Part shown: in pieces, positions 1-64,000 of the stretch
Layout: the number at the start of each line of letters is the position of its first letter
Numbering within the stretch: position 1 is the stretch's first letter
Source of the DNA: Desulfamplus sp.
GTDB taxonomy: Bacteria > Desulfobacterota > Desulfobacteria > Desulfobacterales > Desulfobacteraceae
Reading direction: 5' to 3'
DNA: 64,000 nucleotides
Assembly (NCBI GenBank): GCA_015232455.1
Contig: JADFZQ010000010.1
Span: 1-64,000 of the forward strand
The notes under the pieces: generated by a model
What the model was told of the DNA's origin: nothing
The model's input: only the letters and a program-made list of their open reading frames with translations
Databases searched by the model: none
Made by a program: the position numbers and the translations under genes

Positions 1-112
1 CAAGGTTTTCAACAAACTGTCTACGGCAATCTTTGCAAGAATACTTTTGTTTACCATTATTAATTGAACCATTTTTTATAATATTCAATGAGCTGCACTT
101 AGGACATTTCAT
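1..112 (-). CDS. IS1-family transposase, N-terminal fragment (cut by window edge)
   Basis: The minus-strand frame starts at the ATG at 112-110 and runs off the left edge, giving 37 residues. They begin MKCPKC and contain CKDCRRQFVENL, so four cysteines form a CxxC...CxxC zinc ribbon. This layout, with a short NGxxxNGKQ linker, is typical of the InsA-like N-terminus of IS1-family transposases, which binds the element ends. The rest of the transposase lies outside the window, so intactness cannot be judged. An outer end of the element is plausible near 210-219, where the minus strand reads GGTAGTGCTT, but only one end is visible. Confidence 0.75.
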   Translation of the reverse strand, partial: MKCPKCSSLNIIKNGSINNGKQKYSCKDCRRQFVENL

Positions 113-120
113 TGTCAGCC

Positions 121-155
121 TCCAACAAAAAAATATATTAATAATTTTTGTTGGA
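121..155. repeat. 11-bp inverted repeat upstream of the IS1-like gene
   Basis: Positions 121-131 (TCCAACAAAAA) are exactly complementary to 145-155, with a 13-base AT-only loop. The hairpin lies a few bases upstream of the transposase start. It could restrict translation of the transposase from read-through transcripts, as in many insertion sequences. That role is inference. Confidence 0.4.
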
Positions 156-290
156 ATATCAAACCTGAGCAAATTTGTTTATATTAAAATCATCTATCAC
201 TACATATTAAGCACTACCCAAATAAATTTTTAAACAGGTTCTAAGAATAGAACTTAATTTGGTTTTACTTTTTTCACATAAAGAATCAAC

Positions 291-2657
291 TTACATGAAA
301 AAATATGTTTCGTCAGGTATTTGCGTTTCTCCTCCTCCTCGAGTGAGGCTGTTATATTCATTTTTTATATATCTATCTGTCATACCAGCAACATGTGATA
401 TTATTCGCCGAATTAAACTATATCTATTATGCTGTTGCGTGTTGGATGGTCTTGAATCGTAGTTTGTAATTTCTTTGTAAGCATCTGATGGAAAAATTAA
501 ATCTTTTTTTGCGTTAATTGGTGTATTAATCCAATGTTCAAGAGACTTATCAATTGGAGACGCCTCGTCGTACTTGGCTATTTTCAGCCACACTCGCTGA
601 TGCATAATCCTTGGATTCATTAAATATTGATTTAAAAGAAATTTAATTATTATTTTTCCCATTCTATTCATTCTTGCGACTTTGGGGCTATTGTGGATTC
701 GCTCATTGATGATACGACGTAGTTGTGAGTCGAGTATTTTTCCATATTCATGAAATTGTATTAGCCTATTGATGTCAGGATATTTTACTTCTGAATCATA
801 GAAAGGACATTGTCCATTAACACAAAATCCATTGGCTTTAGTGTTAGATGAATAAGAACACCCTCCTCTGCCTTTAGTTCCAGGGCAAAGTTCTCTATAA
901 CCCGTATAATATATTCTTACATTTTGTATGGGGACTTTTATTTTTTCGTTACTATCTTTATTAGTAAGAGTAACGTGTTCTGTCCTTTCAAGATTTTCCG
1001 ATTTATTTAACCAATCGACTTTGTCTAAAACATCTATTTGTGTTCCTTTTAGCTTGATTAAATGTGAGCCATTTGTTTTTAATATAGTTTCGATATTAAC
1101 CTTAATAAAATTATTCATTTCATCTGAAGTTTTAAATTCAAAATGGTATAATCCATCCCCCTCATTATTGTATCTAGTAACTTTATTATATTTAATAACT
1201 TTGCCTTTGTCGTCGGTTTCCAACAATCCATCAACTACAACAAAAATTAAATGCCACTTAGGATCCACTTGCTCACCATTACTAACCGTCTCTTTAGAGG
1301 GTGTATTCAAAAATTTACTAAAATCCTTATTTAAACAGTAATGTAAATTCCAAAATGAGTGTTCAATGACATTAGCTAACAATATTCCTCTTAAAAAACC
1401 TATTAAATGATAAGAAGGTATATCTTTTGGTGGGGTCTTTTTTATCTCCTGATATAATTTAAGGTATTTAAGAATCCTTGTCCTATGTTTTTCTTGGTCA
1501 CCCTTATTAAATGTGTTTAGTGTTTCAGCACTTCTCCACATATGAAGTAAAAAGGCTATTAATGCAGCATCTTTCAGTTGTTCATCATAAATATCTATAG
1601 TATCTTTAGTTATATAACTATTGGGATAATTTGTTTTATAATCTGTGCGTAGTGTTGTGTCTGGAATATTAATATCGTTTTTGTTCAAAAAATCTACAAT
1701 TTGCGTAAGTAATAAAAATGGAATTTTTGTCTTGTATTCAGGATGCTTAATATATATATTATCTTCCAAGTATTCACCAATTTTCTTATTATCATCGGGA
1801 AAAATTTTCTTCTTTATTTTTTCAAAACTCTTTATAATAACTTCGATTATTTGTTCTTTCTTCAAAACATTTGATCTTAGCCCATCTTCCAAATCACTAA
1901 TACGTTGAGCAATGTCGTCAGCAATCCTTACAACTTGTGCCTCTAATGTTCCTGGTGCAAATAGTTTTTTATCTATACTTCTCTTTGAAGACTCTATAAT
2001 CTGAGTATCTCCGTATTTTTTAGCGAATATTTTATCTTGATGAATTGCACCGCGGAATGAAAAACTTGCATGTCTAAGGATCCCTTCTTTTACAGCTATG
2101 GTTACATTTAGCCCTTTACCAAATTCCTCTGGTTTTCTTGAGTCCCAATCATAACCAGGTTCTAAAAATTCTACAACTTCAACAGATTGTTGGTTATGGC
2201 TAAAATAATATTTGTCTTTATAAAATGCATCTTGCTCTCCAAGCCAATCATTGATGGCATCTTCTCCGCTATGCCCATAAGGAGCATGGCCAAGGTCATG
2301 CCCAAGTGAAATAGCTTCAACTAAATGTTCGTTAAGACGTAAGGCTCTCGCAATATGTCTTGCAACTTCAGAAACTTCCAATGAATGAGTTAAACGTGTT
2401 CTATAGTTATCACCCTCATGAGTAACAAATATTTGAGTTTTATATTCCAATCTTCTAAAAGCCTGGCTTTTGGCAATCCTATCTTTATCTATTTGGAATG
2501 CCGTTCTATATCGACTTCTACTTCCATGTGCATCAAATGCAGTGTCCTTAGTATCTCCATCACTTCTTTGCGTATACCATACATCATCACTTAATACAGC
2601 GTACGGAGCTAAATTCTTTTTTTCCCAATTATTCCAAAACGTACTGTATAGACACAT
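291..2657 (-). CDS. Large HD-domain dNTP triphosphohydrolase (dGTPase-like)
   Basis: A 788-residue protein of the dGTPase branch of the HD superfamily, which cleaves dNTPs to deoxynucleosides and triphosphate. The metal site is visible: RLTHSLEV with His91, SLGHDLGHAPYGHSGE with His120-Asp121 and further His124/His129, and RIADDIAQ with Asp247/Asp248. The N-terminal SRSRYRTAFQIDKDRI and AFRRLEYKTQ are also family-typical. Usual members have about 350-500 residues. Here a long C-terminal half follows, including a four-cysteine segment (Cys591, 600, 612, 617) that may bind a metal. The ATG is supported by an AAGGAG box (2666-2671). It stands alone beside an IS1 fragment. A housekeeping or anti-phage (dNTP-depleting) role cannot be separated from sequence alone. 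Confidence 0.88.
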   Translation of the reverse strand: MCLYSTFWNNWEKKNLAPYAVLSDDVWYTQRSDGDTKDTAFDAHGSRSRYRTAFQIDKDRIAKSQAFRRLEYKTQIFVTHEGDNYRTRLTHSLEVSEVARHIARALRLNEHLVEAISLGHDLGHAPYGHSGEDAINDWLGEQDAFYKDKYYFSHNQQSVEVVEFLEPGYDWDSRKPEEFGKGLNVTIAVKEGILRHASFSFRGAIHQDKIFAKKYGDTQIIESSKRSIDKKLFAPGTLEAQVVRIADDIAQRISDLEDGLRSNVLKKEQIIEVIIKSFEKIKKKIFPDDNKKIGEYLEDNIYIKHPEYKTKIPFLLLTQIVDFLNKNDINIPDTTLRTDYKTNYPNSYITKDTIDIYDEQLKDAALIAFLLHMWRSAETLNTFNKGDQEKHRTRILKYLKLYQEIKKTPPKDIPSYHLIGFLRGILLANVIEHSFWNLHYCLNKDFSKFLNTPSKETVSNGEQVDPKWHLIFVVVDGLLETDDKGKVIKYNKVTRYNNEGDGLYHFEFKTSDEMNNFIKVNIETILKTNGSHLIKLKGTQIDVLDKVDWLNKSENLERTEHVTLTNKDSNEKIKVPIQNVRIYYTGYRELCPGTKGRGGCSYSSNTKANGFCVNGQCPFYDSEVKYPDINRLIQFHEYGKILDSQLRRIINERIHNSPKVARMNRMGKIIIKFLLNQYLMNPRIMHQRVWLKIAKYDEASPIDKSLEHWINTPINAKKDLIFPSDAYKEITNYDSRPSNTQQHNRYSLIRRIISHVAGMTDRYIKNEYNSLTRGGGETQIPDETYFFM

Positions 2658-3012
2658 AATTTAAACTCCTTGATTATAGGGAATGTTTATCATTTTTATA
2701 CAAATACAACATCTCGCTTACCAACCATAAGGTTTCTGTGTCCACTGAATTAGCGTTGTTATGCAAATATTGCACTATTTAGTATTGAAGATGTATTCAG
2801 AAACCTGTTCTTGGAAGTCTGTTTTATCGAAAATATTTATTTAGAACTATTATGGGATAATATCATTAAAAAGTATCATCAAGACTGATAGGAAATTTAC
2901 CCTATTCTATAAAATATCCAATAGTGTATAAGGATAAAAAATTATTACTTGTTATCTATATTAGATAAAATATTCTATTGTCAAGAATTGCATTAAAACT
3001 TATTTTTAATAT
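2658..3012. other. Gene-free AT-rich stretch, possible weak promoter
   Basis: No coding frame is convincing here. On the minus strand a TTGACA (2984-2979) is followed after 15 bases by TAATAT (2963-2958), a weak sigma-70-like arrangement pointing toward the dGTPase-like gene about 300 bases downstream. Spacing is two bases short of ideal, so this is only a candidate. Confidence 0.25.
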
Positions 3013-3052
3013 AAAAACCCCCGACCAAGTTTTGACCTGAGCGGGGGTTTTT
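3013..3052 (-). terminator. Rho-independent terminator, probably bidirectional
   Basis: AAAAACCCCCG at 3013-3023 pairs perfectly with CGGGGGTTTTT at 3042-3052. This gives an 11-bp stem whose outer A/T part supplies a U-tract on either strand. It lies directly 3' of the Mor-like remnant on the minus strand and is probably the original terminator of that gene. Confidence 0.75.
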
Positions 3053-3085
3053 GTTGTCAATATCACATAATCATCTTGCACTCCT

Positions 3086-3510
3086 TCAAAACATCTCCTC
3101 CTGTTTATACTTCTCCTCGCTGTTTGGGTGGAGCATCACAGAAGCTTTACGCTGCCTTCTGACAATGTTTCTGACCTGCCGTACAGAGATCATATATTCC
3201 CTTGCAAGCTCACGGTAGTTGTAGCCGTTGAACTGTCTTTATATGCTAATGTCTCGCTCCTTTTTGATTACAGATTCTGACATCAGGATATAGATGGTAT
3301 CCCCGCCAAAAACTGAAATAATCCTCTTGAGTCCATCTTTGCCAACTATATCTGTAAGCTGGGAGATGCTCTCTGAAGAGGAGATAAGGTTGTTTATAGA
3401 AACATCATCTGCGGTCATTCTTATCTCGTTAATTACCTCTGAAAAACTTCACAACTCTGATACAGTAATTGGCATCAATTCAAACTTTTGAGTCTCATCA
3501 GAGCGTCTGT
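3086..3510 (-). pseudogene. Mor-type (Mu middle-operon activator) regulator, inactivated
   Basis: The minus strand encodes a recognisable Mor-family protein: GLKRIISVFGGDTIYI, then RQFNGYNYRELAREY, then SVRQVRNIVRRQRK, ending at a TGA at 3086-3088. The GG(D/Q)xIYI and FNGxNYxELAxxY...VRQ(I/V) pattern is the Mor DNA-binding core of Mu-like phages. A TAA at 3239-3241 falls inside it, just before RQFNG. The 5' part, near 3430-3510, is also out of frame with a proper start (a TGA cuts the MPITVSEL segment). The gene is therefore dead. It marks a vanished Mu-like prophage or an associated mobile element. Confidence 0.7.
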
Positions 3511-3536
3511 GCAGCCTTATATACTCTTTTGTATTG

Positions 3537-4033
3537 CTTACAAAATGTGGTGATAATACATATACATGGGAAGAGATTGAATGTTATGGGCATTCAAAAT
3601 ATAACTGGCTGAAAACATTCCTTTAGTTGCCGAACGGCATCCCGTTTAATGATACATTCAGGAGAGTGTTCATTCTTCTTTCACCTGATGCATTTAGAAA
3701 TTGTTTTATTAATTGGGTTTAATCAATAAAGGAGTTGTTGCTAAATAATGTTGTCTCCATTGATGGTAAAACGCTTAGAGCTTCTCATAGCAAAAAAGAT
3801 GGCAAATCTGGAATCTATATGGTGGTGCACGGGCATCAGAGATGAATATGCTTCTGGGACAACTGAAAACTAAAGAGAAATCAAATAAAATAACAGCCAT
3901 TCCTGAATTGCTTGACCTTCTTGATATTTCACAATGTATCGTAACTATTTTTACCCTGCCAGATATCCCAAATCAGCTTGATTTTTTCAACCAATATAAT
4001 ATAAGAGTTTGTCTCTTAGTTATAGGATATTAA
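3537..4033 (+). pseudogene. ISAs1-family transposase remnant
   Basis: Conceptual translation gives WEEIECYGHSKYNWLKTFL, stop, LPNGIPFNDTFRRVF, a second stop after NWV, and then [20 protein letters not shown]. After a frame change near 3830 it reads [13 protein letters not shown] and [14 protein letters not shown]. These blocks occur in that order in ISAs1 (H-repeat) transposases: SIDGKTLRGS, the LGQ[16 protein letters not shown] block and the FPxGIPSHDTFxRVF block. Two in-frame stops, a frameshift and loss of the 3' half after about 3950 make it non-functional. No terminal repeats were found. Confidence 0.8.
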
Positions 4034-4061
4034 CAAAATTCCCATAAGATGGAGATTATAG

Positions 4062-5996
4062 ATGGAAAGCCCTGCCAACGATAATTGGAAAACAGACGAC
4101 TCCCATGAAAACAATTTGTCCAAAGTTTGCATGGATCACGCAGCGTTCTGTGCATTCAGGTTAGACCAAGATGGACGCATACTTTATGCCAACCATAAAG
4201 CTTGTGATTCCCTTGGTTATTCGCAAGTAGAGCTTTTGAAAATGTCGGTTTTTGACATTGATCCTAATCAAAATCAGGAAAAGTGGCCGTATGATTGGCA
4301 GAAATTATGTGATGCTGGTCTTGTAACTTTTGAAAGTTTACATCGTCGGAAAGATGGTACAGTCTTCCCAATTGACGTAACAGCAACTCTGATTGAATTC
4401 CAAAGCTGCCAATACTCAATGGTAATTATTAATGACATCACAGAACGCAAGAGCATTTATGAATCGTTAAGAACTACTCAATTCATTTTTGAGAAGGCTC
4501 CATTCGGTATTTTTTTGATCAAGGACGGTGGGATTATAACCAATGTCAACGAGCAGACCTGCCGATATCTCGGATACACCAAAGAAGAGCTTTGTCGAAT
4601 GAATGTCTTAGATATAGATCGGGGTTATTCTCCAGAGGAAGTTAATAAGATATGGCTCAGGCAGAAGCAGAAAAAAGACATAGACACTTTTGAGACCATC
4701 CACAGGAGAAAGGATTGTACCGATGTTCCAGTCGAAATCAGCGGAATCCAATTGAGGCTCAACGACATACCCTATAGTGTCTCTTTTGTTAAGGATATTT
4801 CTGAGCGTAAGGCAGCCGAAGAACAACGACGGAAAATGGAAGCACAAATGCGCAATTCTCAGAAAATGGAGTCTTTGGGAACTCTGGCTGGCGGGATTGC
4901 ACACGACTTCAACAATATTTTGAACGCTATTTTAGGTTATGCTGAGTTGGCAAAACTTCAATGCCAGTTGGATTCTACCCTAAGTACGTATATCTCGGAA
5001 ATCTCCAGAGCTGGCGATCGTGCAAAAGAATTGGTTCAACAAATTCTTTTGTTTAGTCGTCAAGGCAGTTCGGAGAAAAGACCGATTGATGTCAGCCGTG
5101 TTGTTAATGAGGTGTTAAAACTCATAAAAGCGGCTTTACCTGCTAATATAGAAATAATTGTAAACATCTCACCAAAACTTGATCCTGTATTGGCAGATGA
5201 AATTCATATCCACCAGATTGTAATGAATTTGTGCACCAATGCCTATCACGCAATGAAGTGTAGCGGTGGCATCTTGAATGTTACTCTGACAAATATTGCC
5301 ATTCAAAATCAGGATGCACAAAGTTTTCCTAATATGAATGAGGGTAATTACATCAGACTTAGCGTTGCTGACACAGGCGGCGGTATTCCACCTTATATTA
5401 TTGATCGAATTTTTGACCCTTATTTTACTACCAAGCCTGTAGGCGAAGGCACAGGACTCGGTCTCTCAACCATACACGGCATCGTTGATGACCACGGCGG
5501 CAAAATCAAGGTTTACAGTAAGGTGGGGGTTGGGACGACATTCCACGTATTTCTCCCTGCCACCGATACAGCAGCAGCCAAAATAACTTCCGAACAAGCC
5601 TTGCAGCTCCCCAAAGGCAGTGAGTGTATCCTCTATGTGGACGATGAAAAAACAATAATCGATCTTAGCCGGGATTTGTTGGAGAGACTGGGTTATCAGG
5701 TTGAAACAAGGGCAAGTGCCATTGATGCGATCTATGCCTTTCAGGCTGCTCCCCAAAAGTATGACTTAATCATCAGTGATATTAATATGCCAAAGATGAC
5801 TGGTGATGAAATGATTCGGCAAATGAAAGCTATTCGTCCTGATATTCCAATAATACTATGCAGTGGATTCAGCGAACGGCTTAGCCCCCAAACAATGGAA
5901 GCTATTGGAATAAACGCTGTGCTTATGAAGCCTGTAATCTATGCTGACTTAGCCCATACTGTTCGGAAGGTTCTTGAGGGATTGAAGTATTGTTAA
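4062..5996 (+). CDS. PAS-PAS hybrid sensor histidine kinase with receiver domain
   Basis: A 644-residue cytoplasmic hybrid kinase without membrane segments. Two PAS domains (about 22-130 and 140-250) each end in the D(I/V)(T/S)ERK motif. A HisKA domain follows with His281 in GGIAHDFNNIL. The ATPase domain has the N-box around Asn393, DTGGGI at 437-442 and GEGTGLGLST at 461-470. A receiver domain (about 522-640) has the acidic pair in YVDDE, phospho-acceptor Asp573 in SDINMP, and the conserved Lys in MKPV. All catalytic residues are present. The ATG is preceded by GGAG at good spacing. Substrate, signal and target are unknown. The next gene is another PAS protein, possibly a partner. Confidence 0.93.
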   Translation: MESPANDNWKTDDSHENNLSKVCMDHAAFCAFRLDQDGRILYANHKACDSLGYSQVELLKMSVFDIDPNQNQEKWPYDWQKLCDAGLVTFESLHRRKDGTVFPIDVTATLIEFQSCQYSMVIINDITERKSIYESLRTTQFIFEKAPFGIFLIKDGGIITNVNEQTCRYLGYTKEELCRMNVLDIDRGYSPEEVNKIWLRQKQKKDIDTFETIHRRKDCTDVPVEISGIQLRLNDIPYSVSFVKDISERKAAEEQRRKMEAQMRNSQKMESLGTLAGGIAHDFNNILNAILGYAELAKLQCQLDSTLSTYISEISRAGDRAKELVQQILLFSRQGSSEKRPIDVSRVVNEVLKLIKAALPANIEIIVNISPKLDPVLADEIHIHQIVMNLCTNAYHAMKCSGGILNVTLTNIAIQNQDAQSFPNMNEGNYIRLSVADTGGGIPPYIIDRIFDPYFTTKPVGEGTGLGLSTIHGIVDDHGGKIKVYSKVGVGTTFHVFLPATDTAAAKITSEQALQLPKGSECILYVDDEKTIIDLSRDLLERLGYQVETRASAIDAIYAFQAAPQKYDLIISDINMPKMTGDEMIRQMKAIRPDIPIILCSGFSERLSPQTMEAIGINAVLMKPVIYADLAHTVRKVLEGLKYC

Positions 5997-6124
5997 AGCG
6001 TTTAATATGGTTACCTTGCCTGTTTTTTTTCCAACAGCTTTACTTTCAACAAGAACAAAGCAAGAATATACGAATCAAATGGAAATACCTAATTGCAGGA
6101 ATACCATAATTCAAGGAAAAAAAT

Positions 6125-6709
6125 ATGCCATCATTATCAGAATATGCAGCATTAATTGAGCAGGCACCTATATTAATATGGAGAGCCAATAAAGATACTC
6201 TTTGTGATTATTTTAATCAACGCTGGTATGAATTCAGAGGGCGAACGCTGGAACAAGAATATGGTAATGGTTGGGCAGAAGGGGTTCATCCTGATGATTT
6301 TGAGCGTTGCCTCAAGATTTTTTTGGATAATTTTAATAATCGTCAGATTTTTGAGATGGAATATCGCCTGATGAGATTTGATGGAGTCTATCGGTGGATA
6401 TTTGATAGAGGAGTCCCATATTATGAAGATAATGGTGATTTTGCTGGTTATATAGGCAGTTGCATTGATGTTACTGAACGAGTAGAAGCTCAGGAGGCTT
6501 TGAAAAACAGATTAGAAGAAGAGCTTCGTGTGTTAAGAGGGATTATTCCAATCTGTATGCACTGTAAAAAAATCAGAGATGACAAAGGATATTGGAATAA
6601 ACTTGAAAAATTCATTAGTGAACACTCTGAAGCTAAATTTTCTCATGGAATCTGTCCTGACTGCATAAAAAAATTCTATCCTCAATTCTATACTGAACAA
6701 GGTTCTTAA
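6125..6709 (+). CDS. PAS/PAC protein with C-terminal CMHCKKIRDDKGYW module
   Basis: A 194-residue protein. Residues about 5-125 form one PAS plus PAC domain (QAPILIWRANKD, then the VHPDDFERC and YRLMRFDGVYRWIFDRG blocks, ending in DVTERVEAQ). A short coiled linker leads to a C-terminal module, ICMHCKKIRDDKGYW ... SHGICPDCIKKFYP, with two CxxC pairs. This module is often found at the end of PAS or receiver proteins in Desulfobacterota and may bind a metal. No kinase or cyclase domain is present, so it is more likely a sensor or adaptor than an enzyme. It starts 128 bases after the hybrid kinase in the same direction. An AAGGA box precedes the ATG. Confidence 0.82.
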   Translation: MPSLSEYAALIEQAPILIWRANKDTLCDYFNQRWYEFRGRTLEQEYGNGWAEGVHPDDFERCLKIFLDNFNNRQIFEMEYRLMRFDGVYRWIFDRGVPYYEDNGDFAGYIGSCIDVTERVEAQEALKNRLEEELRVLRGIIPICMHCKKIRDDKGYWNKLEKFISEHSEAKFSHGICPDCIKKFYPQFYTEQGS

Positions 6710-6893
6710 TGTCAGATTTTAATTTGTTTTGACGCCCAGAGCTAAAGTTCAGGGCTGAAGTGTCTGTCTCCAAGTTCTCCTCCATGATTATAATCCAAAT
6801 AAGGATAAAAATAGGGCAAAATTAAACTTTTTAAATACTGAGGCATCTATTTTCATTTGACATAAAATGAAAATATGCAGAGGGTAGGGCATT

Positions 6894-7346
6894 ATGAATA
6901 AATTAATTTACATATTATCAATGTTATCTGGTGGTCTTGTCATTCCAATTCAAGTAGCAGTAAATACTTTGCTTAAAAAACATATTGGCGAGCCGATGCA
7001 GGTAACTTTTATTTCGTTTCTTGTGGGGACAATAGCCTCACTGTTCATCTGCGTAATAGCTCGGTATCCACTGCCAACCACGATTGGGATAAGTGGAACA
7101 TCATGGTGGATGTGGTTAGGTGGGCTATGTGGGACGTTCTATGTTTGGTCAACAATATTTGCCACACCACATATAGGAGCTGCTCTTGCTATGGCACTTA
7201 CTGTTGCGGGTCAGATGATTGCCGCACTCCTTCTGGATCATTATGGAGTATTAGGATTACAAAAATATCCATTATCATTTATACGAGTTACAGGTATTTT
7301 ATTGGTTGTTGTTGGTGTTGTTTTAATCGCATCTACTAAAAAATAG
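6894..7346 (+). CDS. Small DMT-family membrane transporter (YdcZ/DUF606-like)
   Basis: A 150-residue protein made almost entirely of four or five hydrophobic helices (about 5-25, 38-60, 72-92, 94-115 and 127-147). The N-terminal GGLVIPIQVAVN, the central SWWMWLGGLCGTFYVWS and the GAALAMALTVAGQMIAALLLDHYG block match the half-size YdcZ/DUF606 branch of the drug/metabolite transporter superfamily. Such short members usually work as dimers or with a second subunit. No partner gene is adjacent. An AGAGGGTAGGG tract precedes the ATG. The substrate is unknown. Confidence 0.85.
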   Translation: MNKLIYILSMLSGGLVIPIQVAVNTLLKKHIGEPMQVTFISFLVGTIASLFICVIARYPLPTTIGISGTSWWMWLGGLCGTFYVWSTIFATPHIGAALAMALTVAGQMIAALLLDHYGVLGLQKYPLSFIRVTGILLVVVGVVLIASTKK

Positions 7347-7434
7347 TGAACTGAACCTTAACCCTACAAATAGGGTCTCTCTAACAATATTTAATAGTGT
7401 AAAACGTTACATCTATCGGAAAGGAAATAAGGAT

Positions 7435-8373
7435 ATGACTCAATTAAATGAAAAAAAAAGCTATCTCTCTGTAAAAGTACCGCTTCCAAAACTTGATGAT
7501 GCTGAAGAAGAGAGCGTTCCTCAATCTTTGTCAGGAGTTATTGATACTCATATTCATATTTTCCCTGATCCCTTTTTTAGTGCTGTATGGAAATGGTTTG
7601 ATCGTTATGGCTGGTCAATAAGGTATAAGTTCACGACTAATCAGATTGTAAATTTTCTCTTTTCAAGAGGTATTGATCATTTAGTGCTATTTCAATATGC
7701 ACATAAGCCCGGAATATCTTCATATCTGAATGATTATATGCTCGAAAAGATTCAAGAGTTTAATAATATTGAGCAATTTAAAGGGAGAATAACAGGTTTA
7801 GCAACGGTTTTTCCCGGAGAAAATAATGCTCTTGATATTCTTGAGACAGCCTTTCAAAAAGGACTTAAAGGTGTGAAACTTCACGCACATGTTCAATGTT
7901 TTGATCTTCTCTCTCAAGATATGGCAGATATTTACAATCTTTGCACAAAATATAAATTGCCGTTGGTGATTCATGCAGGTAGAGAACCCGGAAGCCCTGC
8001 CTATTCATGTGATCCATATCAATTATGCGGTGCGTATAAGACAGAGTCTGTTCTTAAAAGCTATCCAATGTTGAAGTTGTGTATTCCACATCTTGGTATG
8101 GATGAGTTTGATGAATATAAAAGTATGATTGAACGATACGATAATCTATGGCTTGACACAGCAATGGCAATTACTGATTATCTGCCTATAGATAATATCC
8201 CAAAAATTGACCTTATGAGAAGTGATAGGATCATGTATGGATCGGATTTTCCAAACATACCCTACGCTTGGGATAGAGAGCTTAAAGCTCTTGCAGCATT
8301 GAATTTATCTAATGATAAAATTAAAAGAATATGCCAAGAAAATGCTAAAAATTTTTTCTCCATTAAATCGTAA
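7435..8373 (+). CDS. Metal-dependent amidohydrolase (amidohydrolase-2 family)
   Basis: A 312-residue TIM-barrel hydrolase. Metal-site motifs appear in order: VIDTHIHIF (His39, His41), a KLHAHVQ strand, LVIHAGREPG, IPHLGMDEF and the final MYGSDFPN with its catalytic Asp. This layout fits PF04909-type enzymes, which include decarboxylases and lactone or amide hydrolases acting on small organic acids. No signal peptide, so it is cytoplasmic. An AAGGAAATAAGGAT stretch supplies the ribosome site. The neighbouring transporter may share a substrate, but 88 bases separate them and a joint role is a guess. The substrate cannot be predicted. Confidence 0.85.
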   Translation: MTQLNEKKSYLSVKVPLPKLDDAEEESVPQSLSGVIDTHIHIFPDPFFSAVWKWFDRYGWSIRYKFTTNQIVNFLFSRGIDHLVLFQYAHKPGISSYLNDYMLEKIQEFNNIEQFKGRITGLATVFPGENNALDILETAFQKGLKGVKLHAHVQCFDLLSQDMADIYNLCTKYKLPLVIHAGREPGSPAYSCDPYQLCGAYKTESVLKSYPMLKLCIPHLGMDEFDEYKSMIERYDNLWLDTAMAITDYLPIDNIPKIDLMRSDRIMYGSDFPNIPYAWDRELKALAALNLSNDKIKRICQENAKNFFSIKS

Positions 8374-8520
8374 TCTGTAGTCTTAATCTATTATCATCTC
8401 ACTAAGAGCTATAGCCAGCCTCATAATAAGGCTTTAGAAATATTCAAGCAACTTATTGATAACTCAAAAACTTATGCCTTTATCTCTGAAAATATAAGGT
8501 AGCTAAAATTTATTAGAACT

Positions 8521-8559
8521 TTGAATCCACGTCCTCTGGGCGTGGATAGGTCGATTCAA
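8521..8559. repeat. Hairpin resembling an IS200/IS605 element end
   Basis: ATCCACG (8525-8531) pairs with CGTGGAT (8541-8547), with an unpaired T and a short CC/GG top. Outer arms TTGAAT (8521-8526) and ATTCAA (8554-8559) also pair. A GC-rich hairpin with one bulged T is the form recognised by Y1 transposases at IS200/IS605 ends. No tnpA or tnpB is nearby, so this would be a relic. It could instead serve as a terminator for the two convergent genes around it. Confidence 0.45.
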
Positions 8560-8571
8560 ACGATTTGTTTA

Positions 8572-9234
8572 CTAAAAAGATATTTTAGTAAGCATCTGAG
8601 CAATTGTCTGTTTATTTCTTACATTTTTTCCAACAACTGTGGTTAAATACTCTTTCTCGATTGCTGCCATCTCTGAATAAAATGGGGTTCTGTCAAATTT
8701 AATATACCCTTTTGCACTAAACAATTCTGAACCAGCATTACAACCCGAACTTAAAACAGGGTTTGCATCAGAAATTAGAATAGGATTTATATCAGATAGA
8801 GGTTTTGTATTTGAGTTAGAAGAGTAAGAGGCAGGTTTTACAAGCTCATGCGGAATGCCGTGAAGTCGACAAATCATGGGTCTGTATTTGTAGAGAATGC
8901 ACTTTCCATCTTGATTCAGAGGACACATTATTCTGATGCTCTCTTGTTTTTTTGCTGCAATATCTCTTTTGGTGCAGACCTTTTTTGCCCTTTTTGTAGC
9001 TAAAATGATTTGAGGTGTTGGTAGTTGGTTAAATCCTTTTAGAAGATATTTTTTTTCAATAAGGGTGTGGTGATAAAACTCAGATTCGCAACAATTTTCA
9101 TCACACCCATTGCAGATAAAACCATATAATGAAGCTATTTTTTCCCAAGCACTATCCATCTCACAATAGAGATTTTCTAACCGTTCAAATATTTTTTTTT
9201 CACTCTCTTTCATTAATATACTTTCAACGACCAT
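8572..9234 (-). CDS. YkgJ-type cysteine-cluster protein
   Basis: A 220-residue protein with the cysteine pattern of the YkgJ family (zinc- or iron-chelating, PF03692): ICNGCDENCCESEFY near residue 40-55, CPLNQDGKCILYKYRPMICRLHGIP near 104-128, and a further Cys in SSGCNAG. The biochemical role of this family is not established; some members are linked to metal-dependent protein modification. Between the core and the C-terminus lies a Ser/Asn-rich insert (about residues 135-165) with two SD(I/A)NP(I/V)L copies. The ATG at 9234 has no clear ribosome site. The Met codon eight residues in (start at 9213) has GAAAG upstream and may be the true start. Confidence 0.75.
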   Translation of the reverse strand: MVVESILMKESEKKIFERLENLYCEMDSAWEKIASLYGFICNGCDENCCESEFYHHTLIEKKYLLKGFNQLPTPQIILATKRAKKVCTKRDIAAKKQESIRIMCPLNQDGKCILYKYRPMICRLHGIPHELVKPASYSSNSNTKPLSDINPILISDANPVLSSGCNAGSELFSAKGYIKFDRTPFYSEMAAIEKEYLTTVVGKNVRNKQTIAQMLTKISF

Positions 9235-9300
9235 AAATTGCGTTATTATTAAATTTTTCAGCCGTAGGCTATAAAATTTGCAAATCCTCTTAAGAGGATT

Positions 9301-9495
9301 TTAATAAGTTAGCCCATAAGCTAATAAACTATTTTTTACTACTTTGGGTTTACGTGAGGTTACTTGATTATTCTGCATGTAGTCAGCCCAATAACGCCTT
9401 AATATCGCTGCTATACTTACCCCGCTTTCTGCTATGTCAGCATTATTGAAGGGTAAATGTCTTGATAAAATTGGATTATCTTTTATAGTAAGCAT
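9301..9495 (-). CDS. Small unrecognised ORF, possibly a gene remnant
   Basis: A 64-residue frame with no recognised motif, containing IAAILRRYWADYMQNN. It begins near the 3' side of an AT-rich spacer and has no obvious ribosome site. Its composition (W, Y, R content) is more protein-like than random, so it may be a fragment of a decayed gene in this mobile-element-rich zone. Between it and 9749 there is no convincing gene, only a GC-richer block at about 9590-9725. Confidence 0.25.
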   Translation of the reverse strand: MLTIKDNPILSRHLPFNNADIAESGVSIAAILRRYWADYMQNNQVTSRKPKVVKNSLLAYGLTY

Positions 9496-9749
9496 AATAG
9501 CTTGATATTATAACAGTTTTTTCTGAATTGGTGCTATTGTTAAAAAACTACTGCAACACAAAATCTACGCTCCTGCCGATAGGCTTAATATAACGCGGCC
9601 TTACCTGCTTTTGCACGGGGTGCGAATCAGCTTATAGACTATAATCGCCTTTTGGATGCGGGTAATTCAATTTTACCGGCTGAATCCCCAAAAATCAGGT
9701 GCAGACCGATGTTGGGCTACGTTTTTTAAGATAAAACTTTGCACTAAGT

Positions 9750-9944
9750 TCAATATGCAGAAGCCTTCTGCTTGAACAAGTCAATTTCTTCGGGTTGTAT
9801 AACTTCATCCGCATCCGATACTGGTTTCACATTAATCTTCGAAGTGTTCAGTGCTTTTTTAAGGTCGCGGCTTGCTATCCATCCGTTTTCCCATAAACCA
9901 AGAGATTCGGCAGTGGGCTTAAACTGTTCTACAATGTTTTTCAA
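9750..9944 (-). CDS. Small unrecognised ORF downstream of the transposase
   Basis: A 64-residue frame starting 38 bases after the transposase stop on the same strand. It is hydrophilic, with LGLWENGWIASRDLKKALN followed by an acidic tail, and has no motif I can assign. It could be a passenger gene, a 3' fragment of an older gene, or a chance frame. Confidence 0.3.
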   Translation of the reverse strand: MKNIVEQFKPTAESLGLWENGWIASRDLKKALNTSKINVKPVSDADEVIQPEEIDLFKQKASAY

Positions 9945-9982
9945 ATAGATTCTTTGTGTTCCATTTGTTGATTCTTAAATCC

Positions 9983-10996
9983 TTAAGCGGCTTTTTGCAT
10001 AGTTAAGATAGTTTCAAGAGTAAGTGGTTTTGAAATAATACCAATTGCAACAGATAGAACTTTTCCAGTCGTCCAATGAGGTCTAACAAAATTGTGTATA
10101 ATCTGATGAACATCTAAAGTGCGTTGTAAATCTTCTTTTGTCTTGGCGTATGTATTTGTCTTTCTTCTAAATGTGCTGTTTCTCCTTCGAATTGCGGCAT
10201 TTTGGGCTTCAACATGATTTGCGTGAATTTCGCTGTCTGGCAGATTCTGCTCTGTATCAGGATGTTCCCGCTGAGGAGCTTGGTATTTAGGGCGTTTTCT
10301 ACCTCTTTTATGATTTTGATTTCCTTTGTTTTTGATACGTACCTTCACTCCTTTAGGGAGAGTGCGTGAAGGCCGTCCTACCTTACCCGTTCGTAATTCT
10401 GTAGAACACAGTTCAAAAAGCGTATTTCCATAACGTCTCTCTCCATCTGATAAAAAAGTTATATCACCTGTCTTATCAACATATTTACAAACCGTCTTCA
10501 TAACATTATTGAATAAGGACGAATCTTTCTTGCCACATTTTTGCTCTACAATAAAACGGCTGGCTCTATCCATTATCACGCCTGTCCAACCTTCAGATTC
10601 CATTGGCTCTTTCCGTTTCCCTACAACCGTGTATAGCTCATCTGATTCAAAAATCAGTGATACAAATTGATGGCAAAACCCGTATAACATCAATGTCTCT
10701 TTCTGGTTGGCAAACAGCTTTTCCCACTCTGCAATGGTACACTTATTTGACCTCAATACCCTACCTGTTGCTCGTAAACCCAAACCTTCACTTCTAAGCT
10801 TCAATGAGGACGCAATCTTGCTTATTGGCGATTTGAGCTTCTCCATCGGCGTGTTGCTTGTCTCTGAAAAACAGTTACTGCAATCCTTGCAGATTAACAG
10901 CTGTCTTGCACCATTATGAATTGTCTGATATTGTTTCAATATCGATGTTGTGGGGGAACCAAACTTGGGGCATTTAATCTCTGATAGTTTTTCCAT
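9983..10996 (-). CDS. IS1-like DDE transposase with N-terminal zinc ribbon
   Basis: A 337-residue intact transposase. The N-terminus has a degenerate zinc ribbon (Cys9 and CKDC at 36-39; the first CxxC has become CPKF). A helix-turn-helix region (about 55-95) follows, then a DDE core: FESDELYTVVG with Asp119, ITFLSDGERRYG with Asp184, and HANHVEAQNAAIRRR with Glu263. The E block with HVE(A/S)xN followed by RRRNSTFRRKTNTYAK is characteristic of IS1-related DDE enzymes of bacteria and archaea. The element's terminal repeats could not be identified, so its limits are unknown. Loss of one zinc-ribbon cysteine is odd, but the catalytic triad is complete. Confidence 0.8.
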   Translation of the reverse strand: MEKLSEIKCPKFGSPTTSILKQYQTIHNGARQLLICKDCSNCFSETSNTPMEKLKSPISKIASSLKLRSEGLGLRATGRVLRSNKCTIAEWEKLFANQKETLMLYGFCHQFVSLIFESDELYTVVGKRKEPMESEGWTGVIMDRASRFIVEQKCGKKDSSLFNNVMKTVCKYVDKTGDITFLSDGERRYGNTLFELCSTELRTGKVGRPSRTLPKGVKVRIKNKGNQNHKRGRKRPKYQAPQREHPDTEQNLPDSEIHANHVEAQNAAIRRRNSTFRRKTNTYAKTKEDLQRTLDVHQIIHNFVRPHWTTGKVLSVAIGIISKPLTLETILTMQKAA

Positions 10997-11085
10997 AATT
11001 ACAAATTAAAACACAAAATTTTTATCATTAAAAGAGATAATCTATGGTGTGAGCCCAGTGCCTGTTTCCTTTATTAGTTGGATTT

Positions 11086-11424
11086 TCAAATTCTTTGTAA
11101 AAAATCTTTGATTCCTTGTTTTTGTATTTCTGTGAAGTCTTCTTGGTATGCTTTGGCGTAAATAGCCATTAAATAAAGAGTTTTATCTTGAGTGATAACT
11201 ATATAGACAAGCCTGAAACCACCACGTTTACCTTTTTGTTGGTCGATTGAGCCAATACGGACTTTATAAACTACTCCTGGATAATCTTGCAGCCGATCTC
11301 CTTGAAAATCACCTTGTTCAAGGGAATCAAGTAAACCTGCATAGTCTTGTTTGATGTGAGGATATTTCTTAGCAAGATATTTCAGTTCTTTGCTAAAGCT
11401 GCTGGATGGGATTATGTTATACAT
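11086..11424 (-). CDS. RelE/ParE-superfamily toxin
   Basis: A 112-residue small basic protein. SSFSKELKYLAKKYP at the N-terminus, GVVYKVRIGSIDQQKGKRGGFRLVYIV in the middle and LYLMAIYAKAYQEDFT at the end match the RelE/ParE fold: two helices followed by a beta-sheet with Arg/Lys and an aromatic near the end. Such toxins usually cut mRNA on the ribosome. The start lies one base after the stop of the upstream gene, the usual antitoxin-first operon layout. The exact subfamily and target are not known. Confidence 0.8.
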   Translation of the reverse strand: MYNIIPSSSFSKELKYLAKKYPHIKQDYAGLLDSLEQGDFQGDRLQDYPGVVYKVRIGSIDQQKGKRGGFRLVYIVITQDKTLYLMAIYAKAYQEDFTEIQKQGIKDFLQRI

Positions 11425-11425
11425 T

Positions 11426-11677
11426 TTATAGACTGTTTAGCAAATCTCTTGCGTTAGGCATTTTAATTCCTTTTTCCTTGTTTTCTGCAATTTCTTTTAA
11501 ACCTTCAAGGATCACATCTCCCAAGTTTTCAATTTCAAATTCACCGAGCTTTTTTTTTCCTCTTGGTTCTTCAACTTCAATTGTTATTTTCAAAAGTTGT
11601 TCGGGTTTGACATTGAATTTTTTTTGCAGAAACGAAGGGAGTTCTGCTGCTTGTATATGTTCTATTGTAGTTTGCAT
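11426..11677 (-). CDS. Antitoxin partner of the RelE-type toxin
   Basis: Taking the ATG at 11677 gives 83 residues beginning MQTTIEHIQAAELPS. This start has a GAGGT box 8 bases upstream. A longer frame reaching 11755 has no ribosome site and adds hydrophobic residues atypical of antitoxins. The protein has an N-terminal region that could bind DNA and a charged helical C-terminus (VILEGLKEIAENKEKG) suited to wrapping the toxin. It directly precedes the toxin with one base between them. Function is inferred from operon structure and size. Confidence 0.72.
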   Translation of the reverse strand: MQTTIEHIQAAELPSFLQKKFNVKPEQLLKITIEVEEPRGKKKLGEFEIENLGDVILEGLKEIAENKEKGIKMPNARDLLNSL

Positions 11678-11800
11678 ATGTATTACCTCACTAATGTTTT
11701 TATAGTCATAAAATAATAACGTAAATACTATAGTGTTTTTTGCTGAACAAATCAAAGAAAGACTTGATCGCTCTCTTTGTAATTTGTAATGATAACTTTT

Positions 11801-12394
11801 TCAAAGCTCATTTGCATAAACACTTTTAATCTCTTCCGGTTGGATACAAAGATAATCAAGAGTCTGTTTCTGACTGGTGTGATTGAAGCAGACCATTAGT
11901 TCTGGTATTCCCACGTTGAAAGTAACTCTCTGATGATAGCCCCAAGTTTTGCGTAAACTGTGGCTTGCATAGTTTACTTTGAGGTTCACCATTTTACACC
12001 AGCTTTTAACAAGATTGCTTGCACTGGGGACGGTCAATGGTGTGCCTCCTTTTCTCTGGCTCTGAAAAAGAAAATCTTCATCTGCAAACTTATCTGATTT
12101 GAGCAGGTCTTGAATTGCTTTAACACAAGCACCATTCAAATTTATCCTTCTTTGTTTTCCTGTTTTTTTCTCTTTCAGGGTCAATTCTTCTCCTGCATTT
12201 AGGTTCTGGACATCTTTTACTTTGAGTTTGAGGAGATGAGATGCTCTAAGGTTGGTGTTGATACCTAAAACAAACAAGCATAGGTTACGAGGAGAGTCTT
12301 TTAAGAGCTTTTTGATATTTTTAATATCTTTGGAGTATCGGATTGGTTCGACAGTGGTTTGACTTCCTTTTTGGGGACGGTTTGGATTCTTCAT
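11801..12394 (-). CDS. Tyrosine recombinase, catalytic domain only
   Basis: A 197-residue phage-integrase-fold protein with the full catalytic set: Arg50 in NTNLRASHLLKLK, Lys near 77-80, His145 and Arg148 in HSLRKTWG, His172 in FNHTSQKQ and Tyr181 in TLDYLCI. There is no SAM-like N-terminal core-binding domain, so it is a minimal recombinase, as seen in some integron-like or mobile-island enzymes. It is divergent from, and slightly overlaps, a second broken recombinase. A tRNA-Glu gene lies 1.1 kb away. Confidence 0.85.
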   Translation of the reverse strand: MKNPNRPQKGSQTTVEPIRYSKDIKNIKKLLKDSPRNLCLFVLGINTNLRASHLLKLKVKDVQNLNAGEELTLKEKKTGKQRRINLNGACVKAIQDLLKSDKFADEDFLFQSQRKGGTPLTVPSASNLVKSWCKMVNLKVNYASHSLRKTWGYHQRVTFNVGIPELMVCFNHTSQKQTLDYLCIQPEEIKSVYANEL

Positions 12395-12408
12395 TATTTG
12401 GGCTAAAC

Positions 12409-13378
12409 TCCTTAATAGACTGGGAAAGCAAGATACGAAACTCTCAAGAAGAGTGGGAAGAAAAGACCGCTACAACCTGCCTGCTTGATTGGGCTGAGGC
12501 TTATCTTGACTACAGTAAAGAACGGTATGTAGAGAAAACTTTTAAGGAGAAAAAATCAGCATTCAAGGTGTTTTTCAAATATGTAAAGCCTGAATTGGAT
12601 GTAGCAGATTTAACTCCGGGTATGGTTCAATCTTTTTTGATGCAGCAGAAAAAGGAGCGGATATGCTTCCAATAAAGGTAGGAAGAATCTGCTGGCAGGA
12701 TGGAACTGGGGGGCAATTTATATGACCCCAACCCTGCCTAAAGAAAATCCTTTTGATATTCCAAAGATGCCGGAAGAGAGGACTCCACGCTATGTGCCGC
12801 CAGAAGAAGATTTTAGAAAAGTTTATGCAGTGGCTGAAGGACAGGACAGGATTCTACTGCTTACACTTATTCATCTGGCTTGCAGAAGGGGTGAAGTATT
12901 CAGGTTAAAGTGGGATGATGTAAACTTTAAAGACGAACGTATTAGATTGTGGACAAGAAAAAGGGAGAACGGTACATATGAGTATGAGTGGCTTCCGATG
13001 ACTAAGGAACTCCGCAATGGACTAATCTGGTGGAAAGAGAACTGTCCCATACAAACTGATTACGTCTTTGTTTGTATTGAGAATAAACATTTTTGTGCTG
13101 AATATTATGGAAAACCTTTTGCAGAAAGGAGACATTTCATGAGAAGGCTGTGTGAGAAAGCGGGCGTAAAGCCTTTCGGGTTTCATGCCATCAGACACCT
13201 ATCAGCTTCAATCCTGTATGCGTTGGGGGACTCTGTCTCTATAATCCAAACAGTCCTGAGACATAAAAGCCCAACAACTACTGAAAGGTATCTGAAGAGT
13301 CTTGGTCTTGAAAATGTGAGGGAGGCTCTTGAAAAACTTTCTTTTGGCAGCACAGAAAGTTTAGCTCTTCCTGAGTAA
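12409..13378 (+). pseudogene. Second tyrosine recombinase, frameshifted and 5'-truncated
   Basis: The first frame (to 12675) encodes a SAM-like core-binding domain: LLDWAEAYLDYSKERYVEKTFKEKKSAFKVFFKYV, here split as LDWAEAYLDYSKERYVEK and TFKEKKSAFKVFFKYV. After a shift near 12661 the reading continues as NKGRKNLLAGWNWGAIY into a catalytic domain with ACRRGEVFRLKWDDV, FHAIRHLSASIL and LRHKSPTTTERYLKSL, so the R-HxxR-H-Y residues survive. The expected N-terminal DNA-binding segment is missing; that region is antisense to the neighbouring recombinase. A free-standing frame at 12722-13378 could still yield a 218-residue catalytic domain, but the gene as a whole is broken. Confidence 0.82.
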
Positions 13379-13408
13379 ATATCTCTAAAGGTAAGCTGTT
13401 AGTAAATT

Positions 13409-13452
13409 AAAAAAGCCGTCCAAGCAGCCGTCAGCTCCTTGAATGGCTTTTT
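13409..13452. terminator. Probable bidirectional terminator
   Basis: AAAAAAGCCGTCCAAG (13409-13424) pairs with CTTGAATGGCTTTTT (13438-13452) over about 15 bp with G-U and one mismatch, ending in runs of T on both strands. It separates the broken recombinase from the oppositely transcribed tRNA genes. Confidence 0.65.
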
Positions 13453-13479
13453 AATATTCATGTAACTTATTGAAGTTAT

Positions 13480-13557
13480 TGGCGTCCCCAAGGGGATTCG
13501 AACCCCTGTCGCCGGCGTGAAAGGCCGGTGTCCTGGGCCGGGCTAGACGATGGGGAC
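13480..13557 (-). tRNA. tRNA-Glu (TTC)
   Basis: A 78-nt cloverleaf on the minus strand. The acceptor stem GTCCCC pairs with GGGGAC, the anticodon stem is CACCGGCC/GCCGGCG-like with loop CTTTCAC (anticodon TTC), the T-arm contains GGTTCGAAT, and CCA is encoded. The 3' end faces the recombinase cluster, the usual orientation for integration targets. Confidence 0.95.
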
Positions 13558-13567
13558 GCAATATGTC

Positions 13568-13643
13568 TGGTGGGTCGTACTGGACTCGAACCAGTGACTC
13601 TCTGCTTAAAAGGCAGATACTCTACCGTCTGAGTTAACGACCC
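13568..13643 (-). tRNA. tRNA-Lys (TTT)
   Basis: A 76-nt cloverleaf with acceptor GGGTCGT/ACGACCC, anticodon stem CTGCC/GGCAG-type around the loop CTTTTAA (anticodon TTT), T-loop GGTTCGAGT and encoded CCA. It lies 10 bases upstream of tRNA-Glu on the same strand, so the two are probably cotranscribed. Confidence 0.95.
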
Positions 13644-13738
13644 AAAATCAAAACGGAGTAAGACTACACAATTAGCCTCTTGATGTCAACTCTTTTTTTA
13701 TTTTTCCATTTTTTTCTACTTTATTCAGATTTTAGATT

Positions 13739-14911
13739 TTATGGGCATACAGATTCTGCAAATTCAAATTTACCATCGTTGTTTACTTTTACAACAACAG
13801 CACATTTGATTGGGTCTCCTTGTTCATCAAATTTCATATTACCTGTAATGCCTTTAACCTCTTTGATTGCAGCAATACCATCTCTTACTGCTTGGCGATC
13901 TTTTCTTATATTACCTGTAAGTTTGCCAGCATTTTGAATACCTGAAAGCACTACATTGATTGCGTCCCAAGTAAGAGCTGCAACATCGTCTGGTTGGTAA
14001 TTATAAAGTTTTTGGTATTTATCAATAAACTCTTTCGTTGCACCTTTGGCACCTACAGCCGCATAGTGAGTAGTAAAGTAATGACCTTTGCAGTCATCTC
14101 CGCAAAGGGTCATAAGCTCTGCACTGCCCCAAGCATCAGCACCCATAAATGGACCTTTCCAACCTAAATCATGTGCCTGTTTTACAATCAAAGCAACTTC
14201 ATTGTAGTTATTAGGAAGAAATATAAAATCTGGTTTGGCAGCAATAATCTTTGTAAGCTGAGCACTAAAATCTTGATCCTTATCTCCATAGCTTTCAAAA
14301 GCAACTATAGCACCACTACCCTTTTTCTTGTTAAAGTCAGCTTGGAAAATTTCAGCAAGGTTTTTGCTGTAATCGTTTGCAAGAGCATAGAGAACAGCGG
14401 CTTTGTTTGCATTAAACGTTTTAACGGCAAAATCAACAGCTATAGGACCTTGAAATGGATCAATAAACGCTGCACGAAATACCCAAGGACGATCTTTAGT
14501 TGTATCAGGGTTTGTTGACCAAGGGGAGATCATTGGGGTTCTGTTATCATTTGCAACTTGACCCGCTGGTATTGCCTGTTTACTTGAATTAGGTCCTACC
14601 ATTGCAAGAACCTGATCTTTTTCAATAAGCTTTAAAGCTACAGCCACAGCAGATTCAGCTTTGGTCTCATTGTCTTCATAAATAAACTCAAGTTTATATT
14701 TTTTTCCACCAACATCAAGCCCGCCTTTTTCATTAATCTCATTCATAAGCATCTGACCTGCGAATTTAGATGCTTCACCAACTTTTGGGGTATCACCAGT
14801 TAAAGAGATATTAAAACCAATTTTTATTGTATCTTCTGCTGCAAATGACATTGGAACAGAAATCAAAATCATAGTTACACAAATAATTAATGAGCAGTAA
14901 ATTTTTTTCAC
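13739..14911 (-). CDS. Branched-chain amino acid-type ABC transporter periplasmic binding protein
   Basis: A 390-residue protein with a signal peptide (MKKIYCSLIICVTMILISV..., cleavage after SFA) and a type I periplasmic binding fold (Peripla_BP_6, LivK-like). The N-terminal IKIGFNISLTGDTPKVG, the GPNSSKQAIPAGQVANDN loop and FRAAFIDPFQG are typical of amino-acid or amide receptors. The start is GTG at 14911 with AGGAG seven bases upstream. No permease or ATPase genes are nearby, so it must work with a transporter encoded elsewhere or act as a sensor input. Ligand identity is not predictable. Confidence 0.9.
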   Translation of the reverse strand: MKKIYCSLIICVTMILISVPMSFAAEDTIKIGFNISLTGDTPKVGEASKFAGQMLMNEINEKGGLDVGGKKYKLEFIYEDNETKAESAVAVALKLIEKDQVLAMVGPNSSKQAIPAGQVANDNRTPMISPWSTNPDTTKDRPWVFRAAFIDPFQGPIAVDFAVKTFNANKAAVLYALANDYSKNLAEIFQADFNKKKGSGAIVAFESYGDKDQDFSAQLTKIIAAKPDFIFLPNNYNEVALIVKQAHDLGWKGPFMGADAWGSAELMTLCGDDCKGHYFTTHYAAVGAKGATKEFIDKYQKLYNYQPDDVAALTWDAINVVLSGIQNAGKLTGNIRKDRQAVRDGIAAIKEVKGITGNMKFDEQGDPIKCAVVVKVNNDGKFEFAESVCP

Positions 14912-15000
14912 AAAGAGTCTCCTTTTTATAAGCCATTATTAATAACTTTTTAAAAATTACCAAACCTATTTAACAGATTTTAAATATTATAATGATTGAG

Positions 15001-15603
15001 TTATTTGCCAAGCATACCTTTACGAAGTTCAGCATCACCAGTAAAGGTTGCGTCTTCAAGTAGCCATATAGAAAAAAGTGCTTTCTTGAAATCAATACCA
15101 TCAATTTTAGTGGCAACTTTATCATTATAAATGACTGACGTGCCTTCACCCGGGATATAGACATACTTCCAAATATCTTGCTTTTCTGCCTTTACAAGGC
15201 TCTTAAGAAAAATGTCAATATTGGCTTTTTGTGCATTATAGTTTGCACCAGCACCATATTTGAAACCATCTGAAAAGACGTCAGTAGTTTTATCTATTGG
15301 TCCTTGTCTCTTCCAAGTCATAGTTATAGCCATTGGCTCATCAGTCTCAATAATCTTTTTGGAATCAGTAGTTTTTGACTTAAGATATAAAGAGCCTTCA
15401 TACACTTTGAACCCAAATTTTTTACGAGTACCTGTACCATTAAGGACAAGCTCACCTTTACCACCATCAAGAGTTAGTTTTTCAGGAATTTTAACATCAT
15501 CTGCTGCTTGAGCAGAAGGTATTGAGACAACAATCATAAAGATCATTGCCATTACCAATACTTTTGGATCAAGACTTTTTTTTACCAAAACTTTTCTAAA
15601 CAT
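15001..15603 (-). CDS. Secreted chalcone-isomerase-like domain protein
   Basis: A 200-residue protein with an N-terminal signal peptide (VMAMIFMIVVSIPSAQA, cleaved before ADD). The mature part has the bacterial chalcone isomerase-like fold: LVLNGTGTRKKFGFKVYEGSLYLK, AITMTWKR, then SDGFKYGAGANY and IWLLEDATFTGDAELRKGMLG. Bacterial members (PF16036) are found in the periplasm and have no proven chalcone isomerase activity; fatty-acid binding has been suggested for relatives. It lies 89 bases upstream of the binding-protein gene in the same direction. The link between the two is unknown. Confidence 0.82.
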   Translation of the reverse strand: MFRKVLVKKSLDPKVLVMAMIFMIVVSIPSAQAADDVKIPEKLTLDGGKGELVLNGTGTRKKFGFKVYEGSLYLKSKTTDSKKIIETDEPMAITMTWKRQGPIDKTTDVFSDGFKYGAGANYNAQKANIDIFLKSLVKAEKQDIWKYVYIPGEGTSVIYNDKVATKIDGIDFKKALFSIWLLEDATFTGDAELRKGMLGK

Positions 15604-15695
15604 GTTGACTCCTTTTAAATTTCAATTAATACATTATTAACTTAAAAAGTCTGAAAAATATTCAGACAACCTTTTTTGTTTAATTAAATATTTTT

Positions 15696-17951
15696 TTACA
15701 CCCTAAACTTCTCCATCATTATTTTAAGAGTCTCTGCAAGTTTAGAAAGAGATTCAGCTTTACCGTTTAGGTTACAGCTATTTTCTGATATTTGAGAAGC
15801 ATCTTGATTTACGCCGGCTATATCGCTTGAAATTTCCGACGCTACAGAAGAGCATTGAGCAACATTCTCCGCAATCTCCTGAATTCCTTGAGAACCTTGT
15901 GCAACATTACTACTTATCTCTTGAGTTGCTGTTGATTGATCTTCAATAGTTTGGGTAATAGCTGAAATAATATCATTGATTTCAGCTATTATTGAGGTAA
16001 TCTTTTCAATTCCTTGTATGGTATTCTCAGTTGTGCTTTGTACACTTGCAATTTGGCTACTTATAGCTTTTGTAGCAGCAGCAGTTTGGTTTGCAAGCTC
16101 TTTTATCTCATTTGCAACTACGGCAAAACCTTTGCCAGACTCACCAGCTCTCGCAGCTTCAATTGTGGCATTTAATGCAAGAAGATTGGTTTGACCTGAA
16201 ATATCTGCAATAGTTTCAGTAACTTTGCCAATATCACGGGCTGCATCTTCAAGTTTTTTAATATCAACTGAAGTGCTTTGAGCTTGAGACACAGCTTGAT
16301 TAGAAATCGTGCGAGCCTTATCAGTATTTTTAGCAATTTCAGTTATAGTTACAGTATTTTCTTCAGTTGCTGCTGCTACAGTATTAAGGTTTGCTGAAGT
16401 CTCTTCAATAGCCGCTGCAATAGATGTTAAGTTTGAACTCATCTCTTCAGTAGCTGTTGCTACAGCGTTAAATTTTAATGCAGTATTATTTGCTCGTTGA
16501 GACATATCTAAAGATATATCTTTAAGATATGTTGAAGATGAAGATAAAATATTAACATCGCTACTAATGTTTTTTACCATACCTCCAATATTGATTACAA
16601 TCTCGTTTAGAGCTGATGCTAAAATACCAATTTCATCTTTTTGGTTAATATCAAGTGTCCGTGTAAAATTACCATTAGACATCTGGCGTGAAAATTCAAC
16701 CGCTTTTTTGATAGGAATGGTAATCATTCTTGTTATAAAAAATGATAGACAAAATCCAAATAGTACAGCACCAAAGCCAATGCCCATAGCAATTCTTGAG
16801 CTGATCGCACCTTTTATCATTACATCTTTAGTTCTATCTGCTGCAATAGTTTTAGAGCTGTTATAAAGCTCGTCAATCAGAGGCTCAGTATTGTTGACAG
16901 CGTCACTCATTTTCTCGTAGAGTTTGGCAATTTTGTTATCCTCTAATATTAAATTATCAAATGCTTTTTTATATTCTGTTAAATAACGAAAAGAATTTTT
17001 TTTGTAATCATCGCTTATATTTGATTTTTCTATTGCTGTAAAAAGATTTGTAATAGCTTGGTGGGCTTTGGAAGCATAATCTTGCCCACCAAAAAGAAGA
17101 TAATCCTTTTCCCTGCTTCGTATTTCAAGCAGCAGAGGTTTTGCGTTTGGAAGATAAGTAATGCCAAATACTTCATCGATATCAGCAATTGCACTCTGCA
17201 TCTCCTTAAAATAAGGGCTGCCTGATTCAAAATCTTTTGCATTTTTGAGCTTTTCAAGGGCTTCGGCATAAGTTTTTAGAGTATCTTTCAATAAATCCTT
17301 TATCATATCCTCATTAGCTTTAGAACGCTCAATAACATCCTGATAATCTTTAAGGAGTTCCTCAAGTCTATTAATATATTCACCATCATCTTCTGACCAA
17401 TAGCGATTCTGTGTTTGAACAATTCTTAGCAACTGAACATAAAGATCCTCAACATCTATATATGCCAGCTCAAGAACAACACGATCCGCAGCTTTTGCAA
17501 ATGCTCCTCTCAAGCCAGAATTAACATCAAGTCCTCTATGTTCATAGGATTGGCTAAGCTCATTAAATGCTTTTGAGTATGTATCAATATATTTTGATAT
17601 ATCTTCCGCTTTCTTAGCTGTAGAGCTGTTTTGGGAGTTACGGGCTTTTGTTACGATATTCTGGGCATTTTGGGTAAGAAGTTTTATATTGCCTTCAAGT
17701 TCTTTGAGATATTTTTTATCAAGTGATGATAAAAAATTTTTTTCGTCAATACGACACTGTTTCATTAAAGTTTTAATATCTGCTGAATGGGCTGCAATAG
17801 CAACATTGACCTTCATAAGTTCTTGAAAATTATTGGAAGTTGATTGCACTGTAATATGGTAAATAGCCATTACACAGACAAACAAAAGGAGAACAATTCC
17901 AAAGCCACCTACCAATTTTGTGGCGGTTTTAAGGTTATAAAAAAGTTTCAT
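15696..17951 (-). CDS. Methyl-accepting chemotaxis protein with long helical sensor
   Basis: A 751-residue chemoreceptor. TM1 is at about residues 14-33, followed by a large periplasmic all-helical sensor (about 35-380) of the HBM type, with DEKNFL near 68 and a second REKDYLLF repeat near 283. TM2 is at about 383-404. A HAMP domain and a signalling domain follow, with the hairpin tip near 585-640 ([30 protein letters not shown]). It should feed the CheA/CheY pathway that drives the flagella encoded later in the window. HBM sensors often bind organic acids, but the ligand here is unknown. No pentapeptide for CheR docking is seen at the C-terminus. Confidence 0.93.
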
Positions 17952-18242
17952 TTTAGCGGCTTACTCCTTTTATTCTATATTGGTTGTTTGTTTATTTTAG
18001 CATACTTTTTCTGTTCACTTTGCAAATCTGATTGTTTTATTATTAGAATCTGATGTTCTTAGTATAAGAATCTAATTAGTAGAATATGAGAAGGTGTTGA
18101 ACAACAAAAACCTTTGTGAGAAACACAGAACAAGATTCTGTCAGTAAAAAAACTTGTATGGTATAAGATATAGTAAAAGGGGCTGTCAAGAATAAAATTT
18201 TAAAATAACTATTTGTAATATATAGTAAAAATAGGTGATAAT

Positions 18243-18704
18243 GTGAAAAAAATCATTGTGTTACATGGGGTAAATTTGAATATGTTTGGAAAACGAGACC
18301 CTGTTCAATATGGAACGATAACTCTTAAAGAGATTGACGAAAAGATAGCAAAACTTGCGAATGAACTTGGAGTCTCTGTAGAGTGTTTTCAGACAAACTA
18401 TGAAGGCGAAATGGTTGAAAAGATACATCAAATTCATGAACAATGGATTGATGAACAAACGGACGTTAATGGTGTTATTATCAACGCTGGTGCATGGACT
18501 CACTACAGTTATGCTATTATGGACGCTCTTGCGGTACTTGAAATTCCTGTTGTTGAAGTTCACATGTCAAATATTCATGCTCGCGAACCTTTTAGGCATG
18601 TTTCGGTTATTTCGCCAATTACAAAAGGGCAGATATGTGGTTTTGGAGTAAATAGTTATCTGCTTGGACTAAGGGCTGTTTGTAGTTTAATAGAGAGCAT
18701 ATGA
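18243..18704 (+). CDS. aroQ: 3-dehydroquinate dehydratase, type II
   Basis: A 153-residue cytoplasmic enzyme of the shikimate pathway, converting 3-dehydroquinate to 3-dehydroshikimate. Family blocks are present in order: HGVNLNMFGKRDPVQYG with the catalytic Tyr near 23, QTNYEGEMVEKIH, INAGAWTHYSYAIMDAL, VEVHMSNIHAREPFRH with the catalytic His, and GQICGFGVNSYLLGL. The opening HGVNLN replaces the more usual NGPNLN. Start is GTG with AGGTGA upstream. It is a single gene between two chemoreceptor genes on the opposite strand, so it has its own promoter. Confidence 0.93.
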   Translation: MKKIIVLHGVNLNMFGKRDPVQYGTITLKEIDEKIAKLANELGVSVECFQTNYEGEMVEKIHQIHEQWIDEQTDVNGVIINAGAWTHYSYAIMDALAVLEIPVVEVHMSNIHAREPFRHVSVISPITKGQICGFGVNSYLLGLRAVCSLIESI

Positions 18705-18751
18705 TGAATAAGCAAAAACAATATTAAGAGATAAACTGTATATATTTAGAC

Positions 18752-18788
18752 AATGATTTGACAACTTTTAGAAAGTTGTCAAATCATT
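18752..18788. repeat. Perfect 17-bp-stem palindrome, copy 1
   Basis: AATGATTTGACAACTTT (18752-18768) is exactly complementary to 18772-18788 with a three-base loop. It sits between the convergent aroQ and chemoreceptor genes and could terminate both. A near-identical palindrome lies at 56968-57000 after flgE, which points to a dispersed repeat family and not a one-off terminator. Confidence 0.7.
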
Positions 18789-18836
18789 AATTATTCTAAA
18801 TTAAGCAAAATTAGAATTGGTGCAACATATAGGCTT

Positions 18837-20861
18837 TTAAGCAATTTTAAACTGTCCTACAAGGTGCTGCAATTTTTCAGCAAGGGTTGACATTTCAGAC
18901 GCACTTGAACGAACCTGCTCACCACCTTGCTTTAACTCAGTAAGCCCTAAACTCAAATGGTTTATCTTTTTACTTATTGTATTTGATGCCTCGTCAGTTT
19001 CAGACATACGATCAGCAGAATCTTGAACTCCTGCAGAAGCTCTTGCAATGTTGTCTGACAAATCCTTAGTTACTGCTGCCTGCTCTTCTATGGCTGCTGC
19101 AATTGAAGAGATGATCTGTTCCATCTCCTGAATAACGCTGTTTACCTTCACCATATCATTCACTGCATTTGAAGCAGAATGCTGTACTCCGTTAATCTTT
19201 GATTTAATATCTTCTGTTGCACCAGCAGTCTGGAGTGCAAGTGCTTTAATTTCATTTGCAACAACAGCAAAACCTTTTCCAGCCTCCCCAGCTCTTGCAG
19301 CCTCAATAGTTGCGTTTAATGCAAGAAGGTTTGTTTGAGATGAAATTTCTGTAATAGTTTCAGTAACCTGTCCAATCTCTTTAGCTGCTTGGCCCAAAGT
19401 CTCCATAAGTTTTGTTATTTCAGATGCTCGTTTTGATGCTTGCTCACCAACTACTCTTGCTCTTTCCGCATTAGATGCTACCTCTCCAATAGTTGCACTC
19501 ATCTCTTCCGTTGCTGCTGCTACACTATTTAGACTTGCAGATGTCTCTACCATTGTCATTGAGACAGCATGAGTGTTAACCCCAGTTGTCTCAGCATCTG
19601 CTGCAACACTTGAGGCTTGTTCAGCCATTATTTTTACTGAAGATGCTGTTTGCTCTGCAATAGCCATAAGTTGAGTAGAAGTAGATGCAAGCCCTTGAAA
19701 AGATTCTGTTATATCAACCACAATATCTCTGATTTTATTTACAAATAGATTAAACCAGCGAGACATCTCTCCAATTTCATCTTTTTTAGATTCATTAAGA
19801 CGGCGGGTTAAATCACCCTCACCTTTTGAAATATCTTTTAACATACCAACAGTTCGGCGTATTGGTTTAACAATCCTTATTATAACCATAAATGCAAAAA
19901 TAACAGAAACTATAAAAGCTACAATTATTGTTATAATGGTGATAATAACACTGCTTTTAATCTCTTTTTCAATTTTAGTTACCCTATCTTCTAATCTTTC
20001 AATCTCTTCGCTAACTAATTGACCTAAATCGTCAACAACCATTGTTGCAACTTTAAAATACTCTTTTGGATCAATATTAAATTTACCTGTTTGATATTTT
20101 TCAATAACCTGAATAATAATAGCTTCTCTTTTACGCCAATGCTCTTGAGTCGTTAATGTTGCTATTTTTTTAATTGACTCTTGAGCTAATGTAAGGGCAC
20201 GAGAGTTCATATTAACATCAGTTCGAGCTTTTAGTGTAAGAACCATATTAAGAAGAGTATTTGATATAGCTTCATTTTTACTAAGAATACCTGAAACAGT
20301 CGCCCTTGTAAGACCAGCACTCTCTTTAGCACTCTCCAAAAGAAGTAGAGATGTCATTGCCTTACCTATTCCCCTTGTAGTTGGTGCGTTTGCTGCTGCA
20401 GACATTGTATCAATAAGGGTCTCTATAAGGGCTGTGTAAATCTTTGCTGATGCTGTTGGTTCTTTTATAGTAGAGCCTATATCACTTCTAAGTTCCGTAA
20501 TAGTTTGATTAATATCTTCTACAGGTTCTTTATGCTCTTTTTTTATATCAGCCTCTTTCAAAGATTTCAAAAAAGGTTCTATCTTTTCATCTGATAACTG
20601 ACGCTGATTATTCATATCAGACTCGCCTACTGAAATATTCCCAAGATATAGAGATGTCCTGCCACGCTCTTTTTGAAGTTCATTAACTAAAGCTGACGTG
20701 TGCCTAAACAGCTCCATATTTCTTTCCATAGTCTTAACTACTTTAAGCTCTGACAAATTGTGAACAATTGTCAAAGTTCCAGTTATTAGAAATAGAGCAA
20801 GCGGAATAATAGTAACCAAACCTACTTTATGACTTATTTTTAAATTGCTAAGAGATGCCAT
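18837..20861 (-). CDS. Methyl-accepting chemotaxis protein with NIT (nitrate/nitrite-type) sensor
   Basis: A 674-residue chemoreceptor. TM1 is at about 13-34. The periplasmic part contains SALVNELQKERGRTSLYLG, the hallmark of NIT domains, which sense nitrate and nitrite in characterised members. TM2 is at about 300-328, followed by HAMP (SRWFNLFVNKIRD region) and a cytoplasmic signalling hairpin near 510-550 ([30 protein letters not shown]). Together with the other receptor it suggests navigation toward electron acceptors. The ligand is inferred from the domain class only. Confidence 0.93.
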   Translation of the reverse strand: MASLSNLKISHKVGLVTIIPLALFLITGTLTIVHNLSELKVVKTMERNMELFRHTSALVNELQKERGRTSLYLGNISVGESDMNNQRQLSDEKIEPFLKSLKEADIKKEHKEPVEDINQTITELRSDIGSTIKEPTASAKIYTALIETLIDTMSAAANAPTTRGIGKAMTSLLLLESAKESAGLTRATVSGILSKNEAISNTLLNMVLTLKARTDVNMNSRALTLAQESIKKIATLTTQEHWRKREAIIIQVIEKYQTGKFNIDPKEYFKVATMVVDDLGQLVSEEIERLEDRVTKIEKEIKSSVIITIITIIVAFIVSVIFAFMVIIRIVKPIRRTVGMLKDISKGEGDLTRRLNESKKDEIGEMSRWFNLFVNKIRDIVVDITESFQGLASTSTQLMAIAEQTASSVKIMAEQASSVAADAETTGVNTHAVSMTMVETSASLNSVAAATEEMSATIGEVASNAERARVVGEQASKRASEITKLMETLGQAAKEIGQVTETITEISSQTNLLALNATIEAARAGEAGKGFAVVANEIKALALQTAGATEDIKSKINGVQHSASNAVNDMVKVNSVIQEMEQIISSIAAAIEEQAAVTKDLSDNIARASAGVQDSADRMSETDEASNTISKKINHLSLGLTELKQGGEQVRSSASEMSTLAEKLQHLVGQFKIA

Positions 20862-21066
20862 TTTTATATAATACCCCTATGTTTGAAAGTTTATTTTATG
20901 ATAACACTGTTCTCTTCTGTAAAAGAACATAAAACTTAATCTAAGTTTAGAATTTATTATGAGTTTTTGTCAATATTAAATATAATTTATTTACAAAATT
21001 ACTGATACAAAATTATCTTAATAATACTTAAACCTTTTATCTCTCAGATTAAAAGCTAAATAAATA

Positions 21067-22974
21067 TCACAAAACGCAACTACTTTCTTGAACACTATAT
21101 TCAGGAACAATCTCCTTTATCTTCTCTCTAATACCGCAGACATCATGAGTTGCAGATATTTGATATAGATCTTCTAATTTATTATTAAGCCAATCTCTAA
21201 ACTCTTCTTGACTTCCAGTACCGTTCCAATGTCCATTTGAACGCAAAACCATTATTTTTTCATGGCTTGTTGAAACAACCCCTTCATCTTCAGTAATTAA
21301 CTCTTCATAGAGTTTCTCACCTTGTCTAAGACCTGTAAAACGAATCTCAATATCGCTATCTGGCTCTTTTCCAGAAAGCCTTATTAAATCTCGTGCCATA
21401 TCCACAATTTTTATAGATGTACCCATCTCAAGGATAAATGTTTCACCACCTTCACCTTGAGCACCAGCTTGCAATATTAACTGTGATGCTTCTGGTATTG
21501 TCATAAAATATCTTGTAACTTCAGGGTGGGTTACAGTAACTGGTCCGCCTCTTTCAATCTGATCTCTAAAAAGTGGAATTACAGAGCCAGCAGAGCCAAC
21601 AACATTACCAAACCTTACAGCCATCATTTTTGTTCCATTACCATAGTAGCTTTGAACGATAAGCTCGCACACTCTTTTGCTTGCCCCCATGATATTTGTA
21701 GGTCTTACAGCCTTGTCAGTTGAGACTAAAACAAAATGACCCACTTTGTAATCTATAGCTTTTTTCACAAGAATATGGTTGCCACGAATATTATTCATTA
21801 CAGCTTGCCATGGATTTCTCTCAAGCATAGGCACATGCTTATAGGCAGCAGCATGAAATATTACATCTGGAGCATAACGATTCATAACCTTATCAATTAA
21901 TGGTTCGTCTTCTACACAACCTAATATTGTGCAATAGCGTTGATAACCAGCTCTGTGTTTAAGCTCCATCTGGAGAGTATAGAGACCAGACTCTGATGAA
22001 TCCAACAAAATCAACTTTCGTGGCTGAAATTTAATAATCTGTCTGCAAAGCTCACTTCCAATACTTCCACCTGCACCTGTAACCATAACGTTTTTCTCTT
22101 TTAAATAATCGGAGATACGCTCACAGTCCAGTTCTACTGGTTGACGCCTAAGTAAATCTTTGTACCTGACATCTCTTAAAGTTTTGACACTTACCTTACC
22201 ATCAATAAGCTCTCCATATCCGGGCATTGTTTTGAAATTTATATTGCAAGATTTACAAGCATCAAGAATCGTTCTCATTTGAGAACCAGTTGCAGAAGGG
22301 ACTGCAATTATAATCTCATCTATCTCATGTTTTGCTGAAATTGCCTTAAGTTCACTAACTTTTCCCAAAACAGGTATCCCGTGGATTGATCTACCCTTTT
22401 TATTTGGGTTATCATCAATAAATCCTACTACATTGTAGTTTAAGCGAGGATTGTCAATCATCTCTCTTAATATCTTCTCGCCAGCATTACCAGCACCAAT
22501 AATTAAGATTGGTATTTGTGGTTTTGAGGTAAAAAAACTAAATTTTTCTCCATTATCTCTTTGTCTGAAATATTTATGATACATATACCGAACAAAAAAA
22601 CGAAGACCACCGGTTAAAAGGAACGTCAAACACCAATCAATAATTAAAACAGCTCTTGAGAATCCATCAAACCTGCTAAAGATAAAGATACCAAAAAGTA
22701 TGAGCAATGTTGATGCAACAGATGCTTTAAAAAGATTCCAAAGGTCTGAAATTCCTACATATCTAAACATCCCTTTATAAAGTTCAAAGAAAAAATAGAC
22801 TAAAGGCTTTATGAGGATAACAAAAGGAAGGAGTGATAGATTTTGAGCGGCAATTGATTCAGAAAAGACAAATTCAAATCTTATAAGGTGAGCTAAAAAA
22901 AAAGATGCTGCAAAGAGCATCATATCAACAGCAAAGATTAGATAAAAGTTAAGGCGTTTAAGTTGTATTAGCAT
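21067..22974 (-). CDS. Membrane-bound nucleotide-sugar 4,6-dehydratase (CapD/WbpM/PglF type)
   Basis: A 635-residue inner-membrane enzyme. Four helices lie in the first 120 residues, then a CoA-binding-like Rossmann domain (ILIIGAGNAGEKILREM, about 155-280), then the SDR dehydratase domain with VTGAGGSIGSELCRQI near 295-310, HAAAYKHVPMLERNPW, VSTDKAVRPTNIMGASKR and EMGTSIKIVDMARDLI. In this class the usual SDR Tyr is replaced by Met in the MGASK motif, and here it is Met, as in WbpM-type UDP-GlcNAc dehydratases. The product would feed glycan or glycoprotein synthesis at the cell surface, possibly including flagellin or S-layer sugars. No other glycan genes adjoin. Confidence 0.92.
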   Translation of the reverse strand: MLIQLKRLNFYLIFAVDMMLFAASFFLAHLIRFEFVFSESIAAQNLSLLPFVILIKPLVYFFFELYKGMFRYVGISDLWNLFKASVASTLLILFGIFIFSRFDGFSRAVLIIDWCLTFLLTGGLRFFVRYMYHKYFRQRDNGEKFSFFTSKPQIPILIIGAGNAGEKILREMIDNPRLNYNVVGFIDDNPNKKGRSIHGIPVLGKVSELKAISAKHEIDEIIIAVPSATGSQMRTILDACKSCNINFKTMPGYGELIDGKVSVKTLRDVRYKDLLRRQPVELDCERISDYLKEKNVMVTGAGGSIGSELCRQIIKFQPRKLILLDSSESGLYTLQMELKHRAGYQRYCTILGCVEDEPLIDKVMNRYAPDVIFHAAAYKHVPMLERNPWQAVMNNIRGNHILVKKAIDYKVGHFVLVSTDKAVRPTNIMGASKRVCELIVQSYYGNGTKMMAVRFGNVVGSAGSVIPLFRDQIERGGPVTVTHPEVTRYFMTIPEASQLILQAGAQGEGGETFILEMGTSIKIVDMARDLIRLSGKEPDSDIEIRFTGLRQGEKLYEELITEDEGVVSTSHEKIMVLRSNGHWNGTGSQEEFRDWLNNKLEDLYQISATHDVCGIREKIKEIVPEYSVQESSCVL

Positions 22975-23218
22975 AATATTTAAAAAATTATAATTACTGT
23001 AAAAAGCATTCTAAAAAGAACCATTTTTGGAGATTTTATAGATTACGCACTACAAAATCAATTTTATATTCAGTAAACTTCAAAGTCTAATTAAAATTTT
23101 GCATGAGCTATAAACCATAACACTCTAACCTTCTTGAAATTTAATATAAATTTGCATTGAATTTACATTAAACTCAATTCAGTTGCAAGATTCAATATTT
23201 TATGCTTTTATAAAGCCT

Positions 23219-25426
23219 ATGAAAACACGCAAATATAAAATCAGAAATAAACCTGATAATGAAAGAAAAATATTGATAAAGCCAGATGCTGATATAGAAC
23301 TCAACAGTGTCTTCTCCAGAATTGGAATTCCTGCCAAAAAAACTTTTTCTCCAGACTCATTTCAGCTTAAAGCTCTTGATGCAATTAAGCACTCTGACTG
23401 TCTTGTTACAGCCCCTACAGGGGCTGGCAAAACATGGATTGCTGAAAGAGCGGCTGATTTAATAATTAATTTAATTAATTCAGAAGTCTCTACTAACTCA
23501 GATATATCTCAGAACTTAGATAATCCTGAGCTTAATCATAATAATCTACATAATAATAATCTGCCTAAAAAAGTGTGGTATGCAACTCCTCTAAAAGCTC
23601 TTACAAACTCAATATATGGACAATTTTCCAAAACATTTGGAAAAGATAAAGTTGGAATTCTTACAGGAGATACTAAAGAGAATGCTGATGCAGCAATTAT
23701 TATAGGCACAACCGAAATATTGCGAAACCAGCTTTATGATGCAATGCACACAGGAGAAGATTTAAACTGTGATTTGGTAATTTTAGATGAAGCCCACTAT
23801 TTAGGAGATATGGAGCGAGGTGTTGTTTGGGAAGAGATTATAATTTATCTGCCTGTTAGAATACCACTTCTTATGCTATCTGCCACAATTGGCAATCCTG
23901 ACCATATAGCTGGTTGGCTTGAGGCAATACGAGGAAAAAAGTGCCATATCATACAGGAGAGCCGCCGTCCTGTTCCTCTATATCCGCTTTTTTTTCATCC
24001 ATCAGGTACGCTTCAGCCCCTTCTTAAAAATGCTCATCAGCCCGGTAAAAAAGCAATATTACACAAAAAGACGCTTGAATTTTTAGAACTCCCAAACCCT
24101 CCTGAAATATCTCTACCCGGAAGATTACCTAAATTTTATGATATTTTAAGAGTTTTAAAAAAATTTGATCTTCTACCAGCAATATTTTTTCTAAAATCAA
24201 GATCAGATTGTGATGGAGCGATAAGACTTTGTAATTCAGACCTTATATCAGCACAACCAGAGAGAAAAGCTGCTTTAGCTCGCAGAATGGAGGAGTTAGT
24301 TTCTGTTACTCCTCACCTTGCTCGACATGCTCAAAGAGAACAGGTCGAACAGACTGCTGCTGCATCTCACCACAGCGGTCAATTGCCAGCGTGGAAAGTT
24401 GTAGTAGAGACTTTAATGTCAGAAGGATTGTTAGATGCAATGTTTGCCACATCAACAGTTGCTGCTGGGGTTAATTTTCCAGCCAGAAGTGTTGTAATTC
24501 TAAATTCTGATAGATTTAATGGAACAGATTTCTTACCACTAACAGCAAGTGAGTTCCAGCAGATGACAGGCAGAGCAGGCAGACGTGGAATGGATAATAT
24601 TGGTTTTGCAATTTTGCTTCCCGGAAAATTTATGGATTTGCGACATGCAGCTCGTATGGTTTCTGCCCCTCCTGTTGATGTTCAAAGTCAGATACGAATC
24701 AACTTCTCAATGGTTTTAAATCTTCTACTATCTCACTCTCCTGAGCAGATAAGAGCTGTTTTGAAAAAATCTTTTGCATCATATATGCTTAATCGAGGCA
24801 AACAAGGAAAATATGCAAGAAAGGTTTATGGACATGAGCTTGAATTTCTTTGGGAAGATTTTCTGGCTCACCTTGATTTTTTGCAAGAGGAAGGGTTTGT
24901 AAAAGAAGACGGCACATTAACAGATGATGGATTATGGGCATCTAAGCTAAGAATTGATGCTCCTCTTATGGTTGCACATTGTTTAAAATATGGGTTACTT
25001 CCACAAAATGATCCAGCTCTCTTTGCAGCAATAATGGCATCATTTGTCAATGAAAAGGAGTTTGACGATGAGAGTCTCTTAAAACAGGTATTACCAAAGA
25101 TTCTTACAAAGGAGTTTTTAGATTTAAGAAAGGGGTTAAGACCATTTGCAGGTAGAATGATCCGTAAAGGTTTTGATGCACCTAACCTCTATCTTCAGCC
25201 AGCAGCTACTATATTCTCATGGGCACAAAATGAGCCTTGGGAAGATGTTGTTAAACGATCTGTCTTTGCTGAAGGCGATCTTGCCCGTCTTATCTTAAGA
25301 ACTGCTGAAAACCTACGGCAAATTGCTGGTTTAACATTCCAATTTCCAGAGATTGCAAAGACAAGCGAAGAGGCTATTAACCTTATATTAAAAGAACCTG
25401 TAGTAACGTTTTATAAAGAGTTGTAG
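23219..25426 (+). CDS. Ski2-like DExH-box helicase
   Basis: About 735 residues from the ATG at 23219; a TTG at 23183 in frame is possible but has no better ribosome site. Helicase motifs are complete: VTAPTGAGKTW (Walker A), TPLKALTNSIYGQF, ILTGDTKENADAAIIIGTTEILR, LVILDEAHYLGDMERG (DEAH), LMLSATIGNP, FFLKSRSDCD, ATSTVAAGVNFPA and QQMTGRAGRRGMD. The arrangement resembles Ski2/Mtr4-like RNA helicases or their bacterial relatives. Between motifs I and Ia lies an Asn-rich insert (about 23460-23570) unlike the rest of the protein. It may act in RNA turnover or DNA repair; the role is undetermined. It is divergent from the sugar dehydratase gene. Confidence 0.9.
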   Translation: MKTRKYKIRNKPDNERKILIKPDADIELNSVFSRIGIPAKKTFSPDSFQLKALDAIKHSDCLVTAPTGAGKTWIAERAADLIINLINSEVSTNSDISQNLDNPELNHNNLHNNNLPKKVWYATPLKALTNSIYGQFSKTFGKDKVGILTGDTKENADAAIIIGTTEILRNQLYDAMHTGEDLNCDLVILDEAHYLGDMERGVVWEEIIIYLPVRIPLLMLSATIGNPDHIAGWLEAIRGKKCHIIQESRRPVPLYPLFFHPSGTLQPLLKNAHQPGKKAILHKKTLEFLELPNPPEISLPGRLPKFYDILRVLKKFDLLPAIFFLKSRSDCDGAIRLCNSDLISAQPERKAALARRMEELVSVTPHLARHAQREQVEQTAAASHHSGQLPAWKVVVETLMSEGLLDAMFATSTVAAGVNFPARSVVILNSDRFNGTDFLPLTASEFQQMTGRAGRRGMDNIGFAILLPGKFMDLRHAARMVSAPPVDVQSQIRINFSMVLNLLLSHSPEQIRAVLKKSFASYMLNRGKQGKYARKVYGHELEFLWEDFLAHLDFLQEEGFVKEDGTLTDDGLWASKLRIDAPLMVAHCLKYGLLPQNDPALFAAIMASFVNEKEFDDESLLKQVLPKILTKEFLDLRKGLRPFAGRMIRKGFDAPNLYLQPAATIFSWAQNEPWEDVVKRSVFAEGDLARLILRTAENLRQIAGLTFQFPEIAKTSEEAINLILKEPVVTFYKEL

Positions 25427-25560
25427 CAATTTCTTAAGTAAAGAGGGTCTATGAGCTTTTCAATACAAAATTTATTTTAAAATGCTCAAATTATGTGATA
25501 GTGGAAAGATGGTTTTAAGAAAAACAGAAACATTAACTTTGTTGGAGACAATAAGTTTTT

Positions 25561-25986
25561 ATGACTTTAATTAAAGATTCAAATTTTGGTAGTTTAGATA
25601 ATATTGATGGAGCAAATATTTTCACAAGAGAGATACTTGAAGAGATATTTCCTTCTAACAGAGCTGATAATTTCTTTGAAGCTCTTTATGGAGAAGCCTC
25701 AGAGGGAGCTTATGATATTAGCCTTGAGTTCAAAGGTGTAGAAAAGAATAAACTGCTTTTTGAGTTTCAACTAAAACAAAGAGAGGGTAAATGTCTTGCT
25801 TGTAATCTAACTTATGGATTACCAACTGTTTTTGAGCGACATCCAGTTATCAACATTAAAGGTCTTGCAAAAAGTATTGAGACTATTCTTAACGGAAAGT
25901 TTTCATGCACAAGTTGGAAAGTAGGAACAACACATGAAAAAAGCCGTAAACTTCATGTATTACCTATATCATTTACTATGGAATAA
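25561..25986 (+). CDS. Conserved small protein, probably Desulfobacterota-specific
   Basis: A 141-residue soluble protein with no catalytic motif I can name. It has TREILEEIFPSNRADNFFEALYG, then GAYDISLEFKG, KCLACNLTYGLPTVFERHPVINIKGL and LHVLPISF near the end. I recall this layout, including KCLACNLTYGLP, from uncharacterised proteins of sulfate reducers that carry misleading homeobox-like names in databases. The CxxC may bind a metal or be redox active. Its stop is immediately followed by the ogt-type start codon, so the two genes are translationally linked. Confidence 0.75.
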   Translation: MTLIKDSNFGSLDNIDGANIFTREILEEIFPSNRADNFFEALYGEASEGAYDISLEFKGVEKNKLLFEFQLKQREGKCLACNLTYGLPTVFERHPVINIKGLAKSIETILNGKFSCTSWKVGTTHEKSRKLHVLPISFTME

Positions 25987-26490
25987 ATGGTTGTAACTAT
26001 GAAAGAAACATCTATTAATTTCTACTGCTACATCACAACTCCATTAGGCGATCTTATTGCTATGCAAGGCGAAAAAGGGCTTGAGCAGCTTCTGCTACCA
26101 TCTAATGGTATAAAACCATTACCTAACCCAGAATGGGTTGAAGATTGCATAAAACTTAAACAGACCTCAGATCAAATAAAGGCTTATTTCAATAAAGAAC
26201 TTAAGAATTTTTCAATAACTATTAACCCTAAAGGGACACTTTTCCAACAAAATGTTTGGAGTGAACTTGGCTCAATTCCTTTTGGAACTACAACATCATA
26301 TAAATATGTGGCAGAAAAAATTGGTAACCCAAAAGGATGTAGAGCTGTGGGCGGGGCTATTGGAAAAAATCCAATACCAATTATAATTCCATGTCATAGA
26401 GTAATCGGGACAAATGGATCATTGACAGGCTTTTCTGGTGGGCTTGATATTAAACGCTATTTGCTAAATATTGAAGGGATTGCCTGCTAA
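25987..26490 (+). CDS. ogt: Methylated-DNA-protein-cysteine methyltransferase
   Basis: A 167-residue suicide repair protein that moves the methyl group from O6-alkylguanine to its own cysteine. The acceptor is Cys136 in IIIPCHRVIGTNGSLTGFSGG, and the helix-turn-helix segment is VWSELGSIPFGTTTSYKYVAEKIGNPKGCRAVGGAIGKNP. The short N-terminal domain (YITTPLGDLIAMQ) fits the Ogt/MGMT class. The ATG directly follows the TAA of the preceding gene with no spacer, so translation is probably coupled. An ATG four codons later (25999) is a less likely start. Confidence 0.92.
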   Translation: MVVTMKETSINFYCYITTPLGDLIAMQGEKGLEQLLLPSNGIKPLPNPEWVEDCIKLKQTSDQIKAYFNKELKNFSITINPKGTLFQQNVWSELGSIPFGTTTSYKYVAEKIGNPKGCRAVGGAIGKNPIPIIIPCHRVIGTNGSLTGFSGGLDIKRYLLNIEGIAC

Positions 26491-26513
26491 AAGATAGTTG
26501 TTTTAAGTTTGGC

Positions 26514-27137
26514 TCATAACTCTTCATCTTCTTGCCACTCTTTAAGGTAGTCATCTATATATGCCACACTATCATTAGAAAAAGGTGGCTCAGGTTTAAG
26601 CAAAACATAACCGATCTTATAAATGTTTGATGCAAGAGATTGAAAAAAAGCATATTCAATCTCTTGTGAGATATTAGAATCTTGTGATTGATTACAACTC
26701 TTTTGTTTATAAGAAATTGAATTGCTAAAATCAGATAATATATTTGATGTTAAATTATTTGAAGTCTTATTATCTTTTATTGCCGTGTTTATAGCCTCTG
26801 TCAAATAACCTAAAGGCGTGAAGGTATCACACACTGCCAATTCCCACTCTTGAGGAAAATTTTTAATTTTCCAAGGTATAAGCGATTCTGGCTTGATAAT
26901 ATCTTTCTCGTTTTTAGTAAAAGGAGCTTCAACAATAGCCATATCCCTTATCTCCCACCTCATCAACTCTTTAAGTAGTGATATAATATCATCAGAAAAA
27001 ATCCACTCCTCAGGTTCAAGAAGAATAGGAGGAAATTCAGCACTTGTAAGGGCATATTTAAAAGTACCGTGTTTTTTCCAAAATGCTTTGAAATCTTTTA
27101 TAAAAGGTAGGAATCTCCTTATAGTTCTTATTTCCAT
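26514..27137 (-). CDS. Unrecognised protein in the sbcDC operon
   Basis: A 207-residue protein that I cannot assign. It begins MEIRTIRRFLPFIKDFKAFWKK and has conserved-looking Trp/Pro-rich segments (LLEPEEWIFSDDIISLLKELMRW, FPQEWELAVCDTFTPLGYL), a Ser/Asn/Gln-rich low-complexity stretch near residues 121-160 and an acidic C-terminus. There is no signal peptide or membrane helix. It starts 22 bases after the sbcC stop on the same strand, so it is probably cotranscribed with sbcD-sbcC and may assist DNA end processing or simply share the transcript. Confidence 0.7.
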   Translation of the reverse strand: MEIRTIRRFLPFIKDFKAFWKKHGTFKYALTSAEFPPILLEPEEWIFSDDIISLLKELMRWEIRDMAIVEAPFTKNEKDIIKPESLIPWKIKNFPQEWELAVCDTFTPLGYLTEAINTAIKDNKTSNNLTSNILSDFSNSISYKQKSCNQSQDSNISQEIEYAFFQSLASNIYKIGYVLLKPEPPFSNDSVAYIDDYLKEWQEDEEL

Positions 27138-27159
27138 AATAACTCCATTTTTTTTGTAA

Positions 27160-30100
27160 CTATGACAATTGTTTTTTGCACCCAGGACCTACTATAGTGC
27201 TTTTCCCTTTATATATAGGGTAAATATTTATTTGCGTGGTTATTCTTTCTTTTAATGCAGGAATATGTGAAATAATTCCAATTAGTTTCCCATCTTGTTG
27301 CAGACCAGCCAATGTTGTTAAAGCACTCTCTAAGCTCTCCTCGTCAAGAGTTCCAAACCCTTCATCTAAAAAGAGTGAATCTACTCTGACTCTACGACTT
27401 GACATTTTTGAAAGCCCAAGAGCAAGTGTCAGGCTCACAATAAAACTTTCTCCACCTGAGAGATTTTTGGTGGCTCTAACTTCTCCTGCCTGATAATTAT
27501 CAACAACATTAAGTTCAAGTGGTTCTTCTTTATCCCGCACCAAAAGATAGCGATCTGTCATTTTTATAAGTTCTTGATTGGCATGTGAAATCATTAGCTC
27601 AAAAGTCAATCCTTGGGCAAAATTCCGATATTTTTTACCATCAGCAGACCCTATAAGTGCATGAAGTTTTTCCCAACGGCTAAATTCTCTTTTTTGACAA
27701 TCAACTTCAAACTGCTTTTCCTTTATTCTATTTTTGGCAGCTTGGTTATCATTAAGTTTATATTTTAAAGCAGCAATCTCATCGCGTAGATTTTTTAAAC
27801 CATCTTCGTAATCTCTGTTTGCAGCTTTAAGCTCTTCTATCTTAGAGTCAGTAATCTTTTTGCCAATCTCTAAGGTTAAACGGTTCTCTCGATCATTTTT
27901 CCGAGCCTGTAAAGTTGTATAGCAATCATCAAGCTCTTTTGCTTTAGCTTTAATAATATCTTGTTCTTTTATTGTCATACGGTTTGAGAGAAATATCTTC
28001 TCATCAGCAAATCCTGCTTTTGATATGCTGCTAATAAAATCTGTTTCCAACTCTTGAAGCTCTGATACTCTCTTCTCAATACGTTCTTTTAAAGAGTTGA
28101 TACTCAGCTTTGAGAAATTAAGTTGTTGATTGGCTTTATCACGGACTATACGAGCTGATTTTGCATTAGATTCTGCATCAGAAATAGTCTTGTCTAACTG
28201 AGCCTCTTCAATATCTGGGTCTTTGTTTCCAAAGATATTAAATCGTTCTCTCTCTTGTTCTTCTAACTCTTTTTTGAGTCTTACTAAAGTATCGGTTTTC
28301 TCAAGCAATGCTCTATTACGAGTCTCAATTATCGCATCAACTCTTTTTAGATCGCTTTCAAGTGTGGATATATTTTTTTGGATTTCAGATTGTTGGTTGA
28401 GCTTATCCAACCATCTATCAAGCTGTTCTTTAAGAGTTTTTGGAAGTGTGTGTAAATCTGAATCAGATATTTCTTTAATACCAATGTGTTCTAACTTTGA
28501 AATTAAAGCTGTCTTTAAATTCTCAAAATGTTCCGTAATTTTTTGCAGCTCGTTTGTATCATCAATAATTTTTTTATTAAGATTTCTATGTTCGGTTTCA
28601 GCTTCAGATTCTAATTTTTCTCTATCAGTAAACCTTTTTAGCCTCTCTTTTTCTGTTACTTCAAGTTTTTTTATAGCAGACTCCAATGTTTCAGCTTTAA
28701 CTATCAATGCCGTTAATATCTCAATCTTTTTTTCAGTCTCATCTAATTTAGGGGTGTTGCCTTTAGCAAATGGATGTTCTCTTGAACCACATAAAGGACA
28801 TTGCTTACCATCTTCAAGTTTATCTCTTTCTGACTCAAGATGAGCTATCTTTCTTAAAAAAGCCATCTCCATCAGCAATGTATCTTTCTCTGTTCGGTAT
28901 TCTCGAAGTAAACGATCACAGAGCAATATATTTAACTCTTTATTTTTACTATCAATATCTTTTTGAATATTTGAAAGCTCATCTTTTAAATTATTAAGGT
29001 GAACTTTATGGGTTGCAAGTTTTTTGGTCTCATTTTTTAGCTTCTCTTCATCTTTTAATAGGCTCTCTTTTTTGTATAGAATATCTTTTTGGACAAAAAT
29101 AAGATTACTAAGCTGCTCTTTTATACCTGCAAATCCACTTACAAGCCACTCATCTTGACCATTTTCTCTAAAATAAGCCTCCAGAACAGCTAAATTATTT
29201 TGAGCAGTCTCAACTCTCTTTTTATTAAGCTCCATGAGTTTTTTATCAACTTCTATCTGTTTAGCATCTTTTTTACAATCTGCATCAACCTCTCTTATTG
29301 AATTTGTTTTGTTCAATAACTCTATATCAAGATAGCGAGCTTTTTGTATAATTGGAGCAATAGATTTTTTTTCTTCTTTTGCCTTTGCGATAATCTCTTC
29401 AGCTTTTTTCAAAGAGTCCTCTTTTTGCATAACATCAGACTCAATCTCAGGAAGTTTGCTCTCTTCGATCTTAAGTGTTCTACTATCTTCATCATATTGT
29501 GTTCTAACAGAGAGCAATATGGCATATTGTCCATCAAATTGAGCAGCTTTTACAGCATTCTCAAGTTGCTCACGCCTTGGCTTAAAACTTGAAAGGGCAG
29601 AATTTAACTTTTCATACTCCTCAGAAATTGAGCTGATCTCTTTTTTTAATCCATCAATTAGGGTCAGCCATTCAACTGCCTTACAACTATCTTGAAACTT
29701 GAGATTCAACTCAGACTCTTTTGACTGTTTTTCTCCTAACTCCTGAACCATTTGAAGCTCTTGCTCACTGTTAAGAATTAGAATATTATTAGTATTATTT
29801 TCCAGTATTTTTAGTTTTTCATTCTCTTCTCGATAACGTTCATGGACGCTTTTTGAAATCTGTGTGTAAATTTCAGTGCCTGTAATTTGTTCAAGTATCT
29901 TCGATTTTTGCTCTGCCTCTGCTTTTAAAAAAGTGTCAAAACCACCTTGAGCAAGTAGTATAGAACGGGTAAATCGTTCAAAGTCCATTCCTGTTTTTTC
30001 TTCAATGACTAAGGCAACATCTCTTCTTTTTGATTCAAGTAGTTGCCCGCTCGCTGCGTCTGCTATTTCATGTTTTGCATCTGCAAGTTTGCCATCAGAT

Positions 30101-30411
30101 TTTTTTCTTGAACGATGCTGACTCCAATGAGCTTTAAATTGTCTATCTTGAGACTCAAACGTTACTTCAGAATAACAGTCGCCTGTTTGTCTTGACATTA
30201 TCTCATTACTATTTTTTGTGATTTTTCCAAGTCGAGGAGTAGCACCATAAAGTGCTAAACAGATAGCGTCCAGAATGGTGGATTTTCCTGCCCCAGTTGG
30301 ACCTGTAAGTGCAAAGATTCCATTTGTAGTATATTCAGGAGAGGTAAAATCAATGAGCCACTCTCCGTAAAGAGAGTTTAAGTTTTTAAATCTAAGGTTA
30401 AGAATTTTCAT
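27160..30411 (-). CDS. sbcC: SbcC, SMC-like ATPase of the SbcCD nuclease
   Basis: A 1083-residue SMC/Rad50-type protein that pairs with SbcD to cut hairpins and blocked DNA ends. The Walker A is GPTGAGKST (37-45) and the Q-loop region is ILLAQGGFDTFL near 151-162. Two very long coiled-coil arms flank a zinc hook CPLCG (Cys537, Cys540) followed by REHPFAKG. Near the C-terminus are the ABC signature NLSGGESFIVSL and the Walker B/D-loop FLDEGFGTLDEESL. Length is normal for the family. The start is 14 bases after the sbcD stop. Confidence 0.95.
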   Translation of the reverse strand: MKILNLRFKNLNSLYGEWLIDFTSPEYTTNGIFALTGPTGAGKSTILDAICLALYGATPRLGKITKNSNEIMSRQTGDCYSEVTFESQDRQFKAHWSQHRSRKKSDGKLADAKHEIADAASGQLLESKRRDVALVIEEKTGMDFERFTRSILLAQGGFDTFLKAEAEQKSKILEQITGTEIYTQISKSVHERYREENEKLKILENNTNNILILNSEQELQMVQELGEKQSKESELNLKFQDSCKAVEWLTLIDGLKKEISSISEEYEKLNSALSSFKPRREQLENAVKAAQFDGQYAILLSVRTQYDEDSRTLKIEESKLPEIESDVMQKEDSLKKAEEIIAKAKEEKKSIAPIIQKARYLDIELLNKTNSIREVDADCKKDAKQIEVDKKLMELNKKRVETAQNNLAVLEAYFRENGQDEWLVSGFAGIKEQLSNLIFVQKDILYKKESLLKDEEKLKNETKKLATHKVHLNNLKDELSNIQKDIDSKNKELNILLCDRLLREYRTEKDTLLMEMAFLRKIAHLESERDKLEDGKQCPLCGSREHPFAKGNTPKLDETEKKIEILTALIVKAETLESAIKKLEVTEKERLKRFTDREKLESEAETEHRNLNKKIIDDTNELQKITEHFENLKTALISKLEHIGIKEISDSDLHTLPKTLKEQLDRWLDKLNQQSEIQKNISTLESDLKRVDAIIETRNRALLEKTDTLVRLKKELEEQERERFNIFGNKDPDIEEAQLDKTISDAESNAKSARIVRDKANQQLNFSKLSINSLKERIEKRVSELQELETDFISSISKAGFADEKIFLSNRMTIKEQDIIKAKAKELDDCYTTLQARKNDRENRLTLEIGKKITDSKIEELKAANRDYEDGLKNLRDEIAALKYKLNDNQAAKNRIKEKQFEVDCQKREFSRWEKLHALIGSADGKKYRNFAQGLTFELMISHANQELIKMTDRYLLVRDKEEPLELNVVDNYQAGEVRATKNLSGGESFIVSLTLALGLSKMSSRRVRVDSLFLDEGFGTLDEESLESALTTLAGLQQDGKLIGIISHIPALKERITTQINIYPIYKGKSTIVGPGCKKQLS

Positions 30412-30425
30412 GCTCTAAAAGTCCA

Positions 30426-31667
30426 CTACTCTGCATTGCTCTCTTTTTCATTGATATACTTTATTATCTCATTATAAGAGTTAATTAACTCTAATCTCTC
30501 TTCAAAAGGTATCTCAGAAGTGTCAAGACAACGCTCAAAGACATCATTTACATCTAAATCATCAAGAGTTTCGCTCTCGTGGTTTTTTTTGATAATTCTC
30601 TCAATTAATCGTCTATTCTTTATGCTAAGAATCTCTATAGATGAGCCATCAACAGCATTGTTAAGTAATTCTCTAAGGTTGCCAATAAAGTCTGAAGCTG
30701 TATATTCTATCTCAAGCCAAGCACTACTTGAACTATTTTTAAAATATTTTATTCTTGAATATATCTCATCAAGAGAGCCTGCAATTCTCTCTAAATGTTG
30801 AAATAAGGGAATCTCAATTTCAGAAATTAGAGGTTTTGTCTCGTTAAACTCAACAACAATCACTTTTTTTCTTTGATTAGCCTCACCATAGCACATAGGT
30901 AATGGAGAGCCAGAGTAACGGATATGCTCTGTATTTCCAACAGATTGGGGAACGTGTAGGTGTCCCAAAGCAAGATAACTTATAACTGTAGGGAATATCT
31001 CTTTGCCTATATGAGCCAAATTTCCAACATAAAGTTCTCTGACACCATCACCATCAACAGTCTTGCCACCAGAAGTAAAAAGATGCCCCATTGCAATAAT
31101 AGGAATATCTAAGTTGTAATTTTGCTTGAAATCTATCTTTTTTTGTTCAGCTATTGAGCAGACTTCAGCATAATGATTCTTCAAACCTTGAACAAGTTTA
31201 ATATTTTTATCTTCAATGCTCTCCCCTGATTCAACAGTGCGAATATCTTTATCACGAAGATATGGCACAGCACATACAATCAATTCAGGATAATTTTGCT
31301 TATCATTGAGAATAACTACCTCATCTTCTTTATTATCTGTGATTGCACCAATAACATATACATTGAAAGCTCTTAGCAGCTCTTTTGGAGCATCAAGAAA
31401 TGAAGGAGAGTCGTGGTTGCCTCCAATAACAACTACATGGCGACAGCAAGAGAGCGAAACCTTATATAAAAAATTATAATATAACTCCTGTGATCGGTTG
31501 CTTGGAGTTGTTGTATCAAAAACATCGCCAGCAACCAAAAGAGCATCAATATTATTGATTTTTATTGTATTGATGAGCCAATCTAAAAAAGCTGTAAATT
31601 CATCATAACGTTTTCGTCCATAAAGCGAACGCCCTAAATGCCAGTCTGATGTATGGAGAATTTTCAT
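30426..31667 (-). CDS. sbcD: SbcD, Mre11-type nuclease of SbcCD
   Basis: A 413-residue calcineurin-like phosphoesterase. Metal-binding blocks are visible: MKILHTSDWHLGRSLYG (Asp8, His10), ALLVAGDVFDTTTPS, VVVIGGNHDSPSF, IAMGHLFTSGG and YLALGHLHVPQ. The protein supplies the nuclease of the SbcCD complex, with SbcC encoded directly downstream. Length matches the family. The operon order sbcD-sbcC is standard. Two IS605-like hairpins lie immediately upstream (31708-31778). Confidence 0.95.
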   Translation of the reverse strand: MKILHTSDWHLGRSLYGRKRYDEFTAFLDWLINTIKINNIDALLVAGDVFDTTTPSNRSQELYYNFLYKVSLSCCRHVVVIGGNHDSPSFLDAPKELLRAFNVYVIGAITDNKEDEVVILNDKQNYPELIVCAVPYLRDKDIRTVESGESIEDKNIKLVQGLKNHYAEVCSIAEQKKIDFKQNYNLDIPIIAMGHLFTSGGKTVDGDGVRELYVGNLAHIGKEIFPTVISYLALGHLHVPQSVGNTEHIRYSGSPLPMCYGEANQRKKVIVVEFNETKPLISEIEIPLFQHLERIAGSLDEIYSRIKYFKNSSSSAWLEIEYTASDFIGNLRELLNNAVDGSSIEILSIKNRRLIERIIKKNHESETLDDLDVNDVFERCLDTSEIPFEERLELINSYNEIIKYINEKESNAE

Positions 31668-31707
31668 GCAATCCCCGAGATTTCTTATTTATAAGAATGG
31701 CGTAAAA

Positions 31708-31778
31708 CCCCTATCCCTTTAGGGTAGGGGATGTAAGCCATTAAAGACTATTGAAACCTCTACACTTTAGGGTAGAGG
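31708..31778. repeat. Two tandem IS200/IS605-like end hairpins
   Basis: The first hairpin (31708-31730) is CCCCTATCCCT facing AGGGTAGGGG with one bulged T and a two-base loop. The second (31757-31778) is CCTCTACACT facing AGGGTAGAGG with one mismatch. The first is followed by GATGTAAGCC. Bulged-T hairpins with this CTTTAGGGTAG pattern are typical of right ends of IS200/IS605 elements that carry tnpB. No transposase gene remains, so these are probably relics or minimal non-autonomous copies. Confidence 0.55.
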
Positions 31779-31871
31779 TAGTTGACTTAGACTTCCTGCA
31801 TAACTAAGTTCTATCCAAATAAACTCAGGGATAAATCCAATTTTGCTGGAGGTCAATTCTATAGTTATTAC

Positions 31872-34800
31872 TTAATTCAAAAGAGTGGATATAAAACAAC
31901 CTCCTCCACCGCCGCCTCCATCTGAAGGTGTCTCTGGAATAGCTGGATTTTTAGATTTTGTTCCAAAAGCAATTGGATCACTTATTACCCCGTCAGCCAT
32001 ACCATCATCATCCCCTTCGCCACCATCTGAAAGCACTAAATAGGCTCTCTTTCTGTCTGAAGAAAATGTTATATTCTTAGAATATTCATACCAGCCTTTT
32101 GATGAACTATATTTATATGCAGTAAACTCTTCACCTAATGACTTAGGAAAATATACTATCATGTTTGCATCAGCCCCTTGTTCAACTTTAACCTTTAAGT
32201 CAACAACTCCATAAATCATATTTTCAGGTCTATTTATCGTCTCTTTTATAAATTCAGGAGCTTGTGGGTTGATATAAACAAAATCCCCATCTCCAACAAC
32301 TCTCAAGCCAAAATGATTAAGTTTGTCAACTGTATAAAAGGTAGTAACTCCCTGTGGATAGCCTAAAATACCATTGTCAGAGACATTAATATCCACATCG
32401 TCATAAGATTTATTTCCATCTTTATCTGAAACTGTTAACCTAAATGTTAATTTTGAGCCGTTCGTTGATGACGATGAGTTATTACTCAAAGTAGGTGCAA
32501 CAAACATTGCCTTTGATGATGTTGAATTTAGCATTACAACTTTTTGACTGCTATAACTATCCTCTTCATTACTGTTCTCATCAATCACCTGAACCCAGCT
32601 CCATGATTGAATTCCGTTATTTCCCTTAAATGATGCTGTTCCATCAAGAACAACCCCATCTCCTTCAATCACATTTTGATCAGTGCCAGCATCAGCATCT
32701 GGAACATTTTGTAAAGAGTCAGTTACATTAAGTGTTAAAATTTTTGTTGTATTATAATGATCTACAATATTAAAAGTTGTTGAACCTATAGTTTGAGGTA
32801 CTATTTTTATCTTCTTACCAACAATATTAATTGACGCAATATAAGGATACTCTTTGTAATATCTATAAGGTGGATGCCCCCCTGATACTGTAAACTCACC
32901 AACCTGCCCAAGTGGAATAGAGACCTCCATATTTTCAAGGGTCATGGGTTGGCTACTCTCAGTTTGATTAACTGTAAGTAAAATCGTATTGCCATAACTA
33001 TCCTTTATTGTTGTTTTAGCGATACCACCTTTATTATCTTTTGCTGTAAGTGTTATTGTATGCTCTCCTGCTGAAAGAGCTTTTGAAAAATTAACACCAC
33101 TTCCAAGATAACCATCAATATTAGATGTCCATGAAAGAGAAGTGCCTGATAAATTGCCATCTTCCTCATCTGTTGCATAACCCGAAAAACTAATTGTTTC
33201 ACCTTCATCAAAGGTGTGTTTGTCTTTATTTGGATAGGTGATAAATGGAACAGGAAGATGATTTCCAACTGTGATTACGATAAAGTCTGTTCCAGATATT
33301 CCAGCACTATTTTTTGCAGTAAGGGTTATTAGATGTTCACCAGCAATAAGGGTGTTTGTTGTAAAAATATTGCCTTTTCCAATTTCAGAAGGTGTTTGAG
33401 CGTTTGACGTCCATACAAGGCTATCACCTCGAAGAGTTCCATCAGTATTATCAGATGCCTCACCTTTAAACTCTATATAATCATTTAGATAAAATGTAGA
33501 GCCATCTATTGGTGATAAAATAGAGACAGTTGGCGGAACTGCAGTGCCAATAATAACTGTTATAGATGCAATTGCAGACAGACCATTTTTGTCAGTTGCG
33601 GTGAGTGTAATCAAAGTCTCACCAATAGGAAGCGTGTTAATTGAAATTTGACCACCAACCCCTAATTGATAAGTCTCTTTACCACTTGAATCTTTTATTG
33701 CACGATTTGAAGTCCAAACAAGATTTGAACCCGTTAATTCCCCATCTTCACTGTCAGTGGCTTCTCCCTTAAATTGTATATATTCATTAAGGTTAAATTT
33801 TGAACCAGTTGATGGTGCCGTTATTTTAACTGACGGTGCTGTATTTGTAATTATTATAATAATGCTATCAAAAGCTGTAGTCGCTGTTCCAGCACTATTT
33901 GTAACTGTAACTGTAAGAGTAATTGTGTGTTTACCTATGGCAAAATTTTTCAATGCTTCAAGCGATTCGCCATATCCTAACAATTCATCTGTTGTTGAAC
34001 CTTCTATACGAGACGACCACTTAAGGTTATTACCTGTAAGAGGTAGTCCAGCAGCATCAAATCCTTTACCTTCAAAAATTATTTCACTACCAAATGGATA
34101 TGAACTGTTATTTTCTGGAGAGGTTATCTGTGCTACAGGGGCAGTTTCACGAATCATTATGGTTATACTATCTTTGCCTGTACGTCCATTTTGATCAGTT
34201 ACAGTAAAGGTTATTGTATGTTTTCCAACAGCAAGATTTTTAAAAGAGTCTATCTCTTTACCATAACCTATCAATTCAGTAACTTCAGTTGTTCCATCTG
34301 CACCTAAATGGGTTGTTTCCCATTTCACATTGCTATCTGGCACATCTAATGTTGACCCTTCAGGGTCTCTTGCATCTCCACTAAATGAGACGGGTTCGCC
34401 AAAAGCATACAAACTATTATCTGCTGGAGCTATTATAATTGCAATAGGACCTGTTGAACGAACTTCTATTTTAATTATGCTGGTTCCCGTTGCACCAGAA
34501 CTGTCAGTAACAGTTAAGGTGATTGTATGTGTACCTGGAGCAAGGTCATTTATAGGAAGAGAAGTTCCATATCCGAGGAATCCGCTAATATCAGATGTCC
34601 ATTTTAGCTTGCTATCATCAAATGTCTCGTCTTCAACATCGGTTGCAGTTCCTTCAAATACAATCTCTTTGCCAAAGGCATGAGAACTATTATTAGCTGG
34701 CTTAGTTATTAACGCCACAGGAGAGGCGTTGCCTACTATTATGGTTATGGTATCTACACCAGTTAAACTATTACTATCTGTAGCTGTTAAAGTGATTTTA

Positions 34801-36485
34801 TGAGTACCAACTGCAAGATTACTTAAAGCAATAGATTTTCCATATCCCAAAAATCCACTTATGTCTGATGACCATTTTAATTTGCTATCTTCAAGCTCTC
34901 CATCTTCATTATCAGTTCCAGTTCCTTCAAATACAATCTCTTTGCCAAAGGCATGAGAACTATTATTAGCTGGCTTAGTTATTAACGCCACAGGAGAGGC
35001 GTTTCCTACAGTTATTTTTATAGATGCAACACCTTCAACACCCTCATTATCTTTAGCCGTTAATGTAATTATATGAGTATTAATAGATAATTTGGTTGTG
35101 GAAAGCGATTCTCCAGAACCAAGTATTCCGTCTTTATCAGATGACCAAGTAAGAGCATCAGGTGGGATTTCACCATCTTCCGCATCTGACGCATTCCCTT
35201 GAAAAATAACCTCTTTCCCATAAGAGTGTGAACTATTATTAGCTGGAGATGTAATAACAGGCACAGGTGTTGTATTCCCAATAGTAATAACTATCTGTTT
35301 AGAATCAGTTGCTTCTTCAGAATCTGTAACTGTAAGCGTTATTGTATGTGTACCACTAGGCAGACCTTTTACAGGCAATGATGTTCCTGAACCAAGAGGT
35401 TCAGAGCTACTTGAAGATGTCCAAATAAGGCTTGCAGCAGGAAGAGTCCCGTCTTCATCGTCAGTACCAGTTCCTTTTAAAGTTATGGTCTCGCCAAACT
35501 TAAACGATGCCCCATCAGTAGGTGCAGTGATGGTAGCCGTAGGAGGTGCATTTCCAACAGTTATGGTAACTTTTGCGGTATTTTTAGCTCCAGAGCTATC
35601 GGTTGCTGTTAGTGTTATGATATGGGTACCGCTTTTTAAAGTTCTTGTAGAAACACTCTCACCTTTACCTATCAAGCCGCCCTGACTTGATGTCCATACT
35701 AAAGAATCTCCTGCAAGATTTCCATCTTCAATGTCTGTAACACTACCAGTAAAAGTTATTAAAGAGCCAAAGGTAAATGTAGCATTCGGTTCGGGCGATA
35801 ATATAGAAGCCTCAGGCGGCTGATTATCTATTGTTATAGATATAGAATCTTTATCAGTATTGCCATCGGTGTCAGTTGCTGTTGCCTCAATTGTGTGTTT
35901 TCCTGCTGAAAGCGTGGATATAGTAAAACTTGTTCCTGAGCCAAAATTATCATCAATACTTGATTGCCATACAACTTTAATATCTTCTAAATAATCTTGA
36001 ACATCATTAACATCAGCTTCAAATGTTATATCGTCTCCTGAGTTATAGGAAGAACCATTTGTAGGACTTGTTATTGTTATAGTTGGCTTAATTTTTTTAA
36101 CTATTACTGTTACACTTGCATTTCCTTTTTCTCCTTTAGCATCAGTTACTACTAAATCTATATTATGTGTACCAGCCTTAAGAGTTGAAGTAGTAAATGT
36201 ACTCTGATCCGAAAGTTGACCAGTAGAAGCATTCCAAATATATGACTCTATTTCATCTCCATCAGGGTCTGTAACTGTGGCTGAAAAAAGGATACTTGTC
36301 CCCTCATCTACTTCTGTTCCATCTACTGGAAGAAGAATGCTTACCTCAGGATCAGTTGCCTTAGCAACTCCCGCAAAGAGATGAATAGATAGTATTGTAA
36401 AGCAAATAAGCCAAATAGCAAAAGTAGAACATTTAATAAATTTACTTATATTTTTAGCAACTATGTTCAAGTAGTATTGCTTCAT
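31872..36485 (-). CDS. Giant secreted Ig-like repeat protein with anchor-type C-terminus
   Basis: A 1537-residue surface or secreted protein. A signal peptide (helix about 20-40, cleavage near VAKA) is followed by 12 Ig/PKD-like repeats of about 90-100 residues, each with an ITSPANNSS-type start, an ED(G/E) loop, W(S/T)S and a GTHTITLTxTD strand. A beta-rich region follows, with DAGTDQNVIEGDGVVLDG as a further PKD-like domain. Near the end is a choice-of-anchor-U-like domain (WYEYSKNITF ... LSDGGEGDDDGMADGVISDP). The last residues are seven glycines, then CFISTLLN. Repeats 6 and 7 are almost identical. It is the second gene after a related 588-residue protein, with 15 bases between them. Adhesin or matrix protein is the likely role. 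Confidence 0.82.
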   Translation of the reverse strand: MKQYYLNIVAKNISKFIKCSTFAIWLICFTILSIHLFAGVAKATDPEVSILLPVDGTEVDEGTSILFSATVTDPDGDEIESYIWNASTGQLSDQSTFTTSTLKAGTHNIDLVVTDAKGEKGNASVTVIVKKIKPTITITSPTNGSSYNSGDDITFEADVNDVQDYLEDIKVVWQSSIDDNFGSGTSFTISTLSAGKHTIEATATDTDGNTDKDSISITIDNQPPEASILSPEPNATFTFGSLITFTGSVTDIEDGNLAGDSLVWTSSQGGLIGKGESVSTRTLKSGTHIITLTATDSSGAKNTAKVTITVGNAPPTATITAPTDGASFKFGETITLKGTGTDDEDGTLPAASLIWTSSSSSEPLGSGTSLPVKGLPSGTHTITLTVTDSEEATDSKQIVITIGNTTPVPVITSPANNSSHSYGKEVIFQGNASDAEDGEIPPDALTWSSDKDGILGSGESLSTTKLSINTHIITLTAKDNEGVEGVASIKITVGNASPVALITKPANNSSHAFGKEIVFEGTGTDNEDGELEDSKLKWSSDISGFLGYGKSIALSNLAVGTHKITLTATDSNSLTGVDTITIIVGNASPVALITKPANNSSHAFGKEIVFEGTATDVEDETFDDSKLKWTSDISGFLGYGTSLPINDLAPGTHTITLTVTDSSGATGTSIIKIEVRSTGPIAIIIAPADNSLYAFGEPVSFSGDARDPEGSTLDVPDSNVKWETTHLGADGTTEVTELIGYGKEIDSFKNLAVGKHTITFTVTDQNGRTGKDSITIMIRETAPVAQITSPENNSSYPFGSEIIFEGKGFDAAGLPLTGNNLKWSSRIEGSTTDELLGYGESLEALKNFAIGKHTITLTVTVTNSAGTATTAFDSIIIIITNTAPSVKITAPSTGSKFNLNEYIQFKGEATDSEDGELTGSNLVWTSNRAIKDSSGKETYQLGVGGQISINTLPIGETLITLTATDKNGLSAIASITVIIGTAVPPTVSILSPIDGSTFYLNDYIEFKGEASDNTDGTLRGDSLVWTSNAQTPSEIGKGNIFTTNTLIAGEHLITLTAKNSAGISGTDFIVITVGNHLPVPFITYPNKDKHTFDEGETISFSGYATDEEDGNLSGTSLSWTSNIDGYLGSGVNFSKALSAGEHTITLTAKDNKGGIAKTTIKDSYGNTILLTVNQTESSQPMTLENMEVSIPLGQVGEFTVSGGHPPYRYYKEYPYIASINIVGKKIKIVPQTIGSTTFNIVDHYNTTKILTLNVTDSLQNVPDADAGTDQNVIEGDGVVLDGTASFKGNNGIQSWSWVQVIDENSNEEDSYSSQKVVMLNSTSSKAMFVAPTLSNNSSSSTNGSKLTFRLTVSDKDGNKSYDDVDINVSDNGILGYPQGVTTFYTVDKLNHFGLRVVGDGDFVYINPQAPEFIKETINRPENMIYGVVDLKVKVEQGADANMIVYFPKSLGEEFTAYKYSSSKGWYEYSKNITFSSDRKRAYLVLSDGGEGDDDGMADGVISDPIAFGTKSKNPAIPETPSDGGGGGGGCFISTLLN
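34646..35003 (-). repeat. 85-bp exact direct repeat inside the Ig-repeat gene
   Basis: Positions 34646-34730 and 34919-35003 are identical over 85 bases and lie 273 bp apart, exactly 91 codons. They mark a recent in-frame duplication of one Ig-like domain (repeats 6 and 7). Such a pair can recombine, adding or removing one domain without breaking the frame. Confidence 0.85.
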
Positions 36486-36500
36486 TGTTGTTTTACCTTT

Positions 36501-38267
36501 TTATTTACTTGTAGGATATGTAATTGTTGCTGTTGAAGTACCACCTGTTGTAGTAGCAGCGGTTATATCTATATTTCGGCTGGTAACCCCGACAGTTCCC
36601 ATGCTGTCTGTGGCAACAAGAGTAATTGAATTTCCACTACCTTGAAACTTTGAAAGATCAACTCTAACGGATGAAGTCAATCCGCCTGAACCAGCAACCT
36701 CCTGAGATTCTAGTTTTTCTGCCTGATTACTACTATACCATTCAAGGTGGTTAGTTGTAAGAGAGCCATCTTCAGCATCTTGTGCAGTGCCATAAAAAGT
36801 AATAAAACCTGATGCTGAAACAGTTGTTGTTGTAGTTGGAGGATATGTGATTGTAGGGACAGGAGGTGTGTTTGTTCCAATATTTATGATAACAGAATCA
36901 ATTCCAGAAGCCCCCCAATCATCTTTTGCCACTAAAGTTATTATATGCTCGCCATTTGCCATGGCTTTGTTAGCAAGTGCATCAACATTATCTGTTTTTA
37001 TATTTAGGCTCTCGCCAGTTCCAAGCAAACCATCAATTTGAGAGTACCATTCAAGGCTTTTACCTGAAAGATTACCATCTTCTGCATCTGTAGCTGTCCC
37101 TTGAAAATTTATATACTCTCCAGGGGCAAAGGTTTTACAAAGAGTAGAGGTAGTAGTTGTGCTATCTATGGGACATGTTTCAGGCGGATTGACTATTGTA
37201 GCAACTGGATTGCTATTTACAACATTAATTGTAATAGATGCCTGTGCTGTTCCTGAATTCCCTTTTGCTTTAAGATAAATTGTATGTTCACCCTCTTTTA
37301 ATGGTTCGTAATCAAGAGATTGCACACTTCTTGTGTCAAGTTTAAACTCATTGCCTGTAAAGAGTTTTCCATTTTTTGAAGATACCCATTCTAAATTTTC
37401 ACCAGTAATAACAGTTCCATCATAGTCTGTAGCACTTCCTGTAAAATTAATCATATCTCCAGCCTTAACACTGTAGCTATTAGGTGTGGTGGTAGATGCA
37501 GAGCTATCAGCAGTTGCTGGGCTTGTAATTTTAACAACTGGAGATGATGATGCACTTCCAACAGTGATGATAATAAAAGCACTTCCGCTCTTACCTTTGG
37601 TGTCTGTTGCTGTAAGGGTGATTGTATGTTGTCCTTTTGATAAAATAGTGCTTGTTATTGTTCCACCTGTTCCCATAGCACCATCAATGTTTGAACTCCA
37701 TAAAAGTGATGAATCAGCAATTGCATTTGCTTTATAGTCCTTTGCAGTGCCTGTAAATGTTATTGTCTCCCCTACATTAAAAATTAAATCACCAGAAGGG
37801 GCTGTAATGGAAACTGTTGGTTCAGCGGTTGATGTTGAAGAGTCCCCAACTGTAATGGTAATAGAGTCAGAGTCAACAGTATTATTTTTGCTATCTAAAA
37901 GAGTAAGGGTTATTGTGTGAGTTCCAGCAGTTAAAGTTGCAAGATTAAAACTTGCTGTTGTGCCAATAGCTCCATCTAAATTAGAGTTCCAAGAATATGT
38001 ATAGGTCTCTGTAGATACAGCATCTGATATTTGTCCTACAAATGCTATAGAATCCCCTTCTGCAAAAATCTTATTATTAGAAGGAGAGACAATTGCAATC
38101 CCTGCTGGTGGTGTTACTGGCGTTGCTGTGCTATCCCCACTATCTCCGCTTGTGGCAATTATCGTAAACAATCCCGCAACGATTGAAATAAGAATACCGA
38201 AAAATTTTAAAGCCTGTATGTTATTTTTCTTAAAATTTTTATTTTTATAATCATTAAATTTAATCAT
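36501..38267 (-). CDS. Secreted protein with five Ig-like repeats
   Basis: A 588-residue protein of the same repeat family as its downstream neighbour. One hydrophobic segment near the N-terminus (about residues 20-40, FFGILISIVAGLFTIIATSG) acts as signal or anchor; there is no lipobox cysteine. Five Ig-like repeats follow, each with an I(S/T)xP start, a GE(S/T)(I/L)xF(T/V)G turn and GTHTITLTxxD. The C-terminus ends in a Thr/Ser-rich tail (ITYPTSK) with no sorting signal. It probably forms an operon with the 1537-residue protein. Extracellular matrix or adhesion is inferred from architecture only. Confidence 0.78.
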   Translation of the reverse strand: MIKFNDYKNKNFKKNNIQALKFFGILISIVAGLFTIIATSGDSGDSTATPVTPPAGIAIVSPSNNKIFAEGDSIAFVGQISDAVSTETYTYSWNSNLDGAIGTTASFNLATLTAGTHTITLTLLDSKNNTVDSDSITITVGDSSTSTAEPTVSITAPSGDLIFNVGETITFTGTAKDYKANAIADSSLLWSSNIDGAMGTGGTITSTILSKGQHTITLTATDTKGKSGSAFIIITVGSASSSPVVKITSPATADSSASTTTPNSYSVKAGDMINFTGSATDYDGTVITGENLEWVSSKNGKLFTGNEFKLDTRSVQSLDYEPLKEGEHTIYLKAKGNSGTAQASITINVVNSNPVATIVNPPETCPIDSTTTTSTLCKTFAPGEYINFQGTATDAEDGNLSGKSLEWYSQIDGLLGTGESLNIKTDNVDALANKAMANGEHIITLVAKDDWGASGIDSVIINIGTNTPPVPTITYPPTTTTTVSASGFITFYGTAQDAEDGSLTTNHLEWYSSNQAEKLESQEVAGSGGLTSSVRVDLSKFQGSGNSITLVATDSMGTVGVTSRNIDITAATTTGGTSTATITYPTSK

Positions 38268-38304
38268 TTTATTCCTCTTTTATTGTTAATTTTATTTTTA
38301 TATC

Positions 38305-38526
38305 TCATGCAGCTTTATAAATTACAGGGCAATAACGAGCTTCTGGTATTTGTTTGCCAGACGTTCTGCAAACCTCAAGCCATGCTTGTTTTGCCTTTAA
38401 CACCTCTTCTAATGCCTCCTGAGGCGTATTTCCAAAAGCAGAACAATATTTTAAATCAGGTATATCTGCGATATATCCTTCATCATCTTTACTGTAAAAG
38501 ATATTAATATGGTAATAATATTCCAT
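38305..38526 (-). CDS. hicB: HicB-family antitoxin
   Basis: A 73-residue protein from the ATG at 38526. A TTG start four codons earlier is less likely because this ATG lies next to the original hicA stop in the usual hicAB layout. The partial RNase H-like HicB fold is clear: FYSKDDEGYIADIPDLKYCSAFGNTPQEALEEVLKAKQAWLE. There is no C-terminal DNA-binding domain, as in the short HicB class. Its cognate hicA just upstream is frameshifted, so the antitoxin may have lost its partner. Confidence 0.85.
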   Translation of the reverse strand: MEYYYHINIFYSKDDEGYIADIPDLKYCSAFGNTPQEALEEVLKAKQAWLEVCRTSGKQIPEARYCPVIYKAA

Positions 38527-38527
38527 T

Positions 38528-38780
38528 TCATTCCTCAATTATTTTAAGATTATATCTTTCGATTATTTCCAATAACTGTTTTATTTGATAATCTTTAAGC
38601 CTTACCTTTTACATCTTGTAGATTTAAGAATTCTATTACTTCTGGGTGAGAATAGATATGATGACTTCCATTTATACGTGCTAATTTAAAACCAAAAGCC
38701 TCTGCACAAGTAGTTGCCTCTGAAAATCTGATGTTTTTAGAACCTGAAATAAGTTTATTGAATAACTTTATCTTACTCAT
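38528..38780 (-). pseudogene. hicA: HicA-family toxin with one-base frameshift
   Basis: The frame from 38780 gives a double-stranded-RNA-binding-like HicA toxin (TTCAEAFGFKLARINGSHHIYSHP, with the catalytic His in GSHHIYSHP) but stops at 38595-38597 right after DVKGKA. One extra base near 38597-38598 causes this. Removing it restores KDYQIKQLLEIIERYNLKIIEE and a TGA at 38528-38530, one base before the hicB start, as in normal hicAB operons. The catalytic part is intact and 61 residues could still be made without the last helix. Confidence 0.82.
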
Positions 38781-39291
38781 AATAATTCAACAACAAATAT
38801 CCCAAAAAAGCCCCTGTAATAATGGCTGCAATATCCCAAAAATCAAAAACGCCCGCAATAAAATAATCATCTACGGTGTTCAAAAATTTATACTCATTAA
38901 ACCAATTAGGTATAAGTTTGACAGCAATTGAGTCAAAATATTGCCCAATTTCAAATAGTAAATTTACGCAACACCAAAACAAAGCTGGTGTTAAATATCC
39001 TTTTTTTGAATTTTTAGTCAAATTTGAATTGTCTGCCAAATCTCTATTTTCATTAAAAGACCCTGTAATCAGGGTAAAAGAGAAGGTATGCAAAAATGAG
39101 GCTATACTCTTGTCAAAAGCCCCAAAGAGATTTTTATAAAGTCCAATAAAGTTATCTCTATCAAGACTATATCCAATGCTATTCAAAAATTCTCTTACAA
39201 ACCAAGTAGATTTAAGTGGGCGATCGGTTAAATAGATAAGGCTACCCAAAAATAAGCCAGCAAGACCAACAATAAAACTTTTCTTTTTCAT
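38773..39291 (-). CDS. VanZ-like integral membrane protein
   Basis: A 172-residue protein with an N-terminal hydrophobic helix (FIVGLAGLFLGSLIYL) and further helices at about 100-118 and 148-170. The C-terminal half has LLFEIGQYFDS and, near the end, FDFWDIAAIITGAFLGYLLL, which resembles the FD(x)xDIxAxxxG motif of VanZ-like proteins. The function of this family is mostly unknown. It overlaps the FliK-like gene upstream by four bases and the hicA remnant downstream by eight. It may be translationally coupled to the flagellar gene, but a flagellar role is unproven. Confidence 0.6.
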   Translation of the reverse strand: MKKKSFIVGLAGLFLGSLIYLTDRPLKSTWFVREFLNSIGYSLDRDNFIGLYKNLFGAFDKSIASFLHTFSFTLITGSFNENRDLADNSNLTKNSKKGYLTPALFWCCVNLLFEIGQYFDSIAVKLIPNWFNEYKFLNTVDDYFIAGVFDFWDIAAIITGAFLGYLLLNYYE

Positions 39292-40871
39292 ATCATAAGA
39301 TTAAATCCATGCCCTTCAGACTTTAATAACTCCTTGATAATTGACTTTTCAGCTAATTTTTCCGATTCAACAACACGGCATTCAATTTTGTGCACATTAT
39401 AGTCATGTATTTGCAACCTCTCTTTAAGCTCTGGAAGCATAAGTTTAAAAAAATTGGCAATCTCTTCATCAGCAACTTGAAAACCACCTGTGATATTGTT
39501 TTTAAGCACTGAAAAATCTGCCCGAATAGGTCCAAGATTAGTCATATCTAAGAAAAGTGATACTTTAAGAAGTGAGTTCTCTTTTGAATAGGTATTTTCG
39601 TTACCCTTACGATTCTCTCCAAGGTCAATTAATAGTTGACCAAAGCTAAATTGTTCCCCGTTGAGTAAAGGAAATGGGATTATATATTTTCCTGATTCAG
39701 ATAGATGGCTATTTAGAAGTTGAACACTCTCAAGATTCTGGATAAACTCCTTAAAAACATTGATGTTTGGCAACTCTCTATTTTCTAAGGATAATACCTC
39801 AGCAGAACCATCTCCTGAAGTTGCAATAAAATTTAATACAGCCCCTTTTATATCATCTTTAATAATAGATTTTGAAGTTGAATTATCAGCTAAAAATTGC
39901 TGAGTTGCTTTGTTAAGAGAGGGTTCGGTAACGGCATCTTTTAAACTTTCCCCAGATGAAGTTAAAACAGAACTTGAATAGGAAGATGTTTGAGAAACAG
40001 ATTCAAATTTTGGCAAACTATCTGAACCTTTTTTAACCATATCAGCAAGTTTTTTTTCCATTAAAATGCCGCTTTTTTGCAGCAGCTTAGGTAGAAAATC
40101 GACATCTGCCTTTTCTGATTTAAGAGCAATTGACATTAATAAATTCTTTATATCTATAATCTGCTTATCCGGCTGGGCTGAAATCTGCTTATCTGGTTGA
40201 TCTATAATTTGCTTATCTAATTGAGTTAAAATTTGCTTATCTGTTTGAGCTACAAATTGCTTATCTGGTTGAGTTAAAGAAGTCTCTTTTGAATTTGAAA
40301 ATAGAGAGGCTGCAAAGTTTGTGAATCCCTCAAAAGGTTGATTTCTTGCAAGTAGCTGTAATGCAGAATCAGATATTCTACCCAAGCTGTTATTAATAGT
40401 AGAGTTAGAATGTTGATTTGGACTTAAAGGGGTATTTGTTGAAAGTTTTGTTGAACTTAAAGGAGTATTGACTGAAGATTTTGTTGGATTTAAGGGCATA
40501 TTAGCTGAAGATTTTGCTGGATTTAAGGGCGTATTATCTGAAAGTTTTGTTGGATCAACAGAAGACGGTATGCTTCCTGACACAGCTTTTTCTGGGATCA
40601 CCTTCAAAATATTGAGTTGCCCCTGCTCTGTAACTTTAAGCTGAATAGTGTCCCCTTTTGTAAAGTTTGCAGAAGCAGGAGTATCAGCAACCACCTTTTT
40701 ACCAAGAATAAGAAGCTCTGCTTTGTCAGGCGAGATAAATTTAAGAACTTTTGCATCAACTACTTGATTTTTTTCAAGAATTGGAAGGAGGGATTTTTTT
40801 AAAATAGAATCTGTCTTAAGCAACTTCAACTCTAATTTTAAATCTGCTAAAGATAGGCTATTTTTTATCAA
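39288..40871 (-). CDS. Second FliK-like (hook-length-control family) protein
   Basis: A 527-residue protein with TTG start (GGAGAAA upstream). The C-terminal 130 residues resemble the Flg_hook domain of FliK: FSFGQLLIDLGENRK, VSLFLDMTNLGPIRADFSV and FFKLMLPELKERLQ. The N-terminal half is long, disordered and polar, with two repeat types: Pro/Thr/Ser units like NPTKSSVNTPL (about residues 115-150) and an eight-to-nine-residue (Q/I)xPDKQI(I/S) series (about 200-245). The canonical fliK is at the other end of the cluster, so this is a paralogue. It may control another aspect of export switching or be a divergent ruler. Confidence 0.68.
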   Translation of the reverse strand: MIKNSLSLADLKLELKLLKTDSILKKSLLPILEKNQVVDAKVLKFISPDKAELLILGKKVVADTPASANFTKGDTIQLKVTEQGQLNILKVIPEKAVSGSIPSSVDPTKLSDNTPLNPAKSSANMPLNPTKSSVNTPLSSTKLSTNTPLSPNQHSNSTINNSLGRISDSALQLLARNQPFEGFTNFAASLFSNSKETSLTQPDKQFVAQTDKQILTQLDKQIIDQPDKQISAQPDKQIIDIKNLLMSIALKSEKADVDFLPKLLQKSGILMEKKLADMVKKGSDSLPKFESVSQTSSYSSSVLTSSGESLKDAVTEPSLNKATQQFLADNSTSKSIIKDDIKGAVLNFIATSGDGSAEVLSLENRELPNINVFKEFIQNLESVQLLNSHLSESGKYIIPFPLLNGEQFSFGQLLIDLGENRKGNENTYSKENSLLKVSLFLDMTNLGPIRADFSVLKNNITGGFQVADEEIANFFKLMLPELKERLQIHDYNVHKIECRVVESEKLAEKSIIKELLKSEGHGFNLMI

Positions 40872-40899
40872 AGAAGTTTCTCCATCTCATCAAACAATC

Positions 40900-41652
40900 T
40901 TAGCCTTCCATTTTCATAAATTTTTCTTTCAAACTTATGACCAATTGAACTTCACCTCGAGGCACTGATAATTTTGAGGCAATTGCATCAATACCAAGCC
41001 CTTGTTTGTATAACTCAATTATTTTCTGCTGCTGATCGATCAAGCTATCTTCAAAATTATTGCCGTTTGAATCATCTTCATTTAACCACTTAGGATCATA
41101 AAACCCTGAAACAGCCCCTCTAATACCAGAGTTAAGAAGATTTTGTGTATTAGTATGAATTCCAGCGTCATTATTGTTCAAACGACGATTTGGATTACTC
41201 TGGTTTTGATATATAGATTTATCTTTAGAATTTAATATAACTTCTGCTCTGGATAGAAGTAGATTGATACTTATTATCCTTGAGTCAAGTGTATCGTTTA
41301 GTTTTTTGATAATACGTTGTTTATCCTTTATTTGCTGTTCAAACAAGGCAGCTTTTGATTTAGAATCTTTAACCAAAGGCTCGACAAGATCAATAATATC
41401 TTGGGCTGCACGATCGACCATCTCAACAGCAGCTTTTTCACTCATCTTATTGATAAGTTTATCTATTCTTTCAACTACCTCCTGGTGAATTGAGTCAGTT
41501 AAAGGCTCAAGATCATCGCTTTTGATTACATTCAAAAACTCCAGCTCTATTTTCTTAATTTTTTTTACAAATCGCCACAAAAGCATTGCAAGAACAAGGT
41601 TTATAAAGAGTTGGGCAGCAATCCATAATTCAATCAAAAGAAGTTTAGTCAT
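40900..41652 (-). CDS. DUF2802-type flagellar-cluster membrane protein
   Basis: A 250-residue protein with one N-terminal membrane helix (about 6-26), a long charged coiled-coil region (about 30-130), an Asn-rich linker and a C-terminal helix-turn-helix-like segment: IIELYKQGLGIDAIASKLSVPRGEVQLVISLKEKF. This architecture matches DUF2802 proteins commonly placed near flagellar genes of Gram-negative bacteria. The C-terminal part resembles winged-helix sigma-like repeats (YxxGxxxxxIAxxLxxxxGEVxL). It sits upstream of the FliK-like gene with 28 bases between. Function is unknown. Confidence 0.75.
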   Translation of the reverse strand: MTKLLLIELWIAAQLFINLVLAMLLWRFVKKIKKIELEFLNVIKSDDLEPLTDSIHQEVVERIDKLINKMSEKAAVEMVDRAAQDIIDLVEPLVKDSKSKAALFEQQIKDKQRIIKKLNDTLDSRIISINLLLSRAEVILNSKDKSIYQNQSNPNRRLNNNDAGIHTNTQNLLNSGIRGAVSGFYDPKWLNEDDSNGNNFEDSLIDQQQKIIELYKQGLGIDAIASKLSVPRGEVQLVISLKEKFMKMEG

Positions 41653-41730
41653 GCACCTTTTTTACCTCCATTTTCTTTACCTTCTGCCTTACAATTATCT
41701 CATCTCCAAAAAGGAGATACATAATATAGC

Positions 41731-41850
41731 TCTCCTAAATGATTTGTAAAAATATAAATAATCAATATTTATAAGTAGAGGCACACGGTCGTGCATCTCT
41801 ACTTCCAAATCATAACAAAGCAAGCACACATGAATGGAAATAGGAGTGCT
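41731..41850. repeat. Dispersed intergenic repeat, copy 1, with nested palindrome
   Basis: CTCTCCTAAATGATTTGT...AAATATAAATA (41731-41760) and ACAAAGCAAGCACAC...GAAATAGGAGTGCTA (41815-41850) match the copy at 43787-43853. Here they are separated by about 52 extra bases that contain a GTAGAG...CTCTAC palindrome (41773-41804). The insert is bordered by ATA on both sides, which looks like a target duplication. Confidence 0.7.
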
Positions 41851-41868
41851 AATAGCTAATAGCTTAAC

Positions 41869-43317
41869 TTATTGTGAAACAACCTGTTTAACGTATTTCA
41901 TTACAACAACAGGAATATTCATACCATTAAGCCCTTTCAAGCTATCCGCAACATTTTGAGGAAGTCCGCTATATAAGAGTGAAGCCTCAACTGTGATTTT
42001 ACCTTCAAACTCTCCAATATCAATTTTTTCAACCTTCTCTTTCATAGGTTTAAGCCTCTTATCGCTTATTATCTCTCGTGCTTTTGCTAAATTATCAACA
42101 GGATTACCTTTTCCATCTCCAAAAACAGTAGAGTAAGATATCGTATTTGGAGGTAGATAACCCTTTTTGTCAGGAATCCCTGTTTTATAGAGAACATTGC
42201 CCTTGCTATCTTTTACTATAACTTTAAGCCAAACCTGACGAATGTTAGAGACTCCTGTTGGGATTTCATGCCCTGCTCCATTATTTGTTATTCTAATAAT
42301 AATTCTATTTTCTTCACTATTTTGGCTCTTAATATTTTTAGCATCAGCCTTATTCTGCTGTTTAAGTTCAACTTTAGGGTCTATTTTAATATCAACAGAA
42401 TTTTTAAGCCTCTCTTCTGCCATTTTTGAGATGATTGAGATATTTTCTTTACCTTGGCTTTGATCTTGCTCTTTGGAGATAGCCTTATAATGTTCTGGAA
42501 TTGCCATATTTGCACCAACAAAATAGTGTGTAAATATATGCTCTCTCTCAACTGAACCGTCAGCCGCTGTTCCTGGATTTTTGACTCTTTTGGTTGAACC
42601 TGTGGATGGATATTCTGGTCTTTGATACATGTGGCAATCTTGGCACTGAACCCCTTGTTTACTGTATGGGCTTTGCTTCCATTCCTGATAAGTTGTCTCA
42701 AGCCAGACACCTGAGGTTATATGCTTAACATCATGGCATGTTCCGCATAGTTCTGATTTTGTATGAAACTCTGAAAACTCAGATTTGTGATAATCGGAGT
42801 CAGAATCTTTAAAGGGACCTCTTTTAACTCCCGGATCATCTTCTCCATTTCCAGGACTATAGTTAAATTGTGCATTATAAATTGAATAGGCACCTGTGAT
42901 TGAGTGGCAGTAATCACACTGAATCCCTTGCTTTGCTATTGGTGCTATTTTTGTTCTATCATCAGATGTCTTACGAGGAAACCCAGTTATATAACCAACT
43001 GGTGTGTGGCATGTTTGGCAATGCTCAGCTTCCTCTATCTCATCTTTAGAGCTAAGCCCAACAAGACCAGCATTTGCGATCTCATTGAAAATTATATCAT
43101 CAGATGCAAGATTGTGCATTGAGCCTTGCCACTGTTCATATATTTGAGTATGACACCCGCCGCATGTTTCTGGAGAGATAAACTGCGAAAGCTCATAGTG
43201 TTTAGTTTGTTCAGATGCCCATGAGTTTTCATAAAACAGATGAAATGTGCATAGAGCAACTAATAACAATATAGATTGAAAAGAGATAGAGTTAATAATA
43301 GATACTGTTTTATTCAT
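41869..43317 (-). CDS. Periplasmic multiheme cytochrome c (five CxxCH sites)
   Basis: About 482 residues from the ATG at 43317, which gives a clean signal peptide ending near SWA-SEQ. A longer frame from 43359 would put 14 extra residues before it. Five heme-binding motifs lie in the first half (CGGCH, CQTCH, CDYCH, CGTCH, CQDCH), each with a nearby His as possible second ligand. This is a cytochrome c554/NrfB-like arrangement. The C-terminal half (about 300-480) is beta-rich with IRITNNGAGHEIPTGVSNIRQVW. It is presumably a periplasmic electron carrier or reductase subunit. It lies among flagellar genes, which is unusual. Confidence 0.85.
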   Translation of the reverse strand: MNKTVSIINSISFQSILLLVALCTFHLFYENSWASEQTKHYELSQFISPETCGGCHTQIYEQWQGSMHNLASDDIIFNEIANAGLVGLSSKDEIEEAEHCQTCHTPVGYITGFPRKTSDDRTKIAPIAKQGIQCDYCHSITGAYSIYNAQFNYSPGNGEDDPGVKRGPFKDSDSDYHKSEFSEFHTKSELCGTCHDVKHITSGVWLETTYQEWKQSPYSKQGVQCQDCHMYQRPEYPSTGSTKRVKNPGTAADGSVEREHIFTHYFVGANMAIPEHYKAISKEQDQSQGKENISIISKMAEERLKNSVDIKIDPKVELKQQNKADAKNIKSQNSEENRIIIRITNNGAGHEIPTGVSNIRQVWLKVIVKDSKGNVLYKTGIPDKKGYLPPNTISYSTVFGDGKGNPVDNLAKAREIISDKRLKPMKEKVEKIDIGEFEGKITVEASLLYSGLPQNVADSLKGLNGMNIPVVVMKYVKQVVSQ

Positions 43318-43442
43318 AATAAAGATTCTCAATTGTAATTTGTTAATGGGTATAATCATCTATACCTGAAACTGTCATAAATTTAGCTTTTCTATATGCA
43401 AAAAGCCAACTTATGACCGAGAGGAGCATATTTACAATATAA

Positions 43443-43757
43443 TCACGCCACTGTATTAAGAATGTTTCCGGGCAGATCAGGATCACTTTTTCTGGGCTTG
43501 GGTTGATTCTTACGTTGCTCTTTTTTTCTTTTTGCGATTCTGTTTTGCTCTTCCCTCTTCTTCTCCCTTGCATCAACATTGACCTTTCCAGATGTGTCTG
43601 ACGAGACAACTGTAGTCTGTTCAACATTTTCTCTTACAAGCTGTTGTGTCTGAAGATGTCCCGGGTCTGGCTGAACAGGTTTAAGATTATGAGTTGCATC
43701 ATGTGCAAGGTTAGATTGCTGAATTACATGGGCATGAGCTGCTGGTATTGTTGTCAT
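43443..43757 (-). CDS. Small conserved hydrophilic flagellar-cluster protein
   Basis: A 104-residue soluble protein beginning MTTIPAAHAHVIQQSN and ending DLPGNILNTVA, with a middle Lys/Arg/Glu-rich stretch (AREKKREEQNRIAKRKKEQR). I recall similar proteins, with the same MTTIPA(x)HAH start and PG(x)xx(D/N)TVA end, next to fliA and flhF genes in deltaproteobacteria; none has a known role. It has a strong AGGGGG ribosome site. The gene lies 123 bases downstream of the FliL-like/FliM-peptide gene. Confidence 0.65.
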   Translation of the reverse strand: MTTIPAAHAHVIQQSNLAHDATHNLKPVQPDPGHLQTQQLVRENVEQTTVVSSDTSGKVNVDAREKKREEQNRIAKRKKEQRKNQPKPRKSDPDLPGNILNTVA

Positions 43758-43786
43758 GTTACCCCCTTCATACGTTTAACTATAAC

Positions 43787-43853
43787 TCTCCTAAATGATT
43801 TGTGGAAATATAAATAACAGAGCAAGGATACACTAATGAAATAGGAATGCTAT
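43787..43853. repeat. Dispersed intergenic repeat, copy 2
   Basis: CTCTCCTAAATGATTTGTGGAAATATAAATA followed by ACAGAGCAAGG...GAAATAGGAATGCTA, here uninterrupted. It matches the two halves of the copy at 41731-41850 with a few substitutions. Both copies lie between consecutive minus-strand genes. Confidence 0.65.
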
Positions 43854-43880
43854 ATATAAGTTTGATGTAGTTTTTTATAT

Positions 43881-45659
43881 CTATCCTGTTTTAAAATTTA
43901 CAAAAATAATCTTATTAAGTTTTACATCAGGTAAAGCCTGCTTTAAAGCGTTTTGAACAATCTCAAGAAGTTCGCTCTCTGTCAATTTATCCCCTTTATC
44001 TGATTTAAGGGCATTGTTAATTACATCGTAGATAACACCCCTGTAGTAAGGCAATTTGCTATTTATAGCATCAAACGCGGTTGAGTGCGAATATTCAATT
44101 GAAACATCTAAAGAGATATATGTAACTCCATCATGCCTTTCAGGTGTAAAAATAATAAAATTTTCAAGATTAATAGTTCCGGGGGTCAACTCTTGAGACT
44201 CCTTTATAGTCATATCAGGAGCTTCGTTTTTAACAGATAAATTCTCTTCAACTTGAACCTTTGGTTGAGAAGAGCGGAGAAGTTCATCTACTTTTTCTTT
44301 AAAAAACATGAAATATAGACCAGCTACAGAACCAGCAATAAGGGTTAAAATTAGCAATATAATGATAATAATCTTAAGAAGAGAGCTTTTTTTCTTGGGT
44401 TTATCTTCTGCAATCTCCATAAGATCAGCAAGCTGTCTTACAGTCCCATCAGCAAGGGTTGTATCAGGCTCATCTGCCTCTTGAAGAATAACTTGAGCAT
44501 TATCATCTTCAGGAAGACCACTTTCAACATTCTGAACAGGTACAGAAGAACTCTTAAGGTCTTCGTCCATCTCCATGTCAGCCAAAATATCTTCATCTTC
44601 TTCTTCTGTTCCAGCAAGAAGTGCATCAATATCATCTTGAGATATGATATTTCTTACACCGTCATCGCCGCCCTCAGTAGCATTTTGCCTCTCTTTAGTT
44701 TCTTCATCAATATCATCAATATTTTGACTACCATCAGATACCAGATCATCACTATCTTTTAGAAATCCATCAATATCGTCTTGGGAAATCTCGTTAAGGA
44801 GATCGTCCATATCTCCTGCAGAGTCGTTAAGCAGTTTATCTAAATCACCGCCCGCAATATCATCAATACCACTATCAATATTAAAATCTGGATCATCTTC
44901 TGAGAGATTTACCTTAAAGTCATCATCTGACGGAGGTTTTCTTCGAGCGTTTACTATCTCGCTATCTTCGGTATCATCAACAATTTGACTTAATAGATTG
45001 TCAACTGTCTCTTGGGTTATAAGGCAATCTTCAATATTCCACGCTTCAGATGGATCAATAATCTCTTCATCAGATAGAGAATTTTTGTCTGGAATATCTT
45101 CTTCTACGGCTGAGGCAAAGTCTGATGATTCTATACTGTTATCAAGCTCATCAAGCCCAAGAGAATCTAAATTTATATCTGAAGATATGTCAGACTCTAA
45201 GTCTGGAATATCGTCAGTGGACATAAGTTTATCAATATCATCTTGAGAGATGAGATCAAACGCTCCTGAATCTTCCTCTTTATTATCCTTAATTATAGCA
45301 GTATCAGATTGACCAGAAGATTGTGAATTTAGCATTCTGTCAATATCATCTTGGGAAAGCTCCCCAAGATCGTCATCTTCATCATCTTCCTCTTCTTGTT
45401 CATCAAGAGTTGACTCTTCAAATAGGGCTTTATCGTCAATTTCAGAAGATGGGGTTAAATCTTTATCAGGTTCGTCAGAAACTAATGCTGCATTTAAAAG
45501 TCGATCAATATCGTCCTGAGATAACTCTCCTGCAATATCATCAATAGCGTCATCTCCGCTATTAACAATACTCTCTTCAGCCTCTTCAAGTGATTGGGCG
45601 TTGAGGAGTTTATCAATATCGTCCTGAGAGAACAGGACATCGTCATCAGAAGGGGACAT
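43881..45659 (-). CDS. FliL-like membrane protein with array of FliM-type CheY-binding motifs
   Basis: A 592-residue protein. The cytoplasmic N-terminal 425 residues are strongly acidic and carry six SQDDID motifs (starting at residues 11, 47, 102, 138, 292 and 340), usually followed by (K/R/A)LL, plus degenerate copies (TQETVDNLL at 215, GDLDKLL at 271, DMDDLL at 283). These copy the N-terminal peptide of FliM (here SQDEVDSLL), which binds CheY-P. A single membrane helix lies at 427-452. The C-terminal 110 residues (NLENFIIFTPERHDG, YISLDVSIEYS, IVQNALKQALPD, KIIFVNFKTG) resemble the periplasmic domain of FliL. It follows fliA in the flagellar operon. CheY capture near the motor is inferred. 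Confidence 0.75.
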   Translation of the reverse strand: MSPSDDDVLFSQDDIDKLLNAQSLEEAEESIVNSGDDAIDDIAGELSQDDIDRLLNAALVSDEPDKDLTPSSEIDDKALFEESTLDEQEEEDDEDDDLGELSQDDIDRMLNSQSSGQSDTAIIKDNKEEDSGAFDLISQDDIDKLMSTDDIPDLESDISSDINLDSLGLDELDNSIESSDFASAVEEDIPDKNSLSDEEIIDPSEAWNIEDCLITQETVDNLLSQIVDDTEDSEIVNARRKPPSDDDFKVNLSEDDPDFNIDSGIDDIAGGDLDKLLNDSAGDMDDLLNEISQDDIDGFLKDSDDLVSDGSQNIDDIDEETKERQNATEGGDDGVRNIISQDDIDALLAGTEEEDEDILADMEMDEDLKSSSVPVQNVESGLPEDDNAQVILQEADEPDTTLADGTVRQLADLMEIAEDKPKKKSSLLKIIIIILLILTLIAGSVAGLYFMFFKEKVDELLRSSQPKVQVEENLSVKNEAPDMTIKESQELTPGTINLENFIIFTPERHDGVTYISLDVSIEYSHSTAFDAINSKLPYYRGVIYDVINNALKSDKGDKLTESELLEIVQNALKQALPDVKLNKIIFVNFKTG

Positions 45660-45739
45660 TTGAGAACCTTTTTTGGGTCAACATTAAACAAGATAAATAG
45701 TTTTTATGGGGGTTAATCTTCAAAGTAAACTTTATGGAA

Positions 45740-46477
45740 TCAATCTTCAAAATGTTCTTTAAGTTTTGATTTTAGTTTATTTAAAATAGCAGTGTGAATT
45801 TGACAGATTCTTGACTCAGTAAGATTTAGAACTTCACCTATCTCTTTTAAGGTTAGCTCTTCATAATAATAGAGAGAGACGACTAACTGCTCTTTCTCGT
45901 TGAGTTTACTTATAGCATCAGCAAGCAAAGATTTTATCTCAGCTCTGTCAAACTCATCAAAAGGAGTATCTTTAACTTTTAAAGTTGATAGAAATCTTGT
46001 CTCAGATGATGTTTCATTGTTTTTTGTCTTTAAAAATGTATCCATGCTAAGTATTGTCGCCCCATGAATCTGGGTGAGAATATCGTTATACTCATCTATG
46101 GTTACACCTAATTCTGAGGCAATCTCTTCATCAGAGGGAATTACACCTTTGCTCTCCTCAAGTTTTTTAGTGGCAATATTAACATCTTGAATTTTTTTGC
46201 GAATTGAACGTGAGTATCTATCCATGTTTCTAAGTTCATCAAGGATTGCACCTCTGATTCTATATTGGGCATAGGTTTTTAAGGTTACATGCTTCTCTGG
46301 ATCAAACTTATCTACAGCATCAATAAGACCTAATGAACCAGCACTTATAAGTTCATCAAACAGCACACTTGAAGGAAGCCTGCGGGCAAATCCTGATGCA
46401 ATCTGTTTGACTAAGAAAGCATATTCCACAATCCTTGCTTCACGCCATGAAGGGTCTTTAAGAGCATTTTGTTTCAA
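45740..46477 (-). CDS. fliA: Flagellar sigma factor sigma-28 (FliA)
   Basis: A 245-residue sigma-70-family factor for late flagellar and chemotaxis genes. Region 2 contains DELISAGSLGLIDAVDKFD and LKTYAQYRIRGAILDELR. Region 3 has PSDEEIASELGVTIDEYN, and region 4 the ELTLKEIGEVLNLTESRICQIHTAIL helix-turn-helix. The SLGLIDAVDKFDP and IRGAILDELRxxD(R/W)xxRS motifs distinguish FliA from housekeeping sigma factors. The start lies 71 bases after flhG. Its anti-sigma partner FlgM is not encoded in this window. Confidence 0.95.
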   Translation of the reverse strand: MKQNALKDPSWREARIVEYAFLVKQIASGFARRLPSSVLFDELISAGSLGLIDAVDKFDPEKHVTLKTYAQYRIRGAILDELRNMDRYSRSIRKKIQDVNIATKKLEESKGVIPSDEEIASELGVTIDEYNDILTQIHGATILSMDTFLKTKNNETSSETRFLSTLKVKDTPFDEFDRAEIKSLLADAISKLNEKEQLVVSLYYYEELTLKEIGEVLNLTESRICQIHTAILNKLKSKLKEHFED

Positions 46478-46548
46478 TTTACTTTGTCCACTATTCTAAT
46501 TAAGCAGCCTTTTTGCCTTTTATGTTAAGGGCAGTTCCCCTATTAACT

Positions 46549-47445
46549 TCAATTCACTGCATCTAAAATTCTTTTCATAAAAAATTTGATATTACCATCT
46601 GAAGCTGCTCTGATTGGTGACTCTACTATTTTACGGGCAATCTCTTTAATTGCCATAGCAGAAGGAGAATCTGGTGCGTAATCCATAACAGTGCTTCTGT
46701 TTAAAACAGCTTTTTGAAGTTTTGGGTCAGATGGAATATTGCCAAGATACTCCAGAACAACGTTTTTAAGAAAACGACCAATTGCATTATCAAGAGTTGC
46801 ATAGACAGATTTTGCATCTTTTTTTGAATCTACCACATTGACCAATAGTTTAAAATACTTTGTTCCATATTCTTGAGACATAACTTTCATAAGTGCATAA
46901 GCATCTGTAATAGAGGTTGGTTCTCGCGTTGCAATAACAATACACTCATCAGCAGCGGAGTTAAAATATAAAACATTTGAAGATATTCCAGCACCAGTGT
47001 CAAGTAAGATAATATCTGCCATATTTTCAAGGGTTTCAAACTCTGTAAGAAGATTTAGTTTTTCTCCGTGTGTTAATTGAGTAAGATTTGCAAACCCTGA
47101 ACCACCAGCAATTATATGGACACCATGTTTAGTTGTTACCATAACTTCATGTAGAGTTCTCTCTCCATTTATGACATGGCTTATATTATATTTGGGTCGA
47201 AGATTGAATATAATATCAATATTTGCAAGACCAACATCTGCATCAACAATAACGACTCTTTTGCCAAGTGCATTCAATGCAATAGCAAGGTTTCCAACCA
47301 TATTTGTTTTACCCACCCCGCCTTTGCCACTGGTAACAGATATGACCCTTGGAACTCTCCGACTGCCGCCTGTAAAAACAGAAGGTGAGACTTTTGATAA
47401 AGAATCTGTCTTAACAATATTTCTTAATCCACTTGCCTGATCCAC
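46549..47445 (-). CDS. flhG: Flagellar number regulator FlhG (MinD-like ATPase)
   Basis: A 298-residue protein when started at the GTG at 47445, which has AGGAG (47454-47458) eight bases upstream and gives the typical N-terminus VDQASGLRNIV. An in-frame ATG at 47499 adds 18 atypical residues. The deviant Walker A is VTSGKGGVGKTNMVGNLA, and the switch DADVGLANIDI and DTGAGIS are present. FlhG keeps flagellar number low by acting on FlhF through its DQAxxLR peptide. The C-terminus (FFMKRILDAVN) could be the membrane-targeting helix. It sits between flhF and fliA, the usual order. Confidence 0.92.
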   Translation of the reverse strand: MDQASGLRNIVKTDSLSKVSPSVFTGGSRRVPRVISVTSGKGGVGKTNMVGNLAIALNALGKRVVIVDADVGLANIDIIFNLRPKYNISHVINGERTLHEVMVTTKHGVHIIAGGSGFANLTQLTHGEKLNLLTEFETLENMADIILLDTGAGISSNVLYFNSAADECIVIATREPTSITDAYALMKVMSQEYGTKYFKLLVNVVDSKKDAKSVYATLDNAIGRFLKNVVLEYLGNIPSDPKLQKAVLNRSTVMDYAPDSPSAMAIKEIARKIVESPIRAASDGNIKFFMKRILDAVN

Positions 47446-47559
47446 TTTATTATCTCCTATATATCGCTCTTCTGCCCTTATTCTTAACCTGATTACCATT
47501 TATTGCTATAATTTACTCTTGCCAAACAGAGATAATTTTGCATTTCCATCTACACTTAA

Positions 47560-48837
47560 CTACGATGCTCCACTTTGCTCTGATCCTAACATGATACTTA
47601 AAAGGTCTCTTGTATCTGGAATAATCAAATCTTCTGGCACTCGCTGTCCATTAGTAATGATAGATACTGGAAGCTGTAAATCACTTATCTGATCAAATAT
47701 TTTTCCACATCTCTTAGTTTCATCAATTTTTGTAAATACATAAGTTTCAGGATTTAATTTAGAGAAAGAGTTGACGGCCTCTCTCATATCTAAGAAACCC
47801 GTTGTTACACTCAAAACTAAGTGGACAGAGATTTTATAATCTCCTTTAGTAACATCAGAGAACTCTTTCATTCTTGCACTATCTGAATGGCTATGACCAG
47901 CAGTGTCAATAAGAACTACATCCATGCTACTCATCTTTTTTAAGGCACGAATGAAATCTTCTTGGTTAAATGCAGCAATACACAAAAGCCCCATTATAGA
48001 GGCATAAGCCTTGAGCTGTTCAAAAGCTCCTATTCGGTAGTTATCAATTGAGATAAGACCAACACGCTTTTTTCTCTTTATGCTTAAATCTGCTGCAAGT
48101 TTTGCAATTGTTGTGGTTTTGCCAACACCTGTAGGTCCAACAAAAGCAGCAATATGAGGCATACCAGAGTCAAGTTGTCTTGCAAAAATATCTCTTGTGT
48201 GAATATCTTTCATGCACTCTTTAATTACATGCTTCTTTAGGGGTTGAACAATTCCTCTGTGTCTTGCAATATCGCTCTCCATAGCAATTGATGCCCGCTG
48301 CAAAATAAGATGTGCCCGTTTTTCTGAAATTCCTGCTCTAAGAAGAGATGCTAAAATACCAGCAGATTCTGTGTGGTTAGAGAGGATAGATTCCATTCCA
48401 CTTCCAAAACCAACAAGTGATATTAAATCTTTAATATTGCTCAATTCATCAATTATAGCTGAATCGTTAAAATTAGATGAATGGTCAAAATCAGAGGAAG
48501 GTTGAGAAGAAAAAGAGTCAGAAGAGTTATTAAAAGAGTCAAAATTTGCAGAGGAGCTATCACCATCATTAACAGAGTTAGCCATATTTGCGTTTCTACG
48601 AGATATTTGTTCACTTATTTTTGCAAATTTTGAGAGCCGCTCACCACTGTTTTTAGCTGGTTCAATAACTCTTGGAGCTGCTTCAACTTCAAACATATCT
48701 TGCGAATATGGGTCTCTTGGGCTTTTAGGAACCCTTCTTGTAGCAAGAATTAAGGCATCACCTCCAAGTTCTTCTTTTATATCTGCAAGAGCCTTTTGAA
48801 TACTTCGAGCTTTATAAAGTTTGCTATTAGTGTTCAT
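47560..48837 (-). CDS. flhF: Flagellar placement GTPase FlhF
   Basis: A 425-residue SRP-type GTPase. It has an N-terminal basic start (YKARSIQKALADIKEELGGDALILATRRV), a Ser/Asn-rich linker (about 90-125), an N domain and a G domain with AFVGPTGVGKTTTIAKLAAD near 228-247, LISIDNYRIGAFEQL, DVVLIDTAGHS and FTKIDETKRCG. FlhF sets where flagella are built. It overlaps flhA by four bases and is followed by flhG, so stoichiometry may be coupled. The linker is Ser/Asp-rich, with repeats of SSD-like units. Confidence 0.94.
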   Translation of the reverse strand: MNTNSKLYKARSIQKALADIKEELGGDALILATRRVPKSPRDPYSQDMFEVEAAPRVIEPAKNSGERLSKFAKISEQISRRNANMANSVNDGDSSSANFDSFNNSSDSFSSQPSSDFDHSSNFNDSAIIDELSNIKDLISLVGFGSGMESILSNHTESAGILASLLRAGISEKRAHLILQRASIAMESDIARHRGIVQPLKKHVIKECMKDIHTRDIFARQLDSGMPHIAAFVGPTGVGKTTTIAKLAADLSIKRKKRVGLISIDNYRIGAFEQLKAYASIMGLLCIAAFNQEDFIRALKKMSSMDVVLIDTAGHSHSDSARMKEFSDVTKGDYKISVHLVLSVTTGFLDMREAVNSFSKLNPETYVFTKIDETKRCGKIFDQISDLQLPVSIITNGQRVPEDLIIPDTRDLLSIMLGSEQSGAS

Positions 48838-50933
48838 TTATTAATGGTCACCTTTCCGCCTGCCTGAAGATTTATGTCATCTACAATCTCAGCATGAGAC
48901 ACTACAAACACTGAAGGCAGAGCGTGTTCAATTAGTTTTCTGAAATGGCGGCGTAATGCAGGAGAACACATGACCACCGGCTGAACATCCATTGCAATCT
49001 GCTTTTCAACCTCGCTGCTTAGAGATTGAATAATCTGATCCACTGTCTGAGGTTCAACTGCAAGATATGAACCATGTTCAGTGTGCTTAATATTTTTGGT
49101 TAACATCTCTTCAAGAGTTCTATCAATAGTTATAACTTGAAGCACCTTGTTTGGCTGAATATATGGGGCAAGCATACCTTTTGCTATTCTTTGTCTTACA
49201 TATTCAGTCAAAAGGTCAGGGTCTTTACCCATTGGGGCGTAATCAGCAAGAGTCTCAACAATTGTTAACAAATCTCTAATTGAAATCCTCTCTCGTAAGA
49301 GATTTTGAAGAACCTTTTGTACCATTCCAAGAGTCATAAGATTTGGAATCAGCTCTTCAACAGCTTTTGGATTTGATTTGGCAAGATTATCCATAAGATG
49401 TTGAACCTCCTGGCGTCCAAGTAGATCATAAGCATTTTTACGAACAATTTCTGTGAGATGTGTTGCCATAACAGTTGAATTATCAACAACTGTATAACCT
49501 GCGAACTTTGCTTCATCTTCTCTATCTTTTGGAATCCAAAGTGCTGGTAGGTGAAACGCTGGCTCTGTGGTTGGAATGCCGTCAATTGCCCCTGCAACGC
49601 CGCCTGGATCCATTGCAAGCAGGTGGTTGACCATCAATTCACTTCCAGCAGCTTCAACTCCTTTAATCAAAACACGGTATTGGGCAGCACTTAACTGTAA
49701 ATTATCCCTAATATGAATTGGCGGAATAATAATACCCATTTCCGTTGCAAATTGCCTTCTAATTGCCCTGATTCTGCCAAGCAGCATTCCATCTTGCTGT
49801 TTATCAACAAGCGGAATCAAGCCATATCCAACTTCAAGTTCAATAGTATCAACATTAAGCAGATGCTCCACCTCTTCAGGAGAGCCACTCTCTTCAGGAG
49901 TCTCAGTTGGTTGAGTTGTTGAATCTGCTTCTCCATCTTCAGTTGTCTTTGCCTCTTTAAGAAAATACCAAGTTCCAGTAGCTAATATAACAGAAAGGCT
50001 CATAAAAGGAATTGTTGGAAGACCCGGGATAAGCCCCATGCAAAATATAATAAATGACCCTATATAAACAGGTGTTGGGCTTGATAAAAGATGTCCTATA
50101 AAATCTTTACCCATTCGATTTTCAGAACCTGCCCGTGATACCAAAAGACCAGATGCAGTTGAGATAAGAAGTGCTGGAATTTGGGATACAAGTCCATCAC
50201 CTACTGTAAGAAGAGTATAGTTGGTCAATGCTTCCATAACAGGCATTCCCTGCTGGAGAACTCCAATTATAAAGCCAGCTCCGATATTTATAATAGTAAT
50301 AATGATACCAGCAACCGCATCTCCGCTTACAAATTTACTTGCACCGTCCATAGCTCCATGAAACTCTGACTCTCTTGCAATAGCTTTTCTGCGTCTCTTT
50401 GCTTCAGCTTCGTCAATCATACCAGCGTTAAGGTCTGCATCTATTGCCATCTGTTTACCGGGCATGGCATCAAGAGTAAAACGTGCTGCAACCTCTGCAA
50501 TACGGCTTGCACCTTTAGTTATAACCATGAAGTTTATAAGAACCAGTATTATAAATATAATAAGCCCAACAACATAATTTCCACCAACTACAAAGTTGCC
50601 AAAGGACATTATAATTGCTCCAGCAGCAAGAGGTCCTTCGCTTCCATGAAGAAGAATCATACGGGTTGTGCCAATATTTAAAGCAAGACGAAAGAGGGTC
50701 AAGACAAGAAGAAGGGATGGAAAAATTGCAAAATCAAGAGGTTCTTTTGTGTACATAGTTGTAATCAGAACAATTACAGACATTGTGATATTAAGAGCAA
50801 GAAAAAAATCAAGCAAAATTGCGGGCAGAGGAAGAATCATTGCCATCAAAATACCAACCATTGCAACGACCATTGCAATGTCAGAGGACTCTTTTTTTAA
50901 AATTTGAAGGATTCCTGTATTTTCTTCAGCCAT
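48834..50933 (-). CDS. flhA: Flagellar export gate protein FlhA
   Basis: A 699-residue protein with about eight membrane helices in the first 310 residues. The conserved FHIPEP-family loop is visible (RIAEVAARFTLDAMPGKQMAIDADLNAGMIDEAEAKRRR, here split by the family pattern), as is a large cytoplasmic domain with IPPIHIRDNLQL, AFHLPALWI, NAYDLLGRQEVQHLMDNL and CSPALRRHFRKLIEHALP. FlhA with FlhB, FliP, FliQ and FliR forms the export gate. Length fits the family. It is separated from flhB by 200 bases that hold a palindromic element. Confidence 0.95.
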   Translation of the reverse strand: MAEENTGILQILKKESSDIAMVVAMVGILMAMILPLPAILLDFFLALNITMSVIVLITTMYTKEPLDFAIFPSLLLVLTLFRLALNIGTTRMILLHGSEGPLAAGAIIMSFGNFVVGGNYVVGLIIFIILVLINFMVITKGASRIAEVAARFTLDAMPGKQMAIDADLNAGMIDEAEAKRRRKAIARESEFHGAMDGASKFVSGDAVAGIIITIINIGAGFIIGVLQQGMPVMEALTNYTLLTVGDGLVSQIPALLISTASGLLVSRAGSENRMGKDFIGHLLSSPTPVYIGSFIIFCMGLIPGLPTIPFMSLSVILATGTWYFLKEAKTTEDGEADSTTQPTETPEESGSPEEVEHLLNVDTIELEVGYGLIPLVDKQQDGMLLGRIRAIRRQFATEMGIIIPPIHIRDNLQLSAAQYRVLIKGVEAAGSELMVNHLLAMDPGGVAGAIDGIPTTEPAFHLPALWIPKDREDEAKFAGYTVVDNSTVMATHLTEIVRKNAYDLLGRQEVQHLMDNLAKSNPKAVEELIPNLMTLGMVQKVLQNLLRERISIRDLLTIVETLADYAPMGKDPDLLTEYVRQRIAKGMLAPYIQPNKVLQVITIDRTLEEMLTKNIKHTEHGSYLAVEPQTVDQIIQSLSSEVEKQIAMDVQPVVMCSPALRRHFRKLIEHALPSVFVVSHAEIVDDINLQAGGKVTINK

Positions 50934-51056
50934 TGAATTTCCTCCTTATATATTTTAACAGATGATATTTCTTAACAGATAGATGTTTGACGGATGTGCC
51001 AAAAAAATGACATATCTAATTTAATAATACTCGAAACTATACCAGCAAGGTCATAG

Positions 51057-51082
51057 TAGGGAACAACGATCGTTGTTCTCTA
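51057..51082. repeat. Palindrome between flhB and flhA
   Basis: GAACAACGATCGTTGTTC at 51061-51078 is a perfect 18-bp palindrome, extended to 51057-51082 by TAGG/CTCTA with one G-T pair. It resembles the GTAGAG/CTCTAC elements at 41773-41804 and 55147-55172. All lie in gaps between flagellar-cluster genes. Confidence 0.65.
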
Positions 51083-51133
51083 GTAAATTTATTCCAGATT
51101 TGATTAATTTCTGGTGTTATTAAATTCCCATTC

Positions 51134-52207
51134 CTAAATACGTTTACCCTTTAATTTGTAAACATAGGCAAGAAGCTCTGCCACAGCTTGAAATAGATCA
51201 GGCGGAACTGTCTGACCTACTTCAACCATTGAATACAAATTCCGAGCCAACTCTTTGTTTTCCACAAGAGGAACTCCAGCCTCTTCTGCAATTCTCCTTA
51301 TGTTTGCAGCAACAGCACCAGCACCTTTTGCAAGAACAGTAGGTGCTTCCATTGTTGCACCATCATATTTTATAGCAACTGCAAGACGGGTCGGGTTGGT
51401 TACTACAACATCAGCTTTTGGAACATCTGCCATCATTCTCTGGCGTGCAGCCTGTGCCTGAATCTGTCTTATTTTAGATTTAATTTGAGGGTCTCCCTCT
51501 GTCTGTTTAAACTCCTCCTTGACCTCTTGTTTGGTCATCTTTTGATCCTCAAGAAACTGCCATTTTTGATAGGCATAATCAAGAATAGCAATAATTGCCA
51601 TAACTAAAAGAATTTTTATAACAATATTAAAAGATAACTCCATTATATAGAGAAGAATAAAAGAGATGCTGTTATCATAAAGCCTTATAATGTTATCAAT
51701 TTCACCTTTAACAGCAATATAGGCAACTGCAAAAACAATCACTAATTTTAGGACACTTTTAACAAGCTCAATCAAAGACCTTGATGAAAATATCCGCATT
51801 AATCCAGCAAGAGGGTTTATTTTAGATAGTTTAGGCTCAAGTGCTTCCCATGAGATATGGAATCCCACCTGAAATAGATTAGATGCAGCAGCAGCAAAAA
51901 ATACCGCAGCAAGAATAGGAATGAGCATCAGAAACATAATTTCTGAATAGCGGAAAAATAGGTTAATTACCTCACTGTCTGTCAATATCGGCACACCTTC
52001 AAAACGTAAGGTGTCGTCCATCATAGCAAGGCAGTTGTTGTATATCATTGATGCAAAGGCACGCAAAGCCAACACTCCTGCAAGCAAAACAAATACAGAG
52101 GGTATCTCCATACTTTTTGCAACCTGACCCTGTTCTCGAGCTTTAGTAAGTTTCCTCGCGGACGCATCTTCGGTCTTCTCGCCACCGCCACCCGGAGCTT
52201 CTGCCAT
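51134..52207 (-). CDS. flhB: Flagellar export gate protein FlhB
   Basis: A 357-residue protein with four membrane helices (about 36-53, 88-108, 145-168 and 188-210) and a cytoplasmic C-terminal domain. The specificity-switch site normally reads NPTH; here it is NPTR (Asn271-Pro-Thr-Arg274) within VVVTNPTRLAVAIKYDG. Autocleavage needs Asn and Pro, both present. The N-terminus has a Gly-rich AEAPGGGGEKTEDAS segment typical of FlhB. It starts three bases after the fliR stop. It switches export from hook to filament substrates together with FliK. Confidence 0.94.
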   Translation of the reverse strand: MAEAPGGGGEKTEDASARKLTKAREQGQVAKSMEIPSVFVLLAGVLALRAFASMIYNNCLAMMDDTLRFEGVPILTDSEVINLFFRYSEIMFLMLIPILAAVFFAAAASNLFQVGFHISWEALEPKLSKINPLAGLMRIFSSRSLIELVKSVLKLVIVFAVAYIAVKGEIDNIIRLYDNSISFILLYIMELSFNIVIKILLVMAIIAILDYAYQKWQFLEDQKMTKQEVKEEFKQTEGDPQIKSKIRQIQAQAARQRMMADVPKADVVVTNPTRLAVAIKYDGATMEAPTVLAKGAGAVAANIRRIAEEAGVPLVENKELARNLYSMVEVGQTVPPDLFQAVAELLAYVYKLKGKRI

Positions 52208-52210
52208 ATA

Positions 52211-53002
52211 TTAACCGCCTCCTGATGCCCAAAAAAATAGAGATAAGAATAGAGCTTTTAAACCGCCAATATACTCTCTTGTAACTATTTTGATAATTTC
52301 AAGAGAAAATCCAAAGAGCATAAACCCAACAAGGATTTGAAATGGAAAAGCTACTGTCATTATATTCATCTGAGGTGCAAATTTACCAGTCAGACCTAAA
52401 GCCACGTTTGTAAACAAAAGTGAGGCAATTACAGGTGCCCCAATCTTGATGGCAAGAACAAAAAGCTCTGTTCCTTGTTCAGTTAGCTTATCAAGGATAG
52501 CCTGTTTAAAGAAAAAAACACCAGGAGGAACTATTTTGAAACTATCTATGACACACAAAATGAGAATGTGGTGTCCATTAAATAGAAGAAAGATAAGAAG
52601 TGTCATCCAATATGAAATCTCTTCAAGAATGGAAACATTTGCTCCTGTTAATGGATCAACTACATTGACCATTGAAAATCCCATCTGAAACCCTATGATC
52701 TGCCCCGCAAACTGTATAGCACCAAGAAAGAATCTAACACAAAGTGAAAGCACAACGCCTATCATAAGTTCAGTGAAAATAAGCAGCCCTGTTTCAATCG
52801 CAGTTTCAGGAAAGATAGATGAGTCAATATCAACAACTGAATATAAAAGAAGAGATAAAACCATACAAAGGCAGGTTTTTACCATTCGTGGAACTACTCT
52901 TGTGGCGAAAATTGGGAGCATAAAGAGGACAACACTAAATCTTGCAAGAACAAGCAGAAAAACTTTGAACTCATCAACATTGTAAAGATTTAGTATGGGC
53001 AT
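52211..53002 (-). CDS. fliR: Flagellar export gate protein FliR
   Basis: A 263-residue membrane protein with about six helices. Features of the family include VLARFSVVLFMLPIFATRVVPRMVK, GFQMGFSMVNVVDPLTGANVSIL, the FNGHHILILCVIDSFKIVPPG loop and IGAPVIASLLFTNVALGLTGKFAPQMNIMTVAFPFQI. FliR forms part of the export gate with FliP and FliQ. A 195-base gap with a strong hairpin separates it from fliQ, unlike the tight spacing around flhB. Confidence 0.94.
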   Translation of the reverse strand: MPILNLYNVDEFKVFLLVLARFSVVLFMLPIFATRVVPRMVKTCLCMVLSLLLYSVVDIDSSIFPETAIETGLLIFTELMIGVVLSLCVRFFLGAIQFAGQIIGFQMGFSMVNVVDPLTGANVSILEEISYWMTLLIFLLFNGHHILILCVIDSFKIVPPGVFFFKQAILDKLTEQGTELFVLAIKIGAPVIASLLFTNVALGLTGKFAPQMNIMTVAFPFQILVGFMLFGFSLEIIKIVTREYIGGLKALFLSLFFWASGGG

Positions 53003-53046
53003 ATCAAAACCATATTAGAAAATTATAAAAACACATTAGAAAATTA

Positions 53047-53074
53047 TTATGGGCGATTCATCAATCGCCCATAA
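53047..53074. terminator. 12-bp hairpin in the fliQ-fliR gap
   Basis: TTATGGGCGATT (53047-53058) pairs exactly with AATCGCCCATAA (53063-53074) around a CATC loop. No long T-run follows on the minus strand, so it may be a partial terminator, an RNA stability element or a palindromic repeat, and not a full stop signal. Confidence 0.5.
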
Positions 53075-53197
53075 GGTTTATTTCTTTTAAATTATTCTTA
53101 CTACACAATATTAGAGTTCCTGTAAAATTTGACCTACCCTTTGAGGTTAATGGTGGAAAATGGGTTTGCAGGAAATCAAGTTATTGCTATGAAGTTT

Positions 53198-53467
53198 CTA
53201 TCTTATATACATAGGAATATTCTCAATAATGCGTGCTGTATATTCGGTGAACTGTTCAAGCATCCAAGGAGCAAAAAAGAGAAGAGCTGCAAAAACAGCA
53301 ATAATCTTAGGAACAAATGAGAGTGTCATCTCCTGAATAGATGTTACAGCTTGAAATACACTTACAGCAAGACCCACAATTAAACCGAGCATAAGCATTG
53401 GCATTGATGTCATCAAAGTCATCATAATCGCCTCTTTTGCAAATTCAATAATAAATTCAGGGGTCAT
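53198..53467 (-). CDS. fliQ: Flagellar export gate protein FliQ
   Basis: An 89-residue protein with two membrane helices (about 15-38 and 52-74). The sequence MTPEFIIEFAKEAIMMTL, GLIVGLAVSVFQAVTSIQEMTLSFVPK is characteristic, including the FQAxTxIQExTLxFxPK block. It forms the helical gate with FliP and FliR. It lies 51 bases after fliP. Confidence 0.94.
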   Translation of the reverse strand: MTPEFIIEFAKEAIMMTLMTSMPMLMLGLIVGLAVSVFQAVTSIQEMTLSFVPKIIAVFAALLFFAPWMLEQFTEYTARIIENIPMYIR

Positions 53468-53518
53468 GCAGCTACCTTTTGCTGTCCAATATAACGAAAT
53501 GATTTTTAGTCATTGTTT

Positions 53519-54316
53519 TCAAAAAGTTATCCCAAAACTCTTCATCATTGAGCCAATAAGAAGATTCCAGCCATCTACAAGCACAAAGAGCATTAGTTTA
53601 AAGGGCATTGAGATCATAACAGGCGGAAGCATCATCATACCCATTGCAAGCAAAACAGACGCAACCACCATGTCAATTACTAAAAAAGGGACATACAAGA
53701 CAAAACCAATTATAAAGCCTGTCTTTAATTCGCTTATAACATAGGCTGGAATTAAAATCAGAAGTGATACATCATCTCTATTTTCAGGCTTACTAACCTT
53801 AGCTCCTTTAACAAACATAGCAATATCAGCCTCTCTTGTATTGACTAAAAGGTAGTTTCTTATTGGAATCTGAGCCTCATGGAATGCCTCTTTATATGTG
53901 ATTCTATTCTCAAGATATGGGTTTAACGCTTTATCATAAATCTCTTGCCCAACTGGACGCATTATAAAAAAGGTCATAAATAGAGCCAAACCAACTATTA
54001 CCTGATTTGGCGGGCTTGTTTGGGTTCCAATTGCCTGTCTTAAAAAATGAAATACTACAATAATGCGAGTGAAAGGAGTCATTAAAATAAGGATAGACGG
54101 TGCAAGACCAAGAATTGTAAGAAGAGCTATAATTTCAAGAACGATTGCAACGTGTTCAGGATTATCTGGATTGGCTGGCTCAACACCTATCTTAAGTGAT
54201 GGAATAGGGAATGTTACTGCTTGTGCAGCTTCAGAAGATATTGAAATAAACACCACTGCCGATAAAAGGATAGCAATAAAAAGAATTAAAACTTTGATAG
54301 GTTTAACTCTCACCAT
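53519..54316 (-). CDS. fliP: Flagellar export gate protein FliP
   Basis: A 265-residue membrane protein with a cleavable N-terminal signal-like helix (about 8-32), as usual for FliP. Conserved blocks are present: APSILILMTPFTRIIVVFHFLRQAIGTQTSPPNQVIVGLALFMTFFIM, YKEAFHEAQIPIRNYLL, LLILIPAYVISELKTGF and FLVIDMVVASVLLAMGMMMLPPVMISMPFKLMLFVLVDGW. It overlaps fliO by 14 bases, so translation is coupled. Confidence 0.95.
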   Translation of the reverse strand: MVRVKPIKVLILFIAILLSAVVFISISSEAAQAVTFPIPSLKIGVEPANPDNPEHVAIVLEIIALLTILGLAPSILILMTPFTRIIVVFHFLRQAIGTQTSPPNQVIVGLALFMTFFIMRPVGQEIYDKALNPYLENRITYKEAFHEAQIPIRNYLLVNTREADIAMFVKGAKVSKPENRDDVSLLILIPAYVISELKTGFIIGFVLYVPFLVIDMVVASVLLAMGMMMLPPVMISMPFKLMLFVLVDGWNLLIGSMMKSFGITF

Positions 54317-54689
54317 TTACACTCCCATTAACTATATCAGCTATATTTTTATATAATTTAGATTCAGCTTGCGAGTTAGATTCTGGCTTAACAATTTCAA
54401 TATTAGGATTTATAGATTCAGAATGTTTAATTATTGCAAGAGTTTGAATATTATTAGCTGTTATGCCGATAAGAAGGGTATTTCCCATAACTTCCATCAA
54501 AACCACTTTCTCTCTTGGTGAAAAGTGGTGAAGTGCAAGAACCTTAATATAATCATGCCGAGATTTAATAATATTAAGATTTGAAAATCGCTTTAACAGG
54601 TATAGAAGAGTTAAAAGAGAAGCAATTACAAGAAGAAGCACCCCTCCTGTTTTAAAAAATGCTGCCCAAATATCTGTGGAGTGGTTCAT
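54303..54689 (-). CDS. fliO: Flagellar assembly protein FliO
   Basis: A 128-residue protein with one membrane helix (about 14-32, GGVLLLVIASLLTLLYLLKRF), followed by a short cytoplasmic domain with KVLALHHFSPREKVVLMEVMGNTLLIGIT, which is typical of FliO. It helps FliP fold and assemble. It lies between fliN and fliP in the standard order and overlaps fliP by 14 bases. The C-terminal tail (about 90-128) is polar and poorly conserved. Confidence 0.88.
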   Translation of the reverse strand: MNHSTDIWAAFFKTGGVLLLVIASLLTLLYLLKRFSNLNIIKSRHDYIKVLALHHFSPREKVVLMEVMGNTLLIGITANNIQTLAIIKHSESINPNIEIVKPESNSQAESKLYKNIADIVNGSVNGES

Positions 54690-54760
54690 CAGTTTTTTAA
54701 CCCACCAACCTTAAGGTTATGAAAGCACTATTTTGTAAATGTTTAAGTTTATGAAAACAG

Positions 54761-55084
54761 TTAATTTGTAAGGCTTTTTACTCTATCCATTGGAGTGATG
54801 ATGTCTGTTAGACGCACACCAAATTTTTCATTAACAACAACTACCTCTCCACGAGCAATGAGCTTACGATTTATATAAACTTCAAGAGGCTCTCCAGCAA
54901 GTTTATTAAGTTCAACAATTGATCCCTGACTCAATTGCAAAAGATCATTTACAAGCATCCTTGTTTTGCCAAGCTCTACAGAAAGCTCTAAAGGAATATC
55001 TAAAATAAATGATAACTCCCGCTCTCCAGACTCATCTCCAGTAGTAACCGATTTAGTATCTATATTTCCATTTTGATTTGCCAT
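54761..55084 (-). CDS. fliN: C-ring protein FliN
   Basis: A 107-residue SpoA-domain protein. FILDIPLELSVELGKTRMLVNDLLQLSQGSIVELNKLAGEPLEVYINRKLIARGEVVVVNEKFGVRLTDI is the standard FliN core, written here to show order; the key blocks are IPLELSVELG, GSIVELNK and GEVVVVNEKFGVR. FliN forms the lower C-ring that binds CheY-P and docks the export ATPase complex. It lies 129 bases after fliM; the gap contains a palindrome. Confidence 0.94.
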   Translation of the reverse strand: MANQNGNIDTKSVTTGDESGERELSFILDIPLELSVELGKTRMLVNDLLQLSQGSIVELNKLAGEPLEVYINRKLIARGEVVVVNEKFGVRLTDIITPMDRVKSLTN

Positions 55085-55146
55085 AATTTTACACCATAGA
55101 TTTTATATTTTTTTTGCTGATGCAATTTAAATCCAATCTCAAATCA

Positions 55147-55172
55147 TAGAGACGAACATCAGTGCGTCTCTA
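55147..55172. repeat. GTAGAGACG-type palindrome in the fliM-fliN gap
   Basis: TAGAGACG (55147-55154) pairs with CGTCTCTA (55165-55172), with partly complementary bases inside. Read on the minus strand it begins GTAGAGACGCAC, close to the element at 41773-41804. It lies between the fliM stop and the fliN start. Confidence 0.6.
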
Positions 55173-55213
55173 CTTATATTTTTGTTCTAATTCAGGTTAA
55201 AGTCTCATTTCTT

Positions 55214-56197
55214 TTATTTCAACTTCAACTTCTCTTCAACCCTAAATGCCTGAAAACCTCTTCTTACACCTGCATATCCTTTTATTTTTGGAAGATCGCC
55301 TACATACCCTGTCAACATCTCAGTAGCATCGTGATCCAACTGAATAATATCACCTTTTTGCATAAGCCAGAGTCTCTCTCCTGTTATTTCAGTTGCACCT
55401 AACTCTATTCTAAGTTCAACCATAGATTCTAAAATTACAGACTCTAACATTTCACGCCATGCAAGGTCTGTCTGTTCAATCTCTGCCTGAAATCCAGAAG
55501 CTAACTTTGATCTTAAAGGTTCTATCATTGAGTATGGAAGACAAACAATCAAATTTCCAGCAATCTGCTCAAGCTCAATCTCAAATCTTGTAACAATAAC
55601 TAGATCAGTCGGAAGAACTATTGCTGCAAACTGAGGGTTCATCTCAGACCTTACAAGCGATGTTTTAATATTTTCAATAGGACCCCATGCAGTTTCAATG
55701 TTTTTAAGACAAGCTACAACAACCTTTTTTGTAGCAACCTCCTCAATGACTGTAAAATCTCTTCCTTCGACCCTTGCTCTGCCTGAACCTTCACCGCCAA
55801 AAAAAGTATCTATAAGGTTATATACAAGTTGGCTCTCAAGAATAACAAGTGCAAGACCTCTTAAAGGCTCCATTCTAAATACGTGTAAACTTGTTGGAAC
55901 AGGAAGGCTTCTTACAAATTCAGAAAACTTAAGTGTATCAAGAGGGTTAGCACTAACATCTACGTTTGTTTGAAGCAGAGTTGACATGCTTGCCCGCAAC
56001 TCTCTTGCAAGACGCTCATTAATAACATCAAAGGTGGGCATCCTTGCCCTGACAACCTTATCTTGACTTGAGAAATCATAAAGGGCGATACCATCGGCTG
56101 AAATAGGGGCTTCCGCCTCTTTTTCAACCTCAACTTCGCCTGAATCAAGACCAGCAAGTAGGCTGTCAACCTCATCTTGAGATAGTATTTCGCTCAT
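55214..56197 (-). CDS. fliM: C-ring protein FliM
   Basis: A 327-residue rotor switch protein. The N-terminal CheY-binding peptide is MSEILSQDEVDSLLAGLDSG. A CheC-like middle domain follows (YDFSSQDKVVRARMPTFDVINERLARELR, LRGLALVILESQLVYNLIDTFFGG) and then a C-terminal SpoA domain (VELRIELGATEITGERLWLMQKGDIIQLD). Length is normal. It sits between fliL and fliN. Its N-terminal peptide is the template for the repeated motifs in the protein at 43881-45659. Confidence 0.96.
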   Translation of the reverse strand: MSEILSQDEVDSLLAGLDSGEVEVEKEAEAPISADGIALYDFSSQDKVVRARMPTFDVINERLARELRASMSTLLQTNVDVSANPLDTLKFSEFVRSLPVPTSLHVFRMEPLRGLALVILESQLVYNLIDTFFGGEGSGRARVEGRDFTVIEEVATKKVVVACLKNIETAWGPIENIKTSLVRSEMNPQFAAIVLPTDLVIVTRFEIELEQIAGNLIVCLPYSMIEPLRSKLASGFQAEIEQTDLAWREMLESVILESMVELRIELGATEITGERLWLMQKGDIIQLDHDATEMLTGYVGDLPKIKGYAGVRRGFQAFRVEEKLKLK

Positions 56198-56258
56198 TAC
56201 TTTAACTTAACTCTTTAATAAAAAATTGTCCTTAAAATTATAGTTTATAGACATACAA

Positions 56259-56897
56259 TTACTGCACAATAAAAGTGGTAAAATAGATATTTTTTATAAT
56301 CTTTGAAGGCAATGATTTATTCAACTCTTGAATAAGGCGATATTTAAAATTTAATTTGCCGTCTGGTGTCCTTAATGTAAGCCAACTCATCTTTTTTATT
56401 TCAGATTCTACAACCTGACGAAGTTTATCTGTATTTGCTTCAATCTCTTTTCGCATTTCAGGCTTATTTATTTCAATGGAAAGTTTTAGTGTAAGGTAGC
56501 TGAGAGATTCGCTCTCCTGTAATTTTATCTTTTCAAATTTTTCTAAATCTACAATATCAGGAAAGTCAGGTTCAGGAGGTAAAATTGGTTTGCCATCTTT
56601 ATCTACTTCTCCTTTTTCTGTTTTACTATTCTCCTCTATTTTAGCTTGTTCAGCTTTATCAGCATCGATTTTTTTTAGAAAAAAGTACCACCCAGCAAAG
56701 CCCGCCCCTGCAAGAATTACAATGAGAATCAAAAATATAATCATAAATTTCAAACTAAATATCTTTTTGAAAAATGATTTTTTTGCAGGCTCACCCTCTT
56801 TTTTAATCTCTTTAGGAGATTGAGCAACTGGCTTTTTAACTTTAGCAGAATTTTTTTCTTTCTCTAAGTTTTTATCTTTTTTCTTGAACCCAAACAA
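56259..56897 (-). CDS. fliL: Flagellar basal-body protein FliL
   Basis: A 212-residue protein with TTG start and AGGATAGGG upstream. It has a Lys-rich cytoplasmic N-terminus (1-50), a membrane helix (51-74), an acidic linker and a periplasmic FliL domain (VDLEKFEKIKLQ, YLTLKLSIEIN, KLRQVVESEIKKM). FliL rings around stators and supports torque. A second FliL-like domain occurs at 43881-45659. The gene follows flgE after a palindrome that may separate the two transcription units. Confidence 0.88.
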   Translation of the reverse strand: MFGFKKKDKNLEKEKNSAKVKKPVAQSPKEIKKEGEPAKKSFFKKIFSLKFMIIFLILIVILAGAGFAGWYFFLKKIDADKAEQAKIEENSKTEKGEVDKDGKPILPPEPDFPDIVDLEKFEKIKLQESESLSYLTLKLSIEINKPEMRKEIEANTDKLRQVVESEIKKMSWLTLRTPDGKLNFKYRLIQELNKSLPSKIIKNIYFTTFIVQ

Positions 56898-56967
56898 TAC
56901 CCTATCCTTTAGAAATATCTATTATAAATTTATTACTTTTTTTATCTATTACCTACATTTTAATTTA

Positions 56968-57000
56968 AGATTTGACAACTTTTAAAAAGTTGTCAAATCT
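56968..57000. repeat. Perfect 16-bp-stem palindrome overlapping the flgE stop, copy 2
   Basis: AGATTTGACAACTTTT (56968-56983) is exactly complementary to 56985-57000 around one base. It touches the flgE stop codon (56999-57001) and is closely similar to 18752-18788, sharing GATTTGACAACTTTT and its complement. It probably works as a terminator or as a 3'-end RNA protector for flgE. Confidence 0.7.
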
Positions 57001-59224
57001 ATCTCTTCATACCAATTACAGTATTTAACATATCATCAACAGTTGTGATTGTCTTTGAATTTGCTTGAAAACCTCTTTGAGTTGTTATCATTCTAACAAA
57101 CTCCTCTGAAATATCAACATTAGACATCTCAAGAGAGTTGGGGCTTAAAGTTCCAAGACCATTTTCACCGGGTCTGTTGGTAATTGCTTCACCACTATCG
57201 CGTGTTTGACGGAAAAGGTTACCACCAACGCTAAAGAGTCCATTATTATTGAGAAATTTTGCAAGTCCTACACGAAACAAGGGAATAAGTTCTCCGTTAG
57301 AGTATAAACCTGTAATAGTTCCATCTACTGCTATGTCAACACCTTCAAGGCTTCCAGCTGGATAACCATCAGCATCTTGATATACAGTTGTAGATGCTTT
57401 GGCAAATTGCGTAGTTGACATAGCATCTTTTGTCCAAGTTTGATTAACATACTGAGAGCCTATATTAAATTTAATATCAGACTCTGTGGTACCAAACTCT
57501 CCACCAAGAAAATCTGTCTTAAAATCAAAATAGCCTGTCTCTTCAAGCTCTTTATCTTCAATTTTTGTCCATGCGTTGCTTCCATTTATATTAAATATGA
57601 TGCCGCTTGGATTTATAAGAGATTCTGTGAAATTGAACACTATATCCTCTGTATCGTTTTCACCGCCTGATCCATCTATATCTATTATTGCTTTATCTTT
57701 ATCTCCTGAAATAGTCATGTTAGGGTATGTTACTAACCAAGGAGTTTCGGTAGGATCAGTAGGATCTAATGGGTTTGTTGTATATGTAGGAGGATCTGTA
57801 GAATTATCTATAGTTACAGTACCCCAAGTCCAAGCAGGAGGTGTTGCAGTAGTGTCCCACATAATACTTATGCCACTACTATCTTGCGTCATAACCATAG
57901 GATCGTTTATCTCTATAGTTGTATTTCCTTCATCAGTGTCACCATCATATTTATCACCTTCAACTCCTTGTACATGAATATCTTTTTCAGCATTTATATC
58001 AAAAATAATCTGATTTCCAACTGCTGCTGGTTTATCTAATTTAATCTCAAGATCAGCCGTACCATCACCGTCCATATCAATTTTTATATTTTGATCATTG
58101 CTTCCTGCTAAAACAGAGAATGTAGGAGTACCACCAGCAGCAAGCGATCCTCCATAATTTCCGTCTGTGCCAGGCAATCCTGTCAATGGATCAATAGCTA
58201 ATGGAAGGCCAGAATAATCTATTGACCAACCATTAGGTGCATTGCCAGATACGTCGTTAGGATCATAAACAAGCTCAAAATCATATCCATCAAGCTTCAT
58301 TGTTTCACTATTACTAATTTTAAAATGTACATCTGTAGTTTTATTTTCTCCCCCTTTTGTATCAAGATTGCCAATTCTTCCCTCAAACCTATACATAGTG
58401 AGATCAACAATATCTCCGCTGCTTTTGCTAAAAGTAATTTTTCCTTTAGCTAAAAGACCTTGTCCTTCTGTTCCTTGAACAAGTGCCCTTTTATCATCTG
58501 CTGGAGAAGTAGTAACCATATATTCCCACTCATCACCGTTAGTAGAAGAACCTTTTTTATCATAGTAAATAGTTATATCATGAGGACTTCCTAATGAGTC
58601 ATATACTTTCACAACTGTCTGATAGCTATACTTTGAAGTTTCCATATTTGTTGTAGCAGTTGAACTTCCGTCCCAGAAATTTGCCATAACCTCTGCTTTG
58701 CTATCAGATGTAGAATTAAGATTTGCTATGACTGTTAATTCAGTACTCTTAGCAGGTGGAGATGTAAAACTTTGCATGACAATATCTCCAATTGCCCCGA
58801 CATCTTGACCTGTTTCAGAGTCTAAATTCCATCCTTGTACAATATAGCCTTGGGGATTTACAAATTGACCTGTTTCATCAAATTTGAAATTACCTGCTCT
58901 TGTATATAAATTATTACCATCTTCAACATCTTTAACAATAAAAAAGCCATCTCCACCAATTGCGAGGTCTGTTACATTACCTGTAGATTCAAGAGAACCC
59001 GAATCAAAGACTTTTGCAACCTCTGCTATGCCAATACCTCTTCCTACCTGACCCGTACCTGCCTGAGTTGCAATTGTCTGGCTAAGTGCGTCAGAAAAGG
59101 CAGAGGTACCTTTTTTAAATCCCACGGTGTTTGAATTGGCAATGTTATTACTTATAACCTGCATGGTATTACCCATGTTTATCAAACCGCTTGTACCTGT
59201 AAATAGTGAACTTGATAGTGCCAT
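56999..59224 (-). CDS. flgE: Flagellar hook protein FlgE
   Basis: A 741-residue hook protein, much longer than the roughly 400 residues of enterobacterial FlgE but within the range of large deltaproteobacterial hooks. The N-terminal rod-type motif is ALSSSLFTGTSGLINMGNTMQVISNNIANSNTVGFKK, followed by LAIGGDGFFIVKD. The C-terminal block is SLEMSNVDISEEFVRMITTQRGFQANSKTITTVDDMLNTVIGMKR. Together these make the D0 coiled ends. The middle (about 190-640) is an expanded variable region rich in Asp/Gly/Thr with DMDGDGTAD-like acidic loops that could bind calcium. Confidence 0.93.
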   Translation of the reverse strand: MALSSSLFTGTSGLINMGNTMQVISNNIANSNTVGFKKGTSAFSDALSQTIATQAGTGQVGRGIGIAEVAKVFDSGSLESTGNVTDLAIGGDGFFIVKDVEDGNNLYTRAGNFKFDETGQFVNPQGYIVQGWNLDSETGQDVGAIGDIVMQSFTSPPAKSTELTVIANLNSTSDSKAEVMANFWDGSSTATTNMETSKYSYQTVVKVYDSLGSPHDITIYYDKKGSSTNGDEWEYMVTTSPADDKRALVQGTEGQGLLAKGKITFSKSSGDIVDLTMYRFEGRIGNLDTKGGENKTTDVHFKISNSETMKLDGYDFELVYDPNDVSGNAPNGWSIDYSGLPLAIDPLTGLPGTDGNYGGSLAAGGTPTFSVLAGSNDQNIKIDMDGDGTADLEIKLDKPAAVGNQIIFDINAEKDIHVQGVEGDKYDGDTDEGNTTIEINDPMVMTQDSSGISIMWDTTATPPAWTWGTVTIDNSTDPPTYTTNPLDPTDPTETPWLVTYPNMTISGDKDKAIIDIDGSGGENDTEDIVFNFTESLINPSGIIFNINGSNAWTKIEDKELEETGYFDFKTDFLGGEFGTTESDIKFNIGSQYVNQTWTKDAMSTTQFAKASTTVYQDADGYPAGSLEGVDIAVDGTITGLYSNGELIPLFRVGLAKFLNNNGLFSVGGNLFRQTRDSGEAITNRPGENGLGTLSPNSLEMSNVDISEEFVRMITTQRGFQANSKTITTVDDMLNTVIGMKR

Positions 59225-59311
59225 AATGGTACCCCCATTTTACCTTATTCTTATATATATGTTATATTAATAACAATTCTAAATTTTTTATATCTTTACG
59301 TTCTATATTTG

Positions 59312-60421
59312 TTATTCAATACCTGTTACAGAAGCTATATTAACTAAATCGCTATTATCACCAGCTACAAGATATTGTGTTCCATTAATATATTTTATTC
59401 CAGTAACCTCTCCTGATTCAGATGATTTTGCTTTGCCAGATGCTGATTTTACAGAGTATGAATATACCCCGTCTGATACTGCATTTCCAGAGCTATCTGT
59501 ACCATCCCAATTGATAGTATTTTTGCCTACAGCAGTATTTTCTGCCGTAAGTTCAACACTGTTGACAACATTACCTTGTGAATCAATAACTTCAATCACA
59601 ACATCTTCTTGATTTTCCAATTCAAACTGAATACCACTGCCCGACAATTCACCACCTTGAACTGAAAAAAGATGACCTGAATAGGATATATCTTTACCAA
59701 GATAATCAAGAGCTGTCATTGATGTCTTTTCATCTGCCTTAACATCAGCAACTTTAATAATAGAGTCTGGACTTAAGAGAACTCCGCCAATGTCAAGGTA
59801 TGCTTTGCCATTTTGGTATGTAACACCATCAACTTTACCTGTGATTGTTGTAGGAAGCGTTGCATAGCCAGAGCCTGTATTTGCAAGAACTTCATAGGTA
59901 TATGCTCCATCAGCAACGACACTGCCTCCATTATCTTTTCCGTCCCAATCAATTTTATAATCACCTTTTGTCTGTTGTCCCGGATAAAGTGTTCTTACAA
60001 CATTTCCTTCTGAATCGGATATTTTAACCATGACATCAGCTTCTTTTGGAAGGGTGTAGCGTCCTATTGAAGGTTCTCCAGAAGTTACATCTAAAGAGTT
60101 GGCATTTCCTGTAACCTCTTTTCCAATAAGCGTTGAAGCATCTGTTTCAGAGCTTTTCTCAAAAGCTGCTGCCATAGATTCAACCGATTTATTTACATTA
60201 ATCAACTGTTCAAGAGATGAAAATTGTGCTAATTGGGCGGAAAAATCACTACCCTCCATAGGATTTAAAGGGTCTTGATTTTGAAGCTGTGCAACAAGCA
60301 TCTTAAGAAACGCCTCGCGTCCTAAATAGTCTTCTTCTTTCTTTTTCTCTGTATCATTAGTCTTGTAGGAGTCAGCAAGCTTTGCAAGGCTGGCGTTACC
60401 TGTAGCGTTAACTGTTGTCAT
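59312..60421 (-). CDS. flgD: Hook cap/assembly protein FlgD, with duplicated Ig-like module
   Basis: 369 residues from the ATG at 60421, which has GGGAG six bases upstream. A longer start at 60460 overlaps the fliK stop and looks less likely. The N-terminal FlgD motif is YLGREAFLKMLVAQLQNQDPLNPMEGSDFSAQLAQFSSLEQL. It is followed by two copies of the FlgD Ig-like plus Tudor-like module: KISDSEGNVV ... DWDGKDNGGSVVADGAYTYEV, and EVIDSQGNVV ... NWDGTDSSGNAVSDGVYSYSV. E. coli FlgD has one. It caps the growing hook and lies between fliK and flgE. Confidence 0.92.
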   Translation of the reverse strand: MTTVNATGNASLAKLADSYKTNDTEKKKEEDYLGREAFLKMLVAQLQNQDPLNPMEGSDFSAQLAQFSSLEQLINVNKSVESMAAAFEKSSETDASTLIGKEVTGNANSLDVTSGEPSIGRYTLPKEADVMVKISDSEGNVVRTLYPGQQTKGDYKIDWDGKDNGGSVVADGAYTYEVLANTGSGYATLPTTITGKVDGVTYQNGKAYLDIGGVLLSPDSIIKVADVKADEKTSMTALDYLGKDISYSGHLFSVQGGELSGSGIQFELENQEDVVIEVIDSQGNVVNSVELTAENTAVGKNTINWDGTDSSGNAVSDGVYSYSVKSASGKAKSSESGEVTGIKYINGTQYLVAGDNSDLVNIASVTGIE

Positions 60422-60456
60422 GTCATCTTCTCCCTTATTTATATGCCCTTTTTTTA

Positions 60457-62799
60457 TCATGCTACAAGATGGAGATTACCATCTTCATTATCTAAGAGAT
60501 TAGAAACTGTAGAACCTCCAGTTTCAATGGATTTCAAATTGTTTACATCTATTCCCCTACGATTGTTGCTGTTTCCTGAATTTGCCTCACCTTGTGATTG
60601 CTGTTGCCCTGAATCTGCCATAGATTGTTTGAAATCGCTACCCATCTCTACATCAAAACTCTCAATATTAATTCCACTGTTGGCAAGAGTATTTTTAAGA
60701 TCATTAGCATTGCTTGTAAGAATATCTTTTGCAGCTTGATTTTCAGTAACAACACTAACTTTTAAAGTATCTCCTTGAGTATCTATGGTCATAAATATGC
60801 GTCCAAGCTCAGCGGGTCTAAGCTGTAGTCTTATTTCGCTCTCACCATTGCTAAATGCTCTGTTGATGCTTCTGACAACTTGATTAGTAACATAAGATGG
60901 AAGTATTGATGATGCAGTTCTATTAGTTGTTCCTCCAAGGGAACTGCTTTTTGAACTATTTTGATCATTTTGACCTGAGAAACTGCTGTCTGATGAGTAG
61001 CTTGAGTCGGAAATATTTAAAGATTGTTTTTTATCAACTCTTGAAATTAGCGAATCAAAATCGCTTTCACTGCGGCCTGAACTTCTGCTTTGTTGATCAT
61101 TTTTCTTTCCAGAAGATAACATTTCATTATTATTGATTGAGCTAATTATGTCAGATACTATCTTGCTATTGACACTATCTTCACTTCCAGATGTTATACC
61201 CAAAATATCGGATATAATTTTATTATTTTGTTCTTGTGTAGTTGGCAACACGCCTGATGTAGTGTTATCTACTTGGCTTCCTTTATTTAAAGTATTATCT
61301 AATTTATCACGATCAACTTTACTCTTTCCTAAGACACCAAGAGAGGTAAGAACATCTTTTATATCTTTATGTTCTTCTGAAGTATCGTCTGATTTTGTTT
61401 TTATATCTATTCCAAGAGAGGTAAGAACATCTTTTATATCTTTATGTTCTTCTGAAGTATCGTCTGATTTTGTTTTTACATCTATTCCAAGAGAAGCAAG
61501 AAGTTCTTTTATATTTTTTTTGTCATTGTCATTGGCTGCCGTATCTTTAACAGAATTATTATCTTGATCTTCTGACAAATTCATTAACAAATTGTGGTTA
61601 GCACTTTTAAATGTACGATAACGCATCTCTGTTTCAGTTGGCTCATTTTCTTCAACTGCTTTAGCAGAAGCACTATTATTTATTTGAAGATCACCAATAA
61701 TTTTTTTGAGTAAAGAATCTGATTCAGAATCATCTCCTTTTATCTCTTGTTTATCAATTATATTACTTCCAAAAGCTGTTAACGAACTTTTTTTGATTTG
61801 ATTTAAGTCAGTAGTAGAAATTTCTTTAGATAGCTCTTGTTGACCTTTTAACTCTTCAAGTGCAGATACAAGATCATTAAGAGTTATTTTATCATTATCA
61901 ACACTCTTTTTCATTACCTTACTACTTTCTGGCAGACCAAGTTGCGAGAACATCTCTTTTATTGAAGCGACATCAGAGCTGTTTTCAAAAGATTTCCCTG
62001 TGAAAAAAGATGTTTTTTGAACTGATTGAAGCTCAGACACCAAACTATTTAAACTTAATCCTTCACCTTTTACCTCTGAATTAGCAATAATTGAATTTGC
62101 CAAATCATCACTAACTCCTAAAGAGTTCATAATTGAACTGATAAAAGGGATTGACGACATATCAAGAAGTTGTGAACCATTCAAATCACTATCTTTTAAA
62201 TCTTTATCGTCTTTGTCAGATTGTTGGTCTATGGAAAGAGCATCTCCATCTGTAGCAAAATCTTCTGCAGATAACTCCTCAAGATCAAGAGCTAAAAGCC
62301 CGTCCATAAGATCAGAGACAGAGACCTTGCCAGTATCAGATTCAGATTGGAGCGTCTTTATAAGTTCAGCAACTTTTGAATTAGGAAAACCTGCTTTTGA
62401 AAGCATGATCTTAATTGCTTCCAAGCCATCATTACCCATAGAGACCTCTTTTAAATCACTATGTCCTGATGCCATAAGATACTGTTTTAGCTTTGTAATA
62501 AATTCAAATCCCTTAGCCTTATTCAGTTCTTTTGAAAGCTCTATTTTGACACTGTCTGACAAAATATCAACGTTAGTAGAGGATAACTCTTTTTTTGTTA
62601 GCTCTATATTAGATAGATCATTTTGCCTAATGCCATTATTCTTAAGAAGTTGATTGAGCTTTGTCATAAAAAGATTTGAAACAGAATCTTTACCTTCACT
62701 ATCCTTACCAGAATAAGACCCTGCTACAGCTCCTGACTTTGATGTTTTATTAGAAGATACTTGAGGAGTTAGAAAATCAAATTTGATGGCATCATTCAT
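60457..62799 (-). CDS. fliK: Hook-length control protein FliK
   Basis: A 780-residue protein, large for FliK. The C-terminal switch domain (about 640-730) contains AFSNGESEIRLQLRPAELGRIFMTIDTQGDTLKVSVVTENQAAKDIL, the Flg_hook signature. The preceding 600 residues are a long, polar, low-complexity ruler rich in Ser, Asp, Lys and Leu, with a 25-residue tandem repeat (DTSEEHKDIKDVLTSLG...). The end (GQQQSQGEANSGNSN) is Gln/Asn-rich. It is the first gene of the fliK-flgD-flgE unit. A sigma-54-like promoter lies about 90 bases upstream. Confidence 0.9.
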   Translation of the reverse strand: MNDAIKFDFLTPQVSSNKTSKSGAVAGSYSGKDSEGKDSVSNLFMTKLNQLLKNNGIRQNDLSNIELTKKELSSTNVDILSDSVKIELSKELNKAKGFEFITKLKQYLMASGHSDLKEVSMGNDGLEAIKIMLSKAGFPNSKVAELIKTLQSESDTGKVSVSDLMDGLLALDLEELSAEDFATDGDALSIDQQSDKDDKDLKDSDLNGSQLLDMSSIPFISSIMNSLGVSDDLANSIIANSEVKGEGLSLNSLVSELQSVQKTSFFTGKSFENSSDVASIKEMFSQLGLPESSKVMKKSVDNDKITLNDLVSALEELKGQQELSKEISTTDLNQIKKSSLTAFGSNIIDKQEIKGDDSESDSLLKKIIGDLQINNSASAKAVEENEPTETEMRYRTFKSANHNLLMNLSEDQDNNSVKDTAANDNDKKNIKELLASLGIDVKTKSDDTSEEHKDIKDVLTSLGIDIKTKSDDTSEEHKDIKDVLTSLGVLGKSKVDRDKLDNTLNKGSQVDNTTSGVLPTTQEQNNKIISDILGITSGSEDSVNSKIVSDIISSINNNEMLSSGKKNDQQSRSSGRSESDFDSLISRVDKKQSLNISDSSYSSDSSFSGQNDQNSSKSSSLGGTTNRTASSILPSYVTNQVVRSINRAFSNGESEIRLQLRPAELGRIFMTIDTQGDTLKVSVVTENQAAKDILTSNANDLKNTLANSGINIESFDVEMGSDFKQSMADSGQQQSQGEANSGNSNNRRGIDVNNLKSIETGGSTVSNLLDNEDGNLHLVA
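61337..61511 (-). repeat. 75-bp tandem repeat within fliK
   Basis: The segment starting at CCAAGAGAGGTAAGAAC (61337) recurs at 61412 and, with changes, at 61487, a 75-bp (25-codon) period. The first two units differ by very few bases; the third decays after about 25 bases. Unit number can change by slippage or recombination without loss of frame, altering the ruler region. Confidence 0.8.
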
Positions 62800-62886
62800 G
62801 GTATCACCTGTTTTAATAATTGGCTTTTTGATATGTTATTAATATTTAGTTCACATCTCTAAATATTATTTTTTTATTCTATCAAA

Positions 62887-62928
62887 AACTTAAGCAATAT
62901 TTATACCATAGAACTTAAGCAATATTTA
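62887..62928 (-). promoter_or_regulatory. Candidate sigma-54 promoter and 17-bp direct repeat upstream of fliK
   Basis: On the minus strand, 62908-62893 reads TGGTATAAATATTGCT, with GG and GC separated by ten bases as required for a -24/-12 sigma-54 promoter. The 17-mer AACTTAAGCAATATTTA occurs twice, at 62887-62903 and 62912-62928 (25 bp apart), but only the first copy continues into the GG element. The predicted start is about 62882, some 80 bases before fliK. The whole stretch 62800-63058 has no gene. Confidence 0.45.
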
Positions 62929-63058
62929 ACTCTATCAAATCAATCAGTTATATTATTAGTCAATAATTTATAATAATTGGTAGTGTCAAAAGTTGCTTGA
63001 TTAGATTGAAAATTTTACTCTATTATCAATAGGGTATCGGAAATTTATTCCAAATCGT

Positions 63059-64000
63059 TTATTTTGACAGAATCTTATTCAAGTAGTAGCCAGTATAACT
63101 TCCCTTAGATAAAGCCACCTCTTCTGGAGTCCCTTGTGCCACTATTTGACCTCCGCGGCTGCCGCCTTCTGGACCAAGATCAATAACCCAGTCAGCAGTT
63201 TTTATAACATCAAGGTTATGCTCAATTACAATCACAGTATTACCTCCATCTCTCAGCCGTTTTAAAACATTCAAAAGCAGCCTTATATCTTGGAAATGCA
63301 GCCCTGTTGTTGGTTCATCTAAAATATATAAAGTCTGACCAGTATCGCGTCTTGCAAGCTCTCTTGCAAGTTTGATCCTTTGAGCTTCACCACCAGAAAG
63401 GGTTGTTGCTGCCTGACCAAGTTTTATGTAGGAGAGTCCAACATCCATCAAGGTATTTAGGATATTTATAATCTGCGGGTGGTTAGCAAAGAGATGACAA
63501 GCCTGTATTACAGAGAGATCAAGAATATCGGCAATTGAGTGATCTTTATATTTTATCTCAAGAGTTGAACTGTTAAATCTTTTGCCTCTGCAAACTTCGC
63601 ATGGAACAAATACATCAGCAAGAAAGTGCATCTCAACTTTTATGTATCCATCACCGCTGCACGCTTCACATCTTCCACCTTTTACATTAAACGAATATCT
63701 ACCTTTTTGATAGCCGCGTGATCTTGACTCTGGAATCATTGCAAATAGATCGCGGATCGGGTCAAAAACTTTGGTGTATGTCGCAGGATTACTTCTTGGT
63801 GTTCTGCCAATTGGTTTTTGATCAATATTTATGATTTTGTTGATTGAGTAAGAAACTTTAACGCTTTTATTCTTTACTTCGCCAGCATTATTTCTAACAT
63901 CAATTTTATCTTTAACTACAGAGTTATTTCTAAACCCAGCGTTGTCTTTAACGACAACATTATCTTCAGATTTATAATAAAATCCATCAATTCCATCATG
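63059..64000 (-). CDS. uvrA: Excinuclease ABC subunit A, C-terminal part (cut by window edge)
   Basis: The frame is open to the right edge and gives the last 313 residues of UvrA. Visible parts are [29 protein letters not shown], the zinc finger module [17 protein letters not shown]...[10 protein letters not shown], the ABC signature [19 protein letters not shown], and Walker [17 protein letters not shown] with [20 protein letters not shown]. UvrA finds DNA lesions for nucleotide excision repair. Just before the IDQ block lies an Asn/Val/Lys-rich insert (about 63840-63975) that is not usual in UvrA. Confidence 0.95.

Follow-up and report, generated by a model that had tools for sequence, protein, structure and literature searches.

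Introduction

Bacterial chemotaxis acts on the flagellar motor through a short peptide. In the known route, phosphorylated CheY (CheY-P) reaches the motor via a single copy of this peptide per FliM (or FliY), an EIDAL-type docking motif that lies at the extreme N-terminus of these C-ring proteins (PMC9126983, PMC6946799). In Escherichia coli, Asp12 of the FliM peptide pairs with Lys119 of CheY (PMC7012829). The N-terminus of FliM has a second described ligand, the MinD-type ATPase FlhG, which binds it in monotrichous bacteria (reviewed in PMC12826062).

FliL belongs to a different part of the motor. The proteins described from Vibrio and Helicobacter (structures 6ahp/6ahq and 7sgn; Pfam PF03748) have a single membrane helix and a characteristic periplasmic fold and are encoded in flagellar operons. 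Vibrio FliL forms a ring around the stators (PMC6426602). FliL contacts MotA and MotB, its N-terminal side is reported to restrain motor output, and the cytoplasmic N-terminus of known FliLs is only 2–28 residues long (PMC10127578). In Caulobacter, chemotaxis requires another flagellar accessory protein, FssF, which is linked to the stator pathway; FssF is a homologue of the C-ring protein FliN, not a FliL, and the abstract of its description mentions no multi-motif array (PMC11580411).

Here we describe a protein that joins these two elements. It is encoded in a 64,000-nucleotide stretch of a contig from a sulfate reducer, Desulfamplus sp. (hereafter, the window), and it resembles FliL in fold, in operon setting and in a predicted single membrane helix. 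It departs from known FliLs in its N-terminal tail, which spans approximately 423 residues and contains an array of FliM-type peptides.

A second FliL with six FliM-type peptides

The array FliL gene lies on the minus strand, from an ATG at 45659 to a stop codon at 43881–43883, and the start is preceded by AAAGG, a plausible ribosome-binding site (Table 1). The motif KPKKK directly ahead of the one hydrophobic helix (residues 427–453) fits a cytoplasmic N-terminus, and from the sequence we infer that the acidic tail is cytoplasmic and the C-terminal domain periplasmic.

Table 1. Features of the array FliL gene and its flagellar neighborhood (window coordinates)
Feature	Position	Strand	Details and basis
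Array FliL, a FliL paralogue with FliM-type (putative CheY-docking) peptides in its N-terminal tail	43881..45659	-	592 aa; ORF, orthologues, synteny
Acidic tail, residues 1-423	44391..45659	-	net charge -118; predicted disordered (from composition) and cytoplasmic
Motif copy 1, SQDDIDKLL, residues 11-19	45603..45629	-	sequence; conserved
Motif copy 2, SQDDIDRLL, residues 47-55	45495..45521	-	sequence; conserved
Motif copy 3, SQDDIDRML, residues 102-110	45330..45356	-	sequence; conserved
Motif copy 4, SQDDIDKLM, residues 138-146	45222..45248	-	sequence; conserved
Degenerate copy, TQETVDNLL, residues 215-223	44991..45017	-	sequence
Motif copy 5, SQDDIDGFL, residues 292-300	44760..44786	-	sequence; conserved
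Motif copy 6, SQDDIDALL, residues 340-348	44616..44642	-	sequence; conserved
Single transmembrane helix, residues 427-453, KPKKK just before	44301..44381	-	sequence; helix in model
FliL (SPFH-like) periplasmic domain, residues 491-592	43884..44189	-	profile, model, fold match
fliA	45740..46477	-	conserved, just upstream of array FliL; ORF, synteny
flhG	46549..47499	-	conserved, two genes upstream; would be the partner under FlhG docking, the main rival; ORF, synteny
fliM	55214..56197	-	single canonical N-terminal peptide LSQDEVDSLL; ORF, Pfam
fliL, canonical	56259..56897	-	212 aa, no array; adjoins fliM

A first-pass annotation of the window had called the C-terminal domain FliL-like. By Pfam, this domain falls below threshold (PF03748, 14.3 bits against a curated cut-off of 24.6), but the family profile and the predicted fold both agree with the call. 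Orthologues in three relatives (G020, G024, G047) exceed the PF03748 cut-off, and a profile built from 25 orthologous domains matches solved FliL structures (7sgn, E 9.5e-7; 9hmf, E 0.0015). An AlphaFold model of the domain, of moderate confidence (pLDDT 69), finds its best fold matches in the Helicobacter and Vibrio FliLs (7sgn, 6ahp and 6ahq; Z 11.0–11.2, rmsd 2.4–2.9 over 95–99 residues), followed by prohibitin, stomatin and other SPFH proteins. Because a canonical FliL is encoded beside fliM, the array protein is a second FliL. A third FliL-domain protein of approximately 300 residues is encoded outside the flagellar operon in this genome (G000:C22:335737-335985) and in most genomes of the family.

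The same annotation had counted six SQDDID motifs, at residues 11, 47, 102, 138, 292 and 340. These positions are exact, and the strand, which it left unstated, is minus; of the degenerate copies it mentioned, one is listed in Table 1. In 20,000 shuffles of residues 1–425, SQDDID occurred on average 0.0018 times and never more than once. The six copies are encoded by differing codons and thus are not fresh DNA duplicates. A genome-wide search with the DNA pattern QD[DE][IV]DxL matched only the array FliL gene, FliM and one unrelated ORF, whose peptide (IQDEIDKLI) lacks the serine. FliM of the window begins MSEILSQDEVDSLL, as had been noted, and in the genomes compared every readable FliM N-terminus contains one [ST]Q-x-E-[VI]-[DN]-x-LL peptide.

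Conservation of the gene and variation of the array

The array FliL is a conserved flagellar gene. Flagellar synteny holds in some 70 loci from across the order Desulfobacterales: nearly all loci with flanking sequence have the gene order flhA-flhF-flhG-fliA-[array FliL], and (small ORF)-DUF2802-FliK-like follows. The small ORF of the window (43443-43757, minus strand) encodes 104 residues, is found in many relatives and has no Pfam match. The flagellar operon of this genome also contains a multihaem cytochrome c554-type gene (41869-43359, minus strand), an arrangement shared with only a few Desulfamplus relatives.

Orthologues of the array FliL are found in 35 of 58 relatives, and a wider search confined to the order gave matches in 58 of 242 genomes. 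In a search of 395 genomes of the phylum with a C-terminal domain profile, the long form appeared in this order alone, and we therefore rejected the array as a phylum-wide trait. When copies are counted with the pattern (I/L/V)-[ST]-Q-x-[DE]-[IL]-[DE]-x-[LMF]-[LMFI], at least two are present in 51 of the 79 loci read, with a maximum of 17.

Five lineages (f4, f144, f163, f25 and f142), most of which possess a CheY, keep the gene without the motif. In f4, the place of the array is taken by another short repeat, xGxEL[DS]E; examples are the FxGNELDE and FTGDELSEPE repeats that replace SQDDID in the N-terminal tails of L245 and L252 (G574 and G489). In another orthologue without SQDDID (L209:9375-10229, G093), the tail is short and acidic and contains repeated WGG segments.

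Arrays matching the DNA pattern in four further genomes (G072, G227, G174 and G442) were rejected as orthologues, being different proteins that lack the FliL domain. Three of these (L204:9328-10620, L205 and L206, in G072, G227 and G174) are non-flagellar and contain arrays of GQDDLDALLAELGG in Ala/Pro-rich linkers; the L204 gene sits just upstream of valS. These proteins are possibly another receiver-docking array. The fourth (L207:8299-11172, G442), encoded next to a RecJ-like gene, is a non-flagellar membrane protein with several NQDDLDALL/SQEELDDLF copies in a long C-terminal tail.

Purifying selection on the motif

The QDDID residues do not vary freely; free variation was the outcome that the first-pass annotation had named as fatal to its proposal. 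Compared with seven orthologues from the genus, the window protein is 97% identical in its motif residues, 55% in its linkers and 72% in its FliL domain. For the five most diverged of these orthologues, the changes in the 54 motif codons are almost all synonymous (19–28 synonymous, 1–3 non-synonymous), while the linkers show 158–196 non-synonymous changes. At the level of sequence, these comparisons show that the motif is under purifying selection, and on the codon analysis we rejected the motif as mere low complexity.

The same constraint pattern emerges from 370 copies at 58 loci. Every copy has I, L, V, F or M before the serine, though the search did not require it; positions 3 and 7, likewise unconstrained by the search, do vary. 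At the second aspartate of SQDDID, the counterpart of E. coli FliM Asp12, 88% of copies have Asp and the others Glu, these two being the only residues that the search admitted. The resulting consensus, hydrophobic-S-Q-x-acidic-I/L/V-D-x-L-L, is that of the FliM/FliY docking peptide. The two settings differ: FliM and FliY, as C-ring proteins, have a single copy, and the array FliL, a membrane protein, has 2–17, in which D-I replaces E-V.

CheY and co-variation with chemosensory genes

The genome encodes a CheY that is 58% identical to that of E. coli and keeps Asp57, Thr87, Tyr106, Lys109 and Lys119. Its gene directly adjoins that of the phosphatase CheX, and in six genomes (G016, G018, G035, G047, G450 and G465) this pair and the array gene share a contig, approximately 30–40 kb apart, so this is likely to be the motor CheY. 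CheY interface residues 107, 116 and 122 differ between some array-bearing and array-free groups, in a pattern that follows relatedness and is given no weight here. CheZ also has a CheY-binding peptide, C-terminal and SQDxVDxLL-like, but it is a lone copy on a phosphatase, unlike the multi-copy array FliL. Since the relatives almost entirely lack CheZ, we rejected it as the origin or partner of the array.

In post hoc tests in which kinship is only partly controlled, clades with more CheA kinases tend to have more motif copies (rho 0.47 across 32 clade means; 0.65 across the 27 array-bearing clades), and the trend persists once genome size and completeness are corrected for (partial rho 0.38, p 0.03, and 0.58, p 0.001, respectively). 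G013, G458 and G497 have no orthologue of this CheY, and in G036 it is interrupted by two internal stops; CheX, too, is absent from G013, G458 and G036. Arrays in the genomes without an intact orthologue of this CheY (G013, G458, G497 and G036) have 1, 1, 1 and 2 copies, compared with 1–14 in other array-bearing clades (p 0.0025, again post hoc and with some of these genomes incomplete, G013 being 80% complete); the effect is weak once zero-copy genomes are counted (p 0.07). A correlation between CheY identity and copy number (rho 0.79) was set aside because relatedness to the window genome confounds it.

Discussion

The tail of the array FliL probably docks CheY, most likely in its phosphorylated form. 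This reading is supported by purifying selection on the motif, the FliL fold, the flagellar position of the gene, a CheY with the residues for FliM binding and the co-variation with chemosensory genes. It is weakened by the five motif-free lineages, most of which have a CheY, by the D-I versus E-V difference and by the similar QDDLDALL arrays in non-flagellar proteins. The CheY-P docking proposed by the first-pass annotation is partly supported, by motif conservation and by the tracking of copy number by CheX-CheY and CheA; that annotation had overlooked both the motif-free lineages and the binding of FlhG to the FliM N-terminus.

Under CheY-P docking, the periplasmic FliL domain and membrane helix would place the protein in the stator/basal-body region, and the tail would expose approximately six amphipathic peptides of the FliM type, which docks in the groove that alpha4, beta5 and alpha5 of phosphorylated CheY form. 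Each array FliL could hold several CheY-P, weakly and reversibly, and several array FliLs per motor would together act as a reservoir of CheY-P next to the C-ring, concentrating and smoothing the signal on its way to FliM. Purely as an illustration, a ring of ten subunits with six motifs each would offer about 60 sites per motor. We put forward this specific role as buffer or antenna tentatively, with less conviction than docking itself.

A variant of CheY-P docking differs in output alone: occupancy of the tail would alter the action of the FliL domain and helix on MotAB/PomAB, as a brake or gain control that sets torque or speed. FliL contacts MotA and MotB and, through its N-terminal side, reportedly holds back motor output (PMC10127578); the array occupies exactly that side, which keeps this variant a serious contender. 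The long, variable linkers would make tight allosteric coupling less likely, and we regard a stator brake as rather unlikely. A bolder form, in which CheY-P acts on a stator FliL device through an array of variable length, with torque/speed or gain control apart from the FliM switch and array length as an evolvable gain setting fitted to the size of the chemosensory kinase set, is speculative, and we think it unlikely to hold in full.

The main rival to CheY-P docking is FlhG. The array would hold FlhG at the membrane or a new motor and so set flagellar number or C-ring assembly, and it would have no part in chemotaxis. FlhG is a known ligand of the FliM N-terminus, it is encoded two genes upstream, and the flhG-fliA-array order is conserved across Desulfobacterales. 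Moreover, the FliM peptide persists in G036 and G497 despite a broken or missing cheY, so it must have a partner besides that CheY; this fits the binding of FlhG to the FliM N-terminus (PMC12826062). However, flhG does not vary with the array, in contrast to the CheX-CheY pair, and copy number follows CheA number. As judged by co-occurrence only, flhG is present whether the array is long, short or absent, and it is retained in G013, G036 and G497, where arrays are down to 1–2 copies (the G458 contig ends at the array gene). We consider FlhG docking improbable as the function of the array.

The array might instead dock a receiver domain other than motor CheY, in another CheY-like or receiver protein, or another motor protein. 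The genome has 156 receiver-domain matches, and the array consensus has D-I where FliM of the same genomes has E-V, a difference suggesting that the partner or affinity of the array could differ from that of FliM. Against this, the core residues matching the FliM peptide are all kept, and shrinkage of the array accompanies loss of the CheX-CheY pair; we find such a partner quite improbable. That the repeats are functionless parts of a low-complexity acidic tail is scarcely credible given motif-specific purifying selection and order-wide conservation, for all the strong acidity of the tail and the recent tandem duplication that gave rise to some copies (L050 and L058).

FliL and the CheY-binding peptide are each already known. 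In the open-access literature searched, a scope that leaves most subscription journals outside, we found no FliL-type protein with a conserved multi-copy CheY peptide. If CheY-P docking is true, the array FliL would add an extra layer of signal reception at the motor to the known route through FliM. Its natural series of 1 to 17 sites would offer a test of multivalency and local buffering on an ultrasensitive switch, and the protein may reveal the role of the N-terminal side of FliL.
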